Assembly (NCBI GenBank): GCA_022482815.1
Contig: JAKVOM010000001.1
Span: forward strand, 1-64,000
From: Acidaminococcus sp.
GTDB taxonomy: Bacteria; Bacillota; Negativicutes; Acidaminococcales; Acidaminococcaceae
Direction: 5' to 3'
Length of the DNA stretch: 64,000 nucleotides
The translations under genes and the position numbers were made by a program. Positions 1 to 64,000 of the stretch are shown here, one piece after another. Each line of letters opens with the position of its first letter. Position 1 is the stretch's first letter. The notes beneath the pieces were generated by a model. That model had not been told where the DNA came from. It did no database searches and worked only from the letters and a program-made list of their open reading frames with translations.

Positions 1-262
1 CCGAGATGCTTTCTGCCCATTGTCTGGCTGTATCTGCCCAAACTTTAGATGAACGGGTACCTTCCCCTGCAGGAGCACTGTCACTCTCCGCCCAGGCTTC
101 CGCCATATTCTTGCTGTTGAGGGCATCTGCCGCATACTCCCCGGCCTTCTCTTGGTATTCCCGGGCTTGATCCGCTGCGTACCCATCCACCACATCCCCC
201 ATTTCCACTTCACTATTGTTCTGGACGGTCAGCGTCACTTCTACATTGGTCGCATCAGACAT
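1..262 (-). CDS. phage tail fibre protein, N-terminal part (runs off window)
   Basis: The frame opens with ATG at 260-262, overlapping the stop of the preceding gene by 8 bp, and stays open to base 1, so only about the first 87 residues are present. The visible part has a short N-terminal strand region and then an Ala/Glu-rich helical stretch with segments such as EAWAESDSAPAGEGTRS and KVWADTARQWAES. Such repeats are typical of side-tail-fibre and receptor-binding stalks. It lies last in the tail block, after the tail hub and two small baseplate-like genes, which fits a host-recognition role. The C-terminal receptor-binding part is not visible. Confidence 0.75.
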   Translation of the reverse strand, partial: MSDATNVEVTLTVQNNSEVEMGDVVDGYAADQAREYQEKAGEYAADALNSKNMAEAWAESDSAPAGEGTRSSKVWADTARQWAESIS

Positions 263-590
263 TATGGGCCACCCCCTTGATGATGAAAGATTTCGTAAAG
301 AAGCAGGTAAGGATCCGTTCCGTCTCGCTGTTCATAATGGCCAGATCGTAAATGTATGCCCCAGGCTCCAGGGAATCCAGGGCTCCCTTGGGAACTGCCA
401 CATCTACAAAATTATTGCCCGGATTGTAGAAATTGTCCGAATAGACCACTTCGGAGGAATTTGTAGTCTTCTTGATGGCAAAAACCACCTTGTCCGCATG
501 GGTCAGTTTGTAGTTGGTAAAGCGGAACCGGATGGAAAAGGTGTCGTACTGGGACACCTGGATGTTCTTATTTTCGTCAATGACCAGCAT
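255..590 (-). CDS. small baseplate/fibre-associated phage protein, BppU-like N-domain
   Basis: 111 residues when started at ATG 588-590, which has GGGAGG eight bases upstream and begins 2 bp after the preceding stop; longer GTG/ATG starts lack such a site. The sequence is beta-rich, with alternating hydrophobic and polar residues (DTFSIRFRF, KVVFAIKK, YIYDLAI, TCFFTKSFII) and no catalytic signature. Its size and position between the tail hub and the fibre resemble baseplate upper-protein N-terminal domains of Gram-positive siphophages. That family assignment is inference; the gene being real is well supported by the tight packing on both sides. Confidence 0.6.
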   Translation of the reverse strand: MLVIDENKNIQVSQYDTFSIRFRFTNYKLTHADKVVFAIKKTTNSSEVVYSDNFYNPGNNFVDVAVPKGALDSLEPGAYIYDLAIMNSETERILTCFFTKSFIIKGVAHNV

Positions 591-591
591 C

Positions 592-1236
592 TTAGCCGCC
601 TCCCGAATCATCACTGCAATCGCAGTTACAGTTGCAGTTGCACTGAGAATTCTCTTTCCAGTATTCTTCCGTATGGGACCGGTTCACCAGCTCCTGGAGG
701 ATGCGCCGGAGGGTGTAGGTTCCTGCCGGGATGCCCCGGTGTTTCCGGATATGGTAAGCAGACTTAATGGACTGCAGTCCTGGTGCCGATGTAGGTCCAG
801 TCTCTACGTCCCAGGAATTCAAGCCCATCACCCGAGCATCCTTGTCCGCCTGGGTGCTGGAAGTAACCGCAATTTCCACCTGATCGATGAGCCGATCATC
901 GGTCAGTGTTCCCATCCCGTTATAGGTAACCTGTACTGTTTTTCCTGCATCTGCGGCAGAAAACTTCAGGGTCCCGGTATTCCACCCTTCAATGCCGTGC
1001 TCCGTAGTCAGGTAATCTGGCCAGTACTGTCCCTGGGCCGGTTCTTCCGACACTTCCGTCAGGAGCACCCCATTTTGATATTTCACTTGCAGTGTGGTGG
1101 GCGATGTTTTTTGGGGAACTTCCGCCAGCCGGATGGTATAGGGACTGTTGGTAGGGATTACATGAGTTTCGTCAAAAATCTTTTTGATGTCGAAGGTATT
1201 TTCAAAGGGATTGAATCGATAATCATGGATGGCCAT
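592..1236 (-). CDS. phage baseplate/tail protein with Cys-Asn repeat C-terminus
   Basis: 214 residues from ATG 1234-1236, which has AAGGAGG seven bases upstream and overlaps the preceding stop as TGATG; the longer frame start lacks a site. I do not recognise a named family. The body is beta-rich (residues about 20-120) with a helical region near 170-195. The protein ends with an unusual acidic and cysteine-rich tail, CNCNCNCDCSDDSGGG, that alternates Cys with Asn/Asp. Located between tail hub and fibre genes, it is probably a baseplate or fibre-attachment component. The Cys run could bind metal or form disulfides, which is speculation. Confidence 0.6.
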   Translation of the reverse strand: MAIHDYRFNPFENTFDIKKIFDETHVIPTNSPYTIRLAEVPQKTSPTTLQVKYQNGVLLTEVSEEPAQGQYWPDYLTTEHGIEGWNTGTLKFSAADAGKTVQVTYNGMGTLTDDRLIDQVEIAVTSSTQADKDARVMGLNSWDVETGPTSAPGLQSIKSAYHIRKHRGIPAGTYTLRRILQELVNRSHTEEYWKENSQCNCNCNCDCSDDSGGG

Positions 1237-2480
1237 CAGCTTCCTCCTTTCCATTGCTTCAGGACCGAAGACTGGGACTGCTCCATATCCTTGGACCGGC
1301 GTTCGATCTCCGACAGATACCGATCCACGGAAAACTGAGGTTCTCCCAGTTCCATCTCCGTCTTAATGCCGTTGGACCCGGACAAGGTATATTTAATCTT
1401 TTTGATGGGATAGGTATCTGCATTTCCGTCCAACCGTCGAATTTCGGCCAGACCATCCGTAGACATATGGCGGACATTAAAGGTCCCGTCCGGATAGGGA
1501 TATTCCAGCCGTATCCCACCAATTTTGGCGGATTTCACGGGAGCCTTATACTGACGGATCTGGTTTTCCCCCCACCGTTTGGCATCGGCCGCATCGTAGG
1601 CTTCCGGCAGATTCCAGACAGCCTGGTGAACTCCATACCTGTTCTGGCTTTCCTGATCTTCCACAATGCAGAGCCACTGTTCTCCCTGGTCATCCACACT
1701 GCCGCCCTTGATCCGGGCCCAGTTCACCAATTTGGACACATCCCAGGAAGGGGTATAAGACGTTATGTGTTTTCCCACGGTCAAACGGGCCTGTTCGTTG
1801 ACGGAAGTTTCTCTACGGCGAAAATACAGGCACCGGTATTCGTCCACCCCATACACATAGTCCACGGCAAAGTCAGCCAGGGTGTTCAGGGCTTCTTTCA
1901 CCGTGACTCCATCAAAGACCAGTTTGGTGGGATTGTACCCTACGCTCTGGATTTTGCTGTCGTTGTAGACCACCTGCAGGGTCTGCCGTTCCACCTGCCG
2001 GGCAATATCCCGGACAATATCTCCTACATCGGTGTTCTCGTAGGTCTTCCAGAGCATCACATTCTCCAGTCGGTTATAGAAGCCGTAGCCTTTGTACACG
2101 AACTTGGTGTCCGTCGTCCCTTCAATGGGCCGACTGATGATGTAACCGCTATACCATGGCTTTCGGTCTCCATACAGATGGATGTCGATGCGCTGCATAT
2201 AATCTAGCTGAGCATTGTCGGGCTGCCGGTAAAAGGTCAGCTGGCACTGGCCGCAGCCAGTATTTGTGATTTCAAAGGTTACTTCATTCAGGGCATTGGC
2301 TTCGCTTCCCCCTCCGAAAATGGCCGTCCGGGTCCCGTCCCTTTTGTAGGCATAGACCACGAACTGACCGGGATAGTACTCATGGATCTTGCCCCGGTCT
2401 CTGCTGCCTTCTCCTTCACTGGTAGGACCTGCAAAGATCCACCGGCCGAAGAGGCCCCTTCCAAAGATGAAATTCGTCAT
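1236..2480 (-). CDS. phage tail hub / tail-associated protein (Gp37-like)
   Basis: 414 residues from ATG 2478-2480, which forms an ATGA overlap with the distal tail gene; CAGGTGG lies upstream. The protein shows the alternating beta pattern of siphovirus hub proteins: an early domain with DIHLYGDRKPWYSGYIIS (a phage-hub swivel-like strand set), a central LxDIARQVERQ helix and a late segment on trailing edge strands. It matches the family often labelled siphovirus ReqiPepy6 Gp37-like or tail endopeptidase N-terminal. It should sit at the tail tip below Dit and close the tube. No peptidase or lysozyme domain is appended. The order TMP-Dit-hub supports the call. Confidence 0.7.
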   Translation of the reverse strand: MTNFIFGRGLFGRWIFAGPTSEGEGSRDRGKIHEYYPGQFVVYAYKRDGTRTAIFGGGSEANALNEVTFEITNTGCGQCQLTFYRQPDNAQLDYMQRIDIHLYGDRKPWYSGYIISRPIEGTTDTKFVYKGYGFYNRLENVMLWKTYENTDVGDIVRDIARQVERQTLQVVYNDSKIQSVGYNPTKLVFDGVTVKEALNTLADFAVDYVYGVDEYRCLYFRRRETSVNEQARLTVGKHITSYTPSWDVSKLVNWARIKGGSVDDQGEQWLCIVEDQESQNRYGVHQAVWNLPEAYDAADAKRWGENQIRQYKAPVKSAKIGGIRLEYPYPDGTFNVRHMSTDGLAEIRRLDGNADTYPIKKIKYTLSGSNGIKTEMELGEPQFSVDRYLSEIERRSKDMEQSQSSVLKQWKGGS

Positions 2481-3265
2481 ACAAACCACCTGTTGGTATA
2501 GGTTATTTCCACCGTCCCTGCTCCTCCTGTGTAGAGAAAGAGATTCGCTCCCGGTTTGGCGTGGAGGAAAGCCCCAGTAAAGGCGTTGATGCTGTTATCC
2601 TTGTCCCGCCAGACCGTTCCTTCTCTCCCGTTCACAATGGAGGTCTTGGGAGCCACCAGCAGGGCATCGGTCAGGGTAAACTTTTCTTTGGCTTCCTGGT
2701 GCCAGACGGTGAGGTTGGTCATCCGGTCTTTGGGGATAAACCGGAAAGTCAGCGGGGTATCCACGCTCCCCAGGTTATGGAGCACCATTTCCGCCTGCAC
2801 CGTTGCCTGGGGAAAGAGAAAGACCACTTTGGATTCCTGGGCTTCGTACCGGAACGGGTCTGCCAGGAGAAGGAACACGGTAATGTTGCTTCGTCGTTGC
2901 TTGAACCCGTTCTCGAACTTGTGCTTGATCTTGGACAGGCAGGCCACATGGTACACCCGGTCCGGGCGGCCGGCCATTAAGGAATAATCCGTTTGGCCAA
3001 AGAAGGTATAGGCTTCATTCAGCACTTCGTCATGGTCTTCCTCCGTAACCCCCTCCATGGAAAATTCCACCTGGATCGTCCGGCCATCAATCTTTCCATC
3101 CCCCACTGCATCACTTCCATGGGCGAAGGCCCGGGATTGGAGCTTATTCCGGAAAGTATAGCTGCCGCTGTCCGTCAGGCTCCAATGGGCCGGGAGCTTA
3201 TATTCCACCCCATCTTTGGTGATTGTGAAATTTTGTTCGTTTTCTTTCCGCTTTGGAAATTGCAT
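2477..3265 (-). CDS. distal tail protein (Dit, siphovirus tail family)
   Basis: 262 residues from ATG 3263-3265, two bases after the tape-measure stop, with GAGAGGTG upstream; a GTG three codons earlier is less well placed. Features are the N-terminal ITKDGVEYKLP strand pair, the central FGQTDYSLMAGRPDRVYHVACLS region and a C-terminal galectin-like part with GSVDTPLTFRF and TGGAGTVEITYTNRW. Dit proteins form the hexameric ring linking tail tube to hub. Length and position immediately after the tape measure are standard. Confidence 0.8.
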   Translation of the reverse strand: MQFPKRKENEQNFTITKDGVEYKLPAHWSLTDSGSYTFRNKLQSRAFAHGSDAVGDGKIDGRTIQVEFSMEGVTEEDHDEVLNEAYTFFGQTDYSLMAGRPDRVYHVACLSKIKHKFENGFKQRRSNITVFLLLADPFRYEAQESKVVFLFPQATVQAEMVLHNLGSVDTPLTFRFIPKDRMTNLTVWHQEAKEKFTLTDALLVAPKTSIVNGREGTVWRDKDNSINAFTGAFLHAKPGANLFLYTGGAGTVEITYTNRWFV

Positions 3266-3266
3266 C

Positions 3267-6200
3267 TTAGGCACCTCTCAGTCCGGCCAGAACAGCTTCC
3301 GTGAACCCATCCATCAGATCCTCCAGATCCGCGGCGTTGTTGATGTCCCCGAAGTTGTTGAAGGTCGTTGCAACTTCCCGGTTATCCGTAGATTCACTGG
3401 AATTCGAGATGCCTTCAGCAATGCTGTCGAACACGGCCCGGTTTAGGGGCAGGGCCACTTCGTCACCGGCATCCCCCAGGACACCAATAAGGGGTCTTGT
3501 GAAATACCCGCCTTTGGCATAATGAGGAGTCTTTCCGGCTCCTTGCGCCGCACCTGCAGCCGTATTGGTTGCAGCAGCTGCCATGCCGATGCCTACCGCA
3601 GCGGACGTACCTCCGGTCAGAAGGCCCGTGGCCACAGGACCGGCAGACGGGTCGATGACCAGTTTCAGCCAGGCTGCAGGAGCCAGGGCCCCGGCTGCAG
3701 CCGTCCCCTGGGCTACGGTCTTGGCTGCACTGGCTGCGTTTAATTTATCCCCGAATAGGGCTGTCACCAACATCCCGGAGATCATCTGGGAGAAATAGCT
3801 GGCAATGGTCTTCAGCATGGCCTTCCCCAGATCCAGAAAGGCATCCTTGGCGTTTTTTGCTCCTGTCAGGATATCTGTGAAGGCGGTCTCCAGGCCACTT
3901 AAAGTGGTGGAAGCCATGTCCGCGATCAGTTCCAGGGTTCCCATGTGGGCATTCATATAGGCTTCCTGGTAGGTATCCATCAGAGATTTCTCTGCGTCAA
4001 TGTTGCTTTGGCGGAGGGCCATCTCTGCCGTCAGGGTCTCCTGCAGCATGGCCAGGGAATTCTGGTTGTAGGCTTCATCCAGAGCTGCCTGGATGTCTTT
4101 CCCCTGGGCAAAGTAGGCGTTCCGTTCCTCCATATAGCTTTTGTAGGCTGCTGCTTTTTCCAGATTGGCCTGTTTGTCAAAGGCAATCTCGTTGGCACTG
4201 GCCTGTTCATAGGCGATGCCTTTTTCCTTCAAAGCATTCAGAAACACAGCCTTTTCCGTACTGGTAAGGCTGATGAAGTCCTGGGACAGCTTGGCGTACT
4301 TGTCATCAATGGAAGCCACCGCTTTTTCCATGTCAGACTGCATCTTCATGACTTCCTGTTCCTGTTTGGAACCGTAGAGAGTGAGTTTCGCCGTCACCGC
4401 ATCGAAAGACAGATCCCGGGCCTTGTTCATCAGCTCTCGTGCCTTGGCCTGTTCCTCAGAAAGGGCATCCAGCCGCTTCTGGGCATACAGTTCTGCCAGA
4501 CGGGTCTTATCCCGTTCGTAGTTCTCGTTGGCGGATCTGGATTTTTCCAGTTCGTCCGTTTCTTCCTTATACCACCGGTCCACCAGGGCGCTTTTGGTCT
4601 GGAAGGTCCGGAACCATTCTTCTTCGATGCTCTTGCTGGTCTGGGCCGCGGCATTGGCCAGCTGGTCCGTGCCTCCGGAGCTTCCGCCCCCTCCGCCGCC
4701 ACCAGAACCACCGCCGCCTCCGCCTCCTCCGGAAGGAACCGGGATATCCCCGCCTCCCCCTCGAAGGTTGCTGAAGTCCGGCAGCTTAAATTCCCGTTTG
4801 GCAGGAGTGCTACTGCCCCCGCCACCTTCTCCACCGCTTTCGCCACCCATGGAACCCAGAGCATTGTTGGTTTCCAGGATTTTCTGGATCAAGCTGGAGA
4901 GCCAGCTAATGGCTTCACTGACAAAGTTGGCAATGGTAGAAAGGGCACTAGAGGCCCAGGAGGGAAGGATGCTGCCAGCCATGTCGGACAGGATGCTTCC
5001 TACTTCATCGATACAGGACCCAATGCCTTCTACAAGATAGGTAAAAGCATTCAGGATCCAGGTCACACATTCGCTAAGGACGCTGATGAAGTTCAGCACT
5101 CCGTTCACTACCTCGCCAATCACCTGCAGGGCTGCATAGAAAGCTGCCCCCATCACGGCAGCCACTAAGGTGAACACCGGTTCCAGAGCCTGAAGGTTGG
5201 CAATAATGGACTGGGCCGCCGCGCTCATCATTGCCTGAACGGCATCCACAGCCCGGGTGACCGTTTCCATTTTGATGCCCATAGTTCCCAGCACATCTTC
5301 CACGGTCATCCCGCTTTTCCAGATGGCATAGAGGGCCGTGGCCATTGCCGCTGCTACCCCAATAAAAGGAGCTGCCGCTGCTACCGCCGCCAGAAAAGGC
5401 GCGGCCATCAGGGTCACCTTCGTCACAAAAAGCCCAATGGCCGGAATGGCAAGGCCAGTGAGAGTACTCACAATGAGGAGGATTCCTGCCTGGAATTCAG
5501 GAGGAATGGCTGTCATAAGAGCTTCCGTAAGTCCGGAAGACTGGACGGTGGCTGCAAAGTTGGTCAGCATATCCCCTAAGGACTGGAAGATCCCCGGCAG
5601 GTTTAGGGCTTCCGCAATCTGGAGGCCCACTTGGGCCGCCGACTGTTCCAGTCCATCCATGAGTGTGGACCAGGTGCCGCTGATGGTCTCACTCTGCTGA
5701 TCCATCATGCCCCCGAAAGACTGTTCCATACCACTGACCAAAGCCGTAATGCCCGTTGCCGCATCAATGGCTCCTTTGGACACCCTGTCCATGGCTTCCG
5801 GTACGGAAACCCCGATCTGGTCCGCCAGCATCTTCCAGGCCGGAATGCCTGTTTCAGTCAGCTGCATCATTTCACCGGCCTGGACTTTCGACTTTGCCGC
5901 CATCTGCCCCAGGGCCAGGGTGATCCGGTTAATGCCTTCTGCTCCAAGGCCCACGCCGGCTGCCGCATCCCCCACCGCGGTTAATGTAGGAATGACCTGT
6001 TCGGCCGAAAAGCCGAAAGCGATGAACTTCTGGGCTGCCTGGGACACCTGGCTAAATTCGAAAGGAGTCTTGGCTGCAAATCCCTGCATTTTCCCTAGAA
6101 AGTCCTGGGCTTTTTCCGCGCTCCCCAGCATATTTGTGAAAGCGGTCTTGGTACTCTGGAGACTGGCCCCGGCTTTCACCGATGCCACACCCAGAGCAGC

Positions 6201-6365
6201 CAGTCCGGCCCCGATGCCTCCTAAGACGGCCAGAGATTTCTTGGACACGTCCAGGGCTTCGCTCCCAAAGGCGGACTTGATCTGCCGTTTGGTGGCATTG
6301 AGTTCTTTCCGGAGATCGGAGGTATCTGCTCCGATCTTTACCAGAAGGTCAGCGATGGTTGCCAC
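3267..6365 (-). CDS. phage tail tape measure protein
   Basis: 1032 residues when started at GTG 6363-6365, which has AAGGAG nine bases upstream and overlaps the tail-chaperone extension by 17 bp; the longest frame adds 14 residues without a site. The N-terminus (ADLLVKIGADTSDLRKEL) and the TMP domain with KTPFEFSQVSQAAQKFIAFG are diagnostic. A long Ala/Gly-rich hydrophobic stretch (about residues 290-500) follows, then a glycine-only linker near 4680-4765, a long coiled coil and a C-terminal hydrophobic region. It sets tail length and guides DNA ejection. The glycine linker is unusually pure. Confidence 0.93.
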   Translation of the reverse strand: MATIADLLVKIGADTSDLRKELNATKRQIKSAFGSEALDVSKKSLAVLGGIGAGLAALGVASVKAGASLQSTKTAFTNMLGSAEKAQDFLGKMQGFAAKTPFEFSQVSQAAQKFIAFGFSAEQVIPTLTAVGDAAAGVGLGAEGINRITLALGQMAAKSKVQAGEMMQLTETGIPAWKMLADQIGVSVPEAMDRVSKGAIDAATGITALVSGMEQSFGGMMDQQSETISGTWSTLMDGLEQSAAQVGLQIAEALNLPGIFQSLGDMLTNFAATVQSSGLTEALMTAIPPEFQAGILLIVSTLTGLAIPAIGLFVTKVTLMAAPFLAAVAAAAPFIGVAAAMATALYAIWKSGMTVEDVLGTMGIKMETVTRAVDAVQAMMSAAAQSIIANLQALEPVFTLVAAVMGAAFYAALQVIGEVVNGVLNFISVLSECVTWILNAFTYLVEGIGSCIDEVGSILSDMAGSILPSWASSALSTIANFVSEAISWLSSLIQKILETNNALGSMGGESGGEGGGGSSTPAKREFKLPDFSNLRGGGGDIPVPSGGGGGGGGSGGGGGGGSSGGTDQLANAAAQTSKSIEEEWFRTFQTKSALVDRWYKEETDELEKSRSANENYERDKTRLAELYAQKRLDALSEEQAKARELMNKARDLSFDAVTAKLTLYGSKQEQEVMKMQSDMEKAVASIDDKYAKLSQDFISLTSTEKAVFLNALKEKGIAYEQASANEIAFDKQANLEKAAAYKSYMEERNAYFAQGKDIQAALDEAYNQNSLAMLQETLTAEMALRQSNIDAEKSLMDTYQEAYMNAHMGTLELIADMASTTLSGLETAFTDILTGAKNAKDAFLDLGKAMLKTIASYFSQMISGMLVTALFGDKLNAASAAKTVAQGTAAAGALAPAAWLKLVIDPSAGPVATGLLTGGTSAAVGIGMAAAATNTAAGAAQGAGKTPHYAKGGYFTRPLIGVLGDAGDEVALPLNRAVFDSIAEGISNSSESTDNREVATTFNNFGDINNAADLEDLMDGFTEAVLAGLRGA

Positions 6366-6699
6366 GATCGTCAGCTCCTTTCCGTCTGAATTCCTCAAAG
6401 AAGGCATCCCGCTCGGCTGCCATTTGGCTGCTGGTTTTCCTGGGCAGGAAGGGTTTCATCAGCTTTTCCGTCCGTACCGGTTTCCGGGTATGGATGCTCA
6501 TCAGGCAGGCCACCCAATAAGCAGTCTCCCATTTCTTTCGTTGTTCTGCCCTGGCCCGGCATTCCGCCATCCGATCCAGCTCCAGGGGAGTCAGGGCATA
6601 GAATTGGGCAGGCAAAAGATGCAAGAGCCCATAGGCCACTTCTTCCGCCCACCCCAGCCACTCGTTAAAAGACGGGACTTCTTCCTGTCCCGTCGTCAG
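6349..6699 (-). CDS. tail assembly chaperone, -1 frame extension (GT part)
   Basis: This open frame continues the upstream chaperone gene in the -1 frame from the slip site at 6699-6705 and has no convincing start of its own. It encodes about 116 residues beginning LTTGQEEVPSFNEWLGWAEE and containing hydrophobic HLLPAQFYALTPLELDRM, a segment typical of the T part of lambda gpG-T-like chaperones. A product of about 240 residues would be made by frameshifting. It ends inside the start of the tape-measure gene, the usual place for this arrangement. The protein is expected to bind the tape measure during tail assembly and not to enter the virion. Confidence 0.82.
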   Translation of the reverse strand: MTTGQEEVPSFNEWLGWAEEVAYGLLHLLPAQFYALTPLELDRMAECRARAEQRKKWETAYWVACLMSIHTRKPVRTEKLMKPFLPRKTSSQMAAERDAFFEEFRRKGADDRGNHR

Positions 6700-7070
6700 T
6701 TTTTTGGTTTCGTCTTACTCTTCCCCGGTTCTTTCCCCGGATCTTCTTCTGGAAAGATGGCGTAGTACACTTCTTTCCCCAGTATGCCGGACCCGGCAAT
6801 GGCCTTCACCACCGGCTGGACGAATTCTTCCATCTCGTGGCCTTCATCGATGAGTTCCTGCATCTTATTGGCGTACCACTGGGGATTCTTGATGCCGTGC
6901 TGCCGGAGCCCGATGGACAGAAGAGCGGTCAGGATCCCCAGGTTCAATTCCTGGTTCCGGATAATGTCCCCGGCACTTTTTCCGGTAATGTTTTCTACCT
7001 GGATCAGCCGGCCGATATCAAAATACAGGTACTGGCCAGGGCCAAAGACTTCAAAGTCGATTTTCTTCAT
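6696..7070 (-). CDS. tail assembly chaperone (gpG-like)
   Basis: 124 residues, ATG 7068-7070 with GGAGGAATCGG upstream. It sits between the major tail protein and tape measure, where siphophages encode the gpG-type chaperone. The N-terminus MKKIDFEVFGPGQYLYFDIGR is a common form for this family in Firmicute phages, and the C-terminus is Lys/Pro-rich (KEPGKSKTKPKN). Its last codons read CCA AAA AAC TGA, giving the canonical A AAA AAC slip heptamer just before the stop. Some ribosomes should therefore slip back one base and read into the next frame. Confidence 0.85.
   Translation of the reverse strand: MKKIDFEVFGPGQYLYFDIGRLIQVENITGKSAGDIIRNQELNLGILTALLSIGLRQHGIKNPQWYANKMQELIDEGHEMEEFVQPVVKAIAGSGILGKEVYYAIFPEEDPGKEPGKSKTKPKN
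6699..6705 (-). promoter_or_regulatory. programmed -1 ribosomal frameshift site A_AAA_AAC
   Basis: In the reading frame of the tail chaperone the minus strand reads CCA AAA AAC TGA. This contains the heptamer A AAA AAC, matching X XXY YYZ, directly before the stop. After a -1 slip, reading continues CTG ACG ACG into an open frame of 116 codons that lacks its own start and ends in the tape-measure gene, as in the lambda G-T arrangement. I did not identify a clear downstream pseudoknot. Confidence 0.85.
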
Positions 7071-7085
7071 GTTTTCCGATTCCTC

Positions 7086-7571
7086 CTATTTACCGGTAGG
7101 GACAACCGTTCCGTCCGCATTCTTCAGTTCACTTAAGGGCCCGTCCCCGGAAATGGTCCCAGAGAGAGTGGCCACGTCATCATGAGGGGTGGACAGGCTG
7201 CATTCCGTCACGGAGCCCCATCCGGTCACATAGCTTTTATCCGGGTACTCGAATTTGATGTGGACCTGCTTTCCTGCAAAGAAAGAGGCTTCCAGGAATT
7301 TGGCCCCCTTGTCTCCGGCCAGGTACACGGATTCCAGGTCCAGGGACCAGTTCCGCAGGCCGGGGATGGTGGATTTCCACCCGCTGGACGTTTTGCTGCT
7401 GGCGTCGATTTCGTCTGCCTGCCGGGTCAGATCCCCGCTCCGCTGGCCCCCTAAGAGCAGCCAGGTGGGATTGGTATCCGATTCTCCTGCGTTCAGATAG
7501 ATCAAATAATCCTTGCCGGCAGTCGCCGTGTTGGAGGCTTCACTCCGGCTGGGAAAAGTGGTAGTTGCCAT
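7086..7571 (-). CDS. major tail (tube) protein, TP901-1 family
   Basis: 161 residues, ATG 7569-7571 with AAGGAGGAGTAAT upstream. Hallmarks are the N-terminal AGKDYLIYLNAGES, the SGDLTRQADEIDASSKTSSGWKSTIPG loop and the beta-rich core LDLESVYLAGDKGAKFLEASFFAGKQ. These are the pattern of TP901-1-type tube proteins, which polymerise into the hollow siphovirus tail tube. It is followed by the chaperone and preceded by the tail completion gene, in standard order. A single copy with no Ig-like extension. Confidence 0.9.
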   Translation of the reverse strand: MATTTFPSRSEASNTATAGKDYLIYLNAGESDTNPTWLLLGGQRSGDLTRQADEIDASSKTSSGWKSTIPGLRNWSLDLESVYLAGDKGAKFLEASFFAGKQVHIKFEYPDKSYVTGWGSVTECSLSTPHDDVATLSGTISGDGPLSELKNADGTVVPTGK

Positions 7572-7572
7572 A

Positions 7573-7977
7573 TTACTCCTCCTTATGGATATTCTGGATG
7601 AGGACTTCCAGGGTGATCACCCCGCTGTAGCCCATCTCATCCTCCGGGTACGTTTCGTAAAAATCCACCCCTTGGGCAGATACATAGAATTCATCAAGGG
7701 AAAGATCCAGTTGGATGCTCCCGAACAGGTTGATGAGTTTTTCCGCCAGAGAGTTGATTTCATACCGTCCCTTGTAATTGCTGTAGATATGGATGTGGGC
7801 CGAAAGGTGGGTCATATCCTCGGTTTTGGTGGATTTGTCCTGTACGGTCATGGTCCCCAGGGTGATAAACGGCAGCACCGCCTCCTGAGGCACGTAGTCA
7901 TAAACCGCCAGTCCCGTATGGTTCCTGAGAAAGGCCATCAGGGCCTTATGCACTGCGTTATTGGGTAATCTCTTCAT
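7573..7977 (-). CDS. tail completion/terminator protein (DUF3168-like)
   Basis: 134 residues, start ATG 7975-7977 in a 4-bp ATGA overlap with the preceding gene. The sequence has N-terminal helix LPNNAVHKALMAFLRNHTGLAVYDYVPQEAVLPFITLG and later strands AHIHIYSNYKGRYEINSLAEKLINLF. This is the profile of DUF3168/gp17-like tail terminators that cap the tube at the head-proximal end. Its position between the gp10-like protein and the tube protein agrees. Confidence 0.82.
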   Translation of the reverse strand: MKRLPNNAVHKALMAFLRNHTGLAVYDYVPQEAVLPFITLGTMTVQDKSTKTEDMTHLSAHIHIYSNYKGRYEINSLAEKLINLFGSIQLDLSLDEFYVSAQGVDFYETYPEDEMGYSGVITLEVLIQNIHKEE

Positions 7978-8417
7978 GGCTCCTGTACCGCTTTCTTCAC
8001 ATCACGGAGCAGCTGGGGTTCCACATAGTCGTAGGAAGGCTTGAAGAAGGGCTTCCCTGCCTGGGCCGGAATCCGGGACCGTTTCGTAAACACAGGGCCT
8101 CCCTTAAAGAACCGGAGGGCCTTTTTCTTCTTGGGCCTTACCGTATGGGCCCTACTGCCGAATTCCACCAAATGGGCATAGGGCACATTGCTGTACACCT
8201 GGCCTTCCAGCTTCACCGTGGAAAACCGGGTCTTGATGGATTTCTTCAGTTTCCCCGACCGCACCGGTACCCGCTGCCGGGCTTCCCGGGCTACCGCGTT
8301 CGTCCCGTTTTTCAGGACTGCTTCCACCCGAAGTCTTGTCTTCCCATCCCAGGCAGAAATCTGCCGGATGGCCTTACTCAGTTCCCCTTCTGGAACTTTT
8401 ACCGTAAATACGGCCAT
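7974..8417 (-). CDS. HK97 gp10-family head-tail protein
   Basis: 147 residues. The sequence carries the family signature VAREARQRVPVRSGKLKKSI followed by strands ending GQVYSNVPYAHLVEFGSRAH and a basic C-terminal region with KKKKALRF and PAQAGKPFFKPS. Proteins of this family link the connector ring to the tail. It overlaps the tail completion gene by ATGA, showing translational coupling, and follows the head-closure gene by 2 bp. Confidence 0.88.
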   Translation of the reverse strand: MAVFTVKVPEGELSKAIRQISAWDGKTRLRVEAVLKNGTNAVAREARQRVPVRSGKLKKSIKTRFSTVKLEGQVYSNVPYAHLVEFGSRAHTVRPKKKKALRFFKGGPVFTKRSRIPAQAGKPFFKPSYDYVEPQLLRDVKKAVQEP

Positions 8418-8419
8418 GG

Positions 8420-8740
8420 CTACACCCCCTGTTCATACCGATGGACGATCAGCGTGGTACTGTCCCGGTAAGTATTGTCCACGGTCTCGATTTCATAGAT
8501 TTCCCCCGAAAGCTTGAACCGCCAGCCTCTCCTGATGTCCTTTCGGGGCCGGATTTTGAGACGCAATTGCTCCCGATTCATGGGAGTCCCCTGGGCTTCC
8601 TGTTCGGCATAGTTTGTCTGGATCACCTGGGCCCAGATTTTCCCTTCTTCTTCATAGTCCGTATGAAAGCCCCCGTACCCGTCTTCGGAAGGAATAGGCC
8701 TAAGAAGGGTAATCCGTTTATCCATCTTCCCGATTTTCAC
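8420..8740 (-). CDS. head closure / head-tail adaptor protein
   Basis: 106 residues. The frame starts with GTG 8738-8740 overlapping the preceding stop by one base; an ATG five codons in is an alternative. The beginning GKMDKRITLLRPIPSEDGYGG and the later RLKIRPRKDIRRGWRFKLSGEIYEIETVDN are characteristic of SPP1 gp16-like/phage head-tail joining proteins, small beta-barrels that plug the connector after packaging. Gene order capsid, gp6-like, this gene, gp10-like is canonical. Confidence 0.88.
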   Translation of the reverse strand: MKIGKMDKRITLLRPIPSEDGYGGFHTDYEEEGKIWAQVIQTNYAEQEAQGTPMNREQLRLKIRPRKDIRRGWRFKLSGEIYEIETVDNTYRDSTTLIVHRYEQGV

Positions 8741-9024
8741 TAGAAGGCTTCCTTCCTTTCCCCAAACAAAAGAGAGCGCAGGGTGAGAAGCAGATTGTGA
8801 TAATCCGCATCCTCCCTGTGCTCATAGAGATAGGCTACCGAAAAAAGGACGGCCATTTTGAAGGCCGCCGTTTCTTCCGGTTCTTCTTTCCGCAGGGTGT
8901 CCAGACAGAGCCGCTCGGAAGAAGCGATGAGACGGGCAATCATGTCATCCTCCTCGTTTCCGTCTATCCGGAGATAGGCTTTGGCTTCCTCAAGCGTTAT
9001 GAGTCCCGTCACTGCCATGCTCAT
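8740..9024 (-). CDS. head-tail connector protein, gp6-like
   Basis: 94 residues (92 if the second ATG at 9016-9018, which is better spaced from GGGAGG, is used). The opening TGLITLEEAKAYLRIDGNEEDDMIARLIASSE is the standard gp6/YqbG-like connector signature, followed by a helical core ending VAYLYEHREDADYHNLLLTLRSLLFGERK. The product forms the ring directly beneath the portal. It lies 21 bp downstream of the major capsid gene. Confidence 0.88.
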   Translation of the reverse strand: MSMAVTGLITLEEAKAYLRIDGNEEDDMIARLIASSERLCLDTLRKEEPEETAAFKMAVLFSVAYLYEHREDADYHNLLLTLRSLLFGERKEAF

Positions 9025-9045
9025 CGCCTCCCTCTAAAGCGGTCA

Positions 9046-10242
9046 TCAACCGGCCTGGACCTGCAGGACTTTTACGGTTTCCGGCAGGATCAGGCGGCCA
9101 TCCACCCGTTCGCTGGCCAGGAATCCGATCTGCCCGTTGGCTGCATAGAGTTCACTAAGCCGCTTGAACTTCCGGCCCTGACGGTCGGCAATCCAGTAGT
9201 AGGAGTAGTCCCCCAGGGCAATGACCTTGTTGCCGGCCGCCAGTTCCGGCACGAAAGAAGACGTGCGATACGGCAGGCTAAGGATCCGGTCCGGCTGGCC
9301 CACCTGGACAGAAGGCTGCCAGATGTAGTTACCGTTGTTGTCCTTCAGTTTCCGGATGGCTTTTACCGTGGAATCGTTCAGGATCCAGGAAGCATTTCTG
9401 CGGTAGGGGGTTCTCAGGCTATGGTACAGATCCATCATGTCATCGAAGGTGATGGCGGTCTTCCCGGCCGTCACTCCCACTTCCGCTCCCTGGAACACAC
9501 CCATAGGTTTATGCTGGCCATCGCCCACCAGGAAGGCTTCTTCTTCCTTAGTGCCGATCCGTCTGGCAAATTCCTGAGTGATGTAGCTTTCCAGGTCAAA
9601 GACGCTGTCATTCATCAGTTCTTCGGAAACCCGGATGGCGGTTCCCAGCTTATGGGCTCCCAGGTTCACCTGGCTGAAGGTATCGTCACTTTCCGGATAG
9701 GCACTGCCTTCTTCCATCCAGGCCGCTTCCCCGTGGCTGGCCACAACAGGGATCGTATGATCCCCGGAAGACGTGTGGATGGTATGGGCCAGGCTGCGGA
9801 AGAAGTTCTCTTCCTGGAGGGCTGCCACCAGAGTGTGTTCGTATTCATCCGGGACCAGGTACCCGCCTTCGGGATCAGAACCGATGGTCAGGGTGTCTTT
9901 GATTTCCTGGATGTTGCCCTTCCCCCGGAAGGCCTGCCAGAAGGCTTTGGTGTAGGCATCGCTGGCCCGTCCCACTTTGGTGTCCGGTTTCAGGTTTCCG
10001 GCACCGGGATTGACCTTGAGTGCCGTATCAATAGTCTTATTCATTTCATCATCGATGTTCCGCTGGCGTTCCAGCCGTTCGATTTCTTTTCCCAGGGCCA
10101 CCACTTTTTCTTCCATCCGGTCGTAAACAGCGCTGTCTTCCGCAGAGACCATGCCGTCTTTGTCCCTATGGGATTCCAGGAAGGCTTTAGCCATTTCCCA
10201 GGTGTTGGCTCTTTCTTCTCTCAGTTTCAGGATCTGATTCAT
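9046..10242 (-). CDS. major capsid protein, HK97 family
   Basis: 398 residues, ATG 10240-10242 with AAGGAGGAATTTCC upstream. The first ~110 residues are a charged coiled coil (MEEKVVALGKEIERLERQRN), the delta scaffold removed on maturation. The core follows with GSDPEGGYLVPDEYEHTLVA, the E-loop area HTIHTSSGDHTIPVVAS and the A-domain with GDYSYYWIADRQGRKFKRL. This is the typical HK97 fold. The protease gene immediately upstream should cleave the delta domain. Confidence 0.95.
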   Translation of the reverse strand: MNQILKLREERANTWEMAKAFLESHRDKDGMVSAEDSAVYDRMEEKVVALGKEIERLERQRNIDDEMNKTIDTALKVNPGAGNLKPDTKVGRASDAYTKAFWQAFRGKGNIQEIKDTLTIGSDPEGGYLVPDEYEHTLVAALQEENFFRSLAHTIHTSSGDHTIPVVASHGEAAWMEEGSAYPESDDTFSQVNLGAHKLGTAIRVSEELMNDSVFDLESYITQEFARRIGTKEEEAFLVGDGQHKPMGVFQGAEVGVTAGKTAITFDDMMDLYHSLRTPYRRNASWILNDSTVKAIRKLKDNNGNYIWQPSVQVGQPDRILSLPYRTSSFVPELAAGNKVIALGDYSYYWIADRQGRKFKRLSELYAANGQIGFLASERVDGRLILPETVKVLQVQAG

Positions 10243-10254
10243 GGAAATTCCTCC

Positions 10255-10965
10255 TTAATGCACAAGAAGGCCCAGCCGCTTCATGAGTTTGTCCGCGGGG
10301 ACCTTGTTGGGTACGGGTTCTTTTGTTTTCTTCACAGACAGCTTGGTCAGCAGGGAATTGGTCACTGCCGCCCGGCTGAACAGCATGGCATCTACGTTGA
10401 TGTCATTTTCCGTTTTCTCTTCGGTGTAGAGAATGGCGTCTGCAAAACCTAGTTCCACCGCCTTCTTAGCGTTGAACCAGGATTCTGCGTCCATCAGCCT
10501 GGAAATCTTGTTCCGGGACAGGCCGGTTTTGATTTCGTAGGCGTTGACGATGCTTTCCTTTACTTCAGAGAGCATATCTATGGCCTTCTGCATTTCCTTG
10601 CTGTCGCCAATAGCCACCGTGATGGGATTGTGGATCATCATCATGGCCACCGGGGACATTTCCACCTGGCTTCCGGCCATGGCAATGACGCTGGCGGCAG
10701 AGGCGGCCAGGCCATCGATCTTCACGGTCACATGCCCCGGATAGTCCATCAGCATGTTGTAGATCTGGGCTGCCGCAAACACATCGCCCCCGGGGGAATT
10801 GATCCAGAGGGTAATATCTCCGCTGCCGGCCATCAATTCATCTTTAAAGAGCTTCGGAGTCACTTCGTCCCCGAACCAGGTTTCATCGGAGATTTCACCG
10901 GAAAGGTACAGGGTGCGGGTTTCTTCCCCCTCGTTCTTCACCCAGTTCCAAAATTTACGTTTCAT
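10255..10965 (-). CDS. head maturation protease, ClpP-related
   Basis: 236 residues from ATG 10963-10965, which overlaps the end of the portal gene by 11 bp and has AAGGAGG upstream; the longest frame start inside the portal gene lacks support. The catalytic pattern is visible: the oxyanion region WINSPGGDVFAAAQIYN, the nucleophile Ser in GLAASAASVIAMAG, the His in MMMIHNP and a C-terminal ESWFNAKKAVELGFAD segment. ClpP-like prohead proteases of this kind remove the capsid delta domain. The C-terminal ~50 residues are basic, possibly a scaffold-binding tail. Confidence 0.92.
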   Translation of the reverse strand: MKRKFWNWVKNEGEETRTLYLSGEISDETWFGDEVTPKLFKDELMAGSGDITLWINSPGGDVFAAAQIYNMLMDYPGHVTVKIDGLAASAASVIAMAGSQVEMSPVAMMMIHNPITVAIGDSKEMQKAIDMLSEVKESIVNAYEIKTGLSRNKISRLMDAESWFNAKKAVELGFADAILYTEEKTENDINVDAMLFSRAAVTNSLLTKLSVKKTKEPVPNKVPADKLMKRLGLLVH

Positions 10966-12220
10966 GGGTTTCCTCCTTGCTGCCGGTTCCTGCAAACAGC
11001 CCGGCATCCTTTAGTTTCGTCATGTTCCCGTTGATCAGATACAGGTCCCCGCCCTCTTCTTCCGGGATCCGGTTCATGTTCTCCAATTCCCGGATATCGT
11101 TGGCGGACAGCCACCCGTTCTGGCGGCCTACAGCATAACCGTTCATCCGGCTTTCGTAGTCGCCCCGGAGGAGCCCGTCCACGTTGAAGTGGATTTCATA
11201 CCGGGTCCGTTCTTCCGGTGTCAAGAGTGCCTGGCTCATGGCCTGCTCCCACCGGGACACCCAGGGCCCAAGGGTATACTTCACAAATTCCAGGGACTGC
11301 TGCTCAATGTTGGAAAAGGTGGATTTCTCCAGATCTCCGATCATATGAGGCGGCACCCGGAAGATCCGGGCAATCTCGTCAATTTGGAAGTTTCTTGTTT
11401 CCAGGAACTGGGCCTGGTCCGGAGAAATCCCAATGGGAGAATACTTCATGCCTTCTTCCAGGACGGCTACCTTCCCTGCATTACTGCTGCCTCCGAACTG
11501 GGACTGCCAGGCTTCCCGGACTCTCTGGGGATCCTTGATGGTCCCCGGATGCTCCAGGACGCCGCTGGGAGAGGCCCCATTGGCGAAAAATTTCGCCCCG
11601 AACTCCTCGCAGGCGATGGCCATGCCGATGGCGTTCTTGGCCATTGCGATGGGAGAATAGCCCACCAGGCCGTCAAAGCCAAGGCCGGGAATGTGCATCA
11701 CGTTCTCCTTCCGGAGACGGACGGTGCCATATCCCTTGATTTTCGGATTCTCGTCCGTGGCCTTGGTATAAAGGTAGTAGATCTCCCCATCCCCATCCCG
11801 GCACACTTCCATCCGGTCCGGCATCAGGGGATACAGGGCTACCACCTGCCCCCTGCCATTCCGAATGATCTGGGCGAAGGCATTGCCCCACAGAAGAAGA
11901 TGGGTCATGAGCGTCTCCCGGAATACGAAACTTGTCATCTCCGGGTTAGGGGCATCGTGAAGAAGCCCCGCAAGGGGATGCTGGAACTCCCGGACTTTCC
12001 CGTTTCCTTCCCGGTTGTACCGGAAGAGATGGAGGGGCAAGCCTGCGATGGATTCTGAAAGGACCCGGACGCAGGCATAGACTGCCGTCATCTGCATGGC
12101 GGACCGTTCATTGACGGCCTTCCCGGAAGAAGAGCCGCCAAAGAAGAACCAGTGCCCGCCGCCCAGAAGGCTGTTTCTGGGCTTGTCCCTGGATTTGAAG
12201 AGTTTGGAAAATAAATTCAT
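10955..12220 (-). CDS. phage portal protein, HK97 family
   Basis: 421 residues, ATG 12218-12220 with AAAAGGAG upstream. The signature runs from AVNERSAMQMTAVYACVRVLSESIAGLPLHLFR through HPLAGLLHDAPNPEMTSFVFRE, GNAFAQIIRN and the C-terminal FSNIEQQSLEFVKYTLGPWVSRWEQAM. The product forms the dodecameric DNA gate of the capsid. The gene is separated from terL by an opposite-strand regulator gene, which is unusual because portal and TerL are normally adjacent and co-transcribed. Confidence 0.95.
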   Translation of the reverse strand: MNLFSKLFKSRDKPRNSLLGGGHWFFFGGSSSGKAVNERSAMQMTAVYACVRVLSESIAGLPLHLFRYNREGNGKVREFQHPLAGLLHDAPNPEMTSFVFRETLMTHLLLWGNAFAQIIRNGRGQVVALYPLMPDRMEVCRDGDGEIYYLYTKATDENPKIKGYGTVRLRKENVMHIPGLGFDGLVGYSPIAMAKNAIGMAIACEEFGAKFFANGASPSGVLEHPGTIKDPQRVREAWQSQFGGSSNAGKVAVLEEGMKYSPIGISPDQAQFLETRNFQIDEIARIFRVPPHMIGDLEKSTFSNIEQQSLEFVKYTLGPWVSRWEQAMSQALLTPEERTRYEIHFNVDGLLRGDYESRMNGYAVGRQNGWLSANDIRELENMNRIPEEEGGDLYLINGNMTKLKDAGLFAGTGSKEETHET

Positions 12221-12244
12221 GAAAGACTCCTTTTATTTTTTGGC

Positions 12245-12265
12245 AACCGACTTTTAGTCGGTTTT
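12245..12265 (+). other. hairpin between portal and XRE genes
   Basis: AACCGAC and GTCGGTT form a 7-bp stem with a five-base loop, followed by a short T tract on the plus strand. It lies in the divergent gap between the portal gene (minus) and the XRE gene (plus), so it may be an operator, an attenuator or a remnant of cassette insertion. A weak TACTAT -10-like hexamer at 12313-12318 is the best promoter candidate for the XRE gene; no good -35 was found. Confidence 0.4.
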
Positions 12266-12343
12266 CCCATTGACGACTCGATTTCGCGTCTAGTGACAGA
12301 AAAAAAGCCTTGTACTATGCTTGCTAACAGGAGGTAATGTGAT

Positions 12344-12796
12344 ATGAAATTTGGAGAAAAGATTAGACGCTATCGAGAAAACAATAACCTGACCCAAAAG
12401 GATCTAGGGGATCAGTTACATTTAACAGACGATGCAATCTACAAGTGGGAAGCTGGGAAAAGTTTTCCAGATGTCCCTATGCTTCGAAATCTTGTTGAAC
12501 TCACAGGCTATGATGCTGAAACTCTGACAAACGATAACCGTTCTATCGAAGCCTATTACGGGCTTCCCGTTTCTGCTAAAACGTTCTTGTATGAAAAAAC
12601 GATCAACGCAAGAGATTCAGTTCATGAAATCTATGATATTGGGTTACGAAAAGGAGTAAAATTACATCGTTTTACAAACCGCGGTGGAGAAGAATACTCA
12701 GCCATTTACTGTGGTTCAAATGAAATTTTTTCTTGTCCACGAAAAGAAGAAAAGGAAATGATTTATTACTGGAACACGAACGAAATCAATTTCTAA
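12344..12796 (+). CDS. XRE-family HTH regulator, opposite-strand prophage cassette
   Basis: 150 residues, ATG with GGAGGTAATGTG upstream. Residues 1-60 are a clear Cro/CI-type helix-turn-helix: RENNNLTQKDLGDQLHLTDD and AIYKWEAGKSFPDVPMLRNL. Residues 70-150 are of a type I do not recognise (IEAYYGLPVSAKTFLYEK, LRKGVKLHRF, IYCGSNEIFSC) and may be a ligand-binding or partner domain. The gene is AT-richer than its neighbours, is read against the late operon and has its own terminator. It therefore looks like a moron, expressed in the lysogen. Confidence 0.85.
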   Translation: MKFGEKIRRYRENNNLTQKDLGDQLHLTDDAIYKWEAGKSFPDVPMLRNLVELTGYDAETLTNDNRSIEAYYGLPVSAKTFLYEKTINARDSVHEIYDIGLRKGVKLHRFTNRGGEEYSAIYCGSNEIFSCPRKEEKEMIYYWNTNEINF

Positions 12797-12800
12797 ACGT

Positions 12801-12830
12801 AAGCCCTACTCACAACGAGCAGGGCTTTTC
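12801..12830 (+). terminator. terminator of the XRE cassette (bidirectional hairpin)
   Basis: Arms 12801-12811 (AAGCCCTACTC) and 12817-12827 (GAGCAGGGCTT) pair with one mismatch around a five-base loop, and TTTT follows on the plus strand. It lies 5 bp after the XRE stop and directly beyond the terL stop. On the minus strand it lacks a strong T tract, so it may only partly stop late transcription. Confidence 0.75.
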
Positions 12831-12831
12831 T

Positions 12832-14433
12832 CTATACAAAAAGCAGTCCCCGGGAATCGTAGACGCTTTCGTGAGCATTGTTCCCGCACCGGATGGCCCG
12901 GTCCAGGCCCATGATGGTGGCAATGGCCCCGTCTATTTTTTCCGTGGACTTTTCCTTATCTGCCTTGATATTCCCGGCAGGGTCTCTCCGGATGTAGATG
13001 TTGTCCATCATCCATCGAAGGACTGGATGCCCTCCATGAGCAATTCGCTGCTCCAGCGTGAGCTTCATAAGCTCCTTAGTAGGAGGGCTCATGTCCTTGA
13101 ATCCCTGTCCGAATGGGACCACGGTAAAGCCCATCCCCCCAAGGTTCTGGACCATCTGTACCGCACCCCACCGGTCAAAGGCGATTTCCTGGATATTGAA
13201 CCGTTCACCCAACTTCTCGATGAACTTTTCAATATACCCGTAGTGGATGACATTGCCTTCGGTTGTCTGGATAAATCCCTGCTGGGCCCAGATGTCGTAC
13301 ATCACATGATCCCGCTTCACCCGCAGGGGCAGTGTCTCCTCCGGCAGCCAGAAGTAGGGCAGGATGCAGTACTTATCCTGGTCATCCAGAGGCGGGAATA
13401 CAAGTACGAAGGCGGTAATGTCCGTGGTGCTGGAAAGGTCCAGACCGCCGTAGCAGATCCGGCCTTCCAGATCTTCTTCCCGCACCGGGAACGCACAGGC
13501 ATCCCATTTATCCATAGGCATCCACCGAACAGACTGCTTCACCCATTGGTTCAGCCGGAGCTGACGGAAAACATTCTCTTCGCTGGGTGTCTCTTTGGCC
13601 GATTCACAGGCTGCTTTCACTTTGTCGATTCCCACGGTAATCCCAAGAGAAGGGTTGGCCTTCTTCCAGACTTTCGGGTCGGTCCAGTCATCCTGCTCCG
13701 CGGCCCCGTAGATGACAGGGTAAAACGTGGGGTCATGCTTCCGCCCTTCCAGGATGTCCATGGCCTTCTGATGGACTTCATAGCAGATGCTGTGGGTATC
13801 CGTCCCGGCTGTGGTAATGAGGAAATACAGGGGCTGCATCCGGGCATCCCCGGAGCCTTTGGTCATTACATCAAAAAGCTCTCGGTTGGGCTGGGTATGG
13901 AGTTCATCAAAGACCACTCCGTGGATGTTGAATCCATGCTTGGAATAGGCTTCTGCCGAAAGGACCTGGTAGAAGCTGTTGGTGGGCCGGAACACCATCC
14001 GTTTCTGGGATGCCAGGATCTTGACCCGCTTGCTGAGAGCCGGGCACATCCGGACCATATCCGCCGCTACTTCAAAAACGATGGAGGCCTGCTGCCGGTC
14101 TGCGGCACAGCCATAGACTTCGGCCCCTTCTTCCCCGTCCCCGCAGCAGAGCAGGAGTGCCACAGCTGCGGCCAGCTCACTTTTCCCCTGCTTCTTGGGG
14201 ATCTCGATGTAGGCCGTATTGAACTGTCGGTACCCATTGGGCTTAATGGTCCCAAACAGATCCCGGATGATCTGTTCCTGCCAGTCGATCAATTCAAAGG
14301 GATGGCCCGCCCAAGTCCCCTTGGTGTGACATAGGCTCTCGATAAAGGCTACCGCATAATCCGCCAGTTCCTTATTGTAGGTGGACGTTTTGGCCTTAAA
14401 CTTTGTCGGTTTGTATTTTTTGAGTTTCCGCAT
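12832..14433 (-). CDS. terL: terminase large subunit
   Basis: 533 residues, ATG 14431-14433 with AAAGGAGGGAG upstream. The ATPase motor shows a Walker A-like IPKKQGKSELAAAVALLL near residue 75-95 and a Walker B GVVFDELHTQPNRELF near 175. The nuclease half contains GLDLSSTTDITAF and FDRWGAVQMVQNL with acidic metal-binding residues. It belongs to the phage terminase family found with HK97-type heads, which cuts and translocates DNA into the prohead. Unusually, terS is about 9 kb away, with accessory genes in between. Confidence 0.95.
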   Translation of the reverse strand: MRKLKKYKPTKFKAKTSTYNKELADYAVAFIESLCHTKGTWAGHPFELIDWQEQIIRDLFGTIKPNGYRQFNTAYIEIPKKQGKSELAAAVALLLCCGDGEEGAEVYGCAADRQQASIVFEVAADMVRMCPALSKRVKILASQKRMVFRPTNSFYQVLSAEAYSKHGFNIHGVVFDELHTQPNRELFDVMTKGSGDARMQPLYFLITTAGTDTHSICYEVHQKAMDILEGRKHDPTFYPVIYGAAEQDDWTDPKVWKKANPSLGITVGIDKVKAACESAKETPSEENVFRQLRLNQWVKQSVRWMPMDKWDACAFPVREEDLEGRICYGGLDLSSTTDITAFVLVFPPLDDQDKYCILPYFWLPEETLPLRVKRDHVMYDIWAQQGFIQTTEGNVIHYGYIEKFIEKLGERFNIQEIAFDRWGAVQMVQNLGGMGFTVVPFGQGFKDMSPPTKELMKLTLEQRIAHGGHPVLRWMMDNIYIRRDPAGNIKADKEKSTEKIDGAIATIMGLDRAIRCGNNAHESVYDSRGLLFV

Positions 14434-14511
14434 GGGTGCTCCCTCCTTTCTTTTTACTGGGTATAAGAAAAGGAGCCCGGAGGCTCCTTGGTTCTTGCTG
14501 TCCCCCGTTCC

Positions 14512-14955
14512 TCAAAGGCTGAAGAGGAAGGCGGGGATTCTTTCGTATTCGTTGCTCATGAATTTCTGGCCGGATCCGTAGATTTCGGTCATCCCTTTCA
14601 ATTTGCAACCCAGCTGGGTAAATTGCCAGGCTACCTGGACGGCGCTGGACCAGGTGGAGGAAAAAGTGAATTCTTTCACCCCAAATTCCCGGAACACTTT
14701 GAGGATCTTTTCCGGTTCCTGGTAGGTTCCGGAAAGGTCCAGGAGGCTGTTGCCGTGCTTTTTCATGTCGCTGTAAAGCCGCATCATGTTCCCGAAGTCT
14801 TCCCCTTCTGCCTGGACTTCCTTCACCAGTTCCTGGTAGGCATCCCGGCAGGCCTGCATGGTCTGGGCATCCCCAACCTTTTCTGCTGCATCGAACTTCT
14901 TTTCCAGTTCCTCGCTGCGCCCGTAGAGTTTTTCCATCATTTCCATCTTTGTCAT
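14512..14955 (-). CDS. conserved phage protein of unknown function
   Basis: 147 residues from ATG 14953-14955, which has AAGGAGG eight bases upstream; the longer frame start reads through the repeated promoter element. The first ~75 residues are strongly helical and charged (MEKLYGRSEELEKKFDAAEK, YQELVKEVQAEGEDF). The second half contains EFTFSSTWSSAVQVAWQF and GMTEIYGS, a pattern I have seen in gut-phage and conjugative-element proteins with no assigned role. It is preceded by copy A of a four-copy promoter-like element and is part of an accessory block between terL and the methyltransferase. Confidence 0.75.
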   Translation of the reverse strand: MTKMEMMEKLYGRSEELEKKFDAAEKVGDAQTMQACRDAYQELVKEVQAEGEDFGNMMRLYSDMKKHGNSLLDLSGTYQEPEKILKVFREFGVKEFTFSSTWSSAVQVAWQFTQLGCKLKGMTEIYGSGQKFMSNEYERIPAFLFSL

Positions 14956-15002
14956 TTTGTTTTCCTCCTTGTGGTTGTGTGCTTTGCCTTTTGGCATGTA
15001 CA

Positions 15003-15040
15003 TATATCACTCTAAAAGCAGATAATAGCAAGCAAATTCT
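15003..15040 (-). promoter_or_regulatory. repeated promoter/operator element, copy A
   Basis: Minus-strand core GCTTGCTATTAT followed by TGCTTTTAGAGTGATATAT, about 50 bp upstream of the gene starting at 14955. It can be read as a promoter (TTGCTA, 17-bp spacer, GATATA). The same core occurs before three other genes or gene pairs of this block at nearly constant distance. Confidence 0.65.
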
Positions 15041-15101
15041 GTTTATTTATTCATTTTTTCTGGAACAGGGGCCTTTGCTTGGCCCCTGCCCTTCCCCTGT
15101 T

Positions 15102-15281
15102 TTACCGGAACTCGATGGTCAGCATTCCGTTTCCCATCCACCAGGTACTTTCTTCATTCGGGTCTTCTAAAAAGACTTTCTTGGCTTCCCGGATCATTTT
15201 GTTCACGTCGGCCTCTCCGTACATTTCACAGGCTGCTTTCTTACTGATTTTCTTGGCGTCCAGGGTAATGATCGTTCTCAT
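15102..15281 (-). CDS. small hypothetical phage protein
   Basis: 59 residues from ATG 15279-15281 with GAGGAAATACCC upstream; the longer frame runs through the repeated promoter and is rejected. The sequence MRTIITLDAKKISKKAACEM shows an N-terminal strand then Lys-rich helix, and ends ESTWWMGNGMLTIEF. No family recognised. Copy B of the promoter element lies 62 bp upstream, so it appears to be a self-standing expression unit of the accessory block. Confidence 0.6.
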   Translation of the reverse strand: MRTIITLDAKKISKKAACEMYGEADVNKMIREAKKVFLEDPNEESTWWMGNGMLTIEFR

Positions 15282-15342
15282 GGGTATTTCCTCGCTTTCA
15301 TGTGCTTTTTGCTTTTGGGGGCTATCCCCTTTGGCATGTCTA

Positions 15343-15380
15343 TTAATCACTCTAAAAGCACATAATAGCAAGCGAATTCT
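15343..15380 (-). promoter_or_regulatory. repeated promoter/operator element, copy B
   Basis: Minus-strand core CGCTTGCTATTATGTGC then TTTTAGAGTGATTAAT, nearly identical to copy A, followed by an ACATGCCAAA box also shared with copies A and C. It precedes the 59-residue gene. Confidence 0.65.
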
Positions 15381-15453
15381 GTGTATTTATGCAAGTATAC
15401 AAGAAAGAAGAACAGGGCCTTACGGCCCCTTCCCCTGCCTGTGGCTACCGCCT

Positions 15454-16350
15454 TCAGGCGGCGTTTCTCCAGGCGGAATTCCCGGTGAGGTGTTTCAGCA
15501 TGTGGAGCCGGCAGGTCTTGAATTCTTCCCCGATAAGCCCCAGCCGGAGCATCCAGCACCGGAAGGCGTATTTCTCGTTGTCCGTCTCCGTCTTTCTGGC
15601 GGAGGCTTTCTTCTGGGTCAGTGCCTGATGGGCCACCGCCAGACAGAACTGGATGTATGCCTTGATTTCCCCGGCGTGGAGGGTGCCGTTGAAAAGCCGG
15701 AATTCCACCGTCCCTTTGGTGAAGGTGGCGTGGAGGTTGAGCCCGTGGTACCGGCTGTTGTTGTAATGTTCATCCCGACCAAAGGGTGCCTGGATGTACC
15801 AGATGTCGGCAAATTCTGCCATGGTTCGGGGCTGCTTCTTGTTCAGTTCCCAGAGGAAGGTTTCATCTGTCTTCTGGCAGTATCTGGCTTCCCGGAGGGC
15901 GTCGATCTGGAGGGCATGGTAGATCATATCTTCCTTGCTGGCCACCAGGTTTACCAGGTTCCGCAGGGTTTTCGGGGTGAACTTCTCGGCTCCCACATGG
16001 ATGTGAATCCCGCAGGAGGTGTTCACCAGGGCCCCGGCTTTTCTCAGGATCCGTACCAGTTCCTGCAGCTTCGGGATGTCGTCGTAGGAAAGGATGGGGC
16101 TTACCACTTCCGTCCGGTAGTCCCGGGTGGCGCCCTCGATCTGGCCGCCCACCTTTCTCTGAGGTCGGATGCTGGAGTCGCTCATGGCTTTCCAGGTCCG
16201 TCCTTGGTTATCCAGGGCGGTGTAGGTATCGTAGGCTCCGCCTTCATAGGTGCCCCGTCCTGTTCCGAAGAAACCGGCCATCAGGTTGGCAGCCTTTTCT
16301 CTCGTAATCCCCGTCATTTCCATTTCAATCCCGAAGTGCAGTGTTTTCAT
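15454..16350 (-). CDS. amidoligase-family enzyme
   Basis: 298 residues from ATG 16348-16350 (a start four codons earlier is possible). The N-terminus HFGIEMEMTG, the central SCGIHIHVGAE and the RYHGLNLHATFTKGTVEFRL stretch with TLHAGEIKAYIQF are hallmarks of the putative amidoligase family (PF12224), a COOH-NH2 ligase-fold group. These are predicted to form amide bonds on peptides or modify cell-wall/protein substrates. The last ~45 residues (EKYAFRCWMLRLGLIGEEFK) form a small domain also found in the neighbouring gene at 16668. In a phage late region it could modify the host surface; that role is inference. Confidence 0.85.
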   Translation of the reverse strand: MKTLHFGIEMEMTGITREKAANLMAGFFGTGRGTYEGGAYDTYTALDNQGRTWKAMSDSSIRPQRKVGGQIEGATRDYRTEVVSPILSYDDIPKLQELVRILRKAGALVNTSCGIHIHVGAEKFTPKTLRNLVNLVASKEDMIYHALQIDALREARYCQKTDETFLWELNKKQPRTMAEFADIWYIQAPFGRDEHYNNSRYHGLNLHATFTKGTVEFRLFNGTLHAGEIKAYIQFCLAVAHQALTQKKASARKTETDNEKYAFRCWMLRLGLIGEEFKTCRLHMLKHLTGNSAWRNAA

Positions 16351-16398
16351 CCTTCTCGTCATCCTTTCGCTAGGTTTGTGTGTTCTTTGGCATGTGTA

Positions 16399-16432
16399 TA
16401 TATCACTCTAAACGCACAGAATAGCAAGGGAT
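16399..16432 (-). promoter_or_regulatory. repeated promoter/operator element, copy C
   Basis: Minus-strand CTTGCTATTCTGTGCG then TTTAGAGTGATATATA and the ACATGCCAAA box, about 50 bp upstream of the amidoligase gene. One base differs in the TTAT block compared with copies A, B and D. Confidence 0.6.
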
Positions 16433-16450
16433 TTTGAGAATAATTATTAA

Positions 16451-16684
16451 TTATTTCGTATCTTTATTCAGTTTTTGCACCTCATCCACCCCATGGATCA
16501 CATTAAGGTGGGATCCGTTGTCCCAAACCACCAGGAGGGACCCTATATCATCTACGCCGGTCACCGTGCCTTTCGTACCCAAAGGCGGTGCCTGGGGATC
16601 GTCCATCCGGGTAAGGCGTACCCGGGTTCCGGGAGGGTATTCCTGCTGTAGAAATTCCAGCAGCTCTTTATTGGGAAACCGCAT
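16451..16684 (-). CDS. DUF4314 family protein
   Basis: 77 residues from ATG 16682-16684, overlapping the preceding gene by 17 bp; upstream codons in this frame are only a shadow of that gene. The sequence PPGTRVRLTRMDDPQAPPLG, TKGTVTGVDDIGSLLVVWDN and GSHLNVIHGVDEV is the compact SH3-like DUF4314 signature, common in phages and conjugative elements next to amidoligase-type genes. Function is unknown. It is co-transcribed with the upstream 268-residue gene. Confidence 0.85.
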   Translation of the reverse strand: MRFPNKELLEFLQQEYPPGTRVRLTRMDDPQAPPLGTKGTVTGVDDIGSLLVVWDNGSHLNVIHGVDEVQKLNKDTK

Positions 16685-17474
16685 CTTTTTTCCCTCCGTT
16701 CCGGAAGGCCGCTGACCCACTGAGCTTTTCCAGCAGGATCTTTCGGCAGTCCTTGTATTCCTTCCCGATAAAGCCCAGGCGCAGGAGGAAACACCGGAAG
16801 GCGTATTTCTCGTTGGGGACTTCATGTTCTTTGGCCGTGACCCGTTTGGCGTTCTTGGCAAACTGGCACAGGGCCTTCACCAGTCTGGAGTAGGCTTGGA
16901 CCTTGGCGCCGTCCGCTTCGTGGAACCAGGGGAAGTTGATTTTCCCTTCGCTGCGGATGATGGTCAGGTCATCCGTCCCCAGGGCCTTTTTGAAAAGGCC
17001 GGCTTTAGAGGCCACCAGGTTCTGAAGTTTCTCGAAGTCTTCTTCCGTGAAATCGTCCGGAAAGGAAATGGTGAGGGTGTCGACTTTCTCAGGAGTTTCT
17101 TCCGGTTCCTGGGCTGTTTCAGGTTCCGTCCCTTCTTCCAGTTCAGCCGTTTCCTGGGAAAGTTCTGGTTCCGGGTTTGCATCCGGTTCTGCCGTTTCCT
17201 TTACGGGTTCTTGTTCCGGAGTTTCTTCCGTTGCTGCCTGTTCTGCAGCCGTTTCTTCTGGCTTGAATCCTCTGGCTTCCAGTTCTTTTACCACCTTCTG
17301 GAACAGTTCTCCGTCTTCACATTCCATGGCACCGTTTTTCCACACCATAATGCTGCCGATCCGGTAAGCCTTGGTGGGAAGAAAAAGGTACTTTGCCTTT
17401 TCTCCCGTAATGGCGCTGATGGCCTGGACCAGTTCTTTTCTCGCTGCACCTTGTCTGTTGTATTCGACCTTCAT
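16668..17474 (-). CDS. accessory phage protein with amidoligase-neighbour C-terminal domain
   Basis: 268 residues, ATG 17472-17474 with AAGGAGGTACC upstream. Residues 1-75 form a conserved N-domain (YRIGSIMVWKNGAMECEDGE), residues 80-135 are a Glu/Pro/Thr-rich linker, residues 140-215 a second domain (LTISFPDDFTEEDFEKLQNL), and the C-terminus has EKYAFRCFLLRLGFIGKEYK. The last segment is plainly homologous to the amidoligase C-terminus next door. It resembles proteins loosely called virulence-related in Clostridia, a label without functional proof. Shared tails suggest both proteins bind the same partner. Confidence 0.75.
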   Translation of the reverse strand: MKVEYNRQGAARKELVQAISAITGEKAKYLFLPTKAYRIGSIMVWKNGAMECEDGELFQKVVKELEARGFKPEETAAEQAATEETPEQEPVKETAEPDANPEPELSQETAELEEGTEPETAQEPEETPEKVDTLTISFPDDFTEEDFEKLQNLVASKAGLFKKALGTDDLTIIRSEGKINFPWFHEADGAKVQAYSRLVKALCQFAKNAKRVTAKEHEVPNEKYAFRCFLLRLGFIGKEYKDCRKILLEKLSGSAAFRNGGKKDAVSQ

Positions 17475-17509
17475 GATTGGTACCTCCTTAGGGTATTTTG
17501 GTACTGTTA

Positions 17510-17544
17510 TTAATCACTCTAAAGGCGAATAATAGCAAGCAAAA
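17510..17544 (-). promoter_or_regulatory. repeated promoter/operator element, copy D
   Basis: Minus-strand GCTTGCTATTATTCGCC then TTTAGAGTGATTAAT, 36 bp upstream of the gene starting at 17474. It lies right at the edge of the foreign insert, so it is the last recognisable phage sequence on this side. Confidence 0.6.
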
Positions 17545-17590
17545 TGTAGCCCTTTTTGTTCTTTATTTTTCTCCGCCCACAACTTCCTGG

Positions 17591-18031
17591 TATGAGGATT
17601 TATCCGCGAAGGTGGACGAGGCTACGGCCCGTTTTCACACGCTGGCCGGAGAACTGAAAACAGCGGAGGACGAGTTGTCCAAAACCTCCGCGCTCATGGC
17701 CGCCGTGGTGCAGTACGCCAAGACCCGGCCCGTGTTCGATGGCTACAAGGCGGCCCGGTATTCCAAAAAATATCTGGCGGAGCATGAGACGGAGCTTGCC
17801 GACTACCGGGCGGCCAAGGCCGCCATGAACGAGCTTTTGGGCGGGGCCAAGCTGCCAAAGATGGACGTGCTGAAAAAGCGGCGGCGGGAGCTGGCCGAAA
17901 AGCGGAAGGCCCTCTATGCCGAGTACCGGACGGCCCAGCAGGATATGCGGGAGCTGACCGCCGCCAAAGGCAACCTCGACCACCTCTACCGCGCCACCGA
18001 GGGGCGCGGGCATAAGGCACAGGAGCGTTAG
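17591..18031 (+). pseudogene. relaxase/mobilization protein, C-terminal fragment
   Basis: An open frame enters from the left junction with no start of its own and encodes about 145 residues of an Ala/Lys-rich coiled coil: KVDEATARFHTLAGELKTAE, VVQYAKTRPVFDGYKAARYSKK and LPKMDVLKKRRRELAEKRKA. This matches the C-terminal part of MobA/relaxase proteins of clostridial integrative and mobilizable elements. The catalytic N-terminal domain (HUH motif) is absent, so the protein is dead. It marks the foreign block as derived from a mobilizable element, and codon use differs from the phage. Confidence 0.75.
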
Positions 18032-18204
18032 CGACGGGCCGCAGACAATAAAACTTTGGGACACTTTGTCCCGAAGTTGGCGGGTTTGGGGAGCCTCCCC
18101 AACAAGCATTTTTGCGGCCCCCTCGGGGCGCAAAAATAGCAAGTGTCTACACACTTGCCCTGCTTGCCGTTTGTGCGCTCCCCTAAAAATAAAGCAAAGC
18201 ACCA

Positions 18205-18258
18205 TTGACCGTTTCGGTTATTTGTGCTATACTGTTCAATGATAACCGAAACGGTTAT
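18205..18258 (+). promoter_or_regulatory. promoter and TetR operator pair for the ABC efflux cassette
   Basis: TTGACC (18205-18210), a 17-bp spacer and TATACT (18228-18233) form a good sigma-A promoter. Two copies of the palindrome AACCGAAACGGTT/AACCGTTTCGGTT overlap the spacer (about 18209-18223) and the start region (about 18242-18257). They are the obvious binding sites for the TetR protein encoded 20 bp downstream, implying autorepression of the whole cassette. Confidence 0.85.
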
Positions 18259-18276
18259 TCAGAGAGGGGTAATACG

Positions 18277-18882
18277 ATGGAAAAATTTCTTGCTCTATCA
18301 ATCAAAAAGCAGGATACCATACGCAATGCGGCTCTGGCCTGTTTCGCAAAACATGGATATGAAAAAGCATCAATCAATGATATTGCGGTAGCGGCAGGTA
18401 TCTCAAAGGCGTCTATCTTTCAATATTTTGGAAACAAACAGGCACTCTACCAATATTTATTTGATTACTGCGCTACCCAAATGAAACAAGCATATAACAC
18501 GAGCGTATTGGAGGAAACCACAGATTTCTTTGACCGTGTATGGGAAGCCAGCGTTATGAAAGTGGAAAACTTGAAAAAGCACCCGCATATTGCATCGTTT
18601 ATTGCAAGCGTGGCCGCAGAACCAATGCCGGAATTGAAAGGTGCCATATTTTCGGAAACAAACGAAAAATACATTGCATCGCTCGTTCTGCATGAGCAGG
18701 ATTATAAAAAATTCAGACACCCGGAGGATGCGGAATTAGTGTTTCAGATGCTTATGCTGCTTGCAAAGGGTATGTCCGTTCAGTTGGAAAACGGAGTGGA
18801 TTATGACGGCATGATGAAAGAGTTTCGAGAAATCCTAAATATGTTGAAGCACAACTTTTACAAGGAGGAATATCTGCTATGA
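18277..18882 (+). CDS. TetR/AcrR-family transcriptional repressor
   Basis: 201 residues from ATG 18277; an earlier in-frame start would begin inside the promoter. The N-terminal DNA-binding domain is textbook: TIRNAALACFAKHGYEKAS, INDIAVAAGISKASIFQYFG. The C-terminal ligand domain is divergent. Its stop overlaps the ABC ATPase start by 4 bp (ATGA), so repressor and transporter are one operon. Twin palindromes around the promoter are the probable operators. The inducing ligand is unknown. Confidence 0.93.
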   Translation: MEKFLALSIKKQDTIRNAALACFAKHGYEKASINDIAVAAGISKASIFQYFGNKQALYQYLFDYCATQMKQAYNTSVLEETTDFFDRVWEASVMKVENLKKHPHIASFIASVAAEPMPELKGAIFSETNEKYIASLVLHEQDYKKFRHPEDAELVFQMLMLLAKGMSVQLENGVDYDGMMKEFREILNMLKHNFYKEEYLL

Positions 18883-19766
18883 GTGAACCTGTGATTGCCC
18901 TAAACAAGCTCACCAAAAGCTATGGAAAGCACCGTGGAATTGAGGAAATCAGCTTTACGGTCGAGCGCGGTGAGATTTTCGGCTTTATCGGCCCTAACGG
19001 GGCGGGAAAGTCCACCACCATCCGTACCTTGATGGGACTGTTGAAGCCCACCGGAGGAACCGCTTCTGTCTTTGGACTGGATTGTGGGCGGCAGGCATCT
19101 GAGATCGCAAAGGATGTGGGGTATCTCCCCAGCGAAAACTGTTACTACAACAGCATGAAAGTCAAAGAGATGCTTCTTTATACGGCGGAACTCTATGGAG
19201 TGGCCGGTCATAACAGGATGGAAGCATTGGCGGAACGGCTGAATTTGGATTTGTCCAGGAGGATCGGCGACCTGTCTTTGGGCAACAAAAAGAAAGTCGG
19301 CATCGTTTCGGCTTTGCTACCCTCCCCAAAGTTACTTATCATGGACGAGCCCACCAGCGGCCTTGACCCGCTGATCCAGCAGACCTTTTATGACCTGTTA
19401 AAAGAAGAAAATGAACGCGGTACGACGATTTTCCTGTCCTCCCATGTTCTGAGCGAGGTACAGAGGCTTTGTGACCGTGTAGCCATTCTGCGGGAGGGAA
19501 AGCTGGTCGGCGTTCAATCCATGAAGGAACTGCGGGGAAACGGCTACAAGAAAATCTCGTTGACAGCAAAAAACGCCATTCCAGAGGATTTATTTTCTAT
19601 TCCCGGTACGGCTAATTTGGAGTGGGATAAGAGCAAAACTTCTGTATCCTTCATGTTTAGTGGAACCGTTATGACAATTATGAACCAGCTCCATCGGTTG
19701 GAGCTGGAGGACATTTTAATCGAGGAACCATCATTGGAAGAAATATTCCTCCACTACTACGAATAG
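18879..19766 (+). CDS. ABC transporter ATP-binding protein
   Basis: 295 residues. Walker A GPNGAGKST, Q-loop region near YLPSEN, signature LSLGNKKKVGI, Walker B LLIMDEPTSGLDP and H-loop SSHVLSEV are all intact, with a C-terminal extension typical of CcmA/YxlF-like exporter ATPases (ESLEEIFLHYYE end). Together with the two downstream permeases it should form an exporter, possibly of a drug or peptide. Located in the foreign block inside the prophage. Confidence 0.93.
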   Translation: MSEPVIALNKLTKSYGKHRGIEEISFTVERGEIFGFIGPNGAGKSTTIRTLMGLLKPTGGTASVFGLDCGRQASEIAKDVGYLPSENCYYNSMKVKEMLLYTAELYGVAGHNRMEALAERLNLDLSRRIGDLSLGNKKKVGIVSALLPSPKLLIMDEPTSGLDPLIQQTFYDLLKEENERGTTIFLSSHVLSEVQRLCDRVAILREGKLVGVQSMKELRGNGYKKISLTAKNAIPEDLFSIPGTANLEWDKSKTSVSFMFSGTVMTIMNQLHRLELEDILIEEPSLEEIFLHYYE

Positions 19767-19776
19767 GAGGCTCGTC

Positions 19777-20568
19777 ATGCAGATTTTTCGATTTGAATGG
19801 AAACGGTCACAAAAATATATTCTGATTTGGGCCGTTGCTCTTGCGCTATGTATTTTTTCCATGACGCCGGTTTACTATGGCATGGTGGAAACAGCGGGGA
19901 CGCTGCCGACAGGATTTGCACAGGGAGGATTTTTTGAAACCGTTGGCATTTCCCTGGAGCTTCTTACAAAGCCTATGGGGATGTATTCCTTTCTCACAGG
20001 GTTCTTCATGATCGCCGGCGGCATCTTCGGGATGCACCTGGGCCTGTCCTTACATACCAAGGAGTGTACGGAAAACACAGCAGAATATTTGTATACCAAA
20101 CCTTGTGGACGGCAGGCGATATACAAAGGGAAACTATTGTGCGCCCTTGCCGGGGTATGTGTAACAGGAATTTTTTATGTGATGGCCTCCTTTTTTACGA
20201 TGACGCTGTTTCGCCCCGGATTTCCAACAGGGGAATTTTTTCTGGTGGCAGGCTCCCTTGTCCTTCTCACTCTCTTTTTTGCATTGATGGGGATAATGGT
20301 GGGAGTATTCCGGCCCAATAACCGCTCTCCGCTTCTGACATCTGGACTGGTCGTGTTTGTGGAATACTGCATTACCTCTTTTTCAAGGACTGTCGGTATC
20401 CGGGCTATTGGCTTTTTATCGCCGTTTTCCTTTTTCAGTCCGGCGGAGATCCATCATTCCGGGTCTTATTCGTGGGACTATATGATCTGGTATCTGTTTC
20501 TGCTGTTTGTGTTTGCGCTGCTGGCGTACTGGAAAATCTTGAAGCGGGATATTGCGATGGCTGTGTAA
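19777..20568 (+). CDS. ABC transporter permease (ABC-2 type)
   Basis: 263 residues, 10 bp after the ATPase gene. About six hydrophobic segments are visible, beginning ILIWAVALALCIFSMTPVYY, then FLTGFFMIAGGIFGMHLGLS, GVCVTGIFYVMASFF, LVLLTLFFALMGIMVG and a final WYLFLLFVFALLAYWKILKR. The SLHTKECTENTAEYLYTKP motif (degradation of an early cytoplasmic loop) is typical of ABC-2 permeases of this exporter type and is repeated in the next gene, as expected for a heterodimeric permease pair. Confidence 0.88.
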   Translation: MQIFRFEWKRSQKYILIWAVALALCIFSMTPVYYGMVETAGTLPTGFAQGGFFETVGISLELLTKPMGMYSFLTGFFMIAGGIFGMHLGLSLHTKECTENTAEYLYTKPCGRQAIYKGKLLCALAGVCVTGIFYVMASFFTMTLFRPGFPTGEFFLVAGSLVLLTLFFALMGIMVGVFRPNNRSPLLTSGLVVFVEYCITSFSRTVGIRAIGFLSPFSFFSPAEIHHSGSYSWDYMIWYLFLLFVFALLAYWKILKRDIAMAV

Positions 20569-20580
20569 AGGAGGAAGTAA

Positions 20581-21366
20581 ATGAAAGCGTTAGTGAAAAA
20601 CGAGCTGCGTTTAACAAGAAAGATACTGCTGATATGGATGGGGATCGTCTTGATTTTATGCGGCTTCGCTTACTTTGAGTATTTGTCACTAAAGGACAGC
20701 CTCAATGAGCTGACAGGGCTCATATCGGATTTCCCAAAAATTCTGAAAGCTATGTTTGGCGTGAGCGGTGATCTGACCTCTGCTTTGGGCTGGTATGGCT
20801 GTATGTATTATTGGACTACGATGCTGACCAACAGCTATGCGGTCTATCTCGGTGTTTCGTGTATAGCGAAAGAACAGGCGCAGGGAACGGCAGAATATCT
20901 ATTTACAAAACCAGTGAGCCGTAGCAAAGTTGTCTGTGCCAAAGCCGTTGCCTGTATATGTAATTTGCTTGCACTTGCGGTATTCAGCGGGCTATGTAAT
21001 TATTTTACCGCCATTTTGCCGCTGGGCGGTTTAGAGCAAAGAGAAGCTGTTTTTACCACCACATTGGGCCTGTTTTTGACAGGGTTGACTTTGTTTGCAA
21101 TCACGCTTTTGGCCTCCAGCCTGACGAGAACCTATAAAGGGGCCGTTCGGATAGGCGCGGGAATATTATTGCTTTTTTATGGTATCAGTATCACCGCTGA
21201 ATATCTTGAAGTTCCAATGCTGTACTGTTTAACGCCATTAAAATACTTTGATGTTTACACAGTGGCAATGAGTGGAATACAGTTTTCGTTCTTACTATTG
21301 GCTATGATAATTGCGATTGGTTCTGTTATCACGGCTCAAAGAGTTTGGATGTTCAGAGAAATTTGA
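20581..21366 (+). CDS. ABC transporter permease (ABC-2 type), second subunit
   Basis: 261 residues with GGAGGAAGTAA directly upstream. Six hydrophobic segments, with the family loop [20 protein letters not shown] matching the equivalent loop of the previous permease. The gene ends at 21366, overlapping the 3' end of the convergent macrodomain gene by about 30 bp. Confidence 0.88.
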
Positions 21367-21872
21367 AATGAATTATATGGATAGCTTCGAGTGGCTGCTA
21401 TGTCCAGTCTGTAACAGTAAAACTCGTATGTGTTGTCATCAAACAGCACCCACATCACCAAATCAAATGCATCCGGATTCTCATCCATATATTTCTGAAC
21501 GGTCTTAACTGCAATCTTCGCAGCCTGCTCAACCGGATAATAAAACACACCTGTAGAAATGGAGGGGAATGCTATGCTGCGTATCCCCTGTTCTTTGGCA
21601 ATCTGCAGCGAGTTTCTATAACACAATTCCAACAGCTTATCCTCATTCTTTTTTCCGCCATGCCATACCGGACCGACTGTGTGAATCACATACCTGCACG
21701 GGAGATTATATGCCTTTGTGATCTTTGCCTCTCCCGTTTTACAGCCATGCAATTTAAAGCATTCAGCCCGAAGTCCCGGTCCCGCAGCCCTGTGGATCGC
21801 GCCATCCACTCCGCCTCCTCCGAGCAGGGTGCGATTCGCGGCATTGACAATGGCATCCACACCATGAACTTT
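21336..21872 (-). pseudogene. macrodomain protein (ADP-ribose hydrolase type), 5'-truncated
   Basis: The frame contains the MacroD core: [60 protein letters not shown] and [12 protein letters not shown]. Such proteins hydrolyse O-acetyl-ADP-ribose or remove ADP-ribose from proteins. The usual first strand (a short hydrophobic strand then GDIT) is missing: residues before [10 protein letters not shown] are supplied by the end of the phage methyltransferase gene in another frame. No start with a good ribosome site is visible, so this is a fragment cut by the junction at about 21.87 kb, although GTG 21858-21860 could give a shortened product. Confidence 0.78.
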
Positions 21873-21874
21873 TG

Positions 21875-23104
21875 TTAGGTGTATGTTTTCCCATTTCGCA
21901 GGACGGTCACGCTGTCCTGCTCCCCTTCGTGGGAAGCCAGGTACCGCTTCACCGCCACATCCACGAACTTGGGTTCCAGCTCCACCCCATAACAGATCCG
22001 GCCCAGCTGGTCGCAGGCCATGAGGGTGGAAGCAGACCCCAGGAATCCGTCCAGCACCACCCCGTTGATCTGGCTGCTCAGCTTGATCAGATAGGCCAGC
22101 ATGGGCACCGGCTTACTGGAGGGGTGCCCGAAACCGTCCTCTTTGCTGTTCTTGATCCCGTCAAACTCAAAGACTGCTTTCTGTTTCTGGTCCCCGTACC
22201 AGTTGTGTTTTCCGTCTTTCCGCCACCCGAAGATAATGGGTTCCATGTTAAACTTCCAGTCGGTGCGCATAAAGGGGGCCTTGGGCTTTTTCCAGATCAG
22301 GCCAGCTCCCACTTTGAAACCGGCATCTTCGAAAGCGTCGTAAAAGACCCGGGCCTTCATGGTGGCGTAGAACACATAGATGGAGGCGTCCGCCGCCATG
22401 GCATCATGGAAGCAGGTGAAGGCCTTTTTCAGGAACTCGTACCCTTCCTGGTCGTTCAGATCATCGTTCCTGATCTTCCCGGAAGTACTCCGGAGGTTGA
22501 CCAGGTACGGAGGATCCGTCAGGACCAGGTTTGGCTTTACTCCATCCATCAACTGAGCATAAGTTTCCGGCTTGGTAGAATCCCCGCACAGGACCCGGTG
22601 CTTGCCCAGCTGCCAGAGGTCCCCGGCTTTGGAAAACACCGGCTTCTGCAGTTCTTCTTCCACGTTGAAGTCGTCTTCTTTGGCTTCTGTTTCTTCATCG
22701 AAGATATGGGCGATTTCATCATCGCTAAAGCCGGTGAGGCTCACATCAAAGTCCGCTCCCTGGAGGGATTCAATTTCCACCCGCAGCATTTCTTCGTCCC
22801 ATCCGGCATCCAGGGCCATCCGGTTGTCGGCCAGGATATAGGCTTTCTTCTGGGCTTCAGTAAGGTAGTCCACCAGGACGCAGGGCACTTCCCGGATGCC
22901 TTCTTCCCGGGCTGCCATCACCCGGCCATGGCCAGCAATGATGTTCTTGTCCTTGTCGATGATCACCGGGTTGATGAACCCGAATTCCCGCAGGCTGGCC
23001 CGGAGCTTGTTAATCTGCTCCGGGGAATGGGTCCGGGCATTATTCACATAGGGGATCAGCTCATCGATGGGGATGAGCTTCATCTCTTTGGTCGTTTTCT
23101 CCAT
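21875..23104 (-). CDS. ParB-domain DNA methyltransferase (phage)
   Basis: 409 residues from ATG 23102-23104 with AAGGAG nine bases upstream. Residues 5-100 are a ParB/Srx-like domain ([32 protein letters not shown]). The rest is an N6-adenine or N4-cytosine methyltransferase with [12 protein letters not shown] and the SAM-binding [20 protein letters not shown]. The two-domain form is frequent in prophage late regions, probably for self-protection from restriction. It ends LRNGKTYT at the foreign-insert junction, so a few C-terminal residues may have been replaced. Confidence 0.92.
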
Positions 23105-23247
23105 GCCATGTTTCTCCTTATAATCGCAGCAAACCCCCTGCGGGCACCGTTCAGGTCCCCACAAAGGGCTTGTCCTCGTAATGTTTTGATCTGTTGTTTG
23201 GTGAGGGGATATCCCCTCAGCCGGGAAATGAATTCTCTTGCTGTCAT
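23080..23247 (-). CDS. small conserved phage protein
   Basis: A 55-residue gene, ATG 23245-23247 placed one base after the TerS stop and ending inside the methyltransferase start (25-bp overlap). It begins MTAREFISRLRGYPLTKQQ and continues LRGQALCGDLNGARRGFAAI, a basic helical protein. I recall similar short ORFs between terS and methyltransferase genes in other Firmicute phages, without known function. Its reading frame carries the AAGGAG site of the methyltransferase, suggesting translational coupling. Confidence 0.7.
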   Translation of the reverse strand: MTAREFISRLRGYPLTKQQIKTLRGQALCGDLNGARRGFAAIIRRNMAWRKRPKR

Positions 23248-23248
23248 G

Positions 23249-23776
23249 CTATACCTTCCGCGACCGCAGCAGCCGTTCCATCACGTCATCCTGGGGCGTG
23301 TTGCCGGCAAACTCCACGGAGCAGTTTTCCTTCACCACCTGGTAGATCTGATACCAGATCTGATTCACCTGCTTCATGTAGTTCTGGCCCATGGTTACGT
23401 ATGGAGAAGCAATGGCCGCATTGGTGGTGGGGTGCTTGGCCAGAAAGCCATATTCCGAAATGGCATGTTCGCACTGGATCCACCGGGACACCGCCATGGC
23501 GTACTGGCTGATGAGCTGAGGGCTTACCAGTTTCTCGCAGTGCCGGGCTTTGAGCCACAGCCAGGTTTCCCGGTAGATTTCTTCCGCCTCCAGCTTCCCG
23601 CCGTTCCGCTGCTTTTCCTTCATGTAGGCTTTGGGTTCCGGCATATCTTCTCCAGATAGATCCGCCCCTTCCGGCAGGTCCATCACCTTAAGCGGCCGCT
23701 TCCCCGGATTGTCCGGCAGTTTGTCCAGCAGGGCCCTGGGTTTCCGCCCCTGGCCCACCCGCAATCCCCCTCGCAT
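23249..23776 (-). CDS. terS: terminase small subunit, P27 family
   Basis: 175 residues. The opening GGLRVGQGRKPRALLDKLPDNPGKRPLK and the helical core (LISQYAMAVSRWIQCEHAIS, TTNAAIASPYVTMGQNYMKQ) match the P27-type small terminase. It recognises the packaging site and recruits TerL. The ~160 bp upstream of it, next to the HNH gene, is the expected place for the packaging site. TerL lies ~9 kb downstream, which is abnormal. Confidence 0.88.
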   Translation of the reverse strand: MRGGLRVGQGRKPRALLDKLPDNPGKRPLKVMDLPEGADLSGEDMPEPKAYMKEKQRNGGKLEAEEIYRETWLWLKARHCEKLVSPQLISQYAMAVSRWIQCEHAISEYGFLAKHPTTNAAIASPYVTMGQNYMKQVNQIWYQIYQVVKENCSVEFAGNTPQDDVMERLLRSRKV

Positions 23777-23939
23777 GGTTCCGTCTTTTGCTATTTTTCA
23801 TACCTCCTTTTTCACCGGGTCAATACCCTTTTTGAAAACGCGTTTTTTTCGCGCGTGACCCCTCGCCCGTTCTGGGTTTGCGGGCTTTCAGAGATTCATA
23901 CTCCCCCTGGGTATACGACTTTGTTTCAGATTTAACATT

Positions 23940-24308
23940 TTAAAACTCCACTTTTTTATGCCACCTGTCTCCCCGTTTGGCATGGATCCGGGCATGGCAG
24001 GCTTTGCACAGAGCAATCAGGTTGTTCCAGTCGTGGGTCCCGCCTTCCGCCAGGGGCTTCTTGTGGTGGACTTCTTCCGCCACCACGTACCGGCCGTTCT
24101 TGAGACACAGCTCACAGAGAGGATGGCTGGCCACGTAGGCATCCCGGATCTTCTTCCAGGTCCTGCCGTACCGTTTCTTTGTACCAGGGTTTCGTTCATA
24201 CTTTTCGTACCGCTTGTCCATGATCTTCTGGTGCATCTCGCAGTACCGGCCGTCCGTCAGGTTCGGGCAGCCTGGGAAGGAACAGGGCCGTTTCGGTTTT
24301 CTAGGCAC
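23940..24308 (-). CDS. HNH endonuclease
   Basis: 122 residues starting at GTG 24306-24308, which has GAAAGGAGGTGG upstream. It carries a Zn-binding N-terminus (CSFPGCPNL, YCEMH), CELCLKNGR, EVHHKKPLAEGGTHDWNNLI and ALCKACHARIHAKRGD, the full HNH metal and catalytic pattern. HNH proteins next to terS are needed for terminase-directed DNA cleavage in several cos-type phages. It is the first gene of the late operon after a terminator. Confidence 0.92.
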   Translation of the reverse strand: MPRKPKRPCSFPGCPNLTDGRYCEMHQKIMDKRYEKYERNPGTKKRYGRTWKKIRDAYVASHPLCELCLKNGRYVVAEEVHHKKPLAEGGTHDWNNLIALCKACHARIHAKRGDRWHKKVEF

Positions 24309-24332
24309 AGCTGCCACCTCCTTTCGGGCATG

Positions 24333-24370
24333 AAAAAAGCCTTGTAGGATTCTTATATCCCGCAAGGCTT
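24333..24370 (-). terminator. terminator between early and late phage regions
   Basis: Arms AAGCCTTG (24337-24344) and CAAGGCTT (24363-24370) form an 8-bp stem, followed on the minus strand by six T. It sits between the DUF1492 regulator (24436) and the HNH gene (24308), i.e. exactly where early transcription should stop and late transcription be restarted. Confidence 0.8.
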
Positions 24371-24435
24371 CTCTTTATTCCCTTTTCTGGTGATTCTATC
24401 ATACCACGAAGGGGCTGTTGAATTCTAGTGCATTG

Positions 24436-24867
24436 TTACTGCATTTTACTGCACTCCTCCAAAATTTTTTCAACGGCTGCCACCCCATCACTGTGGACGG
24501 CATAAACCCACCGGATTCCTTTGCCCATGCTCCGGGCAATATCCTCCCAGGCATCGAAGTGGATGTACCGGTCCCGGAGGACCAGCCGCTGGGCTTCGTC
24601 TTCCACCCGGTCGATGACCTGGCCGATCTCATACTTCAGGTCCACCAGCCGGTCCACTTCCTGGTTGATCTCCTGCTCCCGCTCCCAGATCTTCTCGATG
24701 GTCCGGACGAAGGGAGCTTCCGTGGGCCGGTTGGGGTTGTGGCTTTCTTCCAGGCCGGCTGCGGAGATCCCCAGGCACAGGTGCCGGAGCTCAGCCACCT
24801 CCCGCAGGTTGCTCTCTATTTTCTTATCCAGGTAGAATCCCTGTTGCAAGTACTCTTTCGCGTTCAT
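24436..24867 (-). CDS. DUF1492 / ArpU-like sigma-like late regulator
   Basis: 143 residues, ATG 24865-24867 in an ATGA overlap with the helicase gene, GGAGGG upstream. The sequence MNAKEYLQQGFYLDKKIESN with a long helix EINQEVDRLVDLKYEIGQVI and the C-terminal YIHFDAWEDIARSMGKGIRW helix-turn-helix (sigma region 4-like) define DUF1492. Such proteins are placed before the late genes and are thought to activate late transcription. The terminator directly downstream agrees with that role. Confidence 0.85.
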   Translation of the reverse strand: MNAKEYLQQGFYLDKKIESNLREVAELRHLCLGISAAGLEESHNPNRPTEAPFVRTIEKIWEREQEINQEVDRLVDLKYEIGQVIDRVEDEAQRLVLRDRYIHFDAWEDIARSMGKGIRWVYAVHSDGVAAVEKILEECSKMQ

Positions 24868-26218
24868 GCTTTTCCCTCCAAATCCGCTTTGACGGCTTCA
24901 ATCAGAGCCGCTTGGGAACTGTCTTTCTTTTCCAGGGCTTTTAGAATCCGTTCGTCCATGGTGCCCTTTGTCACAATGTGCTGGACGATCACCGTCCGGC
25001 TGTTTTGCCCCTGTCTCCAGAGCCGGGCCACCGTCTGCTGGTAGAGTTCCAAACTCCAGGTGAGTCCGAACCAGATCAGGATGGACCCGCCCTGCTGCAG
25101 GTTGAGGCCGTGACCGGCAGAAGCCGGATGGATCAGGGCCACCGGGATCTTCCCGGCATTCCAGTCGGCAAAGTCCTTGCTCTCCTTCAGCTCCCTGGCT
25201 TCCATCCTCTGACAGATTCGTTCCCGGTCGTGCCGGAACCAGTAGGCCACCAGCACCGGCCGTCCATTGGCGCTTTCCACCAGATCCTCTAGGGCATCCA
25301 GTTTCCGGTCATGGAGATGGATGGTCTGCCCTTCATCGGTGTAGATGGCTCCGTTGGCCATCTGGGTCAGCTTCAGCGTAAGGGAAGCCGCATTGGCTGC
25401 CGTCACTTCTCCATCCGGCAATTCCAGCACCAGGGACTTTTTGAAGTCATTATACCGCTTCCGCTCCGAGTCCGAAAGATTGACCTCGGTTTTCACACGC
25501 ACCAAATCCGGCATCTGCAAATAGTCTGTGGCCTTCATGGACACGGTGATGTCCGCGATCTTTTTGTAGATGGCGTCCTCTGCTCCCGGCAAGGGCTTGT
25601 AGGAAAACACCACCATCCCGTTCCGTTTGTCCGGCTGGAAGTAGGTGTTCCGGTACTGGCTGATGTATCTCCCCAGCCGCTCTCCCATGTCCAGGAGCCG
25701 GAATTCCGCCCACAGGTCCATAAGACCATTGCCGCTGGGTGTCCCGGTAAGGCCCACGATCCGTTTCACCTTGGGCCGCAGGGCCTTCATGGCTTTGAAC
25801 CGCTGGGCCTGCTGGTTCTTGAAAGAGGACAGTTCATCCAGGACCACCATGTCAAAATCCAGCCGGCAGTTCTTACAAAGCCACACCAGGTTTTCCCGGT
25901 TCACGATGTAAAGGTCCGCTGGCTTCTGGAGGGCCCGCCTCCGTTCCGTCACGGACCCCACGACCACGCTGCAGGTCAGGTCCTTCAGGTGGTCCCACTT
26001 CCGGATTTCTTCCGGCCATGTATCTCTCGCTACTCTGAGGGGTCCAACGATCAAAACCCGGTGGACTTCAAAGGAGTCATACATCAAATCCCGAATAGCC
26101 GTCAAGGTTGTCACTGTCTTGCCGAACCTAAGCCCATATCCAGCAAGAGAGCCGTCACCGGGTGGGTCTTGATGTACTCGGTGGCGTATTTCTGGTACGC
26201 ATGAGGTATGAACTTCAT
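24864..26218 (-). pseudogene. phage SNF2-type helicase, frameshifted near its Walker A motif
   Basis: The natural start is ATG 26216-26218, in an ATGA overlap with the VRR-NUC gene; it reads MKFIPHAYQKYATEYIKTHP and LLLDMGLGS before running into a stop near 26110. The other frame carries the rest: FGKTVTTLTAIRDLMY, DMVVLDELSSFKNQ (DEAD-like box), GLTGTPSGNGL, and the C-terminal VALIHPASAGHGLNLQQGG and QTVARLWRQGQN. So a single lesion of one missing or two extra bases (mod 3) lies at about 26120-26130. About 450 residues if repaired. Either a real inactivation, a sequencing error or a slippage site. Confidence 0.85.
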
Positions 26219-26511
26219 TGGGCATCACCTTCTTCCATGATCTTCTGCAGCAGTCCAGGGATGTCTTCCATGGCATCCAGGACGAACACCCGGAACCCCA
26301 GCTCCCGAAGCTTTTCGTGCCGTTTCACCTGCAGCATCCGTGGTTTCTTCCCCGGTGCTTTCACTTCCACAAAGGCCAGCTTCCCACCAGGGAGAAGAAC
26401 CAGCCGATCTGGCATACCAGCATATCCAGGGGAAACGAACTTCACAGCCAGTCCGCCTTTCTTCCTCGTTTCCGTCACCAGCTTTTGCTCTATCTGCTTT
26501 TCATTCTTCAT
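26215..26511 (-). CDS. VRR-NUC domain nuclease
   Basis: 98 residues, GGAGGTGAATC upstream, 11-bp overlap with the preceding gene. The core SPGYAGMPDRLVLLPGGKLA followed by FVEVKAPGKKPRMLQVKRH shows the catalytic D, E-x-K and Q of the VRR-NUC (Holliday-junction resolvase-like) fold. It is a standalone domain, as normal in phages, next to an SNF2 helicase and a primase, and probably processes branched replication intermediates. Confidence 0.92.
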   Translation of the reverse strand: MKNEKQIEQKLVTETRKKGGLAVKFVSPGYAGMPDRLVLLPGGKLAFVEVKAPGKKPRMLQVKRHEKLRELGFRVFVLDAMEDIPGLLQKIMEEGDAQ

Positions 26512-27109
26512 GATTCACCTCCGGTATTGGGTCAACAAGATTAAATGCGGCGTAGGCGGCGGAGAGAAAGTTTCTGATGGGCTTCCCCTTATAGGTCCAG
26601 ATGCACTTACCGCGGCACTTCACGCCGAGATGTTTCGGATTGCGGCGGCTGCGTCCAATGAGAATCTGCTCTCCGTGATAAGTGAGACGCCAGCCATGCG
26701 AGGTCTGCTCCCATTTGCGTCCTGGAAAACTGCGTTTCCGTTTGGAACGGTTCCGCATAAGCCGTTCCCGTTCCCTGGCGGCAAGGATATCCCCTTCCAT
26801 GACTCCGGCGCAGATGCAGCCAACGGCTACATCCTCAAAGTAGTCAGGATGCCTCATCACATGCACAAACCGTACCTTCCTGCAGCCGCAGAGCTCACAG
26901 GTGTGAAGCGGCGCCTCCATGTCATCTTCTCGTACATCATAAACTTCCTGGCAATGCCATCCTGAGAGCGGTGCTCCCCATTCGCGTAATATTTTCTGGC
27001 TGCGGGCAAAATAACTTTTGTCCTTTCTGCCATCAGCCATTTTTTCCTCTGATTCATCACCCATAGTGTTAAAACCCCCGTATTTTCTGGCTTTCCGGGT
27101 TTTGTCCAT
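26501..27109 (-). CDS. conserved phage protein with Cys cluster, unknown function
   Basis: Up to 202 residues; starts at 27109, 27064 or 27040 are possible, and ATG 27038-27040 has AGAGGAAAAA just upstream, which I find most likely. It contains HTCELCGCRKVRFVHVMRHP and VAVGCICAGVMEGD, a probable Zn-binding site, then a basic segment RSKRKRSFPGRKW and C-terminal strands. Similar proteins occur in replication regions of Firmicute phages. No enzymatic motif seen. Confidence 0.7.
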   Translation of the reverse strand: MDKTRKARKYGGFNTMGDESEEKMADGRKDKSYFARSQKILREWGAPLSGWHCQEVYDVREDDMEAPLHTCELCGCRKVRFVHVMRHPDYFEDVAVGCICAGVMEGDILAARERERLMRNRSKRKRSFPGRKWEQTSHGWRLTYHGEQILIGRSRRNPKHLGVKCRGKCIWTYKGKPIRNFLSAAYAAFNLVDPIPEVNHEE

Positions 27110-27290
27110 TTTGTCTGTTTTGTCCCTAAATAAATATTTTTATATTTTTTAGTAGAATAATATATAGAGTAAGTAAGTACTTTTTACTTTTTTATAGTTT
27201 TCGGACAAAAAGGACAAAGCCGGAAACCCGCATGGTGCCTGCTCTGAGACTGACCACAAAAATCAGGACAACCTCAGGACAAAAGGACAG
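27098..27290. other. AT-rich gap flanked by inverted GGACAAA motifs (origin-like)
   Basis: Between the Cys-cluster gene and the primase gene is an AT-rich core (about 27125-27200). On its left the plus strand reads TTTTGTCC, TTTTGTCT, TTTTGTCC (27099-27124). On its right it reads GGACAAAAAGGACAAAG (27203-27219), then GGACAAAAGGACAG (27277-27290). Several phases of the same 7-8-mer in opposite orientation around an AT-rich core next to a primase gene resemble a replication origin with iterons. Confidence 0.4.
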
Positions 27291-27297
27291 AACCCAG

Positions 27298-29565
27298 TCA
27301 ATGCTCCTTCAACCAGGGGTTGATGGCATATTTGGGCAGTGGTGGCCTGCCCGTGCCTGAGTATTTCTGCGGTTTTTGCATGATGTACCCGTAATCCTCA
27401 AGGAAGTCGAGAACCGGCTGGATGCTGTCCACGGTCTTAAACCTCCGGCACATGCGCATAGCTTCCCGCCTGTCAAAGGCGGTGAGACGCCGCTCCCTGA
27501 TTTTCTGGAGGATCAGGTTCCCGTTCTCGTACATGTCATTTTCCGGCAGGACGGAATAGGCGGCCTGTGCATGGTTAAGATAATATTTTCCAAGACGTAT
27601 CGCATCTGACATGGTTTTCCCGGTGACGGACAAGGCATCCTGCACCATAAGAAAGTCATGGCTTTGGTAAACGGAAGCCCTGCAAAGGAGTCCGGATATG
27701 CGCAGTACATTGCCGACAAGCTTTCCGGCCCAGTCAGCCATTTCTGCATAGTCGTTTGTGAGCTTCGGCTCCAGCCAGTTTGCGAATGCTTCAAGCTCCC
27801 TGTCCGCTTCCGGAGAGAGTGTGATGGTCTGCGGTTTTTCCGGATACTCATCTTCCAGGAGATTCACCACAAGCTGTTCATAGCCGCGGTAGGTTTCGTC
27901 CGTCACAGCTTTACTCCGATACTTTCTTTTTCCCACTGACGAGACTGGCATGCTGTACAGGAACCTCGCCGTAAGACCGCGTCCCCGGAATGTGGTGTTG
28001 CTCAATACGGATGAGACCACGTTCGGCTGTGCCATCAGGAGGATCGTCAGTGCCGGATCCATAATGCTTTCACTCTCGCGCCCGATACGGTCCACTCGGA
28101 TCGTATCTCCGGAGTACCCCTTCAGCATGACATCGATATTGACCGTCTTCGTATAGATACCGGAGAGGGTGTCGAAGATACCTCCTTCACTGGAAATGAG
28201 AGCTGCATGGCCGTGATTTTTGGCAATGACGGCTACCAGTTTTTCAGTGGTGATGTCATCCACATAAAGCTGCATGGGGCTTACTTCCTCAAAGTCAGCG
28301 GCCTCCTGTGCGATACGTTTCAGTTCTTCCGGTTTGGCATTTCCCTTGGCGACCTTGTCTTCGACTGCCTTCTGCCTGCGTTCCAGGACACGTTTCTGCA
28401 TCTTCCCAGCCTCCACCGCAGCGGCATTCTGTTTGTTGTACTCGGTCTCGTAATCGTTGACCGGCTGCAACATGAGATGCAGGACGGATGACTTTCTTTC
28501 GGACGGCGGGGCAATTACAATCACATAAGTGTTGAGCGGCTCCACCCAGCCAGGCTTTCCCTGGATCCGGTATTTCTTCTGCAGACAGGTCGAAAGTACG
28601 GAAAGTACGATGCTCCCCGCCATATCCACAGGTGTCTGTGTGCTTTCCGCTACGGCCCTCACATAATCAGCAATCGGCTGCGGCAGCGCATCGACCGGGA
28701 ATGGAGCCATTGTGAAACGTGATAATGGCAGTGGCTCGCTCCATCCGGGATAGGGATTGTTGAATTCCTGCGGAGGCACATACCCTTCACTGCCTTCAAT
28801 CTTGTCCCTGTAAAATTTCAGGGCACTTTTCCAGATGGTTCCCAGTTCCTTCTCCGAAAGAGGGGGGTCGCAATTCTCGGCCCTCTGCAGGTAGGCTTCA
28901 TAGGCTTTGTCCGTATCCCCATACCGTTTCAGCACCCGGCCGGCAAAGTGGGACATGGCATTGTTGCGGCTGCCTTCCGGGATGGAGCTTCCTGTATAGA
29001 AGGGAGCTTCCGTCCGGCTGGGTTCCGCAGGTTCCAGTCCGGCCAGGAATTCCATAATGGTGCGCTCCCCTTCCTGCCAGAAGATTTCTTCCGGCACCAC
29101 TTCCGTGCCATACAGGAACCGGGCCGCATCCAGGGCCTGGCCGTCAAAGAAGGGAAACTGCTCCCGGATTCCCTGTTTCAGTGCCGTATAGGCTTTTTCG
29201 TCCTGCACTTCCGGAATGGGAAAATACGCATGGAACCGGGGCCGGGCTTTCCGGCCTTCCTTGGCTTTCCCGCTATTCCGGGACGGGACGATGGCCACAG
29301 CCACGTTTGGCAGCATGGCAAGGAGCTTTTCTCCCGTCACCCACTCCTTCGGATTTTCCGTATGGTCGTTGTCGCAGTCCATCACCGCCACATCGGAAGC
29401 CAGGAAGTTATCCCGGCTCCGGTAGTTGTCCTTATAGGCCGCACAAACGTGGTCGAAAGCAGCAGCCGTCCCCAGTTCCCTGCTGCTTGTGATGACTGCT
29501 TTATTAGGATATATGGCATTTCGTTCGTTGCCGGTACAGTCAGCCGTGTAAATCGTAAATCTCAT
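27298..29565 (-). CDS. primase/DUF3987 helicase-like replication protein
   Basis: 755 residues, GGAGGCAGAAAG upstream, ATGA overlap with the DUF4406 gene. Residues 1-170 resemble an archaeo-eukaryotic primase-like domain (VAVMDCDNDHTENPKEWVTG, RKARPRFHAYFPI), followed by a PriCT-like helix bundle (NNAMSHFAGRVLKRYGDTDK, ELGTIWKSALKFY). Residues about 290-720 match DUF3987 (TQTPVDMAGSIVLSVLSTCL, APPSERKSS as a P-loop-like motif, MDPALTILLMAQPNVV, FRGRGLTARFLY). It is the main replication protein of the phage. Confidence 0.88.
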   Translation of the reverse strand: MRFTIYTADCTGNERNAIYPNKAVITSSRELGTAAAFDHVCAAYKDNYRSRDNFLASDVAVMDCDNDHTENPKEWVTGEKLLAMLPNVAVAIVPSRNSGKAKEGRKARPRFHAYFPIPEVQDEKAYTALKQGIREQFPFFDGQALDAARFLYGTEVVPEEIFWQEGERTIMEFLAGLEPAEPSRTEAPFYTGSSIPEGSRNNAMSHFAGRVLKRYGDTDKAYEAYLQRAENCDPPLSEKELGTIWKSALKFYRDKIEGSEGYVPPQEFNNPYPGWSEPLPLSRFTMAPFPVDALPQPIADYVRAVAESTQTPVDMAGSIVLSVLSTCLQKKYRIQGKPGWVEPLNTYVIVIAPPSERKSSVLHLMLQPVNDYETEYNKQNAAAVEAGKMQKRVLERRQKAVEDKVAKGNAKPEELKRIAQEAADFEEVSPMQLYVDDITTEKLVAVIAKNHGHAALISSEGGIFDTLSGIYTKTVNIDVMLKGYSGDTIRVDRIGRESESIMDPALTILLMAQPNVVSSVLSNTTFRGRGLTARFLYSMPVSSVGKRKYRSKAVTDETYRGYEQLVVNLLEDEYPEKPQTITLSPEADRELEAFANWLEPKLTNDYAEMADWAGKLVGNVLRISGLLCRASVYQSHDFLMVQDALSVTGKTMSDAIRLGKYYLNHAQAAYSVLPENDMYENGNLILQKIRERRLTAFDRREAMRMCRRFKTVDSIQPVLDFLEDYGYIMQKPQKYSGTGRPPLPKYAINPWLKEH

Positions 29566-29981
29566 CTTTCTGCCTCCTCGAGGGTTTCGTTAAAGAATCT
29601 CAGCCGATAGTTCTTCCATCTGGCCCGCCGAATCTCCGCATCCATGCCAGGAGATATGGTATCCCCGAACACCCACACTTCCCGGCAAAGGCCCATCAGG
29701 ATGTTGCCGAAATGGAGCCCTGCCTCCCGTTCCTTTGGATTCCGGTCATCCAGGAACTGGGGAAAGAGGAGATGCGGAGCCAAGGGCAGGTACCCTTCTT
29801 CAAAGGCAAAGCGGCAGTACCGCCTTGCTGCCAGGATATTTTTATCCGTTGCCCCGGAATACGGGGAACAGATATATACGAGAGGCCGGTAAGCCCGGAG
29901 TGCCTTCCGCTGGGCTTCGACAGCACTGAGGGCTCTCTGCGGAGTCGGATCCGGATAGTGTTCCTGGTTATGCATGTCCAT
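29562..29981 (-). CDS. DUF4406 / nucleoside deoxyribosyltransferase-like protein
   Basis: 139 residues from ATG 29979-29981 with AAAGGAG ten bases upstream; a GTG three codons earlier is possible. The pattern PLVYICSPYSGATDKNILAA, EGYLPLAPHLLFPQFLDD and VWVFGDTISPGMDAEIRRA matches the DUF4406 branch of the nucleoside 2-deoxyribosyltransferase fold. Phage members are thought to act in nucleotide metabolism. Overlaps the antirepressor stop by 14 bp. Confidence 0.85.
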   Translation of the reverse strand: MDMHNQEHYPDPTPQRALSAVEAQRKALRAYRPLVYICSPYSGATDKNILAARRYCRFAFEEGYLPLAPHLLFPQFLDDRNPKEREAGLHFGNILMGLCREVWVFGDTISPGMDAEIRRARWKNYRLRFFNETLEEAER

Positions 29982-30765
29982 AAATGCCACACTCCTTTTC
30001 GATCAGGGGATAGTTTCCTTCCTCAGTCATCAGCCGATAGATGAACAGCCGACCTTTCTGTGTCCAATAGGTATGGACACGATTATGCAGGACGCCGTTT
30101 CCGTCCGGGATATTGAAGGTCTTTGTCGAGGTGTATCCCATGGGAGCATAAGCCTGGTAAAGCAGCCAAATATTGCCCTGTTTGTACTGGATCCCGTGTT
30201 CATGGAGCCACTGGTTCATGCGGTTTGCAGACCATCCATAGTCCTTGGCAATGGTCGATGTGCTCACCAGCTCCCTACACTGCAGGACCAGATCGAAGTA
30301 CGTAGCCTTTGGCCGGAGCTCCGCAAGCTGCTGCTGTTGAGCGGCATTTATCTGTGCCAGTTCCCTTGCCCTATTCCGTTCCTCTTTAAGCTTTGTAAGA
30401 GCTGCAATCGCAAGATCCGGATTATCCAGGATGGCTTCTGTAGCATAAATGCCTGTTTTTCGGATGGCTGGAAGGACTTCATGCGTCACCCAACGCTTAA
30501 ATGCCCTGGCTTCCGGTTTCCGGCTTCTGAGAATCAGCGTGTAGAGACCTGCTTCATTGACCACACGTTTTTCGGGATTCCCCGGAATACCCTCGGTTAA
30601 AACGAGGGTATTCTTCTCATCGTCATCCAGTCTCGAGAGTGCATCGCTCGGATTGCCGATATCCAGGATGCGGCATATGTCCGCAGCTACGAACCAGGAT
30701 TCCCCGTTTACAACAGCCGTACGCACGTTCATTCCGTTATAAATAAAATTTTTCATATCAGTCAT
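29968..30765 (-). CDS. phage antirepressor, BRO-N plus KilAC domains
   Basis: 265 residues from ATG 30763-30765 with AGGGAGGTCAGC upstream. Residues 1-110 are a BRO N-terminal domain (ADICRILDIGNPSDALSRLD, EAGLYTLILRSRKPEARAFK, RWVTHEVLPAIRKTG). Residues 125-255 are the KilA C-terminal/ANT domain (STIAKDYGWSANRMNQWLHE, THTYW-like end). The product likely frees the phage from its repressor during induction, but no CI-like repressor gene is in the window. Confidence 0.92.
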   Translation of the reverse strand: MTDMKNFIYNGMNVRTAVVNGESWFVAADICRILDIGNPSDALSRLDDDEKNTLVLTEGIPGNPEKRVVNEAGLYTLILRSRKPEARAFKRWVTHEVLPAIRKTGIYATEAILDNPDLAIAALTKLKEERNRARELAQINAAQQQQLAELRPKATYFDLVLQCRELVSTSTIAKDYGWSANRMNQWLHEHGIQYKQGNIWLLYQAYAPMGYTSTKTFNIPDGNGVLHNRVHTYWTQKGRLFIYRLMTEEGNYPLIEKECGIYGHA

Positions 30766-30826
30766 CTTGCTGACCTCCCTGTATGTAGTTGGGAGTTGCC
30801 TCCCACTTTGTAGCCACGGCAATCCA

Positions 30827-31441
30827 TCAAATCTGACGGTTTCCAAAAACTTCCTGCAACTTTTTTCTTGCCCGCTTCAGCTTCTGGGTGATGTTGTTTT
30901 CATTGGCACCGATTCTGATGGAGTATCCCCGGATGGATTCTTCGTTGAGATAGACAGAGATTACCGCATCTTCCCACTCCGGCTTGTTCACCAGCACCGT
31001 ATGGATTTCCTGACGGACTTTTTCTTCGCTAGCCTTGCGATCCCGTTCCGTTGCATCTCGGCTGACAGTATTCATATCTGGCATGGAGATTCCGTTCCGG
31101 CTGCACCCGCTTCCAGCAACAGTGCAGGTGTACGTATCAGGGACTGCCTCGATGGGATTCATCAAAGCCTCGTCCTTTTCATTCCGTTCCTGGTAGTCCG
31201 GGCACTCTGTTCTTCTCCGATGTTCCCTGCGCCAGTCGTTATAGAGGGGCTTGTTGAATTCTTCGTCCATGATTTCCTGGGCGCTGCGCCGGGTAACTTC
31301 TTCCCCTTCCTTTGCCGCCTGTTTTCTCAGTTCGTAATCCCTCTCGATCATGATCTGGCAGTCACCTTCAGGGACTTCCACTACCGTGACCACTGGTGCT
31401 TTGGATTCATCCAATCCGTAGTATTTGACTGTGATTTTCAC
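30827..31441 (-). CDS. sigma-70-like RNA polymerase sigma factor of mobile-element type
   Basis: 204 residues from GTG 31439-31441; upstream codons of the longer frame form a hairpin leader and are not coding. The C-terminal part DAVISVYLNEESIRGYSIRI and ANENNITQKLKRARKKLQEV is a sigma region 4-type HTH; the central part is charged and variable, with a C-G-C patch near 115. Such proteins occur near one end of conjugative elements and phages and drive early or accessory genes. Its ribosome site AAAGGA lies inside a long stem-loop ending exactly at the start codon. Confidence 0.75.
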   Translation of the reverse strand: MKITVKYYGLDESKAPVVTVVEVPEGDCQIMIERDYELRKQAAKEGEEVTRRSAQEIMDEEFNKPLYNDWRREHRRRTECPDYQERNEKDEALMNPIEAVPDTYTCTVAGSGCSRNGISMPDMNTVSRDATERDRKASEEKVRQEIHTVLVNKPEWEDAVISVYLNEESIRGYSIRIGANENNITQKLKRARKKLQEVFGNRQI

Positions 31442-31488
31442 TTTTGGCGTCCTTTCCGTCCGTGCCAGAAGACGAAAGGATGCCAAAA
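31442..31488 (-). promoter_or_regulatory. stem-loop sequestering the ribosome binding site of the sigma-like gene
   Basis: Arms 31442-31460 (minus: GACGGAAAGGACGCCAAAA) and 31471-31488 (minus: TTTTGGCATCCTTTCGTC) pair over about 17 bp with one mismatch and one bulge. The 3' arm contains the Shine-Dalgarno AAAGGA and abuts the GTG start, so the folded leader should block translation unless the helix is opened. Confidence 0.75.
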
Positions 31489-31517
31489 AAGACCTGCGGG
31501 GAAAGTCCCCACAGGTC
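31485..31517 (-). terminator. terminator/attenuator in the sigma-like gene leader
   Basis: Arms 31506-31517 and 31491-31502 (GACCTGTGGGGA / TCCCCGCAGGTC on the minus strand) form a 12-bp stem with one mismatch, followed by six T. It stands 44 bp before the start of the sigma-like gene and just before the RBS hairpin, so transcription of the early region may depend on antitermination. Confidence 0.75.
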
Positions 31518-31845
31518 CCAGAGTGCCAAAATGGCGCACGGGAACAAACGGTGGGGGCATTTCCAGTCCTGCCCACCGCATCACTGCGGTGATTCAGAAC
31601 TGTCTATGCATCCCATCGTCCTCATGCGCATCTCGGACAACAGAGATTTTTTTGTTATGGGTGCCTGAGCACTCATATGGAAGCAGGACTGCCTGCTGCC
31701 GTATCAATGTTCAGACTATCCGTCCAGCTTTTGGAATACCCGCTTGCTGGTCGGTCATAATGAAATCGAACTTACTGATTGCAGATTATATTTCTGCATT
31801 TGCGGTATTCAGATTCACAGCCACACAGAAAATTCCACACATGCA

Positions 31846-31854
31846 TGGTATAAT
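31846..31854 (+). promoter_or_regulatory. extended -10 promoter of the 32.0-36.6 kb operon
   Basis: TG followed after one base by a perfect TATAAT (31849-31854). A convincing -35 is lacking, as usual for extended -10 promoters. It would give a leader of about 145 nt that includes three TAAGGTTACT-like repeats. Confidence 0.55.
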
Positions 31855-31923
31855 GTTAGAAAACCAGTAGTCACACTTCCTTCCACCTCCCGTCTTCAAT
31901 TTCTGATTTCATCCTATCCTTGA

Positions 31924-31984
31924 TAAGGTTACTGTCAATCCGTAGTCCGGGTGGTTAAGGTTACTAACGATACTTAAGCTTACT
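31924..31984. repeat. three operator-like direct repeats TAAGGTTACT
   Basis: Exact copies at 31924-31933 and 31956-31965 and one with a single change (TAAGCTTACT) at 31975-31984, just before the ribosome binding site of the first operon gene. Such iterated sites suggest binding by a regulator, for which the small HTH protein at the end of the same operon is a candidate. Confidence 0.6.
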
Positions 31985-32004
31985 TTTTTTCAGGAGGTAC
32001 TGTT

Positions 32005-33396
32005 ATGCCCTCACAAAACAACTTCCACGTTCCCCATTTATGCGGTGGTATCCTGTTCAATCTTTTACTGGAAACAAGAAAAACACGCGGAAAAATCCGT
32101 GACAGGGCACATGGCGGAACAGACGGTCTTTCTGATTTGGATGTATATATAGGACTTGTAAATGTTGTAGCTGGCAATGACTGGAAAGATGTTGACGGGA
32201 CAACAAAAAATAAATGTGTATCTAACTATAAAAGGTGCGTGGACAGCACAGGTTCATATGTTCCTTTTACTGATGAGGTTTTTAGGAAAGCCTTCGATTC
32301 GGAATACAATAAAAAAAGCCCTGCCCTCCTTGAAAGGATGGCAAGGTTCATAGAACAGTATTTGAGTCTTGAAAAGTGCAAGTGGCTTGGCAAAGCATTG
32401 ATTGAAATCATGCAAAAAGACCCTTCAATCAATGATGATGCCGAAATTGCTGTAGGCTTTGGACAAAATATTTCTGTAAAAAAACTGCATGAGGCAAAGA
32501 ACATTCACTTTTTGCCTTTTTTCCTAAGCGTACTGCATTACGTAATCGATAATTGCCCTGACTGCGAATCCGGGCGGTCCACCTTTGAAACCTGGTATTG
32601 CCAAGTTGGTCCGAAAGCGCCATGGAAACCCAAACATGATGTACTCAGTAAACTCGGTGGCACCATCGGCGATATGGAAGTGTCAGTGAATCTGGAAGTT
32701 CAGAAAGCCATTACGATAAAAGATGCAGAACATAGAAATTCCGAGAGTACATCTTCTGCAGATGAATGCTCATCGGAAAAGCCAGATAAAAATAATGATA
32801 TTCTTTCACCCGAATCCCCGCTTTCCAACCGTGATACCACTCTTTTACCCCGGCTGGCGAAGGGATTCAACAAAATATTGAAGTTTGCCAAAGACACGGA
32901 CCTCAGTATAGAACGTATGCCTTGCGAAATTCTGAATACCTTTGATACCCTGTATAATGAATGGAAGGATCAAGACACGGACTTTAAAGATCCGGAACTG
33001 AATAAATTGAAATATGACATTCTAAATACATTGTATGGGTATATCACCTTCTGGGAAACTCATCTTTGGTTCAACGATGATTCTGATTGCTTTGTCCACC
33101 TAAAAAATACGTACAAAGATTCCTGGAAAAAAGAAGGAGAACTTCGTCAGCAGGCCATGAAGGACAGAGAAGCTTTCACCCGTCTGCATGAAAGGCTTTG
33201 TCGGTATATCATAGACTTTGATATCGATCTAAACAAAACTGAACCAGTTGAAGCCAAGGTCGTAGAAGAAACGCCGCCTCTGGAAAATAATCAAGGCGGC
33301 AGCCGGACTACAATTATCGAGCACCAGACCAATATCGGCCACAGTGTGTCAAAGACATATAACATAAAGGACAGCACTGTCACATTTAATGATTAA
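32005..33396 (+). CDS. component A of candidate three-part conflict system (unknown family)
   Basis: 463 residues, CAGGAGGTACTGTT upstream. I recall similar uncharacterised gut-Firmicute proteins but no function. Residues about 8-55 contain PHLCGGILFNLLLETRKTRG and GGTDGLSDLDVYIGLVNVV; residues 80-215 are helical. Residues 235-275 form a Ser/Glu/Pro-rich linker, residues 275-430 a second helical domain. Residues ~441-460 carry QTNIGHSVSKTYNIKDSTV, a motif that recurs at the start of protein B. No catalytic motif was found. Operon context suggests a sensor or effector working with an ABC-type ATPase. Confidence 0.72.
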   Translation: MPSQNNFHVPHLCGGILFNLLLETRKTRGKIRDRAHGGTDGLSDLDVYIGLVNVVAGNDWKDVDGTTKNKCVSNYKRCVDSTGSYVPFTDEVFRKAFDSEYNKKSPALLERMARFIEQYLSLEKCKWLGKALIEIMQKDPSINDDAEIAVGFGQNISVKKLHEAKNIHFLPFFLSVLHYVIDNCPDCESGRSTFETWYCQVGPKAPWKPKHDVLSKLGGTIGDMEVSVNLEVQKAITIKDAEHRNSESTSSADECSSEKPDKNNDILSPESPLSNRDTTLLPRLAKGFNKILKFAKDTDLSIERMPCEILNTFDTLYNEWKDQDTDFKDPELNKLKYDILNTLYGYITFWETHLWFNDDSDCFVHLKNTYKDSWKKEGELRQQAMKDREAFTRLHERLCRYIIDFDIDLNKTEPVEAKVVEETPPLENNQGGSRTTIIEHQTNIGHSVSKTYNIKDSTVTFND

Positions 33397-33409
33397 GGAG
33401 AAACAATGT

Positions 33410-34060
33410 ATGAAGAATTTAACAGCTCCTGGCCCACATCAAGTGCGGCCGATAGTCCAAACGAATATAGGGAATCAGGTCATAAAGACATACAACATTC
33501 AGGACAGCAACGTTAACATCTATAATACGTGTCCACCTAACCAAGGGAATCCATATAGTGCAGCCCAAATGATTGCACTCAATAATTTCAGCAAAGAATA
33601 TTATCAGCTCCTCGTTACCTGTGAAACAGATGTCTTTGAAAATAATAACGCCACATTTCCCTTAGACCGTGCGTTAAGTCAAAGGTATGTTCCGGAAGAA
33701 ATATTAACCCGTTGTTCGTCTTTGTCAGAAGAAGGGATTGCCGAACTGAAGACCTTTCCGGCCATTGTCTGTATGGAAAACACAGGGTTCAATGGAATTA
33801 CAGATCCTAATCAAACCGCGATATTCGCATATATAACACGAGTAAAAATGGAAGGCTACCAAGTTAGAGTGGCGTTCCAGCCCATTGCACCATTCCATCA
33901 AAAAATACTTTGTGAACAGAAATATGCTATTTATTTCGACTTGAACATGAGTTGTGCCATTACGGATTTGAATCGCACTGCCTGGTCTATCCATAAAGTG
34001 AATCTTTTTGAAGCTTTCAATGAGTCTGGACTGGGATATCTCCCGCACCCTTCTATTTAA
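33410..34060 (+). CDS. component B of candidate three-part conflict system (unknown family)
   Basis: 216 residues from ATG 33410, which has AAGGAG nine bases upstream; an ATG at 33389 overlaps gene A but has no site. After about 17 residues comes QTNIGNQVIKTYNIQDSNV, almost the same as the C-terminal motif of protein A. The remainder is a mixed alpha/beta domain (AQMIALNNFSKEYYQLLVTC, ITRVKMEGYQVRVAFQPIAP, QKYAIYFDLN) of no family known to me. The shared motif suggests that A and B dock on one another or on the same partner through an intertwined beta element. Likely the middle or adaptor component. Confidence 0.7.
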   Translation: MKNLTAPGPHQVRPIVQTNIGNQVIKTYNIQDSNVNIYNTCPPNQGNPYSAAQMIALNNFSKEYYQLLVTCETDVFENNNATFPLDRALSQRYVPEEILTRCSSLSEEGIAELKTFPAIVCMENTGFNGITDPNQTAIFAYITRVKMEGYQVRVAFQPIAPFHQKILCEQKYAIYFDLNMSCAITDLNRTAWSIHKVNLFEAFNESGLGYLPHPSI

Positions 34061-34072
34061 AGGTGACTGTCT

Positions 34073-36424
34073 ATGAACAGAAAATATCCAAGCGAAATAA
34101 CAGAAATTAGAGTGGATGATGCAACCTTTAAAAATACAGGCACTGTCATCACCCCCACCTATATCAACTACTTTTTCGGAAACAACGGCACGGGAAAATC
34201 CACTATTGCCAAAGCAATCCAATCTGGAACTGGCATCAAGTATGCTCCAGGAAGATCTGCCACAGACTACCAGGTATTGGTTTTCAACCAAGAATATATC
34301 AATCGAAATATGCAGAACTTCCATAACCTTCCAGGTGTTTTTACGATGGCCGAGGAGAATGCAGAAATCCAGGACAAGATTGATGAGGCTGCAGAGCAGC
34401 TGGCTGATGCACAGGAAAAAGTATCAGATGCCACGGATGAAAAAGAAAAATTAATTAAAATAAAAAAAGAAATCTGTACAAAGTTCTACGATGAAATCTG
34501 GCGGCGGACTGGAAAACTGCGTAAAACATTTCCAGGCACACAGGCTGGATACCTCAAATCAAAGGCTAATTTAGCCGACAAAGTAAAACTGTGTTCACCC
34601 AGCGAATATGATTTGGATGATCTTAAACGGATGTATGATTCTGCCTACTCTTCTACAGCACAGAGCTATCCTCGCTTTAATACAATTAGCGATACTACTG
34701 TGCTTGACAGCATTGAAGGCAGCGAAATTCTATCTGTTGCAATTGTCAATTCCTCAGATACCCAACTTGCAAAATTTTGGAAGAAAATCGAGGCTTCCGA
34801 ATGGGTGCGTCAAGGCCATTCTGCATATCATGGCAAAACCGATGGGAAATGTCCTTTTTGTTCACAGCCTTTGCCTTCAGAATTTGAAAAATTCTTGACA
34901 GACAGTTTTGATGACCAATACGAGAAGAACCTTACAAAGCTATCAGCATTCCTTGAAGATTACAGAAACACAGCCAACGCTTTATTTATGCCTTTGTCAA
35001 AACTTCCAGAACCGCTATATCCTGTCCTTGATGAAAAACCCTACAAGGATAAACTGGAAGCCCTAAGAGGTATTATTTCTACAAACATAAACCGGATAAA
35101 AGAAAAAATAGCCGAACCTTCTAAATCTATTAAATTGGATAATACCGCACCACTACTACAAGAACTCCAAAAAATGATTACAGATTATAATAAACTAATT
35201 TCTGATAACAACATGGTAGTTGCTGATGCCCCTAAGAAAAAAGAAGAATGCAAAGAAAAAGTCTTTTCTTTCATGTCCTTCATAACAAATGAAACAATCA
35301 AGGCTTTCAACAAAAGTATCTCTGACATTAATAAACAGCTAAACAAGCAACAGGAAATCATTGATACTCAGACAGAGCAAGGTGCGGATATCAGAGAAGA
35401 AATCCGTGTTCTAAACAGCCAGACAAAAGAAACTGAGTCCGCAATGAACAACATAAACCTTATGCTGAAAGATGCCGGATTCCAGGGATTTAAAGTCTGT
35501 CCCCACTGGGAAGAAAGAAGAAATCCGGATGGTTCTGTAAAACGAGTAATTCCTTCGCCGATTCGTAACTATGCTGTAGTCCGTACCGATACCGAAACAG
35601 GAGAAGAAGAAATTGCACATGACCTTAGTGAAGGAGAAAAGAATTTCATCGCCTTCCTGTATTTCCAGCAAACTGTATTCGGGAGCACTGACGCAGACAG
35701 CGATTCTCTGCAAAAAATAGTTGTTATTGATGACCCCGTTTCCAGCATGGACAGTGGTACGCTTTTTATTGTAAGTGCTCAAATCCGTAAGATGATCCAT
35801 ATTTGCCGAAACAATGTTGACAACCGGCAACCGGCAGCAGATGGAAATTTCATCAAGCAGATTTTCATTCTTACCCATAATGCTTATTTCCATCGAGAGG
35901 TAAGTTACCTTTATGCCCGACAGTGGAACTTTGTATCTTTTTACCTGGTCCGCAAAATCAACAATAAATCTTCCGTCCAGTTGTTTGAAAAGCAGAACCC
36001 CGACTGCCCTACCAAAATGATGAATGTCAATCCCGTCAAGAACTCCTACGCTGCCCTTTGGGAATCTTATAAGGAAGTCCGGAGCGGTATCCCGTTAAAG
36101 AGCACCATCCGCAGGATTTTAGAATATTATTTCCTGCAATTATGCGGCTATGAAGGAGACGATTTGAGAAAACGTATCCTGGAAGACCATAAGAACAACT
36201 TTCTATATGACGAAAATGGCCATGAAACTCCAGAACGATACGAGATGGCTAAGGTCCTTCTGTCTTACATCATCTCCGATAATTCCAGCGTGAATGATGG
36301 AATCAACTACACGGACGATTTCCTCGATGAACAGCTTTACAGGGATACATTTAAAATGATTTTCAAATACATAAATCAGGAACAGCACTTCAATATGATG
36401 ATGGGTAACGAACAAGGAGAATAA
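34073..36424 (+). CDS. AAA_13/ABC-type ATPase of the candidate conflict system (RloC/PrrC-like motor)
   Basis: 783 residues. Walker A FFGNNGTGKSTIAKAI near residue 35, then VFNQEYINRNMQNFHNLPGV, coiled coil ~95-130, a CPFC pair at about 260 (as in zinc-hook proteins), a second coiled coil ~300-470, ABC signature DLSEGEKNFIAFLYF at ~517, Walker B KIVVIDDPVSSMDSG at ~545 and switch His in FILTHNAYFHREV at ~600. The C-terminal 170 residues are helical with no recognised HEPN anticodon-nuclease signature. All ATPase motifs are intact. AAA_13 motors act in several anti-phage systems. Confidence 0.85.
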   Translation: MNRKYPSEITEIRVDDATFKNTGTVITPTYINYFFGNNGTGKSTIAKAIQSGTGIKYAPGRSATDYQVLVFNQEYINRNMQNFHNLPGVFTMAEENAEIQDKIDEAAEQLADAQEKVSDATDEKEKLIKIKKEICTKFYDEIWRRTGKLRKTFPGTQAGYLKSKANLADKVKLCSPSEYDLDDLKRMYDSAYSSTAQSYPRFNTISDTTVLDSIEGSEILSVAIVNSSDTQLAKFWKKIEASEWVRQGHSAYHGKTDGKCPFCSQPLPSEFEKFLTDSFDDQYEKNLTKLSAFLEDYRNTANALFMPLSKLPEPLYPVLDEKPYKDKLEALRGIISTNINRIKEKIAEPSKSIKLDNTAPLLQELQKMITDYNKLISDNNMVVADAPKKKEECKEKVFSFMSFITNETIKAFNKSISDINKQLNKQQEIIDTQTEQGADIREEIRVLNSQTKETESAMNNINLMLKDAGFQGFKVCPHWEERRNPDGSVKRVIPSPIRNYAVVRTDTETGEEEIAHDLSEGEKNFIAFLYFQQTVFGSTDADSDSLQKIVVIDDPVSSMDSGTLFIVSAQIRKMIHICRNNVDNRQPAADGNFIKQIFILTHNAYFHREVSYLYARQWNFVSFYLVRKINNKSSVQLFEKQNPDCPTKMMNVNPVKNSYAALWESYKEVRSGIPLKSTIRRILEYYFLQLCGYEGDDLRKRILEDHKNNFLYDENGHETPERYEMAKVLLSYIISDNSSVNDGINYTDDFLDEQLYRDTFKMIFKYINQEQHFNMMMGNEQGE

Positions 36425-36428
36425 TGAA

Positions 36429-36632
36429 ATGCGTATCAGCTACAATAAACTATGGAAGTTGTTGATTGACAAAAATATGACCAAGATGGAATTAAAGGAA
36501 GCAGCCGGAGTAAGTTCCGCTTCGATTGCAAAGCTCGGCAAAGGTGCCAATATTACAACCGATGTCCTGCTTAAAATCTGCGAGGCCCTTCATTGCCGTG
36601 TAGAAGATATTATCGAAACGATCAATGATTAA
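36429..36632 (+). CDS. small Cro/CI-type HTH protein
   Basis: 67 residues, 4 bp after the ATPase stop with AAGGAG upstream. It is nearly only a helix-turn-helix: YNKLWKLLIDKNMTKMELKE, AAGVSSASIAKLGKGANIT, TDVLLKICEALHCRVEDI, typical of the YozG/HTH_26-type regulators. As last gene of the operon it probably represses the promoter at ~31.85 kb, perhaps via the TAAGGTTACT repeats. Confidence 0.85.
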   Translation: MRISYNKLWKLLIDKNMTKMELKEAAGVSSASIAKLGKGANITTDVLLKICEALHCRVEDIIETIND

Positions 36633-36634
36633 AA

Positions 36635-36679
36635 AAAGGACTCCATGTAAACTGATATAGTCTGCATGGAGTCCTTTTC
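36635..36679 (+). terminator. terminator of the four-gene conflict operon
   Basis: AAAGGACTCCATG (36635-36647) pairs with CATGGAGTCCTTT (36665-36677) as a 13-bp perfect stem with T-rich tail. It follows the HTH gene stop by a few bases and defines the end of the operon. Confidence 0.9.
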
Positions 36680-36800
36680 TCACATAAACCATGAACGATT
36701 ACCAAACTATTGAACGGTGGTCTTTTATCCTATCGTTCAGATGTTGTGCATTTATGACTTTAGAAAGAATATTCCTGAATACACAGATATTCTTTTTAGG

Positions 36801-36843
36801 GGAAAATAAAAAATGAGCCTTCGAAGGAAAATCCTTCAGAAGC
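36801..36843 (-). terminator. terminator downstream of the decayed R-M island
   Basis: GCTTCTGAAGGA and TCCTTCGAAGGC (minus strand, arms 36832-36843 and 36817-36828) form an imperfect stem followed by an AT-rich, T-containing stretch (CATTTTTTATTTT). It lies just after the broken Mod frame and stops minus-strand transcription toward the conflict operon. Confidence 0.65.
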
Positions 36844-36850
36844 CCATATA

Positions 36851-37309
36851 TCAAGCCGTTTTTACTGTTTGGGGTGCGGAAAATTTTTTTATCAATACGG
36901 AAAGGCTTATTTCAATGTAAATCATTTTCACTTTTCCAAGATATGTCTCCTGAAGAAGTTTCAAAGCATCCAGGTTATCCCCTTCAATATAGATATTTTC
37001 CGAATCAATACCGCCGGGAGTTCCATCTTTTCCCACCGATTTTTCTCGATTGAAGCGAAGCGTTTTAGCAATGGGCTGGTTTGCAAGAAGGATAGCTTTT
37101 TTCTTATCAGGCCACGTAAATTGATATCTTTCCTGTCCTTCATCCACTACCTGAGCATTAATCTCCTGCATCAGTACGGCCTTATTTATGGCCCTTACGA
37201 CATTACCATTATCATCAATCGTTTCAGTAACAGCATCTGGAAATAGCTCTGCCAATTTTTTGAAATTTTCTTTTGCCAAATCAGGCGTATGCATCTTAAG
37301 CTTTTCCAT
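36851..37309 (-). pseudogene. type III-like DNA methyltransferase (Mod), N-terminal remnant
   Basis: ATG 37307-37309 with GGAGGAAATT upstream. Residues 1-130 are a normal Mod N-terminus (MHTPDLAKENFKKLAELFPD, KKKAILLANQPIAKTLRFN, NIYIEGDNLDALKLLQETY, LGKVKMIYI). The catalytic DPPY motif should follow MIYID, but the sequence diverges after ATTGA at about 36.912 kb and soon stops. So the SAM/target half and the following restriction gene are deleted. The gene cannot make an active methylase. Confidence 0.88.
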
Positions 37310-37925
37310 TTTTAATTTCCTCCAGTTCCTTCTTATAGCCTTTCAGTCTTGTATAAAGTTCAAATTTTTTCTTTGGCTGTCGCTCTTTCCACGTAAGAGC
37401 TTCCATTTTTTTTATTTGTTCGTTCAGCACTTCAATCTGTTCCTGGCGTTTTAGTCTTTCTGCAATATTCATACTATCCGGAACTGCTTCTTCATTTATC
37501 AGAGCAACCTGCTCGACGAAGTGGTTCCAAATATCATCCAGTGAAAACCCTTCTACAGCTATTTTTACTTCTGATTCTTGTTTCCAATTTGTCTGATATA
37601 GTTTTCCCTGATACAGCGCACACTGTCTTTCGTCGTTATAAGAAAGAATAAATAACAGTTTATGCGGATTTTGTCTTGCAATGATTTCAAGCGTTTTTTT
37701 GTCATAGTTGTTCTTTTTCAGTTCAATCAGCATGACAATAATCTCTTTGATGTCAGACTCACGCTCAAGGTTTAAGTTTTCCTTAGTCAAAATGTATTCA
37801 ACATATAATCGACTGATATCAGAAACAAATTCATCCTTCAACTTCACTGGTAAAGACAAATGCTTGTAAAATGCCTCCTTCGGCATTTTCCTGTGAACAT
37901 AGGTAGTTTTGGGAAACTCAATCAT
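37296..37925 (-). CDS. DUF4391 domain protein
   Basis: 209 residues from ATG 37923-37925, in an ATGA overlap with the helicase gene. The start IEFPKTTYVHRKMPKEAFYK, central ARQNPHKLLFILSYNDERQC and C-terminal ERLKRQEQIEVLNEQIKKME match DUF4391, which is regularly found between a PLD/SNF2 helicase and a type III-like methyltransferase. Its role is unknown. Overlaps the Mod remnant by 14 bp. Confidence 0.88.
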   Translation of the reverse strand: MIEFPKTTYVHRKMPKEAFYKHLSLPVKLKDEFVSDISRLYVEYILTKENLNLERESDIKEIIVMLIELKKNNYDKKTLEIIARQNPHKLLFILSYNDERQCALYQGKLYQTNWKQESEVKIAVEGFSLDDIWNHFVEQVALINEEAVPDSMNIAERLKRQEQIEVLNEQIKKMEALTWKERQPKKKFELYTRLKGYKKELEEIKNGKA

Positions 37926-40900
37926 GACGTCACCACCATAAAACAAATCAGCTCAAAATCGCTAAGTCCTGAAATTTTTTCTGTTTGAAAAGTAGTCATT
38001 CCAGGTGAAAAGAAACTGTCAATATCTTCTTCGTTTTTCACATCGATAATTGACTCAATAGCATCTTCAAGGAGCCCTGAAATTTTGCGCATATCTTTGC
38101 CGTTTTTCGTCTTACGATTGAACAACCGGCAGATTGTTTCATCGGGAGCATCCTTCCCACGTGCCAAAACACGCATCACATCCAGTGTATCTTTTACCTG
38201 TAAATGATTTGTGATAATTTCTCCGTCCATTCCCACATAGACGAGATAAAAGGGATGGAGACGATTTTTGTGATCGATATTAATATTTTCATTGACATTT
38301 TTCAGGACAAAAATGACGCCTGGCTTTTCACCCCGAACTACCGCATGGATACCGAAAGGAACATGGTCAATATCCGGATGTGTCTTCATATACGCCAGCA
38401 AATCCATCCGAAAATCATTTAAACCGAGATCTACAATAGAAACTCCGCTGTTCATATCCTCCAAATCGACAACTTCTTCTTGAAGTTTTTTCAGTTGAGC
38501 CTTCCTGTATTCAAGGTCTCCTTTTTCTTCGGGATTAATCAGGTTATCATCACCTGTTGAGGTCATGACCGAAATTTTCATTCGTGTTTCAACGCGCGCT
38601 TTAAGATTGATATACTCATCAAGATCCAAATCAGGCCAGAAGTTAACGAGTTGAATCACACTGTTTTTACTTCCGATACGGTCAATACGGCCGAACCGCT
38701 GAATGATGCGGACAGGATTCCAATGAATATCATAATTGATGCAGTAGTCACAATCCTGCAGGTTTTGCCCTTCAGAAATACAGTCTGTTGCAATCAAAAT
38801 GTCAATATCATCATGATCATCCGGATAAATAAAATCACGCTCTTTTGAAATCGGAGAAAAAGAGGCGAGAACGTGATTCATCTCTGCTCTAAAGCCAGGG
38901 ATGGTAGTTTTCCCGTCTACAGATCCGGTAATTAATGCCGTATTCAACCCGAGGGTATCCTTAACTACTTTACTGATATTTTCATAAAGATACTCAGCAG
39001 TGTCAGCGAAAGCAGTAAAAATCAAGATCTTCTTGTTACTTGGATTAATGGGATTCACTTCTTTTTCCCTTATCACGCCAAGAAGCTGCGTCAGCTTGTA
39101 ATCATATTCCGGCGTGATGCCTTCTACCATGGAAATCAAACGTTTAAGGTTAGCAATATCCTCCTCTATATCTCGTTGCCATGAGATGAAATCCATATCA
39201 TTAAGATCAATCTGTATCTTTTTGCCTACTGCAAATAGCTCCGTGTTCTGATCATCGTCATCAAACTCTTCGCTTACGCTTGAAAGGTCCGTCATTTCAT
39301 CCAGACGAACATTTTTCCCTTGCCTAAACTGTTCAATGGTCTGATTCGTTTCGTCAAGATACTGATAAACCCTTTTAATTGTCAGGAGAAATGAGTGAAC
39401 GGAGCTTTCCATACGCTTGAGCAGGTTAATGCTCATCAGCCGCTGAATCCCTCGTTCACGGCCACGCTTCATGTTTTCTGATTCATCATGATCAAGATAT
39501 TTATGGAGCTTGCTAGGATGTATGAACTCGGTTGGTGTATAAATAGTCAGGTGCAGCAAGTTTAAAATATTGTAAATATCCTTGTAGTTTATTGCACTTT
39601 CTAAGGTCGTGAGTTTAGGTCTGAGTGAAATGGGTTTATTGCGCTTCGGAAAGGTTCCGATATCCGTTGTGTCGTAATATTTCTGAATATGTTTTCTGGA
39701 TCTTGCAATAGTAACGCTATCCAGCACTTCAAAGAAATCGTAATCAAGCTGAGACAAGAGATTTTGGGTAGTTCTCTCCTCTTCCGGCAGTTTAGCCCAG
39801 GCGTTATAGACTTTCTGTGCTTGCCGAAAAATCGTATCTATATCAGATTTAGTATTAAGCTTCTCGTTAAAAGAAGCCGCATCTCCTTCATAAGCCAATG
39901 CCAGTTGATTCCGCAAGTCGAAGAATCGATTATTTACCGGTGTCGCAGAAAGCATCAGCACCTTCGTCTTAACACCCGGTTTAATCACACGGTTCATAAG
40001 ACGCATATACCGGTTTTCTTTTTCACCGCCATGCGTATTTGTTCCGTTTCCATTCCGGAAATTATGAGATTCATCAATAACTACAAGGTCATAATTTCCC
40101 CAATTTATACGATCAATAGGAAGACCGATTACCGTTTTTCCTCTATTCCTGGATAAATCCGTGTGATATAAGACATCATAGCGAAAACGATCCCCGGCAA
40201 GAGAGTTATTTACCAAATTTCCGCGGTAAGTCATCCAATTTTCGGAGAGTTTCTTAGGGCAAAGTACGAGTACATTCTTGTTGCGGCCCTCATAGTATTT
40301 AATAACGGCCAGGGCAGTAAAAGTCTTGCCAAGGCCGACGCTGTCAGCAAGGATGCACCCATTATACTGTTCCAGTTTATTGATGATTCCCAGCGCAGCA
40401 TCTTTCTGGAAATTGTAAAGCTTATTCCAAATAATGCTGTCTTTGAAGCCTGTTGCCTCGTTAGGAAGAACATCTTCAGAGATATCCTCCAAAAACTCAC
40501 TGAAAATGTTATAGAGCGTCATGAAATAGATTAATTCTGGTGAATTTTCTTGATATACATTTGAAATCATACTGATGACTTCATTGGTGACATCAGTCAT
40601 CTTATCCTTATCATTCCAGATTTCATCAAAAGTATTCAAAAACTCTTTGCTGGCAGGATTCTCCATCCTCGTTACCATGTTGGTCATGTTGTTTCCACGT
40701 TCGCATCCAAGATCAATCGTAGTAAACGAGTTCATAGGCATGTAGGTATAGAGCTCATCTTGATCATCCACCAGCAAAAAGTTATTCATACCTTCCCGTG
40801 TATTGTTTGTTTTAAACTTGGCTTTTACCTTTATCCATTCAGCACATTCACGTGCAACAGCTTTTTGTTTCAGTTCGTTGCGCAAACGGATTTCGAATTG

Positions 40901-41155
40901 TGTGCCATATAGACTTTTTTCACGCTGCAGTCGGGAAATATAAAATTCTCTTCTTTCTTTTGGAGTTTTCTCAGCAACAAATGTAGGAGACGTAAAAATG
41001 AAACGGAATTCATCACAGGATTCCAGAGCATCCTTTAATGCTTGATAGGCGTAAATAGAAAAGCAGGCAGCGGCAATAGAAATTTTGCTGCCGGATTTGA
41101 TTTTTTTTAAAAGGTCATCTCGCACGACATTTGTAGTATTATTAAAGACTTCCAT
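37922..41155 (-). CDS. PLD-like/SNF2 helicase of a restriction-like defence island
   Basis: 1077 residues, GGAGTG upstream of ATG 41153-41155. Residues ~15-150 resemble a phospholipase-D-type domain (GSKISIAAACFSIYAYQALK) but I do not see a clear HKD. Helicase motifs are intact: ILADSVGLGKTFTAL (Walker A, ~270), DLVVIDESHNFRN (~355), KVLMLSATPVNNR, KILIFTAFADTAEYL, LIATDCISEGQNLQDCDYCI and RIIQRFGRIDRIGSKN. It likely translocates on DNA for a nuclease or methylase complex. Since Mod and Res are lost, the helicase may be orphaned or act alone. Confidence 0.9.
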   Translation of the reverse strand: MEVFNNTTNVVRDDLLKKIKSGSKISIAAACFSIYAYQALKDALESCDEFRFIFTSPTFVAEKTPKERREFYISRLQREKSLYGTQFEIRLRNELKQKAVARECAEWIKVKAKFKTNNTREGMNNFLLVDDQDELYTYMPMNSFTTIDLGCERGNNMTNMVTRMENPASKEFLNTFDEIWNDKDKMTDVTNEVISMISNVYQENSPELIYFMTLYNIFSEFLEDISEDVLPNEATGFKDSIIWNKLYNFQKDAALGIINKLEQYNGCILADSVGLGKTFTALAVIKYYEGRNKNVLVLCPKKLSENWMTYRGNLVNNSLAGDRFRYDVLYHTDLSRNRGKTVIGLPIDRINWGNYDLVVIDESHNFRNGNGTNTHGGEKENRYMRLMNRVIKPGVKTKVLMLSATPVNNRFFDLRNQLALAYEGDAASFNEKLNTKSDIDTIFRQAQKVYNAWAKLPEEERTTQNLLSQLDYDFFEVLDSVTIARSRKHIQKYYDTTDIGTFPKRNKPISLRPKLTTLESAINYKDIYNILNLLHLTIYTPTEFIHPSKLHKYLDHDESENMKRGRERGIQRLMSINLLKRMESSVHSFLLTIKRVYQYLDETNQTIEQFRQGKNVRLDEMTDLSSVSEEFDDDDQNTELFAVGKKIQIDLNDMDFISWQRDIEEDIANLKRLISMVEGITPEYDYKLTQLLGVIREKEVNPINPSNKKILIFTAFADTAEYLYENISKVVKDTLGLNTALITGSVDGKTTIPGFRAEMNHVLASFSPISKERDFIYPDDHDDIDILIATDCISEGQNLQDCDYCINYDIHWNPVRIIQRFGRIDRIGSKNSVIQLVNFWPDLDLDEYINLKARVETRMKISVMTSTGDDNLINPEEKGDLEYRKAQLKKLQEEVVDLEDMNSGVSIVDLGLNDFRMDLLAYMKTHPDIDHVPFGIHAVVRGEKPGVIFVLKNVNENINIDHKNRLHPFYLVYVGMDGEIITNHLQVKDTLDVMRVLARGKDAPDETICRLFNRKTKNGKDMRKISGLLEDAIESIIDVKNEEDIDSFFSPGMTTFQTEKISGLSDFELICFMVVTS

Positions 41156-41888
41156 GGATTTTACACTCCAATCGCATCATGGATTTTTAAAAAAATTCGA
41201 GAATCATTTTCACTATGCACAAAAGCTATCAAGCCTAGAACACGCCATGATAATACTCTTATATCATATCACAATATGCCTTGTTTCTGAGAAACAGATT
41301 TTTCCCAGGAGATATTTTTCAGACTAATCACTGGCAAATGAAACTGTTTCAATTTTGAAGCAGCATCAATATTTATTCTGAAATGAGGAGCAGCAAAACA
41401 ATCTCTCTGTACCTACTTCTGCGTCTGACTCAATCATCATTTTGTCATCGGTAGAATTTTACTTTTCTTATTTGATTATAGAAAATTCCAAGTATGAGAG
41501 CAAGGAAATCAAGTACAATAAATGATACATATAAGAGGCTCAGGTTTTTAATTAAAGTTGATTGCAGCGCCATGCTTCAGCTCTTTTCTTTCACTCCAAT
41601 TCTTATATAATCAGCTTAAATTCTTCTTATCCTTCTCAAGGATTTTAGGTATAAAAAAGGCATACGCTCCTATCGGAACGTATACCCTGACATCACACCT
41701 CGTTTTATTTTGTTTCTATTGGAATCTGCTGCAAGACAACCGCATATACGCAAAAGACCGGATTGAGGGCACGAAGTCGGAACTGAGCGCCAACGATTTG
41801 CAAGCGTGAGCGCCGCAAGAGTGGTCACAATCCGGTCTGACAATGCAGATGCCGCTGACTTCTGCGGAGTCCATCATAAACTTTCTTA
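41156..41888. other. gene-free AT-rich interval with two structured repeats
   Basis: No credible gene in ~730 bp. It contains a dispersed hairpin element (41657-41703, GGCATACG / CGTATACC with TCACACCT behind it) and a larger inverted repeat (AGACCGGATTG 41755-41765, CAATCCGGTCT 41833-41843). The left part should hold the promoter of the helicase operon, which I could not fix. Confidence 0.5.
41755..41843. repeat. inverted repeat enclosing a foldable 67-nt segment
   Basis: Arms AGACCGGATTG and CAATCCGGTCT are perfect complements (11 bp). The enclosed sequence has a second pair GAGCGCC / GTGAGCGCC-like segments. On the minus strand the right end is followed by TTTT. It may be a small RNA, a mobile palindromic element or a recombination site. 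Confidence 0.4.
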
Positions 41889-41932
41889 TAAAAAAACCGC
41901 TGCAAGCGAAAGAATCACTTGCAGCGGTTTTT
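41889..41932 (-). terminator. terminator of the YvrJ operon
   Basis: AAACCGCTGCAAG (41894-41906) and CTTGCAGCGGTTT (41918-41930) form a perfect 13-bp stem with a run of T on the minus strand, just beyond the YvrJ gene stop. Confidence 0.9.
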
Positions 41933-41934
41933 AG

Positions 41935-42087
41935 TTATGCTCTATGCATCAGAATATCTTTTAACGAGTCAATACTCAGCGTAAGCTGCTCCAGCTTATC
42001 TTCCATACGCACCAGCAAATACCAGCTGATCACCATAGGAAAACCGTACTGGGCCGCCTGGCCGAGCAAGACGGAAAAGTTATCCAT
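41935..42087 (-). CDS. YvrJ family small membrane-type protein
   Basis: 50 residues: MDNFSVLLGQAAQYGFPMVI then SWYLLVRMEDKLEQLTLSID and a short tail. The GFPMVISWYLLVRME core is the YvrJ signature, one hydrophobic segment followed by an amphipathic helix. It starts 3 bp after the DUF2922 stop. Function unknown; it always accompanies DUF2922/DUF1659 genes. Confidence 0.85.
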   Translation of the reverse strand: MDNFSVLLGQAAQYGFPMVISWYLLVRMEDKLEQLTLSIDSLKDILMHRA

Positions 42088-42089
42088 GA

Positions 42090-42308
42090 TTAGTCTTCCG
42101 CGTCGAAGACTACTTCAGTCTGGCGTACCTTTGCGCCTTTGATGGATGCCATGTCGACTCCATCGCCGCCGTAGAGGTTGAGGGCCAGGAGCTTCTTCAT
42201 GACCGGTTCTACCTTATCACGGGTCGGGTTCATGATCGGGTTGGTGATGCTGATGCTCTTCGTTTTGTTGTTCGTCAGTTTGAAAGTCAGTTCGAGAGTG
42301 TTGCTCAT
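42090..42308 (-). CDS. DUF2922 family protein
   Basis: 72 residues, AAGGAGGAATTACT upstream. LELTFKLTNNKTKSISITNP and MKKLLALNLYGGDGVDMASI match DUF2922, a small beta-type protein of unknown role. It is in one operon with DUF1659, YvrJ and an amidase. Confidence 0.85.
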   Translation of the reverse strand: MSNTLELTFKLTNNKTKSISITNPIMNPTRDKVEPVMKKLLALNLYGGDGVDMASIKGAKVRQTEVVFDAED

Positions 42309-42395
42309 TAGTAATTCCTCCTTATCAAGTTACAAAATGATGGGCTGGCTGCCGGAATCATACCGGCAGTCACTTACTGCAAAAAATGCAGGGGC

Positions 42396-42611
42396 TTACT
42401 CCTTAGCGCCCGCTACGAGCAGTTCGCGTTTGATGGCGTACATAGCCGTAGGCTGGGCAGACATCAGTTCTGCCACGGCGTGCCCCATTTCCAGCAGTTT
42501 GTCGTCCGCTGCGTCGGGACGCAGACCGGAGAAGGTAGTCTTTCTGGTCTTTACTTTTTCGCCGTCCATGTAATCACTTTCAAGCTGCAGAGTCAGAGAT
42601 TCAATGTTCAT
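42396..42611 (-). CDS. DUF1659 family protein
   Basis: 71 residues, AAAGGAGGAACC upstream. LTLQLESDYMDGEKVKTRKT and GHAVAELMSAQPTAMYAIKR match DUF1659. DUF1659 and DUF2922 are similar in size and fold pattern, and probably form a pair. Co-transcribed with neighbours. Confidence 0.82.
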   Translation of the reverse strand: MNIESLTLQLESDYMDGEKVKTRKTTFSGLRPDAADDKLLEMGHAVAELMSAQPTAMYAIKRELLVAGAKE

Positions 42612-42755
42612 GTGTGGTTCCTCCTTTAAATGTTGAAAAGTTTGGCGGAAGTCCTTCCGGCATCATCAGTCCCCGGCGGCAGTCTGCGCACTGGCCGGGC
42701 CCGGTCATTCCGGTTTATCTGATGATCCTTCCGACACTCCCGTCTTGTAAGATAC

Positions 42756-43319
42756 TTACATCAGATAAGAGAGCACGGAAGAAGCATGCTGCTGGTAATA
42801 GAGCGCCTTTCCGCGGAAGATCATGCCCCCGCTCCGCCATACACCGTCAAAATCCAGGAGCTTATACAGGTCCCAACGTTCGAAACGGGACGTTCCCGCC
42901 AAGGCTGGCCCGTATCCGTCAAGATCTGCCGCCTCCGCATGGGTCATGATATGCTCGGGGTCGATAGGAATTCCCAAGGCTTCAGAAAGAATGAAGCATA
43001 AGATAGCTGTCTCTTCGATCTGCATCGGTGTTGGTGGATAATCGCCCAGGTCAAAAGACCCGTCGGCATACATTACGGCATCTTTGGCGCAGCAAAGAGC
43101 CAGGCCGATGGCGCCGGTGTTCCGGTGCCAGGTGTGGGCCAGCGTCGTCGTGAAATCTTCACAGGACGCATAGGCCCGGCCGACGTCCGTCAGGTTCAGG
43201 TGATAATCCCTGAAAGGCTGGTCATACCGGCCGGCTGTCCAATGGACATAAATACGGTTGACCTTGCCCCGGGCCCGAAGGCCCATCTGATAGACATCTT
43301 TTCTCGTTACGTACATCAT
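42756..43319 (-). CDS. N-acetylmuramoyl-L-alanine amidase (Amidase_2)
   Basis: 187 residues. Zn-ligand and fold motifs of the PGRP/amidase_2 family are visible: NRIYVHWTAGRYDQP (His), AHTWHRNTGAIGLALCC and PEHIMTHAEAADLDGYGP (His), with RWDLYKLLDF at the end. There is no signal peptide, so export would depend on a holin, lysis or an unusual path. It leads the operon with DUF1659, DUF2922 and YvrJ. Whether this is a phage endolysin relic or a host cell-wall enzyme is open. Confidence 0.85.
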   Translation of the reverse strand: MMYVTRKDVYQMGLRARGKVNRIYVHWTAGRYDQPFRDYHLNLTDVGRAYASCEDFTTTLAHTWHRNTGAIGLALCCAKDAVMYADGSFDLGDYPPTPMQIEETAILCFILSEALGIPIDPEHIMTHAEAADLDGYGPALAGTSRFERWDLYKLLDFDGVWRSGGMIFRGKALYYQQHASSVLSYLM

Positions 43320-43664
43320 GTTTCTCGCACCCCCTACACTATATAAGTGTCAAAAAATGGGGTTTTGTCCAAAAAATTAGCAGATTTGCTAATTTTATAA
43401 GTTTTTTCTTATATATTTTTGAACGAAATACTAATTTGTTTGTGTTTTTGTAAAATATAGAAAAATGTGGTTGATTTTTTGTTTTTATCTTGCTAGTATA
43501 AAAAACAGTTACGCTCTACATCATGTTTCTTCTCACATCTAAAGTAATAGCTACCCCCAGGAAAACGAGAATCTCATTAATCTTTCCAAGTTAGGAATCT
43601 TTATGGAAATTGAGGTTCAAATTTTTCACACCCTGATATTTATGTAGAAAGTGAGCTGTTTTCC
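43320..43664. promoter_or_regulatory. divergent control region with palindromes
   Basis: 345 bp, AT-rich, between the amidase operon (minus) and the XRE gene (plus). It holds ACACT-TATAT-AGTGT-like palindrome near 43335-43350 and AAATTAGCA/TTGCTAATTT at about 43377-43397. These are possible operators for the XRE or sigma-like protein. No further gene seen. Confidence 0.45.
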
Positions 43665-43919
43665 ATGTTGAATTTTGAACCTCTTTTTGTATTATTGAAC
43701 AAACGTCATATCTCCCAGAAGGAGTTAGCCCTGAAAGCCGGACTGCATCCGACCACGATTTCGCGGTTGCGACATCTGTCCGGTTTCTCTATGCCCAAAA
43801 GAGCATCCGTCCTTCCTAATTGCCAAATTTTGGAAAGGATCTGCATCGCGCTTGAATGCCAGCTTTCCGATATTGCATACGTCGAAGTTCCTCGCAGACA
43901 GGTAAGTTTTTATGCGTAA
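43665..43919 (+). CDS. XRE-family HTH regulator
   Basis: 84 residues. NKRHISQKELALKAGLHPTT and ISRLRHLSGFSMPKRAS with CQILERICIALECQLSDIAY form a complete Cro/CI-type HTH with a short loop insertion between helices 3 and 4. The stop overlaps the next start by 8 bp, so it is coupled to the sigma-like gene. Confidence 0.82.
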   Translation: MLNFEPLFVLLNKRHISQKELALKAGLHPTTISRLRHLSGFSMPKRASVLPNCQILERICIALECQLSDIAYVEVPRRQVSFYA

Positions 43920-44457
43920 GGTCGATTTTGCCAAACTGCTGCCCCTTGCCCAGGCAAACCAGCAGGATGCCCAGGTGACCATCATTCAGGCGTTTCAGCC
44001 TCTCATCAATTCTTTCCTTAGGAAGGAATACGATTACGGTAAGAAGGAAGATATGCGGTCGTACCTCACGCTGGCAGCCATCGAGGCTATGAAAGACTAT
44101 AAAGGTACGGACATCAGAACGTTTCCCGGATATGTCAAAGATCGAATCGTAAAATTCGCTGGTCAATATCAGGGAGCAGAAAAACAGCACAGGGAAATAA
44201 AGGAAAAAATTGCCCTGGAACCCACTGAAACGACCTACTTCATGGAAACTGCCTTTGACAGGGAAGACTACAAGGCGCTGCATAACGCCATGAAACATTT
44301 ATATCCCTATGAGCGAAAGCTGCTCATCAGTTACTATGGGAAAAATAAAAGCATGGACGAAATTGCTCACGAATATCACATCTCAAAAAGCAAAGTTTCT
44401 TACCAGCTCAAGAAGCTGCGCAGAGATTTAAGAACAATGCTGACGAATGGACTTTAA
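43912..44457 (+). CDS. sigma-70 family RNA polymerase sigma factor-like protein
   Basis: 181 residues. Region 2-like part: QAFQPLINSFLRKEYDYGKK, LTLAAIEAMKDYKGTDIRTF. Region 4-like part: LYPYERKLLISYYGKNKSMD, EIAHEYHISKSKVSYQLKK. The protein is shorter than housekeeping sigma factors and resembles sigma-like regulators of phages and integrative elements. Together with XRE and the replisome organizer it suggests a small autonomous element. Confidence 0.85.
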   Translation: MRKVDFAKLLPLAQANQQDAQVTIIQAFQPLINSFLRKEYDYGKKEDMRSYLTLAAIEAMKDYKGTDIRTFPGYVKDRIVKFAGQYQGAEKQHREIKEKIALEPTETTYFMETAFDREDYKALHNAMKHLYPYERKLLISYYGKNKSMDEIAHEYHISKSKVSYQLKKLRRDLRTMLTNGL

Positions 44458-44462
44458 AACAA

Positions 44463-44493
44463 AAAATCCGATGCCGCAAAAGGCATCGGATCC
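44463..44493. other. hairpin between sigma-like and replisome organizer genes
   Basis: ATCCGATGCC (44466-44475) and GGCATCGGAT (44482-44491), perfect 10-bp stem. T tract is only on the minus strand, so for the plus-strand operon it may stabilise mRNA ends or cause partial attenuation. Confidence 0.55.
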
Positions 44494-44517
44494 TGATGAT
44501 AGAGGAGAACAAGAAAT

Positions 44518-45579
44518 ATGAACTGTACTGCGAAAGTTAATCTTAAATATGTGAACTTGATGCTCGGTGTATTTGATAACCCCAAAATCCAGCTCATTGA
44601 AAATAAACCCAACGGAGATACTTTTTTGAAGCTTTGGTTCCATATGCTTGTCACGGCTGGAAAATGCAACAAAAACGGCCGTATTGAACTCACAGACAAT
44701 GTCCCGTTTACCTTGGAAGATTTGACCATCTTATGGCATTCTTCTCTCGAAAGAATCAAGGAGGCATTAGACCTTTTCGAACGCATGCACATGATTGTTT
44801 TGGATCAAGGTGCGATTATCGTCAGGAATTGGGGACGGTACCAGAATGTCGAAGCGATTGAGAAAATGAAAAAAATCCAGGAATCCAATGCAGAACGACA
44901 AAGAAGGTATCGTGAAAGCCACAAGAAAGACAGCATGATTGAAAAAAGCGTATCCGAATCAGTGGATGACATGGAATTAGAACCGACTACTGCTGAAGAA
45001 GTGGAAAATACTCCGGAAGCAATTGAAACGGCTGCCAAGGAAACAATGCCTGAAGAAGTGCCTGAAGCAGAATCTAAAGCAGAACCTCCGGCTGTTTCGA
45101 AAAAGGAAGAAGTAAAAGGAACTGACATCAAACCGGCTGAAAAAGCCTCAGAAGTGAAGTCCAGCCCTTGTTCCAAACTTTCTCTCCCCACCTACACTAC
45201 TACGCGGAGGAAGCTGACCGATAAAGAAACGAATGACCTTACGGCTGCGCTCATGGCCTATCAAGTCAGCCAGAAAACCGCTCAATCCCTCTTAGACACG
45301 TATGGTAAAAGTGTGGTTAAAGATGCCATTTCATATTTCAGGACAATAGCGGATAAGCGACATATTACGAATCGCTCCGGCTATCTCATTGCACTTATCC
45401 GGGGCGGTGCCGCAAAGGAGGCAAACCAGCGATTTGTGCCCTGCACCAACCCTGACTGTCACAACGGCTATGTAATCAAGAATGAAAACGGTCATGAATA
45501 TGCGGCGCCCTGCCCCGTTTGTCACACCAAAGGCAGAATCCTGAAACCAAGTCCCGAACAGGAACTTCAATTCAATTAA
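44518..45579 (+). CDS. phage replisome organizer-type protein
   Basis: 353 residues, AGAGGAGAACAAG upstream. Residues 5-125 match the N-terminal winged-helix of phage replisome organizers (YVNLMLGVFDNPKIQLIENK, KCNKNGRIELTDNVPFTLED, RNWGRYQNVEAIEKMKKIQE). Residues 140-225 are an acidic Glu/Lys/Pro-rich linker. The C-terminus has a helical domain (NDLTAALMAYQVSQKTAQSL) and a Zn-ribbon-like CTNPDC/CPVCHTKG pair. It would bind an origin and recruit the host helicase. It stands alone, so may be a remnant or the replication gene of a small element. Confidence 0.8.
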   Translation: MNCTAKVNLKYVNLMLGVFDNPKIQLIENKPNGDTFLKLWFHMLVTAGKCNKNGRIELTDNVPFTLEDLTILWHSSLERIKEALDLFERMHMIVLDQGAIIVRNWGRYQNVEAIEKMKKIQESNAERQRRYRESHKKDSMIEKSVSESVDDMELEPTTAEEVENTPEAIETAAKETMPEEVPEAESKAEPPAVSKKEEVKGTDIKPAEKASEVKSSPCSKLSLPTYTTTRRKLTDKETNDLTAALMAYQVSQKTAQSLLDTYGKSVVKDAISYFRTIADKRHITNRSGYLIALIRGGAAKEANQRFVPCTNPDCHNGYVIKNENGHEYAAPCPVCHTKGRILKPSPEQELQFN

Positions 45580-45584
45580 GTATG

Positions 45585-45720
45585 CGTAACGTTACCGTAA
45601 CGTTATATAACGCCGCTACATAAGAATACATAACAAAACATAACAAAACAACAACAAACAATACACCTGGAGTACGTTGTATAGTACTCGGAGATGAGCT
45701 CGGGCTGTGGATAAGTGTAA
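45585..45720. other. origin-like sequence with DnaA box and short iterons
   Basis: Contains the palindromic GTAACGTTACCGTAACGTTA (about 45586-45605), two ACATAACAAA copies and a perfect DnaA-box TGTGGATAA (rc TTATCCACA) near 45705. It directly follows the replisome organizer gene, a common place for phage or plasmid origins. The match to an origin is inference. Confidence 0.4.
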
Positions 45721-45727
45721 AACATAT

Positions 45728-45758
45728 AAAAAATGCCAGCCAAAAATTTGACTGGCAT
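45728..45758 (-). terminator. terminator of the sugar ABC operon
   Basis: ATGCCAG (45733-45739) and CTGGCAT (45752-45758) form a short stem with T tract on the minus strand, about 45 bp after the isomerase stop. Confidence 0.7.
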
Positions 45759-45801
45759 CACGAATGAACTCTATGCATTCATTATACTTAAGTCTTGTGA
45801 T

Positions 45802-46608
45802 TTACTCTTTTCCTTCTTCTACCCAACCTTTCAGCTCCTCGAGCTCCTCGATAAGTTCAGGGTGCGTAAGTTTTTCATGAGGTTCATACTCAATGACGAT
45901 ATTGGCATCGTGGGTGTATTTGCCGATCCAGTGCATAATGGTCCGGATATCGGCAGTACCTTTATGATAATCCAGGTGCTGGTCGGAGATGCCATCGTTG
46001 TTGTGCACATGAAAACCTTTAACGCGAGGGCCGTTAATGGCCAGGAATTTTTCGATATCGAGCCCATTCACATTAGCATGGCCAATATCAATCAAGGATT
46101 TTGCTTCCGGGATGTTTTCAAAGATCTGGAAGTACTCTTCGTTGGTAAACAGGTGCACTTTATTCTTTTGCCGGCAGAGGTTTTCAATGATGAGGTTGAC
46201 CCCCAGTTTTTGGGCACGCTTCGTCAGTTCCCGCATAACTGCGTAGGCATTCTGCTGTTTCTGCGGAATTTCAGCAGGTTCAAACTGAAGCTGGGAATAG
46301 TGAAAGACAACGTGGCGCACATGATTTGCAGCAGCAAGCTGAAGGACGCGTTCATAGCTTTCCATGAGCCAGGCATGTTCCTTGGACACAAGGTCAGACG
46401 TTGCTTCTACTCTGACATAAGGACCATGAAAAGTCATGGGACAAGTCACGTTCGGAACTTTACGGCTCAGCGTCTCCCAGAAGTCTGCGTCATGAGTAAA
46501 GGCTGTAAACTCAATACCAAAGTCCGGTCTGTGCAGAGAAGAAAGCCAGTCGGCAAACTCCGCAGCGCCGTGCGTACCCACAATCAAATCCGAAATAAAG
46601 TATTTCAT
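45802..46608 (-). CDS. sugar phosphate isomerase/epimerase-like TIM-barrel protein
   Basis: 268 residues. Motifs of the AP-endonuclease-2 (xylose-isomerase-like) barrel: PMTFHGPYVRVEATSDLV, HVVFHYSQLQFEP, GVNLIIENLCRQKNKVHLF (Glu ligand), LIDIGHANVNGLD (Asp, His) and VKGFHVHNNDGISDQHLDY (His ligands), DANIVIEYEP. These supply the usual divalent metal site. It is the last gene of the ABC importer operon, 11 bp after the ATPase gene, so it likely acts on the imported sugar or polyol phosphate. Exact substrate unknown. Confidence 0.82.
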   Translation of the reverse strand: MKYFISDLIVGTHGAAEFADWLSSLHRPDFGIEFTAFTHDADFWETLSRKVPNVTCPMTFHGPYVRVEATSDLVSKEHAWLMESYERVLQLAAANHVRHVVFHYSQLQFEPAEIPQKQQNAYAVMRELTKRAQKLGVNLIIENLCRQKNKVHLFTNEEYFQIFENIPEAKSLIDIGHANVNGLDIEKFLAINGPRVKGFHVHNNDGISDQHLDYHKGTADIRTIMHWIGKYTHDANIVIEYEPHEKLTHPELIEELEELKGWVEEGKE

Positions 46609-46619
46609 GGGTGGCCCCC

Positions 46620-47702
46620 TTACTCCGGATAACCGACGTTCCTGCCGGTACCCGCATCAAAAAAGTGGAGCTTATTCTGATTGACATCCCAGTAAGCTTC
46701 TTTTTTGCCCTGCAGAACATCGTCCCGCATGATGGAAATTACATCTTCGCCATTAACGGTAAAGTAATACCCGACGCGGCTGCCGTAATCTTCCTGATAC
46801 TGTACGGTGACAGGAATTCTCCCCGCTCCCGGTTCCGGATAGAGGACAACATCTTCGGGACGGATTCCGGTCTTGAATTCCTGACTCGGCGCAGCGTCCA
46901 AAACTTTCATCCAATTGGCCTGAAGCGGCAGAGGCGTATTATTTAACTGCAGGCTGCCGGCATCCAGGGGTGCACTGAAAATATTCATAGACGGCGACCC
47001 GATAAATTTGGCAACAAAGACGTTAGCCGGTCTGTGATAGACTTTGGTCGGCGTATCAAGCATCTGAATCTTGCCTTCGTTAATGACTGCGATGCGCTGG
47101 CCTACGGTCATGGCTTCAATCTGGTCATGAGTCACGTAAATCATGGTCTGACCAAACATTTCATGAATCTTGACGAGTTCCTTACGAGCATGCCCGCGAA
47201 GCTGGGCATCCAGGTTGGACAAGGGTTCGTCAAGAAGGAAAAAGTCCGCCTGCTTTACGATGGCACGTGCCAGAGCGACACGCTGCCGCTGCCCACCGGA
47301 CAATTCGCGGGGCAGCCGCTTTTCGAGACCTTGAAGATTTAAAATCTCGACAGCGGAGGCGACACGTTTTTTCATTTCATCTGCCGGAACGTGGTTAACT
47401 TTAAGACCATAGGAAATATTATCCTCTACACTTAAATGAGGAAACAGTGCGTAATTCTGGAATACCATGGCAATGTTCCGGTCGCCCGGATCCATGTTAT
47501 TGGCCAGTTTCCCGTTCATATAGAGTTCACCGGACGTAATGGTTTCCAGTCCGCTGATCATGCGGAGAATGGTAGATTTGCCGCAGCCTGAAGGCCCCAG
47601 GAGAATCAGCCGTTCTCCTTTTTTGATAGCAAGGTCAAGACCCTTGATAACTTCCGTTTTGCCAAACTTCTTGACTACATTTTTGAGTTCAATGCTATAC
47701 AT
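46620..47702 (-). CDS. ABC transporter ATP-binding protein, UgpC/MalK family
   Basis: 360 residues from ATG 47700-47702 with GAGGTG upstream. Walker A LLGPSGCGKSTILRMISGLE, signature ELSGGQRQRVALARAI, Walker B FFLLDEPLSNLDAQLR and H-loop YVTHDQIEAMTVG are intact, and a C-terminal TOBE-type regulatory domain (FKTGIRPEDVVLYPEPG) is present, as in MalK/UgpC. It energises the two permeases. The C-terminal domain could also interact with a regulator. Confidence 0.92.
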   Translation of the reverse strand: MYSIELKNVVKKFGKTEVIKGLDLAIKKGERLILLGPSGCGKSTILRMISGLETITSGELYMNGKLANNMDPGDRNIAMVFQNYALFPHLSVEDNISYGLKVNHVPADEMKKRVASAVEILNLQGLEKRLPRELSGGQRQRVALARAIVKQADFFLLDEPLSNLDAQLRGHARKELVKIHEMFGQTMIYVTHDQIEAMTVGQRIAVINEGKIQMLDTPTKVYHRPANVFVAKFIGSPSMNIFSAPLDAGSLQLNNTPLPLQANWMKVLDAAPSQEFKTGIRPEDVVLYPEPGAGRIPVTVQYQEDYGSRVGYYFTVNGEDVISIMRDDVLQGKKEAYWDVNQNKLHFFDAGTGRNVGYPE

Positions 47703-47715
47703 ACACGACACCTCG

Positions 47716-48534
47716 TTATTTTATTCCGGAATGCGCAAACGTTCCGATGATGAAACGCTGGCAGACAGCGTACAAGCACAGCGGAAGCAGCATAGTGAGC
47801 GTTGCTACAGCCATCGTAACCGGCACGTCGGTACCGCCTTCGGAACTTACGAACATCTGCAGAGCTAAGGACAACGTGTAGTTGACTTCGCTCTTGATGA
47901 TAATGGCAGGCCATACGTATTCGTTCCAGGAGTTGATAAAGAAGATAATCCCGATGGACAGGATAGCCGGTTTGATGATGGGTACGACAATCGTACGCAG
48001 CCGGGTCCAGTGGGAAGCATGTTCCAGTTCTGCCACTTCCATGAGTGACATCGGAATCCCTTTCATGTACTGTCTCAGAAGGAAAATTCCCGTAGCATCG
48101 GCTAACTGCGGCAGTGCCACACCATAGATGCTATCCACGAGGCCAATACGGGACAGCGTGATATAGTTTGGAATCATCGTCACTGTGAAAGGAATAAAAA
48201 TCGTACTAATGAGCAGAAAGTACAGAATCGTCTTATGCTTAAAATGGAAAAACACAAATGCATAGGCTGCAAAGACGCCCGTTGCTACTTTGAACAGTGT
48301 CACGAGGCTGGCAATGAGGAACGTGTTGGAAAGGATGCGGGCAAAAGGCACGACTTCAAAAACGCGCTTATAGGCATCAAGTGTTGGCTCCGCCGGAATG
48401 AGCGATGGCGATGAGAAAGCTTCGCTCATCGTCTTAAAAGAAGTCGACAAGGAAAACAGAAGCGGATAAATCAGCATCAGCACAAGGATAATGAAGAGAA
48501 TGTGCCATTTGATTTCAGATCTATCAATTTTCAT
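47716..48534 (-). CDS. carbohydrate ABC permease, UgpE/MalG type
   Basis: 272 residues from ATG 48532-48534 (overlap of 11 bp with the partner permease). Six hydrophobic segments; the EAA loop reads SLMEVAELEHASHWTRLRTI, followed by VVPIIKPAILSIGIIFFINS WNEY, the diagnostic MalG-like end. It forms the membrane channel with the next gene. Confidence 0.92.
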   Translation of the reverse strand: MKIDRSEIKWHILFIILVLMLIYPLLFSLSTSFKTMSEAFSSPSLIPAEPTLDAYKRVFEVVPFARILSNTFLIASLVTLFKVATGVFAAYAFVFFHFKHKTILYFLLISTIFIPFTVTMIPNYITLSRIGLVDSIYGVALPQLADATGIFLLRQYMKGIPMSLMEVAELEHASHWTRLRTIVVPIIKPAILSIGIIFFINSWNEYVWPAIIIKSEVNYTLSLALQMFVSSEGGTDVPVTMAVATLTMLLPLCLYAVCQRFIIGTFAHSGIK

Positions 48535-49426
48535 AGTACACTCCCTTCTCCACAAATCGGAATTCCAGATATAGCAGCAGCAGGAAGATGATCATAGTCA
48601 CAATAGCAAGCGCCGCAGACATCCCCGTTTCATAGAAGGTAAAAGCGTAATCATATCCACGGTAGATAATGTTGGAACTGGCATCGTTCGGTCCGCCCTG
48701 AGTCAGGACCTTGATTGGAGTAAATACGTACTGCAGGCCCTGCACGATGGTCATAATGAGGATATAAATGGCCGTCGCCGACGTCAGTGGCATAACAATC
48801 TTTCTAAAAATGTTGCCGTTTGAAGCTTTTTCAAGACGGGCTGCTTCGATCAGTTCTTCCGGTACGCTGCTCATGCCGGACAAAAGAATCAGGAAGTTGT
48901 ACCCAAATGCCTTGTACACGGCAACGAGACTGATAACAAGGATAACCAGTCCGGGCGTCTTTGACCAGGCTGGAAGGGTAATACCGGCTTTATCTGCCAG
49001 TGCAGCAACGGGGCCCGATACAGGATTAAAGATCCATTGGAACAGAATGGCCCCAACTACCAGAGCAATCAGGGATGATGAAAAGAGCAGTGCCTTATAG
49101 ACATGCTTCCCTGTCTTCATCAAAAAGGTGTTGATATATGCCAGTATATATGGCAGCAGAAAATTAAAGAAAACGAGAATGACAATATACAGAGCCGTGT
49201 TCTTAAAAACCTGCACAGTTACCGGGTCAGAAAGCAGATTCACATAGTTCTGCAATGCCACAAATTTCATGTTTGGGGAAACCATGTTCCACCGGTAAAA
49301 ACTTAAATAAATTGTATAAATGAGCGGGTAGAACATAAACAGGATGAAAACGGACAGTGCCGGCAGGATATACAGCACCGCGAGCCTCCGTTCCCGTTTC
49401 AAATACCCCATATCATTTGCTTTCAT
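48524..49426 (-). CDS. carbohydrate ABC permease, UgpA/MalF type
   Basis: 300 residues. N-terminal hydrophobic segment LAVLYILPALSVFILFMFYP, SFYRWNM, and the EAA loop SVPEELIEAARLEKASNGNI preceding FRKIVMPLTSATAIYILIMT. Six transmembrane segments. Directly downstream of an attenuator that separates it from the solute-binding protein gene. Confidence 0.92.
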   Translation of the reverse strand: MKANDMGYLKRERRLAVLYILPALSVFILFMFYPLIYTIYLSFYRWNMVSPNMKFVALQNYVNLLSDPVTVQVFKNTALYIVILVFFNFLLPYILAYINTFLMKTGKHVYKALLFSSSLIALVVGAILFQWIFNPVSGPVAALADKAGITLPAWSKTPGLVILVISLVAVYKAFGYNFLILLSGMSSVPEELIEAARLEKASNGNIFRKIVMPLTSATAIYILIMTIVQGLQYVFTPIKVLTQGGPNDASSNIIYRGYDYAFTFYETGMSAALAIVTMIIFLLLLYLEFRFVEKGVYYEN

Positions 49427-49456
49427 AAGGCTCTCACTCCATCGGAAAATACACAG

Positions 49457-49483
49457 AGAGGACCGTTCATAAAACGGTCCTCT
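49457..49483 (-). terminator. hairpin attenuator between binding-protein and permease genes
   Basis: AGAGGACCGTT and AACGGTCCTCT form a perfect 11-bp stem without a long T tract. It lies 20 bp after the binding-protein stop. Such hairpins commonly protect the abundant binding-protein mRNA and lower expression of the following permeases. Confidence 0.75.
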
Positions 49484-49504
49484 GCGTTGGAAAACGATTT
49501 GTGT

Positions 49505-50800
49505 TTACTTTAACAGTGCATTCAAGTCATCTTGTGCTTTTTGAAGGACCGTCATCGGATCCTGACCGGAAAGAATCTGATCTCTTGCATCGGCCAGTCT
49601 CTTTTCAGCCTTTACGCCAACGTCACCTGGGAAGGCAACCCACTGAGAAAGCATGGGCAGTTCCTCGAAAGCAATCTTAAGGGCCGGCGTCTTTGCGATA
49701 GCTTCCTTGATGGAAGCATCATCTACAACGTCCTGACGAGGCGGGAGGTAACCGGTATTGATAGTCCACTGAGCCAGGTACTTCGGCTGCATGATAAACT
49801 TGATGAATTCCCAGGCAGCCTTTTGTTCTTCCTTGTTCTGAGCCGTAATAGCCAGGAAGTTACCGCCGGAAGGAATCTGAACTTTCTTCGTGCCGAAAGC
49901 AGGGAACGTGCAGGCCATGACATTGAACTTGGAAGATTTCGTCACAGTACCGATTTTGGCACTGGTGCCCATCAGCATACCGACTTTGCCGGAATAGAAG
50001 GAAGCAATACCTTCATCGGCAGCGATATGCAGTGCAGATTTATCTTTCAGAACCATATCGGCATAGAGCTGATAAGCTTCGACAGATTCAGGGGAAGCAA
50101 ATACAGCCTTATTATCCTTGCTCAGGATCTGAGCGCCGTTGGAAGTAAGAAGACCCTGCGTAGCCCAGTTATCCTGATATTCCTGCATATAAAAGCCGTA
50201 GTCGCCAGTCTTGTCATGGATAGCTTTCGCATAATTCTTGACTTCTGCCCATGTCTTAGGCGGTTTGTTCGGGTCGAGGCCGGCAGCCTTGAACAGGTCC
50301 GGATTGTAATACAGAATCGGAGCACTGATAGAGAACGGCAGCCCCACTTGCTTGTCACCATCTTTTGCCAGAGACAGCACGTTCGGTAAGAAGTTCTTTT
50401 CTACAAAGTCTTTATCCTTATCGGAAGTCTTTTCGACATCAAGCGGAGATACATACTTGAAGTTCTGATCAAAATACTTCAGGTAGTTATAGCCAATCAT
50501 TGCAATGGACGGGGATTTGCCGGCAGCCACATCCGCCTGCAAATTCTTCATCAAACCTGGATACATATCCGGGTTATAGACTTCCTTTACCAAAATCTTG
50601 TCCTGGGATTTGTTGAAGTCTTCCACCATCTTCTTGATGACAGGAGCACCGAAGTTCTTGGAATAAACATGCCAGAACGTTACAACTGTCTTGCCGCCTT
50701 CTTTTGCTGCTTCCTTCTTTTCGCCGCCACCACATCCAGTCAGGGCTGCCAGCATCAGCACGGAAACCAGCAGGCACAACACCTTTTTGAAACTTTTCAT
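49505..50800 (-). CDS. extracellular sugar-binding lipoprotein (UgpB-like)
   Basis: 431 residues from ATG 50798-50800. Lipoprotein signal: KSFKKVLCLLVSVLMLAALTGC with lipobox LTGC (split here: LAAL, TGC). Family pattern: TVVTFWHVYSKNFGAPVIKK, VYNPDMYPGLMKNLQADVAA, SPSIAMIGYNYL, WAEVKNYAKAIHDKTGDYGF, SGGNFLAITAQNKEEQKAAW. Binds a sugar or glycerol-3-phosphate-like ligand and delivers it to the two permeases. The operon has the ugp order B-A-E-C but a TIM-barrel isomerase where ugpQ would be. Confidence 0.9.
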   Translation of the reverse strand: MKSFKKVLCLLVSVLMLAALTGCGGGEKKEAAKEGGKTVVTFWHVYSKNFGAPVIKKMVEDFNKSQDKILVKEVYNPDMYPGLMKNLQADVAAGKSPSIAMIGYNYLKYFDQNFKYVSPLDVEKTSDKDKDFVEKNFLPNVLSLAKDGDKQVGLPFSISAPILYYNPDLFKAAGLDPNKPPKTWAEVKNYAKAIHDKTGDYGFYMQEYQDNWATQGLLTSNGAQILSKDNKAVFASPESVEAYQLYADMVLKDKSALHIAADEGIASFYSGKVGMLMGTSAKIGTVTKSSKFNVMACTFPAFGTKKVQIPSGGNFLAITAQNKEEQKAAWEFIKFIMQPKYLAQWTINTGYLPPRQDVVDDASIKEAIAKTPALKIAFEELPMLSQWVAFPGDVGVKAEKRLADARDQILSGQDPMTVLQKAQDDLNALLK

Positions 50801-50862
50801 CTTCTCTTTTCCTCCCATCTGAACGCTACAACATTCATTCTAAGTAACGAGTGTAAGTTTCA

Positions 50863-50891
50863 TTTATATAGAAAGTGTAAAAGTAACGTAA
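50863..50891 (-). promoter_or_regulatory. promoter of the sugar ABC operon with flanking repeats
   Basis: Minus-strand TTACGT (50886-50891), 17-bp spacer, TATAAA (50863-50868). On the plus strand AAGTAACG occurs at 50842-50849 and 50881-50888, and GTGTAA at 50851-50856 and 50875-50880, so the promoter is flanked by a repeated AAGTAACG/GTGTAA pair that may be an operator. Confidence 0.5.
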
Positions 50892-50999
50892 AAATTAGGA
50901 AAAAAGCTGTTAAACACAGGCAACATCAATCTCGACATGTATCCAAAAGACACTGAGAATGAAAAATAAAAGAATAAGACTTCAAGTGAAAACAGGTAA

Positions 51000-51036
51000 A
51001 AAATTAGGGCATACGTTCATGCAAAACGTATGCCCC
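51000..51036 (-). terminator. terminator after the cyclase-family gene
   Basis: GGGCATACGTT (51008-51018) and AACGTATGCCC (51026-51036) form a perfect 11-bp stem with TAATTTTTT after it on the minus strand. A related hairpin with the same TCACACCT neighbour occurs at about 41657-41703. Confidence 0.85.
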
Positions 51037-51125
51037 AATTTCACACCTGTTTTTATTTCATTTTTCACAGAAGATTTACTTCAAGCCAGCCGAACACCAG
51101 AGTGAGGCAGGTGCCTTTTAAAACA

Positions 51126-51893
51126 TCACTTCTTCGGCGTAATCGCTACTGCTCTAACAGGAAGTCCAGTAGCTCCTTCAATATTAGGCCATGCGGCGAA
51201 AAGCAGTGCGCCCACGGGAGCGACTTTATCGAGGTTGTTCAGGACTTCGATCTGGAGTTTGCCCTGGCTCAGTACGTAGCGTTCGCATACGAGGTCTCCT
51301 GCCGCGGCAGCGACTTTGGACGCGTCGGTATCGAGGGTCTCATGTCCGCTTGCAGCAGCGTTACGGGTTTCATAGATATATTTCAAAGCATCCAGCGACC
51401 AGCCCGGAGCGTTTTCGTTGCCTTCCGCGTCAAGGCCGGAGAGTTTATCCATGTTTGGCCAGTTCTTAGCCCAGCCGGTATAAAGGGCGACAAAGGCACC
51501 ATCGGGGATAGGACCATATTTTGCCTCAAAGGCTTTGATGTCGTCCACCGTGACGGCATAGTGCACGTCTTTTTTGACTTTATCACTGATATCGATGACG
51601 ACAAGGGGATAGATCATATGCTTGACGCCATATTTGTCGGAGAGATTAGCACCTTTCACAAAATGGCCCGGAAAATCCACGTGCGTTCCGAACTGTCCCG
51701 GGAATTTGAAGGTCTGAATCAGGCATTCCAGCATCGGGTTGCCCCAATCAAAGACCGTCTTGCAGAGTTCCACGGAGCCTTTCGGAATCCCGGCCCAATA
51801 GGGGCTGTTATTATTCAGGGGATGGGTCAGGTCCACCCATTCATATTGATTGGACTTCAGCTCCTCTAAAATCGACCACAACTTTTCACTCAT
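51126..51893 (-). CDS. cyclase-family metal hydrolase (kynurenine formamidase-like)
   Basis: 255 residues from ATG 51891-51893 with GAGGTG upstream. The cyclase motif HxDxPxHF is present as GTHVDFPGHFVKG; other family features are WVDLTHPLNNNSPYWAGIP, VVIDISDKVKKDVHYAVTVDD and FVALYTGWAKNWPNMDK. Members include kynurenine formamidase and isatin hydrolase, which open amide rings using metal ions. It is longer than KynB (about 210). Its substrate is unknown. Single gene with its own terminator, next to a TRAP system which might import its substrate. Confidence 0.85.
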   Translation of the reverse strand: MSEKLWSILEELKSNQYEWVDLTHPLNNNSPYWAGIPKGSVELCKTVFDWGNPMLECLIQTFKFPGQFGTHVDFPGHFVKGANLSDKYGVKHMIYPLVVIDISDKVKKDVHYAVTVDDIKAFEAKYGPIPDGAFVALYTGWAKNWPNMDKLSGLDAEGNENAPGWSLDALKYIYETRNAAASGHETLDTDASKVAAAAGDLVCERYVLSQGKLQIEVLNNLDKVAPVGALLFAAWPNIEGATGLPVRAVAITPKK

Positions 51894-52390
51894 CGTCAAG
51901 CACCTCACTTTTGTTAAATTACGTTGTGTATATCCTAGTAAAATTGTGTGTGATTGTCAAGCGGGTAGGAATTTTCAGAGAATATAGTACGTGAAGAGAA
52001 GACATAGAAAAGTGGGTAGTGGCTAGTGGAGAGTGGCTAGTACACCCGTGCGGGCAGCTGCTTTAGCGGATTCTTGAGAAAGAATGCACGGGCAGCTAGT
52101 AAAAAACAAAGGCGCTTTTGGCTTTTGGCATTTGGCCCAGTAAAGTGGGTAGTGGATAGTGGATAGTGGGTAGCACTGCAGTGCGGGCATCTGCTTTGGC
52201 GGATTCTTGAGGAAGAATGCAGCGGGTAGCTAGTAAAAAATAAAAGCGCTTTGGGCATTTGTTCTAACCTCGTCTGCTACAGTGGGTTAACATTTTTGAT
52301 TCAAGTAAAATATGATATAAAACCTAAAATTTAGCAGATAATCTAAATTTTTTTCATTTAGCCTTGCCCTCGGCAGAGTGGTCCGTCGAG
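51894..52390. repeat. intergenic region with two tandem copies of a dispersed GTGGATAGTGG repeat
   Basis: Copy 1 about 52008-52140, copy 2 about 52143-52262. Both read AGTGGGTAGTGG.., then GTGCGGGCA.CTGCTTT.GCGGATTCTTGAG.AAGAATGCA, CAGCTAGTAAAAAA and AAAGGCGCTTT. A third copy is at about 59010-59160. No gene seen; the rest is AT-rich. Confidence 0.7.
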
Positions 52391-53050
52391 TAGACGGGTC
52401 GAGTTGCCTCGCCCGCCCCTCACAGAACCGTACGTGCGGTTTTCCCGCATACGGCTCTTAGAATAATCTTTCAGCACCATATCTGCACTCTTGCACTCGG
52501 TGCCTTAATTTCTGTGTCGCAATTTCCATTATGGTAACCTCTTTGTCTTACCTTCTGTTTTGAGACAGAAATCGATTATTCTTTGCCCCCTTCGCTCCGC
52601 CTACTTTCATAGGTTTCATCACTACTATGAGGCAATCCGACTACTGACTCAGCTTTTGCCAACCTCCGTACAGTTAAGTATTTAAGTCAGCATACCACTG
52701 TCCCTTGGACTGAGTCAGTTCTCCCAGGTACATGAATAGTGTTTGTGTACTCGCCGTGCACTTGGACCCCGATGGAACTCTGTGCAGTTCTCGCCGCAGT
52801 TTCCTGCTAACGAACTGCACGCTTCTGCCTGCGACCGGTGATAAGGTATCGGCTTCCATATTACGGTTAACGAGGCTGATTCTGCTTCACGCCTTGCTCA
52901 TCGCATTTGGCATTACGGCTCTCACACTCCCTGTCTACGCTTCATGCTCACCTCACGGCTCTGCATGCAAGACTCGGTACCAGCTGCTTGCTAGGCTTTA
53001 CTGGATTCGGACTTTCACCGAACTATACTATTCACGCCGAACTGGCGCAC
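52391..53050 (-). mobile_element. group II intron relic without reverse transcriptase ORF
   Basis: On the minus strand the element begins GTGCGCC (53050) and shows typical domain I pieces (GTTCGGTGAAAGTCCGAATC, GTCGGATTGCCTCATAGTAG). It ends with domain V at 52425-52457, GAGCCGTATGCGG - GAAA-like loop - CCGCACGTACGGTTC, and a domain VI hairpin up to CTACTCGAC. About 660 nt, whereas ORF-containing relatives are 1.8-2.5 kb, so the maturase/RT gene in domain IV is missing; only a short MEIATQKLRHRVQECRYG-like remnant may remain. Long open frames here on the plus strand are shadows. It lies ~46 bp beyond the TRAP operon terminator. Confidence 0.85.
52425..52457 (-). ncRNA. group II intron domain V
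   Basis: Minus strand GAGCCGTATGCGG, loop, CCGCACGTACGGTTC: a near-perfect stem of ~14 bp with a GAAA-type loop and the conserved AGC-like triad near its base. This is the catalytic core of the intron and the strongest evidence for it. Confidence 0.85.
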
Positions 53051-53096
53051 ATCACCCATCGCTTGGCAATTTTTCTTCCACGGGCGAGCTGCGTAA

Positions 53097-53138
53097 CAAA
53101 AAAGATGCTTCCCTGCGCAAAACAGGGAAGCATCTTTT
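53097..53138 (-). terminator. terminator of the TAXI TRAP operon
   Basis: AAAGATGCTTCCCTG (53101-53115) and CAGGGAAGCATCTTT (53123-53137) form a perfect 15-bp stem, with TTTTTT on the minus strand. Located 23 bp past the TRAP permease stop. Confidence 0.93.
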
Positions 53139-53160
53139 GTCTTAGCAGCAATATTCGTTT

Positions 53161-55188
53161 TTACGCAACCGGATTGAGAGCAGCTCTCTTTCTTCTTTGA
53201 ACCACGATAAGCGCAACGAGAATAACTGCACCGATGATATCGGTCTGTATGCCCGGAACCATGAGGCAAAGGGCACCGATAAGAGCGACGCCCCTCAATA
53301 TCAGGTTAACCGGCGCGTACACGTACCCTTCGCAGGCAACTGCCAGGAGGAATACACCAAGAGCAGCCGTTGCTGCCGTCAGAAGGCCTTCCGCAAAGGT
53401 CGTATTGATCAGCATGAGCTGAGGAGACAATACGAAAATGTACGGAATGATGAAGCCTGCGATAGCAAGCCGCACACTCATCCACCCGGTTTTCATGGGG
53501 TTGCCGCCGGATACACCGGCAGCTGCAAAGGCGGCCAAAGCAACAGGCGGCGTCAGGTTTGCAAACATTGCAAAATAGAAGCTGAACATATGGGCCGATG
53601 CATTCGGAATCCCTAATTTAAACAGGGCCGGAGCTGCAATGGACGAGGTAATGATGTAGGACGGAATGGAAGGAAGCCCCATGCCGAGAACCATGCACGT
53701 TACCATCGTGAAGACGAGGGTAAAGAGGATAGACGTCTTGCCCAGGCTGATGATCGTGTTCGCCATCGTAAGCCCGAAACCGGTCTTGGAGGAAACACCT
53801 ACAACGATACCGACGCAGGCGCAAGCCATAGCAACGCTGACGGTCTGTTTAGCCCCTTCTGCCAGCGCATCCACGATCTGTTTAAAGGTCATACGCGTCG
53901 ACTTTTTAAAGGCGGCGACAACAATCGTGACACCAATTGTCAGCACAGCTGCATAGACGACGGTAGAGCCCGAGAAGAACAGCATATACAGCAGGAACAG
54001 GATAGGAATAATCAAGTGTCCCTGAGCCTTCAAAACTTCCGATGCTTTAGGAAGCTGAGATTTCGGAACCCCGACAAGTCCATCCTTGGAAGCACGCAGC
54101 TGAACCTGGATCAGAATGCCCATGTAGTAGAGCAGCGCCGGAATGGCAGCCCAGACGATGATTTCAGAGTACTTAACGCCCAGGATTTCTGCCATGATGA
54201 AGGCTGCAGCGCCCATAATCGGAGGAAGCAGCTGCCCGCCGACAGAAGCGGCAGCAGAAACTGCACCGGCAAATTCTGCACTATACCCTGTCTTTTTCAT
54301 CAAAGGAATCGTAAAGGAACCTGTCGTTACCACGTTAGCAACAGCGGAACCGTTAATGGATCCCAGAAGGCCGGCAGCCACGACGGATACTTTTGCAGGG
54401 CCGCCCTTTGTATGACCGGCAAGGGCAAGGGAAATATCATTAAAGAATTTACCCATGCCAGACTTGGTCATCACGCAGCCGAACAAGATGAAAAGGAAAA
54501 TGTAACTTGCAGAAACGTTAACAGAGGTACCGTAGATACCTTCCGTATTGGCAAAGAAATGGTTGGAAAGGCTGAGCCAGTCATACCCGCGGTGCATAAA
54601 CATTCCCGGGAACTGCCGCCCGTAGAGCCCGTACAGAATGAACCCTATGCTTAAGAGCGGCAAAGCTTTTCCGCTGCATCTGCGGGTAGCTTCCAGGACG
54701 AGAACCACGAGAAGCGTTGCCATGATCATATCGGTCTGACTGGCGCGGCCGGCCCGCTCAACGACACCAAGATAATCCGTGTAGATATAGAGCGGTATGG
54801 TAAAACAAAGAATGGCAAGGATCCAGTCAAGGATGGACGGTTTCGTCCGGCTGGATTTCTTGGACATCGGATACATCAAAAAACACAGACTCGACATCAT
54901 AGCTACGTGGAGACTCCGGTGAACCAGCGTCACAGGAGGTCCAAAAATAGCCGTGTAGAGATGATAAAGCGAAACAACGATACAAAAAATATAGAAAAAC
55001 GACTGCATGACGCCGCTAAATTTACGCGTCGCCGATTCCTTATCAACCTTTTCAATGATGGCAGTAGTCTTCTCCATCATTTCATCGGACATATCGCCGG
55101 TAATAACACCATCCTTATTAACTGGTGCATCACTGAAAGAACTTGCCGAAGTAGGGTTGGTTGTGGATTTTTTCTTCAAGTCTTCCAT
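53161..55188 (-). CDS. TRAP transporter fused permease, TAXI family
   Basis: 675 residues. A cytoplasmic N-terminus of ~60 residues is followed by the small-subunit (DctQ-like) membrane part and a large DctM-like part. Visible motifs: GLLGSINGSAVANVVTTGSF, TIPLMKKTGYSAEFAGAVSA, AASVGGQLLPPIMGAAAFIM and LGMGLPSIPSYIITSSIAAP. About 16-18 hydrophobic segments. It uses an ion gradient to import carboxylates or similar delivered by the TAXI receptor. Start overlaps the DUF1850 gene by 59 bp; the precise start (several Met) is uncertain. Confidence 0.93.
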   Translation of the reverse strand: MEDLKKKSTTNPTSASSFSDAPVNKDGVITGDMSDEMMEKTTAIIEKVDKESATRKFSGVMQSFFYIFCIVVSLYHLYTAIFGPPVTLVHRSLHVAMMSSLCFLMYPMSKKSSRTKPSILDWILAILCFTIPLYIYTDYLGVVERAGRASQTDMIMATLLVVLVLEATRRCSGKALPLLSIGFILYGLYGRQFPGMFMHRGYDWLSLSNHFFANTEGIYGTSVNVSASYIFLFILFGCVMTKSGMGKFFNDISLALAGHTKGGPAKVSVVAAGLLGSINGSAVANVVTTGSFTIPLMKKTGYSAEFAGAVSAAASVGGQLLPPIMGAAAFIMAEILGVKYSEIIVWAAIPALLYYMGILIQVQLRASKDGLVGVPKSQLPKASEVLKAQGHLIIPILFLLYMLFFSGSTVVYAAVLTIGVTIVVAAFKKSTRMTFKQIVDALAEGAKQTVSVAMACACVGIVVGVSSKTGFGLTMANTIISLGKTSILFTLVFTMVTCMVLGMGLPSIPSYIITSSIAAPALFKLGIPNASAHMFSFYFAMFANLTPPVALAAFAAAGVSGGNPMKTGWMSVRLAIAGFIIPYIFVLSPQLMLINTTFAEGLLTAATAALGVFLLAVACEGYVYAPVNLILRGVALIGALCLMVPGIQTDIIGAVILVALIVVQRRKRAALNPVA

Positions 55189-55675
55189 CGAAGAATCCCC
55201 TCTCTTCTATCACAAGAATCAATCGAGTATGTTCCGGCAGGAGCTTTCCACTGGTAATAAGCTCATCATTGAGCTTGATTTCCCGAGTCGCATAGTGAGA
55301 ATTAATCCAGTCAATCCTTGGAAAAGACTGATCAATCTCATCCATGAAAATATTTCCCTTCTCATCCACCCAGGTCTTTTTTCCTCTGTTTTCCGGGATT
55401 CCCGCTCCAAAAGCGGGAAATGATATGGTATCAAGTACCAACGAATGATCCGGTGCAATATGAAAGTACTCGTGCCAGTGAATATGTTCAAGCGAATGAA
55501 TCCATCCAAAAAATAAACGATCGCCGGCTTGGACCGGGAACTCTACGTAGATATGCCGGGTCTCGTAATTTTTGATTCGCATGACGGTCTGACTTGCCCA
55601 ATGCCACCAGGCAAATAGTCCGATGGCACTGAACAGTACGACCATCCATAAGGCAGTTCTTGTTTTGCCTTTCAT
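55130..55675 (-). CDS. DUF1850 protein (TAXI TRAP accessory)
   Basis: 181 residues with an N-terminal membrane anchor (TALWMVVLFSAIGLFAWWHW). The DUF1850 pattern is clear: RHIYVEFPVQAGDRLFFGWI, HSLEHIHWHEYFHIAP, LVLDTISFPAFGAGIPE. It lies between receptor and permease genes, 6 bp after the receptor stop, as in most TAXI operons. Role unknown, presumed extracytoplasmic accessory. Confidence 0.9.
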   Translation of the reverse strand: MKGKTRTALWMVVLFSAIGLFAWWHWASQTVMRIKNYETRHIYVEFPVQAGDRLFFGWIHSLEHIHWHEYFHIAPDHSLVLDTISFPAFGAGIPENRGKKTWVDEKGNIFMDEIDQSFPRIDWINSHYATREIKLNDELITSGKLLPEHTRLILVIEERGFFDGRLEEKIHNQPYFGKFFQ

Positions 55676-55681
55676 CCTAAA

Positions 55682-56689
55682 TTAGAGCATTCCTTTTTCC
55701 TTCCAGAATTTTTCAGCGCCCGGATGAAGAATCAACTGAGTTCCCTTGATACCACGCAGGCCGGTATCCAACTTGATTTCGCGTTTTGCCGTTGCGTGAG
55801 AGGCACCGATTGTAGCCAGGCCCTTTTCGGAATAGATTCCGGTCAAAAGGTCATAGACAACTTCGTCCGGCAGTTTCTTGTCAACAAGCATAACATTCAT
55901 TACGGCAGCCGTCGGTGTGTCTACATCCGTGTCATAGGAATCCTTCGGGATCTTGTATGGCATATAGAACGGATATTTCTTGGTCAGGTTGGCCATAGCT
56001 TTTTCATCAATGGGGATAAAACGAATCTTCTTCATCGTACCGAGTTCCTTGATTGTCGCGTTGCCAAGGCCGCTCGTTACGAATGCGACATCGCACTGAC
56101 CGTTCTTAATCTGGTCGATAGCTTCGCCATAGGACAAGTAGTCAACTTTAGCATCACTATAACTCATGCCGTTAGCTTCAAAGATCATACGAGCGTTCAA
56201 TTCTACACCAGAATTCGGGGCCCCAACACCGACTCTCTTCCCCTTGAGGTCGGCGAAAGTCTTGATACCCGTATCTTCAGTTGTCACGATCTGGACAACG
56301 TTAGGCCAAAGACCCATCATCACGCGCAGATCCGGTTCCTTTTTCTTGCCTTCGAAAGCACCGAAAGCTTCCTGGCATTGGATAACCGAATCGGACATAG
56401 CAATTGCCATTTCACCTTTTCCGGTAAGAATACCGTTGATATTTTCGACCGTAGCTCCCGTTGCTGTCGAAGATGTCTTGTAGCCCATCTCTCCTGCTAC
56501 TTTGGAGAAAGCACCGCCAATGGGGAAATAAATTCCACTTGTAGGACCAGTGAGCACCGTTACAAATTGCTTGCTGCGGTCCAGCTTGCCGTCAGCGGAT
56601 TTTTGATCTCCGCCGCCACCACAGCCGGCTAGAACAGATCCAGCAATAAGCATGGCCAAGATTGAGGTAACTACTTTTTTGACTTTCAT
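55682..56689 (-). CDS. TAXI family TRAP solute receptor (lipoprotein)
   Basis: 335 residues from ATG 56687-56689 with AAAAGGAGGGGAA upstream. Lipoprotein signal SILAMLIAGSVLAGC. TAXI hallmarks: FVTVLTGPTSGIYFPIGGAF, TSSTATGATVENINGILTGK, GEMAIAMSDSVIQCQEAF, LKGKRVGVGAPNSGVELNAR and CDVAFVTSGLGNATIKEL. It binds the ligand outside the membrane and passes it to the fused permease. Ligand unknown (glutamate or dicarboxylates are typical of characterised members). Confidence 0.93.
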   Translation of the reverse strand: MKVKKVVTSILAMLIAGSVLAGCGGGGDQKSADGKLDRSKQFVTVLTGPTSGIYFPIGGAFSKVAGEMGYKTSSTATGATVENINGILTGKGEMAIAMSDSVIQCQEAFGAFEGKKKEPDLRVMMGLWPNVVQIVTTEDTGIKTFADLKGKRVGVGAPNSGVELNARMIFEANGMSYSDAKVDYLSYGEAIDQIKNGQCDVAFVTSGLGNATIKELGTMKKIRFIPIDEKAMANLTKKYPFYMPYKIPKDSYDTDVDTPTAAVMNVMLVDKKLPDEVVYDLLTGIYSEKGLATIGASHATAKREIKLDTGLRGIKGTQLILHPGAEKFWKEKGML

Positions 56690-57304
56690 TGAGATTCCCC
56701 TCCTTTTAAAGTTTTCTTTCTGGTTCGTTCCACTCATCATCTGTATTTTTGCATTTTTTAGCAGGAGCTATGCATATTTATGCATTCTAAATAGAATAAA
56801 TACAGAATTTGTGAAACATTAACTACGAATTAAGAATAGCACAAACAAAATTTCACGTCAATAGTGAAAATTATCAATTATTTTACAATTTGCAATATTG
56901 TATACTGTATTTTTAGTACAATTGGTATTATTCCGATATATAGTTTTTATTTATGTATTTAATTTATGTGCATATATATTTTTATAGTCAATGGAATTAT
57001 ACTAACGTATTTTTTAATATATTTTTTTCAATCGAAATGGTACGAATGATTTAATATAGTTTTTATTTATCGTTTATATATAATTTTAATAGTTGTAATT
57101 AATAAATTTGAACTTATAAAATAATTATGCGTTATTATTTTTTCTTAAAGAGGTGAAAAGCAGACATAGAAATTGCTTATTTCTAGCATTATGTGCGTCA
57201 ATTCCCTATAAATGAGGGGTATTTAGTACCCTTTCAAAGTAGTAAAAGGAGTATGGAAATAAATACAAGAAGTATTTTTATCAAAGTCACGAAATTGGAT
57301 CCTG
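56690..57304. promoter_or_regulatory. very AT-rich region upstream of the TAXI receptor gene, with palindromes
   Basis: No gene in ~600 bp. ATGCAT-ATTT-ATGCAT at 56770-56785 and TTCTA-AA-TAGAA at 56785-56796 overlap the likely promoter of the TAXI operon and may bind a regulator. GGGTA-TTTAG-TACCC near 57219-57234 forms a small hairpin. The stretch 56850-57150 is extremely AT-rich. Confidence 0.5.
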
Positions 57305-57343
57305 CAAAAAAAGAAGCACTCGGCAGAAGCACTGCCGGGTGCT
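57305..57343 (-). terminator. strong terminator on the minus strand, no gene upstream
   Basis: AGCACTCGGCAG (57315-57326) and CTGCCGGGTGCT (57332-57343) form a 12-bp stem with one G-T pair; on the minus strand CTTCTTTTTTTGC follows. There is no protein gene for 650 bp upstream, so a non-coding transcript is implied. Confidence 0.75.
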
Positions 57344-57505
57344 AAAAGTCTTTAAATGTGGGCTGCCGTCGAAGAGGGCTGCACTGGGGATAGTACCTTG
57401 AATTGAAGTTTAGTTAGAATTTCACAGTTGCTTGATTGGGGGCATTCCCTGTTGTCCGACTGACCACCCACAGCAGAGCAGCGGGTGATGTCCCTTAAAT
57501 TTATT
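57344..57505 (-). ncRNA. candidate structured RNA, 6S-like rod
   Basis: On the minus strand, segments TGTGGG / CCCACA, GTCGGA / TTCGAC and GGG / CCC near the ends are nested and pair across ~150 nt, giving a long rod with an open centre, followed by a strong terminator. This is the general form of bacterial 6S RNA. No sequence signature of 6S was confirmed and the promoter is not clear. Confidence 0.3.
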
Positions 57506-57782
57506 TTTCTTCTGTATCGGGTTGCTGAAACAAAAATCCAGCACTCCTACATTTTATATTCGCAGCTCTTTCGCCCTCTTGTTTTTTGATAAAAAAATAA
57601 GAGGGAGGAACCACAGGAATGCGACGCAGTCGCTTTCCGTCCGTGGTGGGTATTCATTCAGAACGCAGGGATGGGTACGATTACGGGTCGTCCTGGTTCA
57701 ATTGGGCCAAATGGAACATTTGGCTACCTCTAGTAGTGCTGCTGTTTTCCAGTCTCTTTTATTTACCCTTACTTGTTATCTA

Positions 57783-57868
57783 ACTGAATATCCACCGCAA
57801 GCGGTTCCCCTTCTTCCTCGCTACGCTCGAAGAAGGCACGGATATAGTCGCTAAAGCTCCGCTTTAGC
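57783..57868 (-). repeat. dispersed repeat, copy 1 (inverted relative to 59.2 kb copy)
   Basis: Read on the minus strand: TGCTAAAGCGGAGCTTTAGC, GACTATATCCGTGCCTTCTT, CGAGCGTAGCGAGGAAGAAG and GGGAACCGC.TGCGGTGGATATTCAGT. The same order of blocks with about 70-75% identity occurs on the plus strand at 59226-59350. The left flank (57590-57780) contains a GC-rich stretch with no ORF that may belong to the same element. Confidence 0.6.
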
Positions 57869-57900
57869 AAAATATAAAAAAAGAAGCTATCCCTCCACAT

Positions 57901-57928
57901 AGGCAAACCTCCTGCGTCGGTTTGCCTA
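57901..57928. other. hairpin downstream of rpsI
   Basis: AGGCAAACC and GGTTTGCCT, 9-bp perfect stem, between the rpsI terminator and the dispersed repeat. Function not apparent. Confidence 0.5.
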
Positions 57929-57936
57929 TTCGCATA

Positions 57937-57975
57937 TAAAAAAACTGCCGACTGCAGTTGCAGTCGACAGTTTTG
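57937..57975 (-). terminator. terminator of rplM-rpsI
   Basis: ACTGCCGACTGCA (57944-57956) with TGCAGTCGACAGT (57959-57971), 13-bp stem with one mismatch, and TTTTTTT on the minus strand, about 25 bp after the rpsI stop. Confidence 0.9.
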
Positions 57976-57998
57976 AATTCGTAAATTCGTAATAAAAC

Positions 57999-58391
57999 TC
58001 AGCGCTTGCTGAACTGAGAAGCCTTACGAGCCTTCTTCAAGCCGTACTTGCGACGTTCTTTTTCGCGCGGGTCACGGGTCAGGAGACCAGCCTTCTTCAG
58101 GACAGGACGGAAGTCTCCGTCAACTTTCAGCAGGGCACGAGCAATGCCGTGACGAACAGCACCAGCCTGGCCGGCAATACCACCGCCGACTACGTTAGCC
58201 AGTACATCGTACTTACCGAGGGTTTCGGTAGCTTCCAACGGTTGACGAACAACCAGTTCGAGGGTCTTCAGTCCAAAATATTCACTCAGCTCACGGCCGT
58301 TGATGACGATCTTGCCTTCGCCCGGAACAAGGCGAACGCGAGCAACGGAACTCTTGCGGCTGCCAGTCGCATCATAAGTTACTTTTGCCAT
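57999..58391 (-). CDS. rpsI: 30S ribosomal protein S9
   Basis: 130 residues, full length. [35 protein letters not shown] and the basic C-terminal tail [24 protein letters not shown] are canonical; the tail ends in the conserved KR that reaches the P-site tRNA. Co-transcribed 20 bp after rplM with AGGAGAGGAG upstream. Confidence 0.99.
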
Positions 58392-58411
58392 TTTCTAGTT
58401 CTCCTCTCCTC

Positions 58412-58849
58412 TTAGCGAATATCGATGGTCAGAACTTCAGGCTTCTGTGCAGCATGAGGATGTTCAGGACCAGCGTATACATGCAGTTTTTTAATGATGT
58501 CAGCGCCCAGACGATTGTGGGGAACCATACCGCGAACAGCCATTTCAACCATGCGGACAGGGTTCTTCTTCAGCATATCGCCGGCAGTAACGTATTTGTC
58601 ACCGCCCAGGTAACCGGAATGACGGAAGTAAACCTTGTGGGTCAGCTTCTTGCCGGTCAGCTTAACCTGTGCAGCATTGATAATGATTACATGATCCCCA
58701 GTATCCATATGGGGAGTGAAAGTCGGTTTATTCTTGCCGCGGAGCACCTTTGCGACTTCTGCAGCCAGACGGCCCAGAGTCTTATCGGCAGCATCCACTA
58801 CGTACCATTTGCGTTCAATGGTAGACGGGGTTGCCATATATGTCTTCAT
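58412..58849 (-). CDS. rplM: 50S ribosomal protein L13
   Basis: 145 residues from ATG 58847-58849 with AGGAGGAATAAGG; the longer frame start is rejected. [50 protein letters not shown] and [20 protein letters not shown] are family hallmarks. It binds 23S rRNA early in assembly. The 5' leader contains a GC-rich hairpin that may mediate autoregulation. Confidence 0.99.
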
Positions 58850-58852
58850 CCT

Positions 58853-58955
58853 TATTCCTCCTAAATAAAGCTCAATCTGCAAACATGTATCCGAGTGATG
58901 AATCTTTGGTACTCGCGCCGGGGCTAACGACTCGGGCCCAAAGTGATACCGTTAT
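58853..58955 (-). promoter_or_regulatory. putative L13 autoregulatory leader
   Basis: Minus strand shows GGGCCCGAGTCGTTAGCCCC, then GGCGCGAGTACC and ATCACTCGGATACATG before the Shine-Dalgarno. Several short complementary blocks (GGGC/GCCC, CCGAGT/ACTCGG) allow alternative hairpins. Leaders of this kind control rplM-rpsI in many Firmicutes; my identification is by position and foldability only. Confidence 0.45.
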
Positions 58956-59741
58956 ATTGTAATCGTTTTAACAGTTTGTGTCAAGGGAAAATACTTGAAA
59001 GGCGGCATGCGCCTAGTGGAAAGTGGATAGTGGGTAGTGGATAGTACCGTAGTGCGGACAGATACCTTCGCGGATTCTGGAAGAAGATTACAGCGGGCAG
59101 TTAGTAAAAAAATAAAGGCGCCTTTAGCTTTTGGCATATAGCTTTTAGCCCAGCCTGCGGCGGCAAGGTCCGGTCTGACGACCGGAATAAAATGAAAAAT
59201 AAAGTCAACTTTTGCTTATTATATTTGCCAAAGCGAAGCTTTGGCGACTGCATTTCGCCTTGTTCGAGCGCAGCGAGGAAAAAGAGGGACCGCAGTGGCC
59301 GTCGATTGCTTAAGCAATCGCGGACACGTCTGCGGTGGAAAATCAGTCCGACAACAGAGATTAGTAGAATTGTTGGTGTGATTTTTTACGTCGCGCTATT
59401 CTCCACCGCAGTCAGTACGTAATGCAGATAACTTCCTTTCATTATCATATTCTTCCCCAATTTTGAAATACAGTATCCGGCACAGTGCCTGCAAGACAGT
59501 TTCGTACGTATCTCACTTTGTATTATATTTCAATAATAATGAGAACACCCAAACATCCCCGACAGGATCACGCCCGGGGATCCACCGCCCTGATAGAACA
59601 AGTCCACCATAATCCGTTGTCGGATTACAGTGGGCTCGTGTTCATTCTACGCTTTTACATTTACTATGATAAAAACTATCAAATTGTATCTGCGCAAGCT
59701 TTAGCATATCACCTATCGTTCTCAAAAGGCCAAATAAGTTT
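58956..59741. repeat. gene-free interval with dispersed repeats
   Basis: About 59010-59160 is a third copy of the GTGGATAGTGG repeat seen at 52.0-52.3 kb. 59226-59350 is copy 2 of the inverted dispersed repeat (TGCCAAAGCGAAGCTTTGGC, GTTCGAGCGCAGCGAGGAAA), with an internal insertion near 59295-59330 that itself contains the palindrome GATTGCTTAAGCAATC. Short open frames here are not genes. Confidence 0.6.
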
Positions 59742-61373
59742 CTAGAGAGTCGTAGGCTGCAGTCTCACTATCAGTCTTTCCATTGCATTGCGAATTGATG
59801 TCTTGGTTATTTTCAGTTCATGTGAATTTGTTCTGGCTTCTTCAACGGGAGGATACTCTAATTTCTCGTCCTTAAGCATCTGTATAAAACTCCCATGATC
59901 CCCAATACCCTTAGTTTTATGAGGACAGGGACCTGCAATGATTCCTGCGTATTTCATACCATTTTGTTTAATCCTGTCTGTATAACTTTTTACATCCTCA
60001 TAATTCAGCAAAATTTCCAAGTGATCATTACGGAGGCCTGGCACTTGTTTTTTAAGTACCCCCTTAATATCATTTGCTTTAATCCTGGATTCACCGATAA
60101 TCAGGATTTTCTGATTTCTTCGCAAAAAACTTGCAGCCGTAAAGCCCGGCGATGCGGTTTGTTCAGTTTGAGTTTCCGGGACTGCTGCACGAAGTCGCTG
60201 AATCTCTGCATTAGCCTTCTGCAAATCAGAAGTGAATTTGTCAATCTTTGCGCTATATTTTTCAGCCTCAGCATTCTGTTTAGCAATCGTTGCGGTATAC
60301 TGTTCAGCCTCAGCACGCAGCTCGGTGTTTTCATTTTCAGTTTCCGCCAGTAACTCATTTAACTCTTCAATTTCAGCCTTCAGTTTTCCTAAAGCGGAGG
60401 CCTGTTCCTTCAACTGTTTTAAGTCGGATTCATGGCCCGAGAGCTTGCTTTCCAACGTCTTTTCTCTTTGTAAAGAAGCATATTCCCGTTCTTTAGCTCC
60501 CTGAAGCTCCTCTGTGGTGGATTTTAACTGACTCTTGAGTTTGGCATTCTCTTCATGCTGCTTAGCAATATCCTGCTTATACTGCTTTGCCTGTAGTTTG
60601 TAATCACCAAGCTGGAGTTCCTGTGCATTAGCTTTCTCCTGTAATTCTGCAAGTTTATCTTTAAGTTCTGCAACTTCTTGTTCAAGCTCACTTGCTGCCT
60701 GTGCACCGGTCTCTTCTTCCTCTACCTCTTCCTTTTGCCACTCAGCCAGGTTCACCTCAAGTCCTAAGGCAACCTCAAAATTCAGGCATGCATTGGAATC
60801 TTTAACTCCAAGCTCCTCAGCTTTATTTAGAATCGCTTCCGAATCTACCTCTGACAAATCCTGCGTTCCCGAAAGTTCAGCGACTCTGTTTAAAAAGTCC
60901 TGAAATAGGAACTTGCGTTTTTGCACTGACTCGGGGTTGTTCTTGTTAATTTTATCAATATAATCAAAAAGATATTTCGGGTTCTCCGCCCAATACAAAA
61001 GAATATCCGTATGAATCTGGGACGCTGCAAAGTACAAATGAACCCAATCCGGAAGGTCTTCATAATTATCTTCCAGCACTATTAGATGATTACCGGCTTC
61101 GACATATCGCCCGAATTGAAAACACATCCTTGCACTCTGCTGTGTAGCAGTCAAGAAGCACTCCCTGTTGGAGTATACATTCAACCCCAGATTAAATGCT
61201 CTTTCATACGCTTTGATAATCAACTTGTCTGCTTCGCTGGAATCATGACTATATATGAATTTACCAATCCAAAATGCGTCTTCCCAGTCTCTGGCATTAG
61301 CGATATCTTCTTGCAGCGTATCAATACCTGGCAACTCGGCTTTTTGTTCAAACATCAATTCATACTTTCGCAT
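59742..61373 (-). CDS. coiled-coil protein with DUF2325-like C-terminal domain, candidate defence component
   Basis: 543 residues, starting 4 bp after the preceding stop. Residues 1-210 are a helical repeat-like domain (AFWIGKFIYSHDSSEADKLI, LPDWVHLYFAASQIHTDILL). Residues 215-430 are a long coiled coil. Residues ~445-543 resemble DUF2325: KILIIGESRIKANDIKGVLK, YAGIIAGPCPHKTKGIGDHG, FIQMLKDEKLEYPPVEEA and ELKITKTSIRNAMERLI. DUF2325 is Rossmann-like with unknown role. The operon with a UvrD-like helicase suggests DNA-linked defence or repair. Confidence 0.65.
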   Translation of the reverse strand: MRKYELMFEQKAELPGIDTLQEDIANARDWEDAFWIGKFIYSHDSSEADKLIIKAYERAFNLGLNVYSNRECFLTATQQSARMCFQFGRYVEAGNHLIVLEDNYEDLPDWVHLYFAASQIHTDILLYWAENPKYLFDYIDKINKNNPESVQKRKFLFQDFLNRVAELSGTQDLSEVDSEAILNKAEELGVKDSNACLNFEVALGLEVNLAEWQKEEVEEEETGAQAASELEQEVAELKDKLAELQEKANAQELQLGDYKLQAKQYKQDIAKQHEENAKLKSQLKSTTEELQGAKEREYASLQREKTLESKLSGHESDLKQLKEQASALGKLKAEIEELNELLAETENENTELRAEAEQYTATIAKQNAEAEKYSAKIDKFTSDLQKANAEIQRLRAAVPETQTEQTASPGFTAASFLRRNQKILIIGESRIKANDIKGVLKKQVPGLRNDHLEILLNYEDVKSYTDRIKQNGMKYAGIIAGPCPHKTKGIGDHGSFIQMLKDEKLEYPPVEEARTNSHELKITKTSIRNAMERLIVRLQPTTL

Positions 61374-61377
61374 TTGA

Positions 61378-63081
61378 CTACTCCTCTAAGTTGTTGAATA
61401 CCTCTTTCCAAGACTTAGGATCTTCCGCAAATACTTGTTTGAATTTATCTTCCTTTTCTAAATAATCCTTATGCAGCTTTTCTTTATTCGGCACAAGATT
61501 CTTAGCGTCTTTTAGCAACTGTTCCAACTTCTTGCGCTTCTCGATACTCAACTCCTCGCCTTTCTTAATAGCAGGAAGGGTCACTGATGCAATGCGGTAT
61601 GCATATCCCTTATTTTCTGCTTTCTTTTTGGAGCCACAGTCCTCAACAGCCAATTCAAACAGCTTTTCAAACACTTCGTCCTTTAACTTAGCAAGTGGTA
61701 TTTTTAAAAGTGCTTCCCGAACATCACTTGCTGTGATGACCCGTTCCTCGTGCAGCTCAATGCCAAGAATCGCGCCATTCTCAACGCCACAAGGCTGCGG
61801 AAAAGTTGTCGACAGGGTAACTCCAGAAGCAGGATTCTTTTTTTCTACATAAGCTTCTATGTACTGCCACAATAACTGATTGTCCTTATGGAATTTATTG
61901 CCAGGAAAACCAAGGAGCCCGTTCAGTACACCCCACAAAACCATGGCGCGGCGTTTCGTCAGTTGATCTGCATTATAGACTTCTAATGACCTTAAAAAAT
62001 CATCATAACGTTTCGGGTTTTTTGCCACAAACAACAAGGAGCTTAGTGAGCAGATCCGTTTTGGAATTGCTGCTAGAATTTCTTCCGGGGTTTTATCAGA
62101 TTTCCCGGAAATCAATTCCTCGATTTCCGTAATACTACATTTGATTTGATTCTTCTCATTTGGGTTTTCGCTCAAGACAGATAGCGGACCGCTGAGCGAG
62201 TCCACTACCTCAATCATAGTATTTGGTGATTTTCTGAGATCAGTTTCAACGTCTAAAAAAGTACGATAAATGATATTGTAAATCTTTTGATTCAAATCAG
62301 TCATCTGATTCTCAGGTTGATAAAACAAATCCAGCTGCTCCACATTGTCTTTCTCTTTTTGGGCAAGATTAAGATAATGAGGAAGCGCTGTGCTAACGTC
62401 ATCTTCATGTAATCCTAAGAACCGCATCAGACTTCTGTCAATGCTAAATCTATAATTACCATACTGCCAGTTACGGGTACCAACCACAAAATTTAGCAGC
62501 CCGGCCCTTTCTTTTTCACGAACTTCAATACCTCTGATTATGTCTTTCACATTCATCTTACCGGCAGAAATAATTTTTTCCTCATCCGGAGTCAAAGTGA
62601 ATTCTTCCGAAAAATCTTCTGGTAGAATTCCGTATTTATTCGTTGGGTACCAGTAATCCGGCGACGGGCGTTTAAAATTAGTGACATCATCATGCGTATC
62701 AAAATAAATTTTTTCCACGCAGGAAAGAGGAATTTCACCAAGCAAATAAGCACCTATGCAGGTGTCAGGATTATATTCATTCAGTTTCTTCAGTTGGTAT
62801 TCTAAAGAACCGTCCTTCTTCATAAGAAAAATAGCTTCATGGTCATCTTCATTCGGTTCTCTTAATTCCAATGTAATGGGGTAAACGGATTCCGGTGTTG
62901 TAATCCCTTGTTCCCGCACCTTGCGGCTTAATTTTTTATGTGTGACGAACAAGAAATTTTCAGAAGTAACAGATATCGTCCTATTGCCAAGTTTATCGTG
63001 TACTACGCTGTCAGGAGCTATGATGTTACGTTCGAGATAGTCAAACAACACACTTTTATTTGAATAAAAGTAGAATTTCAT
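61378..63081 (-). CDS. unknown 567-aa protein between UvrD-like helicase and DUF2325-like gene
   Basis: ATG 63079-63081 has AGAGGGATTTAGT upstream, 17 bp after the helicase stop; an earlier start overlaps the helicase. The N-terminus KFYFYSNKSVLFDYLERNII and APDSVVHDKLGNRTISVTSE, then LFVTHKKLSRKVREQGITTP, looks like a compact alpha/beta domain at the start of an enzyme; I cannot name it. The middle has SAGKMNVKDIIRGIEVREKE and GTRNWQYGNYRFSIDRSLMR. The C-terminal 70 residues are a Lys-rich helix. The N-domain bears a faint likeness to DarT-type ADP-ribosyltransferases, too weak to assert. Confidence 0.6.
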   Translation of the reverse strand: MKFYFYSNKSVLFDYLERNIIAPDSVVHDKLGNRTISVTSENFLFVTHKKLSRKVREQGITTPESVYPITLELREPNEDDHEAIFLMKKDGSLEYQLKKLNEYNPDTCIGAYLLGEIPLSCVEKIYFDTHDDVTNFKRPSPDYWYPTNKYGILPEDFSEEFTLTPDEEKIISAGKMNVKDIIRGIEVREKERAGLLNFVVGTRNWQYGNYRFSIDRSLMRFLGLHEDDVSTALPHYLNLAQKEKDNVEQLDLFYQPENQMTDLNQKIYNIIYRTFLDVETDLRKSPNTMIEVVDSLSGPLSVLSENPNEKNQIKCSITEIEELISGKSDKTPEEILAAIPKRICSLSSLLFVAKNPKRYDDFLRSLEVYNADQLTKRRAMVLWGVLNGLLGFPGNKFHKDNQLLWQYIEAYVEKKNPASGVTLSTTFPQPCGVENGAILGIELHEERVITASDVREALLKIPLAKLKDEVFEKLFELAVEDCGSKKKAENKGYAYRIASVTLPAIKKGEELSIEKRKKLEQLLKDAKNLVPNKEKLHKDYLEKEDKFKQVFAEDPKSWKEVFNNLEE

Positions 63082-63097
63082 ACTAAATCCCTCTTGA

Positions 63098-64000
63098 TCA
63101 TTTCCATTCCAGTAAGTCACTGTTGTTAGTCAACACTGTCATTGTATTGATTTTCCCTTCCTTTATCACCTTACTCCAATAATAAAGATAAAGTTCGCTG
63201 ATTGCCCTCGAAGTAGCTACATATACCCTGTTTGCGTCAATTGTTGCATCCCCGGAAGATAAAATTTTATCGAACAGGGGAAGCAATACAATATCGAATT
63301 CCAATCCTTTCATGGTTCCGTATGTAAGAATTTTCACTCCAGGCTGATTAAAATCAATAGTATACTTCGGTGGCAAATGCATCTGTACATTAACAGTTTT
63401 CGGTAGTATGGCTCTCATGGATTTATATGTATTTATCTCTGCCCCTTGGTTCACAACAATAATACCGATTTCTTTCTCTTTATTTTGTTCAATGATTTTA
63501 GCCATTTCTTTGTTAAGTTCGTCAAAATTGCCTGATGCTGTTTGGGTGATAACAGGCTTCTTTCCATGATCTTCGGAAGGTGCCGGAGTTCCATTTATGC
63601 AATATAGCGCAGATACTTTTTGGATTTCAATTGTATTTCGGAAATTCCGAGTTAATTTATAATCTGTCGGTTCACATAACATTTTTAAAGTGACATATTT
63701 ATTTGTCTTATCATCCTCTATTGCCTGGTTGGGGTCAAAAAAACATGTCATATGCTCTGAAATTTTGCTCAAGATTTCAAGCAATTCAATAGGAAAGTCC
63801 TGAGATTCATCTATGACGACATGGAAATATATTCTTCCCAGCTTACCCATTCTCTCTTGTACTTTATTCCACTGTATATTCCATATCCACTTATTCCCAG
63901 CCATAGTGAACAAGTCCGTTTGGGGCCAACCTTGTTGCGTATAAACCTCCTTAAGCCAGTGATGGTATGTGCTAATTTCAATGTTCTTAAAATCTTCCTT
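63098..64000 (-). CDS. UvrD/Rep-like superfamily I helicase, C-terminal part (5' end beyond window)
   Basis: The frame is open to base 64000; 300 residues visible. It begins KEDFKNIEISTYHHWLKEVY and contains a motif II-like FHVVIDESQDFPIELLEILS, motif III-like HMTCFFDPNQAIEDD, motif IV-like LTRNFRNTIEIQKVSALYC, VKILTYGTMKGLEFDIVLLP (motif V) and RVYVATSRAISELYLYY (motif VI). The P-loop lies outside the window. Such small UvrD-like helicases occur in defence operons with unknown partners. Followed closely by two further genes. Confidence 0.85.
   Translation of the reverse strand, partial: KEDFKNIEISTYHHWLKEVYTQQGWPQTDLFTMAGNKWIWNIQWNKVQERMGKLGRIYFHVVIDESQDFPIELLEILSKISEHMTCFFDPNQAIEDDKTNKYVTLKMLCEPTDYKLTRNFRNTIEIQKVSALYCINGTPAPSEDHGKKPVITQTASGNFDELNKEMAKIIEQNKEKEIGIIVVNQGAEINTYKSMRAILPKTVNVQMHLPPKYTIDFNQPGVKILTYGTMKGLEFDIVLLPLFDKILSSGDATIDANRVYVATSRAISELYLYYWSKVIKEGKINTMTVLTNNSDLLEWK

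Follow-up and report, generated by a model that had tools for sequence, protein, structure and literature searches.

A conserved leader RNA with attenuator anatomy at the head of a prophage early operon in Acidaminococcus

What governs entry into the early operon of an Acidaminococcus prophage? The window analyzed here is a 64-kb stretch, the first of a single-contig 3.06-Mb genome, and the prophage early operon begins on its minus strand at position 31441 (Table 1). Besides its first gene and a phage antirepressor, the operon encodes a DUF7768 nucleoside-deoxyribosyltransferase-like protein, named after the antirepressor and before the DUF3987 helicase-primase. A preliminary description of the 75 nt ahead of the first gene had suggested that an RNA switch or antitermination operates where the phage early region begins. 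This proposal is now supported by a covarying RNA core, an antiterminator, a competing helix termed P0, and the operon content; switching itself, the transcript start, and the signal remain inferences.

Both hairpins on which the proposal rested, a 12-bp terminator with six T and a second hairpin ending at the GTG start, are present on the minus strand. The 3' arm of the second hairpin carries GGAAAGGA, with six of the six letters of AAAGGA paired in the fold, and stops one base ahead of the GTG (31441-31439). The spacing between the two, previously given as a few bases, is actually zero, as the 5' arm of the second hairpin starts with the U run of the terminator. Folding of 31410-31540 gave z = -5.16, and none of 200 dinucleotide shuffles was as good. 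A consensus terminator scan of the window listed no terminator at 31517-31491, a miss that we attribute tentatively to a G-T pairing rule that lengthens the stem into the U run. In the promoter scan, the candidate promoter of the window stayed at chance level.

Table 1. Leader and early-operon features in the window.
Feature	Positions	Strand	Remarks
Whole leader RNA (core, D segment, terminator, ribosome-site hairpin)	31442-31648	-	Recurs in 76 aligned leaders
Hairpin P1	31618-31638	-	GUCC/GGAC stem; palindromic loop AUGCGCAU at 31631-31624
P2, 5' strand	31606-31617	-	Both-side changes in 9/9 P2 pairs
Hairpin P3, apical part of P2	31564-31602	-	Both-side changes in 11/11 pairs
Core 3' strand	31548-31564	-	Pairs in P2, or with terminator arm/loop as putative antiterminator
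Segment D, 3' partner of P0	31523-31533	-	Pairs with 31638-31629 (5' half of P1) in the window fold
Terminator arm/loop part of antiterminator	31500-31512	-	Can pair with 31564-31551, 12 pairs
Intrinsic terminator hairpin	31491-31517	-	GACCTGTGGGGA-CTT-TCCCCGCAGGTC, 12 pairs, one G-U; U6 at 31490-31485
Ribosome-site hairpin	31442-31490	-	Pairs AAAGGA (31455-31450), reaches GTG
Leader-controlled gene	30827-31441	-	204-aa protein, GTG start, C-terminal domain like sigma-70 region 4, phrog_11138 family
Phage antirepressor (Bro-N + KilAC), operon gene 2	29968-30765	-
DUF3987/PriCT helicase-primase-like, downstream early gene	27298-29565	-

The first gene had been called sigma-like, a label that holds for the C-terminal domain of its product but not for the rest of the protein. 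The genome is close to Acidaminococcus, with values over the protein of 72% for A. provencensis and 74% for A. fermentans. The 204-aa protein scores under the Pfam and NCBIfam cut-offs for sigma region 4, and the same libraries gave no family match to sigma-70 region 2. Among 73 downstream proteins, Sigma70_r4_2 matches 61 at E <= 0.05, mostly weakly to judge by members scanned singly, with one relative, at locus L048, above the cut-off in the family scan; phrog_11138 is matched by 68 (E <= 0.001). In the AlphaFold model, whose overall pTM is low (0.36), the C-terminus forms a four-helix domain with block pLDDT mostly 80-89, the N-terminal half is a small mixed fold, and the middle is poor and of low confidence. 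In Foldseek, the C-terminal domain overlays sigma region 4 (5fgm, TMt 0.83, E 0.085); the top matches include sigma factors and sigma region 4 domains with E from 0.05, none reaching 0.001 or below. The leader RNA can change its controlled gene: in L166 (1700-2344), a Rha regulator follows it in place of the sigma-like gene.

When the upstream DNA of relatives was compared, conservation was found to reach ~130 nt beyond the two hairpins, and the 75 nt first singled out proved to be the 3' end of a conserved leader of ~205 nt (31648-31442). The hairpins of the preliminary description are real, but the putative switch is longer than stated. A first DNA pattern scan of viral contigs, with TGCGCAT fixed in the pattern, returned 39 stretches, and a second pattern that left the P1 loop free returned 53; a protein-alignment search kept 80 of 89 loci. 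A covariance model built from 58 leaders was then run on 45 loci lacking the DNA patterns and matched 35 of them (E up to 0.19); to the extent that the listed coordinates allow, these matches lie ahead of the gene and on its strand. Four of the ten unmatched loci (L064, L075, L077, L118) have at most 107 bases upstream. Carriers are prophages or phages of Acidaminococcus, Anaerosphaera, Erysipelotrichaceae, Erysipelothrix, Streptococcus, and Ruminococcus, among them Erysipelothrix phage phi1605, Streptococcus phage Javan630, and Ruminococcus phage NatCom_38182. The association with a gene is also demonstrated by this comparison: the leaders mostly precede a sigma-region-4-like gene, which starts 92-119 nt past the core strand in the listed ORFs (L133, at 69, is a mis-called start).

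The leader was matched at E <= 0.01 in 7 of 398 genomes of the phylum, its own included; there, the covariance model (CM R1) matches at 31516-31655, with no second copy at E <= 10. By blastn, the window leader matched none of 50,697 phage records, the L060 leader matched three (its own included), and the L095 leader four. Carriage by plasmids was rejected, the L060 leader having no blastn match among 72,556 plasmid records. Rfam at the gathering threshold has no match at the leader in the window, only two group II introns elsewhere, and a search of eight relatives with their flanks at E <= 1 found nothing at the leader and two stray matches outside it. The intron matches (RF02005 and RF00029, 52385-53015, minus strand) lie ~300 bases apart, a gap too short for an intervening intron protein. 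No description of the leader was found in the open-licence literature, most of it judged by title and the start of the abstract, and absence is not proven. A large human-microbiome catalogue of RNA candidates (PMC8040213) could include it in its supplement.

The core of the leader comprises the helices P1, P2, and P3, which are demonstrated by comparison through compensatory changes on both sides in 22 of 24 pairs. In the P1 stem, which occurs as GUCC/GGAC, GCCU/AGGC, or GUCU/AGAC, two of the four pairs have changed on both sides and the remaining two are invariant; P2 varies among UGCAU/AUGCA, UACAU/AUGUA, and UAUC/GAUA. The covariation score is 0.536, compared with 0.204 for shuffles and at most 0.100 for slid alignments, and the 24 model pairs are formed in 92.8% of cells versus 74.4% when shuffled (74 leaders, 72 distinct). 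This alignment was fitted to the covariance model and so leans towards it; A3 and A7 were fitted to the model's structure. A MAFFT alignment of 58 leaders gave 94.2% of pairs formed versus 87.5% shuffled, and both sides had changed in 11 pairs, against 7.7 for shuffled alignments.

The core 3' strand connects this structure with the terminator. In the window, GGAAAUG.CCCCAC can pair with GUGGGG.C.UUUCC through 12 pairs, and most families show the same complementarity of this strand to their own terminator, in its loop and upper 5' arm, the letters being GAAGAUG x CAUCUUC in the gut-phage majority, GAGAUAC x GUAUCUC in L069 and L008, and UAGAAGUACC x GGUACUUCUA in L085. For 11 leaders less than 60% alike, the cognate duplex averages -13.7 kcal/mol versus -10.1 kcal/mol when partners are permuted. 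No permutation in 20000 was as low as the cognate set at 35, 22, or 11 leaders, and eight were at nine leaders less than 55% alike; this test and the corresponding one for P0 treat divergent leaders as exchangeable. Taken singly, the evidence is thinner: in 18 of 36 representatives the duplex is stronger than with 95% of shuffled terminators, only 5 of 36 core strands have their cognate terminator as top-ranked partner, and the pairing is weak in L117 (-5.8 kcal/mol) and L129 (-8.9 kcal/mol). As a set, and comparatively, the leaders meet the definition of attenuator anatomy, namely a terminator together with a mutually exclusive antiterminator strand.

A second competing pairing, similarly demonstrated by comparison, is P0, in which the 5' half of P1 joins segment D just ahead of the terminator. 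P0 is cognate-specific across families (GUCCUA x UAGGAC; GCCUGA x UCAGGC; AUAAGGC x GCCUUAU in L147; GCCUGAUUAG x CUAAUCAGGC in L138), with a cognate value of -9.8 versus -7.4 permuted at 22 leaders. Permutations as low numbered 0 of 20000 at both 36 and 22 leaders, 3 at 11, and 17 at 9; in the control, which set the other half of P1 against D, they numbered 2500, 1785, 9865, and 9133 of 20000 (36, 22, 11, and 9 leaders). P0 and P1 share one strand and are mutually exclusive; P0 is nested relative to P2 and the terminator, and it crosses the antiterminator. A pseudoknot in cis of the P1 loop with a downstream UGCGCC was rejected, as this word is near constant while the loop changes, and it gave way to P0, which draws on the P1 stem and 5' half.

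Predicted energies place the two folds of the window close together at one point of transcription. With the 3' end at 31506-31500, 0.3 kcal/mol separates the fold with P1 and the antiterminator from the fold with P0; completion of the terminator puts the P0 (OFF) fold ahead by ~21 kcal/mol. This near balance is not general, and the ON fold requires an unidentified helper, because at the decision point, with D held unpaired, 33 of 35 relatives favor OFF (median 9.7 kcal/mol). The margin under the same condition is 12.0 kcal/mol in L011, which is closely related to the window.

How general are the two hairpins themselves? An automatic rule for terminators (a hairpin of -8 kcal/mol or lower with at least 4 U of 8) was passed by 59 of 73 distinct downstream regions and missed 14; five of the misses (L003, L006, L025, L028, L044) are hairpins drawn into their own U run, and with these artefacts put right by eye the count becomes 64. 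A convincing terminator is absent in nine (L052, L138, L144, L166, and the group L063/L117/L123/L129/L140). The phages of this last group keep P1 and the ribosome-site hairpin without a convincing terminator, and their control may have shifted to translation alone. The ribosome site, which had been described as hidden, is indeed so in the window, and AAAGGA is fully paired also in the near-identical L002 and in the L095 group; many other relatives leave part of it in a bulge, and L167 leaves it open. Only 9 of 34 representatives pair the site better than their control, the preceding stretch shuffled (at most 5% as high), so a hidden ribosome site is not a general feature of the relatives; a protein operator is possible.

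Several observations concern the DNA around the leader. A dyad, GGACATNNCATGTCC, lies ~65-71 bases before the leader in six of 57 scanned (L024, L028, L032, L051, L135, and, one letter off, L144) and is a possible operator of the early promoter. Ten leaders (L007, L014, L026, L035, L037, L042, L046, L047, L053, L054) are preceded by a near-identical gene end (by eye, ...KSVAGSALSQT..KK) and then an inverted repeat without a U run. In the window, three opposite-strand genes immediately upstream of the leader (32005-36424, plus strand) include one for an AAA_13 ATPase matching the PADLOC candidate PDC-S06 (E 5e-199); the remaining two proteins are without family. This spot may be a cargo site for defense genes, because Streptococcus phage Javan630 (L061) has an opposite-strand ATPase cassette at the corresponding place. 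Further on, 36851-41155 (minus strand) looks like a broken or incomplete defense operon, in which a 152-aa piece, whose match to a type III methyltransferase profile is confined to the first fifth, lies near a 1077-aa HKD+Snf2 helicase.

On this evidence the leader is a real, conserved cis-regulatory phage RNA, and comparison lends good support to an attenuator mechanism that is experimentally unproven. We consider it probable that the leader attenuates transcription by adopting one of two states, with a translational gate as a second step; there are no transcript, start-site, termination, or expression data. In the OFF state, which we infer to be the default, P0 would close a long irregular hairpin enclosing P2 and P3, the core 3' strand would be held in P2, and the terminator would form, leaving the early operon untranscribed. 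In the ON state, P1 would close on itself and exclude P0, and the core 3' strand would leave P2 and invade the arm and loop of the terminator, allowing RNA polymerase to read through. The U run and ribosome site of the read-through RNA would then form the second hairpin, which would need to be opened or bound before the sigma-like protein could be made. Switching of the folds in the cell, the role of P1 as trigger point, and a limit set on translation by the second hairpin are likewise inferences.

Which helper would tip the attenuator toward ON? A serious possibility, although one we cannot call established even in outline, is that the core is an aptamer or protein site, one fold being stabilized by a small molecule or by an RNA-binding protein of phage or host, possibly the sigma-like protein itself, with the bulged ribosome-site hairpin as a second operator. 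The near-invariance of the unpaired core letters fits such a factor, as do the near-constant GGAAAGGA, the AAA bulge in many hairpins, and a terminator and antiterminator anatomy resembling that of riboswitches and attenuators. However, the genes downstream encode phage regulators and point to no metabolite, a candidate binding protein is lacking, and a factor alone leaves the palindromic loop of P1 unexplained.

This loop suggests another answer. The 76 leaders contain 24 distinct P1 loops, and comparison finds a perfect palindrome of at least 6 nt in every one, built on eight central hexamers (AGCGCT, GCGCGC, GGCGCC, GTCGAC, TAGCTA, TGCGCA, TGGCCA, TTGCAA); in 2000 rounds of shuffling, 3.6 of the 24 loops had one on average and never more than 11. 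In cis, the letters at the center of such a palindrome cannot pair among themselves, and they stay palindromic even where P0 does not use them (L095, L117). In 10 of the 24 loops the next pair outward is G-T (G-U), which is permitted in RNA and not in a DNA dyad. The loops are read most simply as sites where two RNAs pair loop to loop; a dimeric DNA-binding protein co-evolving with its site is possible, and would explain the G-U neighbors and the RNA pairings less well. The mark of a kissing loop, self-complementarity kept while the letters change, is met, and formation of a dimer is inferred from it. Two leaders kissing through their P1 loops would keep P1 closed, block P0, and favor the antiterminator, with read-through only when leader transcripts are plentiful, whether from phage copies or from a derepressed promoter. 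Because the genome holds a single copy of the motif, the partner would be another transcript. We regard this gating by dimers as tentative. No dimer has been shown, concentrations in the cell are perhaps too low, and some loops are weak as bare duplexes (UUGCAA -5.9, UAGCUA -6.7 kcal/mol); in addition, related loops are not independent, and the first collection scan fixed TGCGCAT, the other loops having been gathered without that constraint. Rather unlikely, taken as a whole, is the extended version, in which the attenuator gauges its own abundance, dimers free the antiterminator, and the early genes are released once leader copies suffice, the RNA thereby counting phage genomes or promoter activity. 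Boldest of all, and not excluded, is that the trigger is self-dimerization, through which the leader would sense the copy number of its transcript or of the phage.

Less probable still is that nothing switches at all, and that an insulator terminator set against read-through into the early operon is combined with a constitutive translation brake, the core merely stabilizing the transcript. The strong preference for OFF once the terminator is complete, and at the decision point in nearly all relatives, is what such an arrangement would give, but the conserved, cognate-specific P0 and antiterminator would then be purposeless. The same long-range pairings count against a DNA-level element, an operator dyad or replication origin transcribed by chance, which we hold to be very improbable: P1 is an inverted repeat in DNA as well, and some relatives have the upstream dyad GGACATNNCATGTCC, but the central hexamer varies while its self-complementarity persists, and the spacing to the terminator and start codon is tight. 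Attenuation by a ribosome translating a leader peptide, scarcely credible, was rejected because the short open reading frame is not conserved: the window has a 40-aa frame that starts at an ATG, with a ribosome site judged plausible by eye, and ends in a stop overlapping the GTG, but frames from the same ATG span 4 to at least 100 aa in 52 rows, with 18 of the 52 at 4-6 aa.

The two-state attenuator resembles several known systems without coinciding with any of them. In pT181/pAMbeta1-type plasmid rep attenuators, where the partner is an antisense RNA, a preemptor strand likewise stays in an upstream fold or blocks the terminator, and loop-loop contacts decide; in contrast, the loop of the phage leader is self-complementary, and no antisense RNA is known (promoter scan only). 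Retroviral dimer-initiation hairpins, which serve viral genome dimerization, similarly present a stem and a palindromic 6-nt loop flanked by unpaired letters, whereas the phage case is a short bacterial leader with no dimer shown. Terminator riboswitches share the conserved core, the competing terminator and antiterminator strands, and the ribosome-site hairpin, but the leader is without ligand, metabolic gene, or Rfam match, and its gene context suggests no ligand. The put RNA of HK022 is reported to be another phage early-region RNA that acts on termination in cis (PMC9378689), but it suppresses pausing and termination along the early genes, whereas the leader has one adjacent conserved terminator with its own antiterminator strand. 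Tn916 is reported to be a mobile element of Gram-positive bacteria that curbs premature expression via a terminator (PMC11658703).

The leader looks like an undescribed gene switch common to temperate phages of gut bacteria, and it adds a candidate RNA class outside Rfam to the temperate phages of Bacillota. It sits at the gate of an operon for an antirepressor and replication, a point at which the phage may choose lysis or lysogeny. Should the palindromic loop work by dimerization, the leader would be a natural, RNA-only concentration sensor, and if the dimer reading is true, multiplicity sensing by a phage would become testable in vitro with a leader of ~205 nt.
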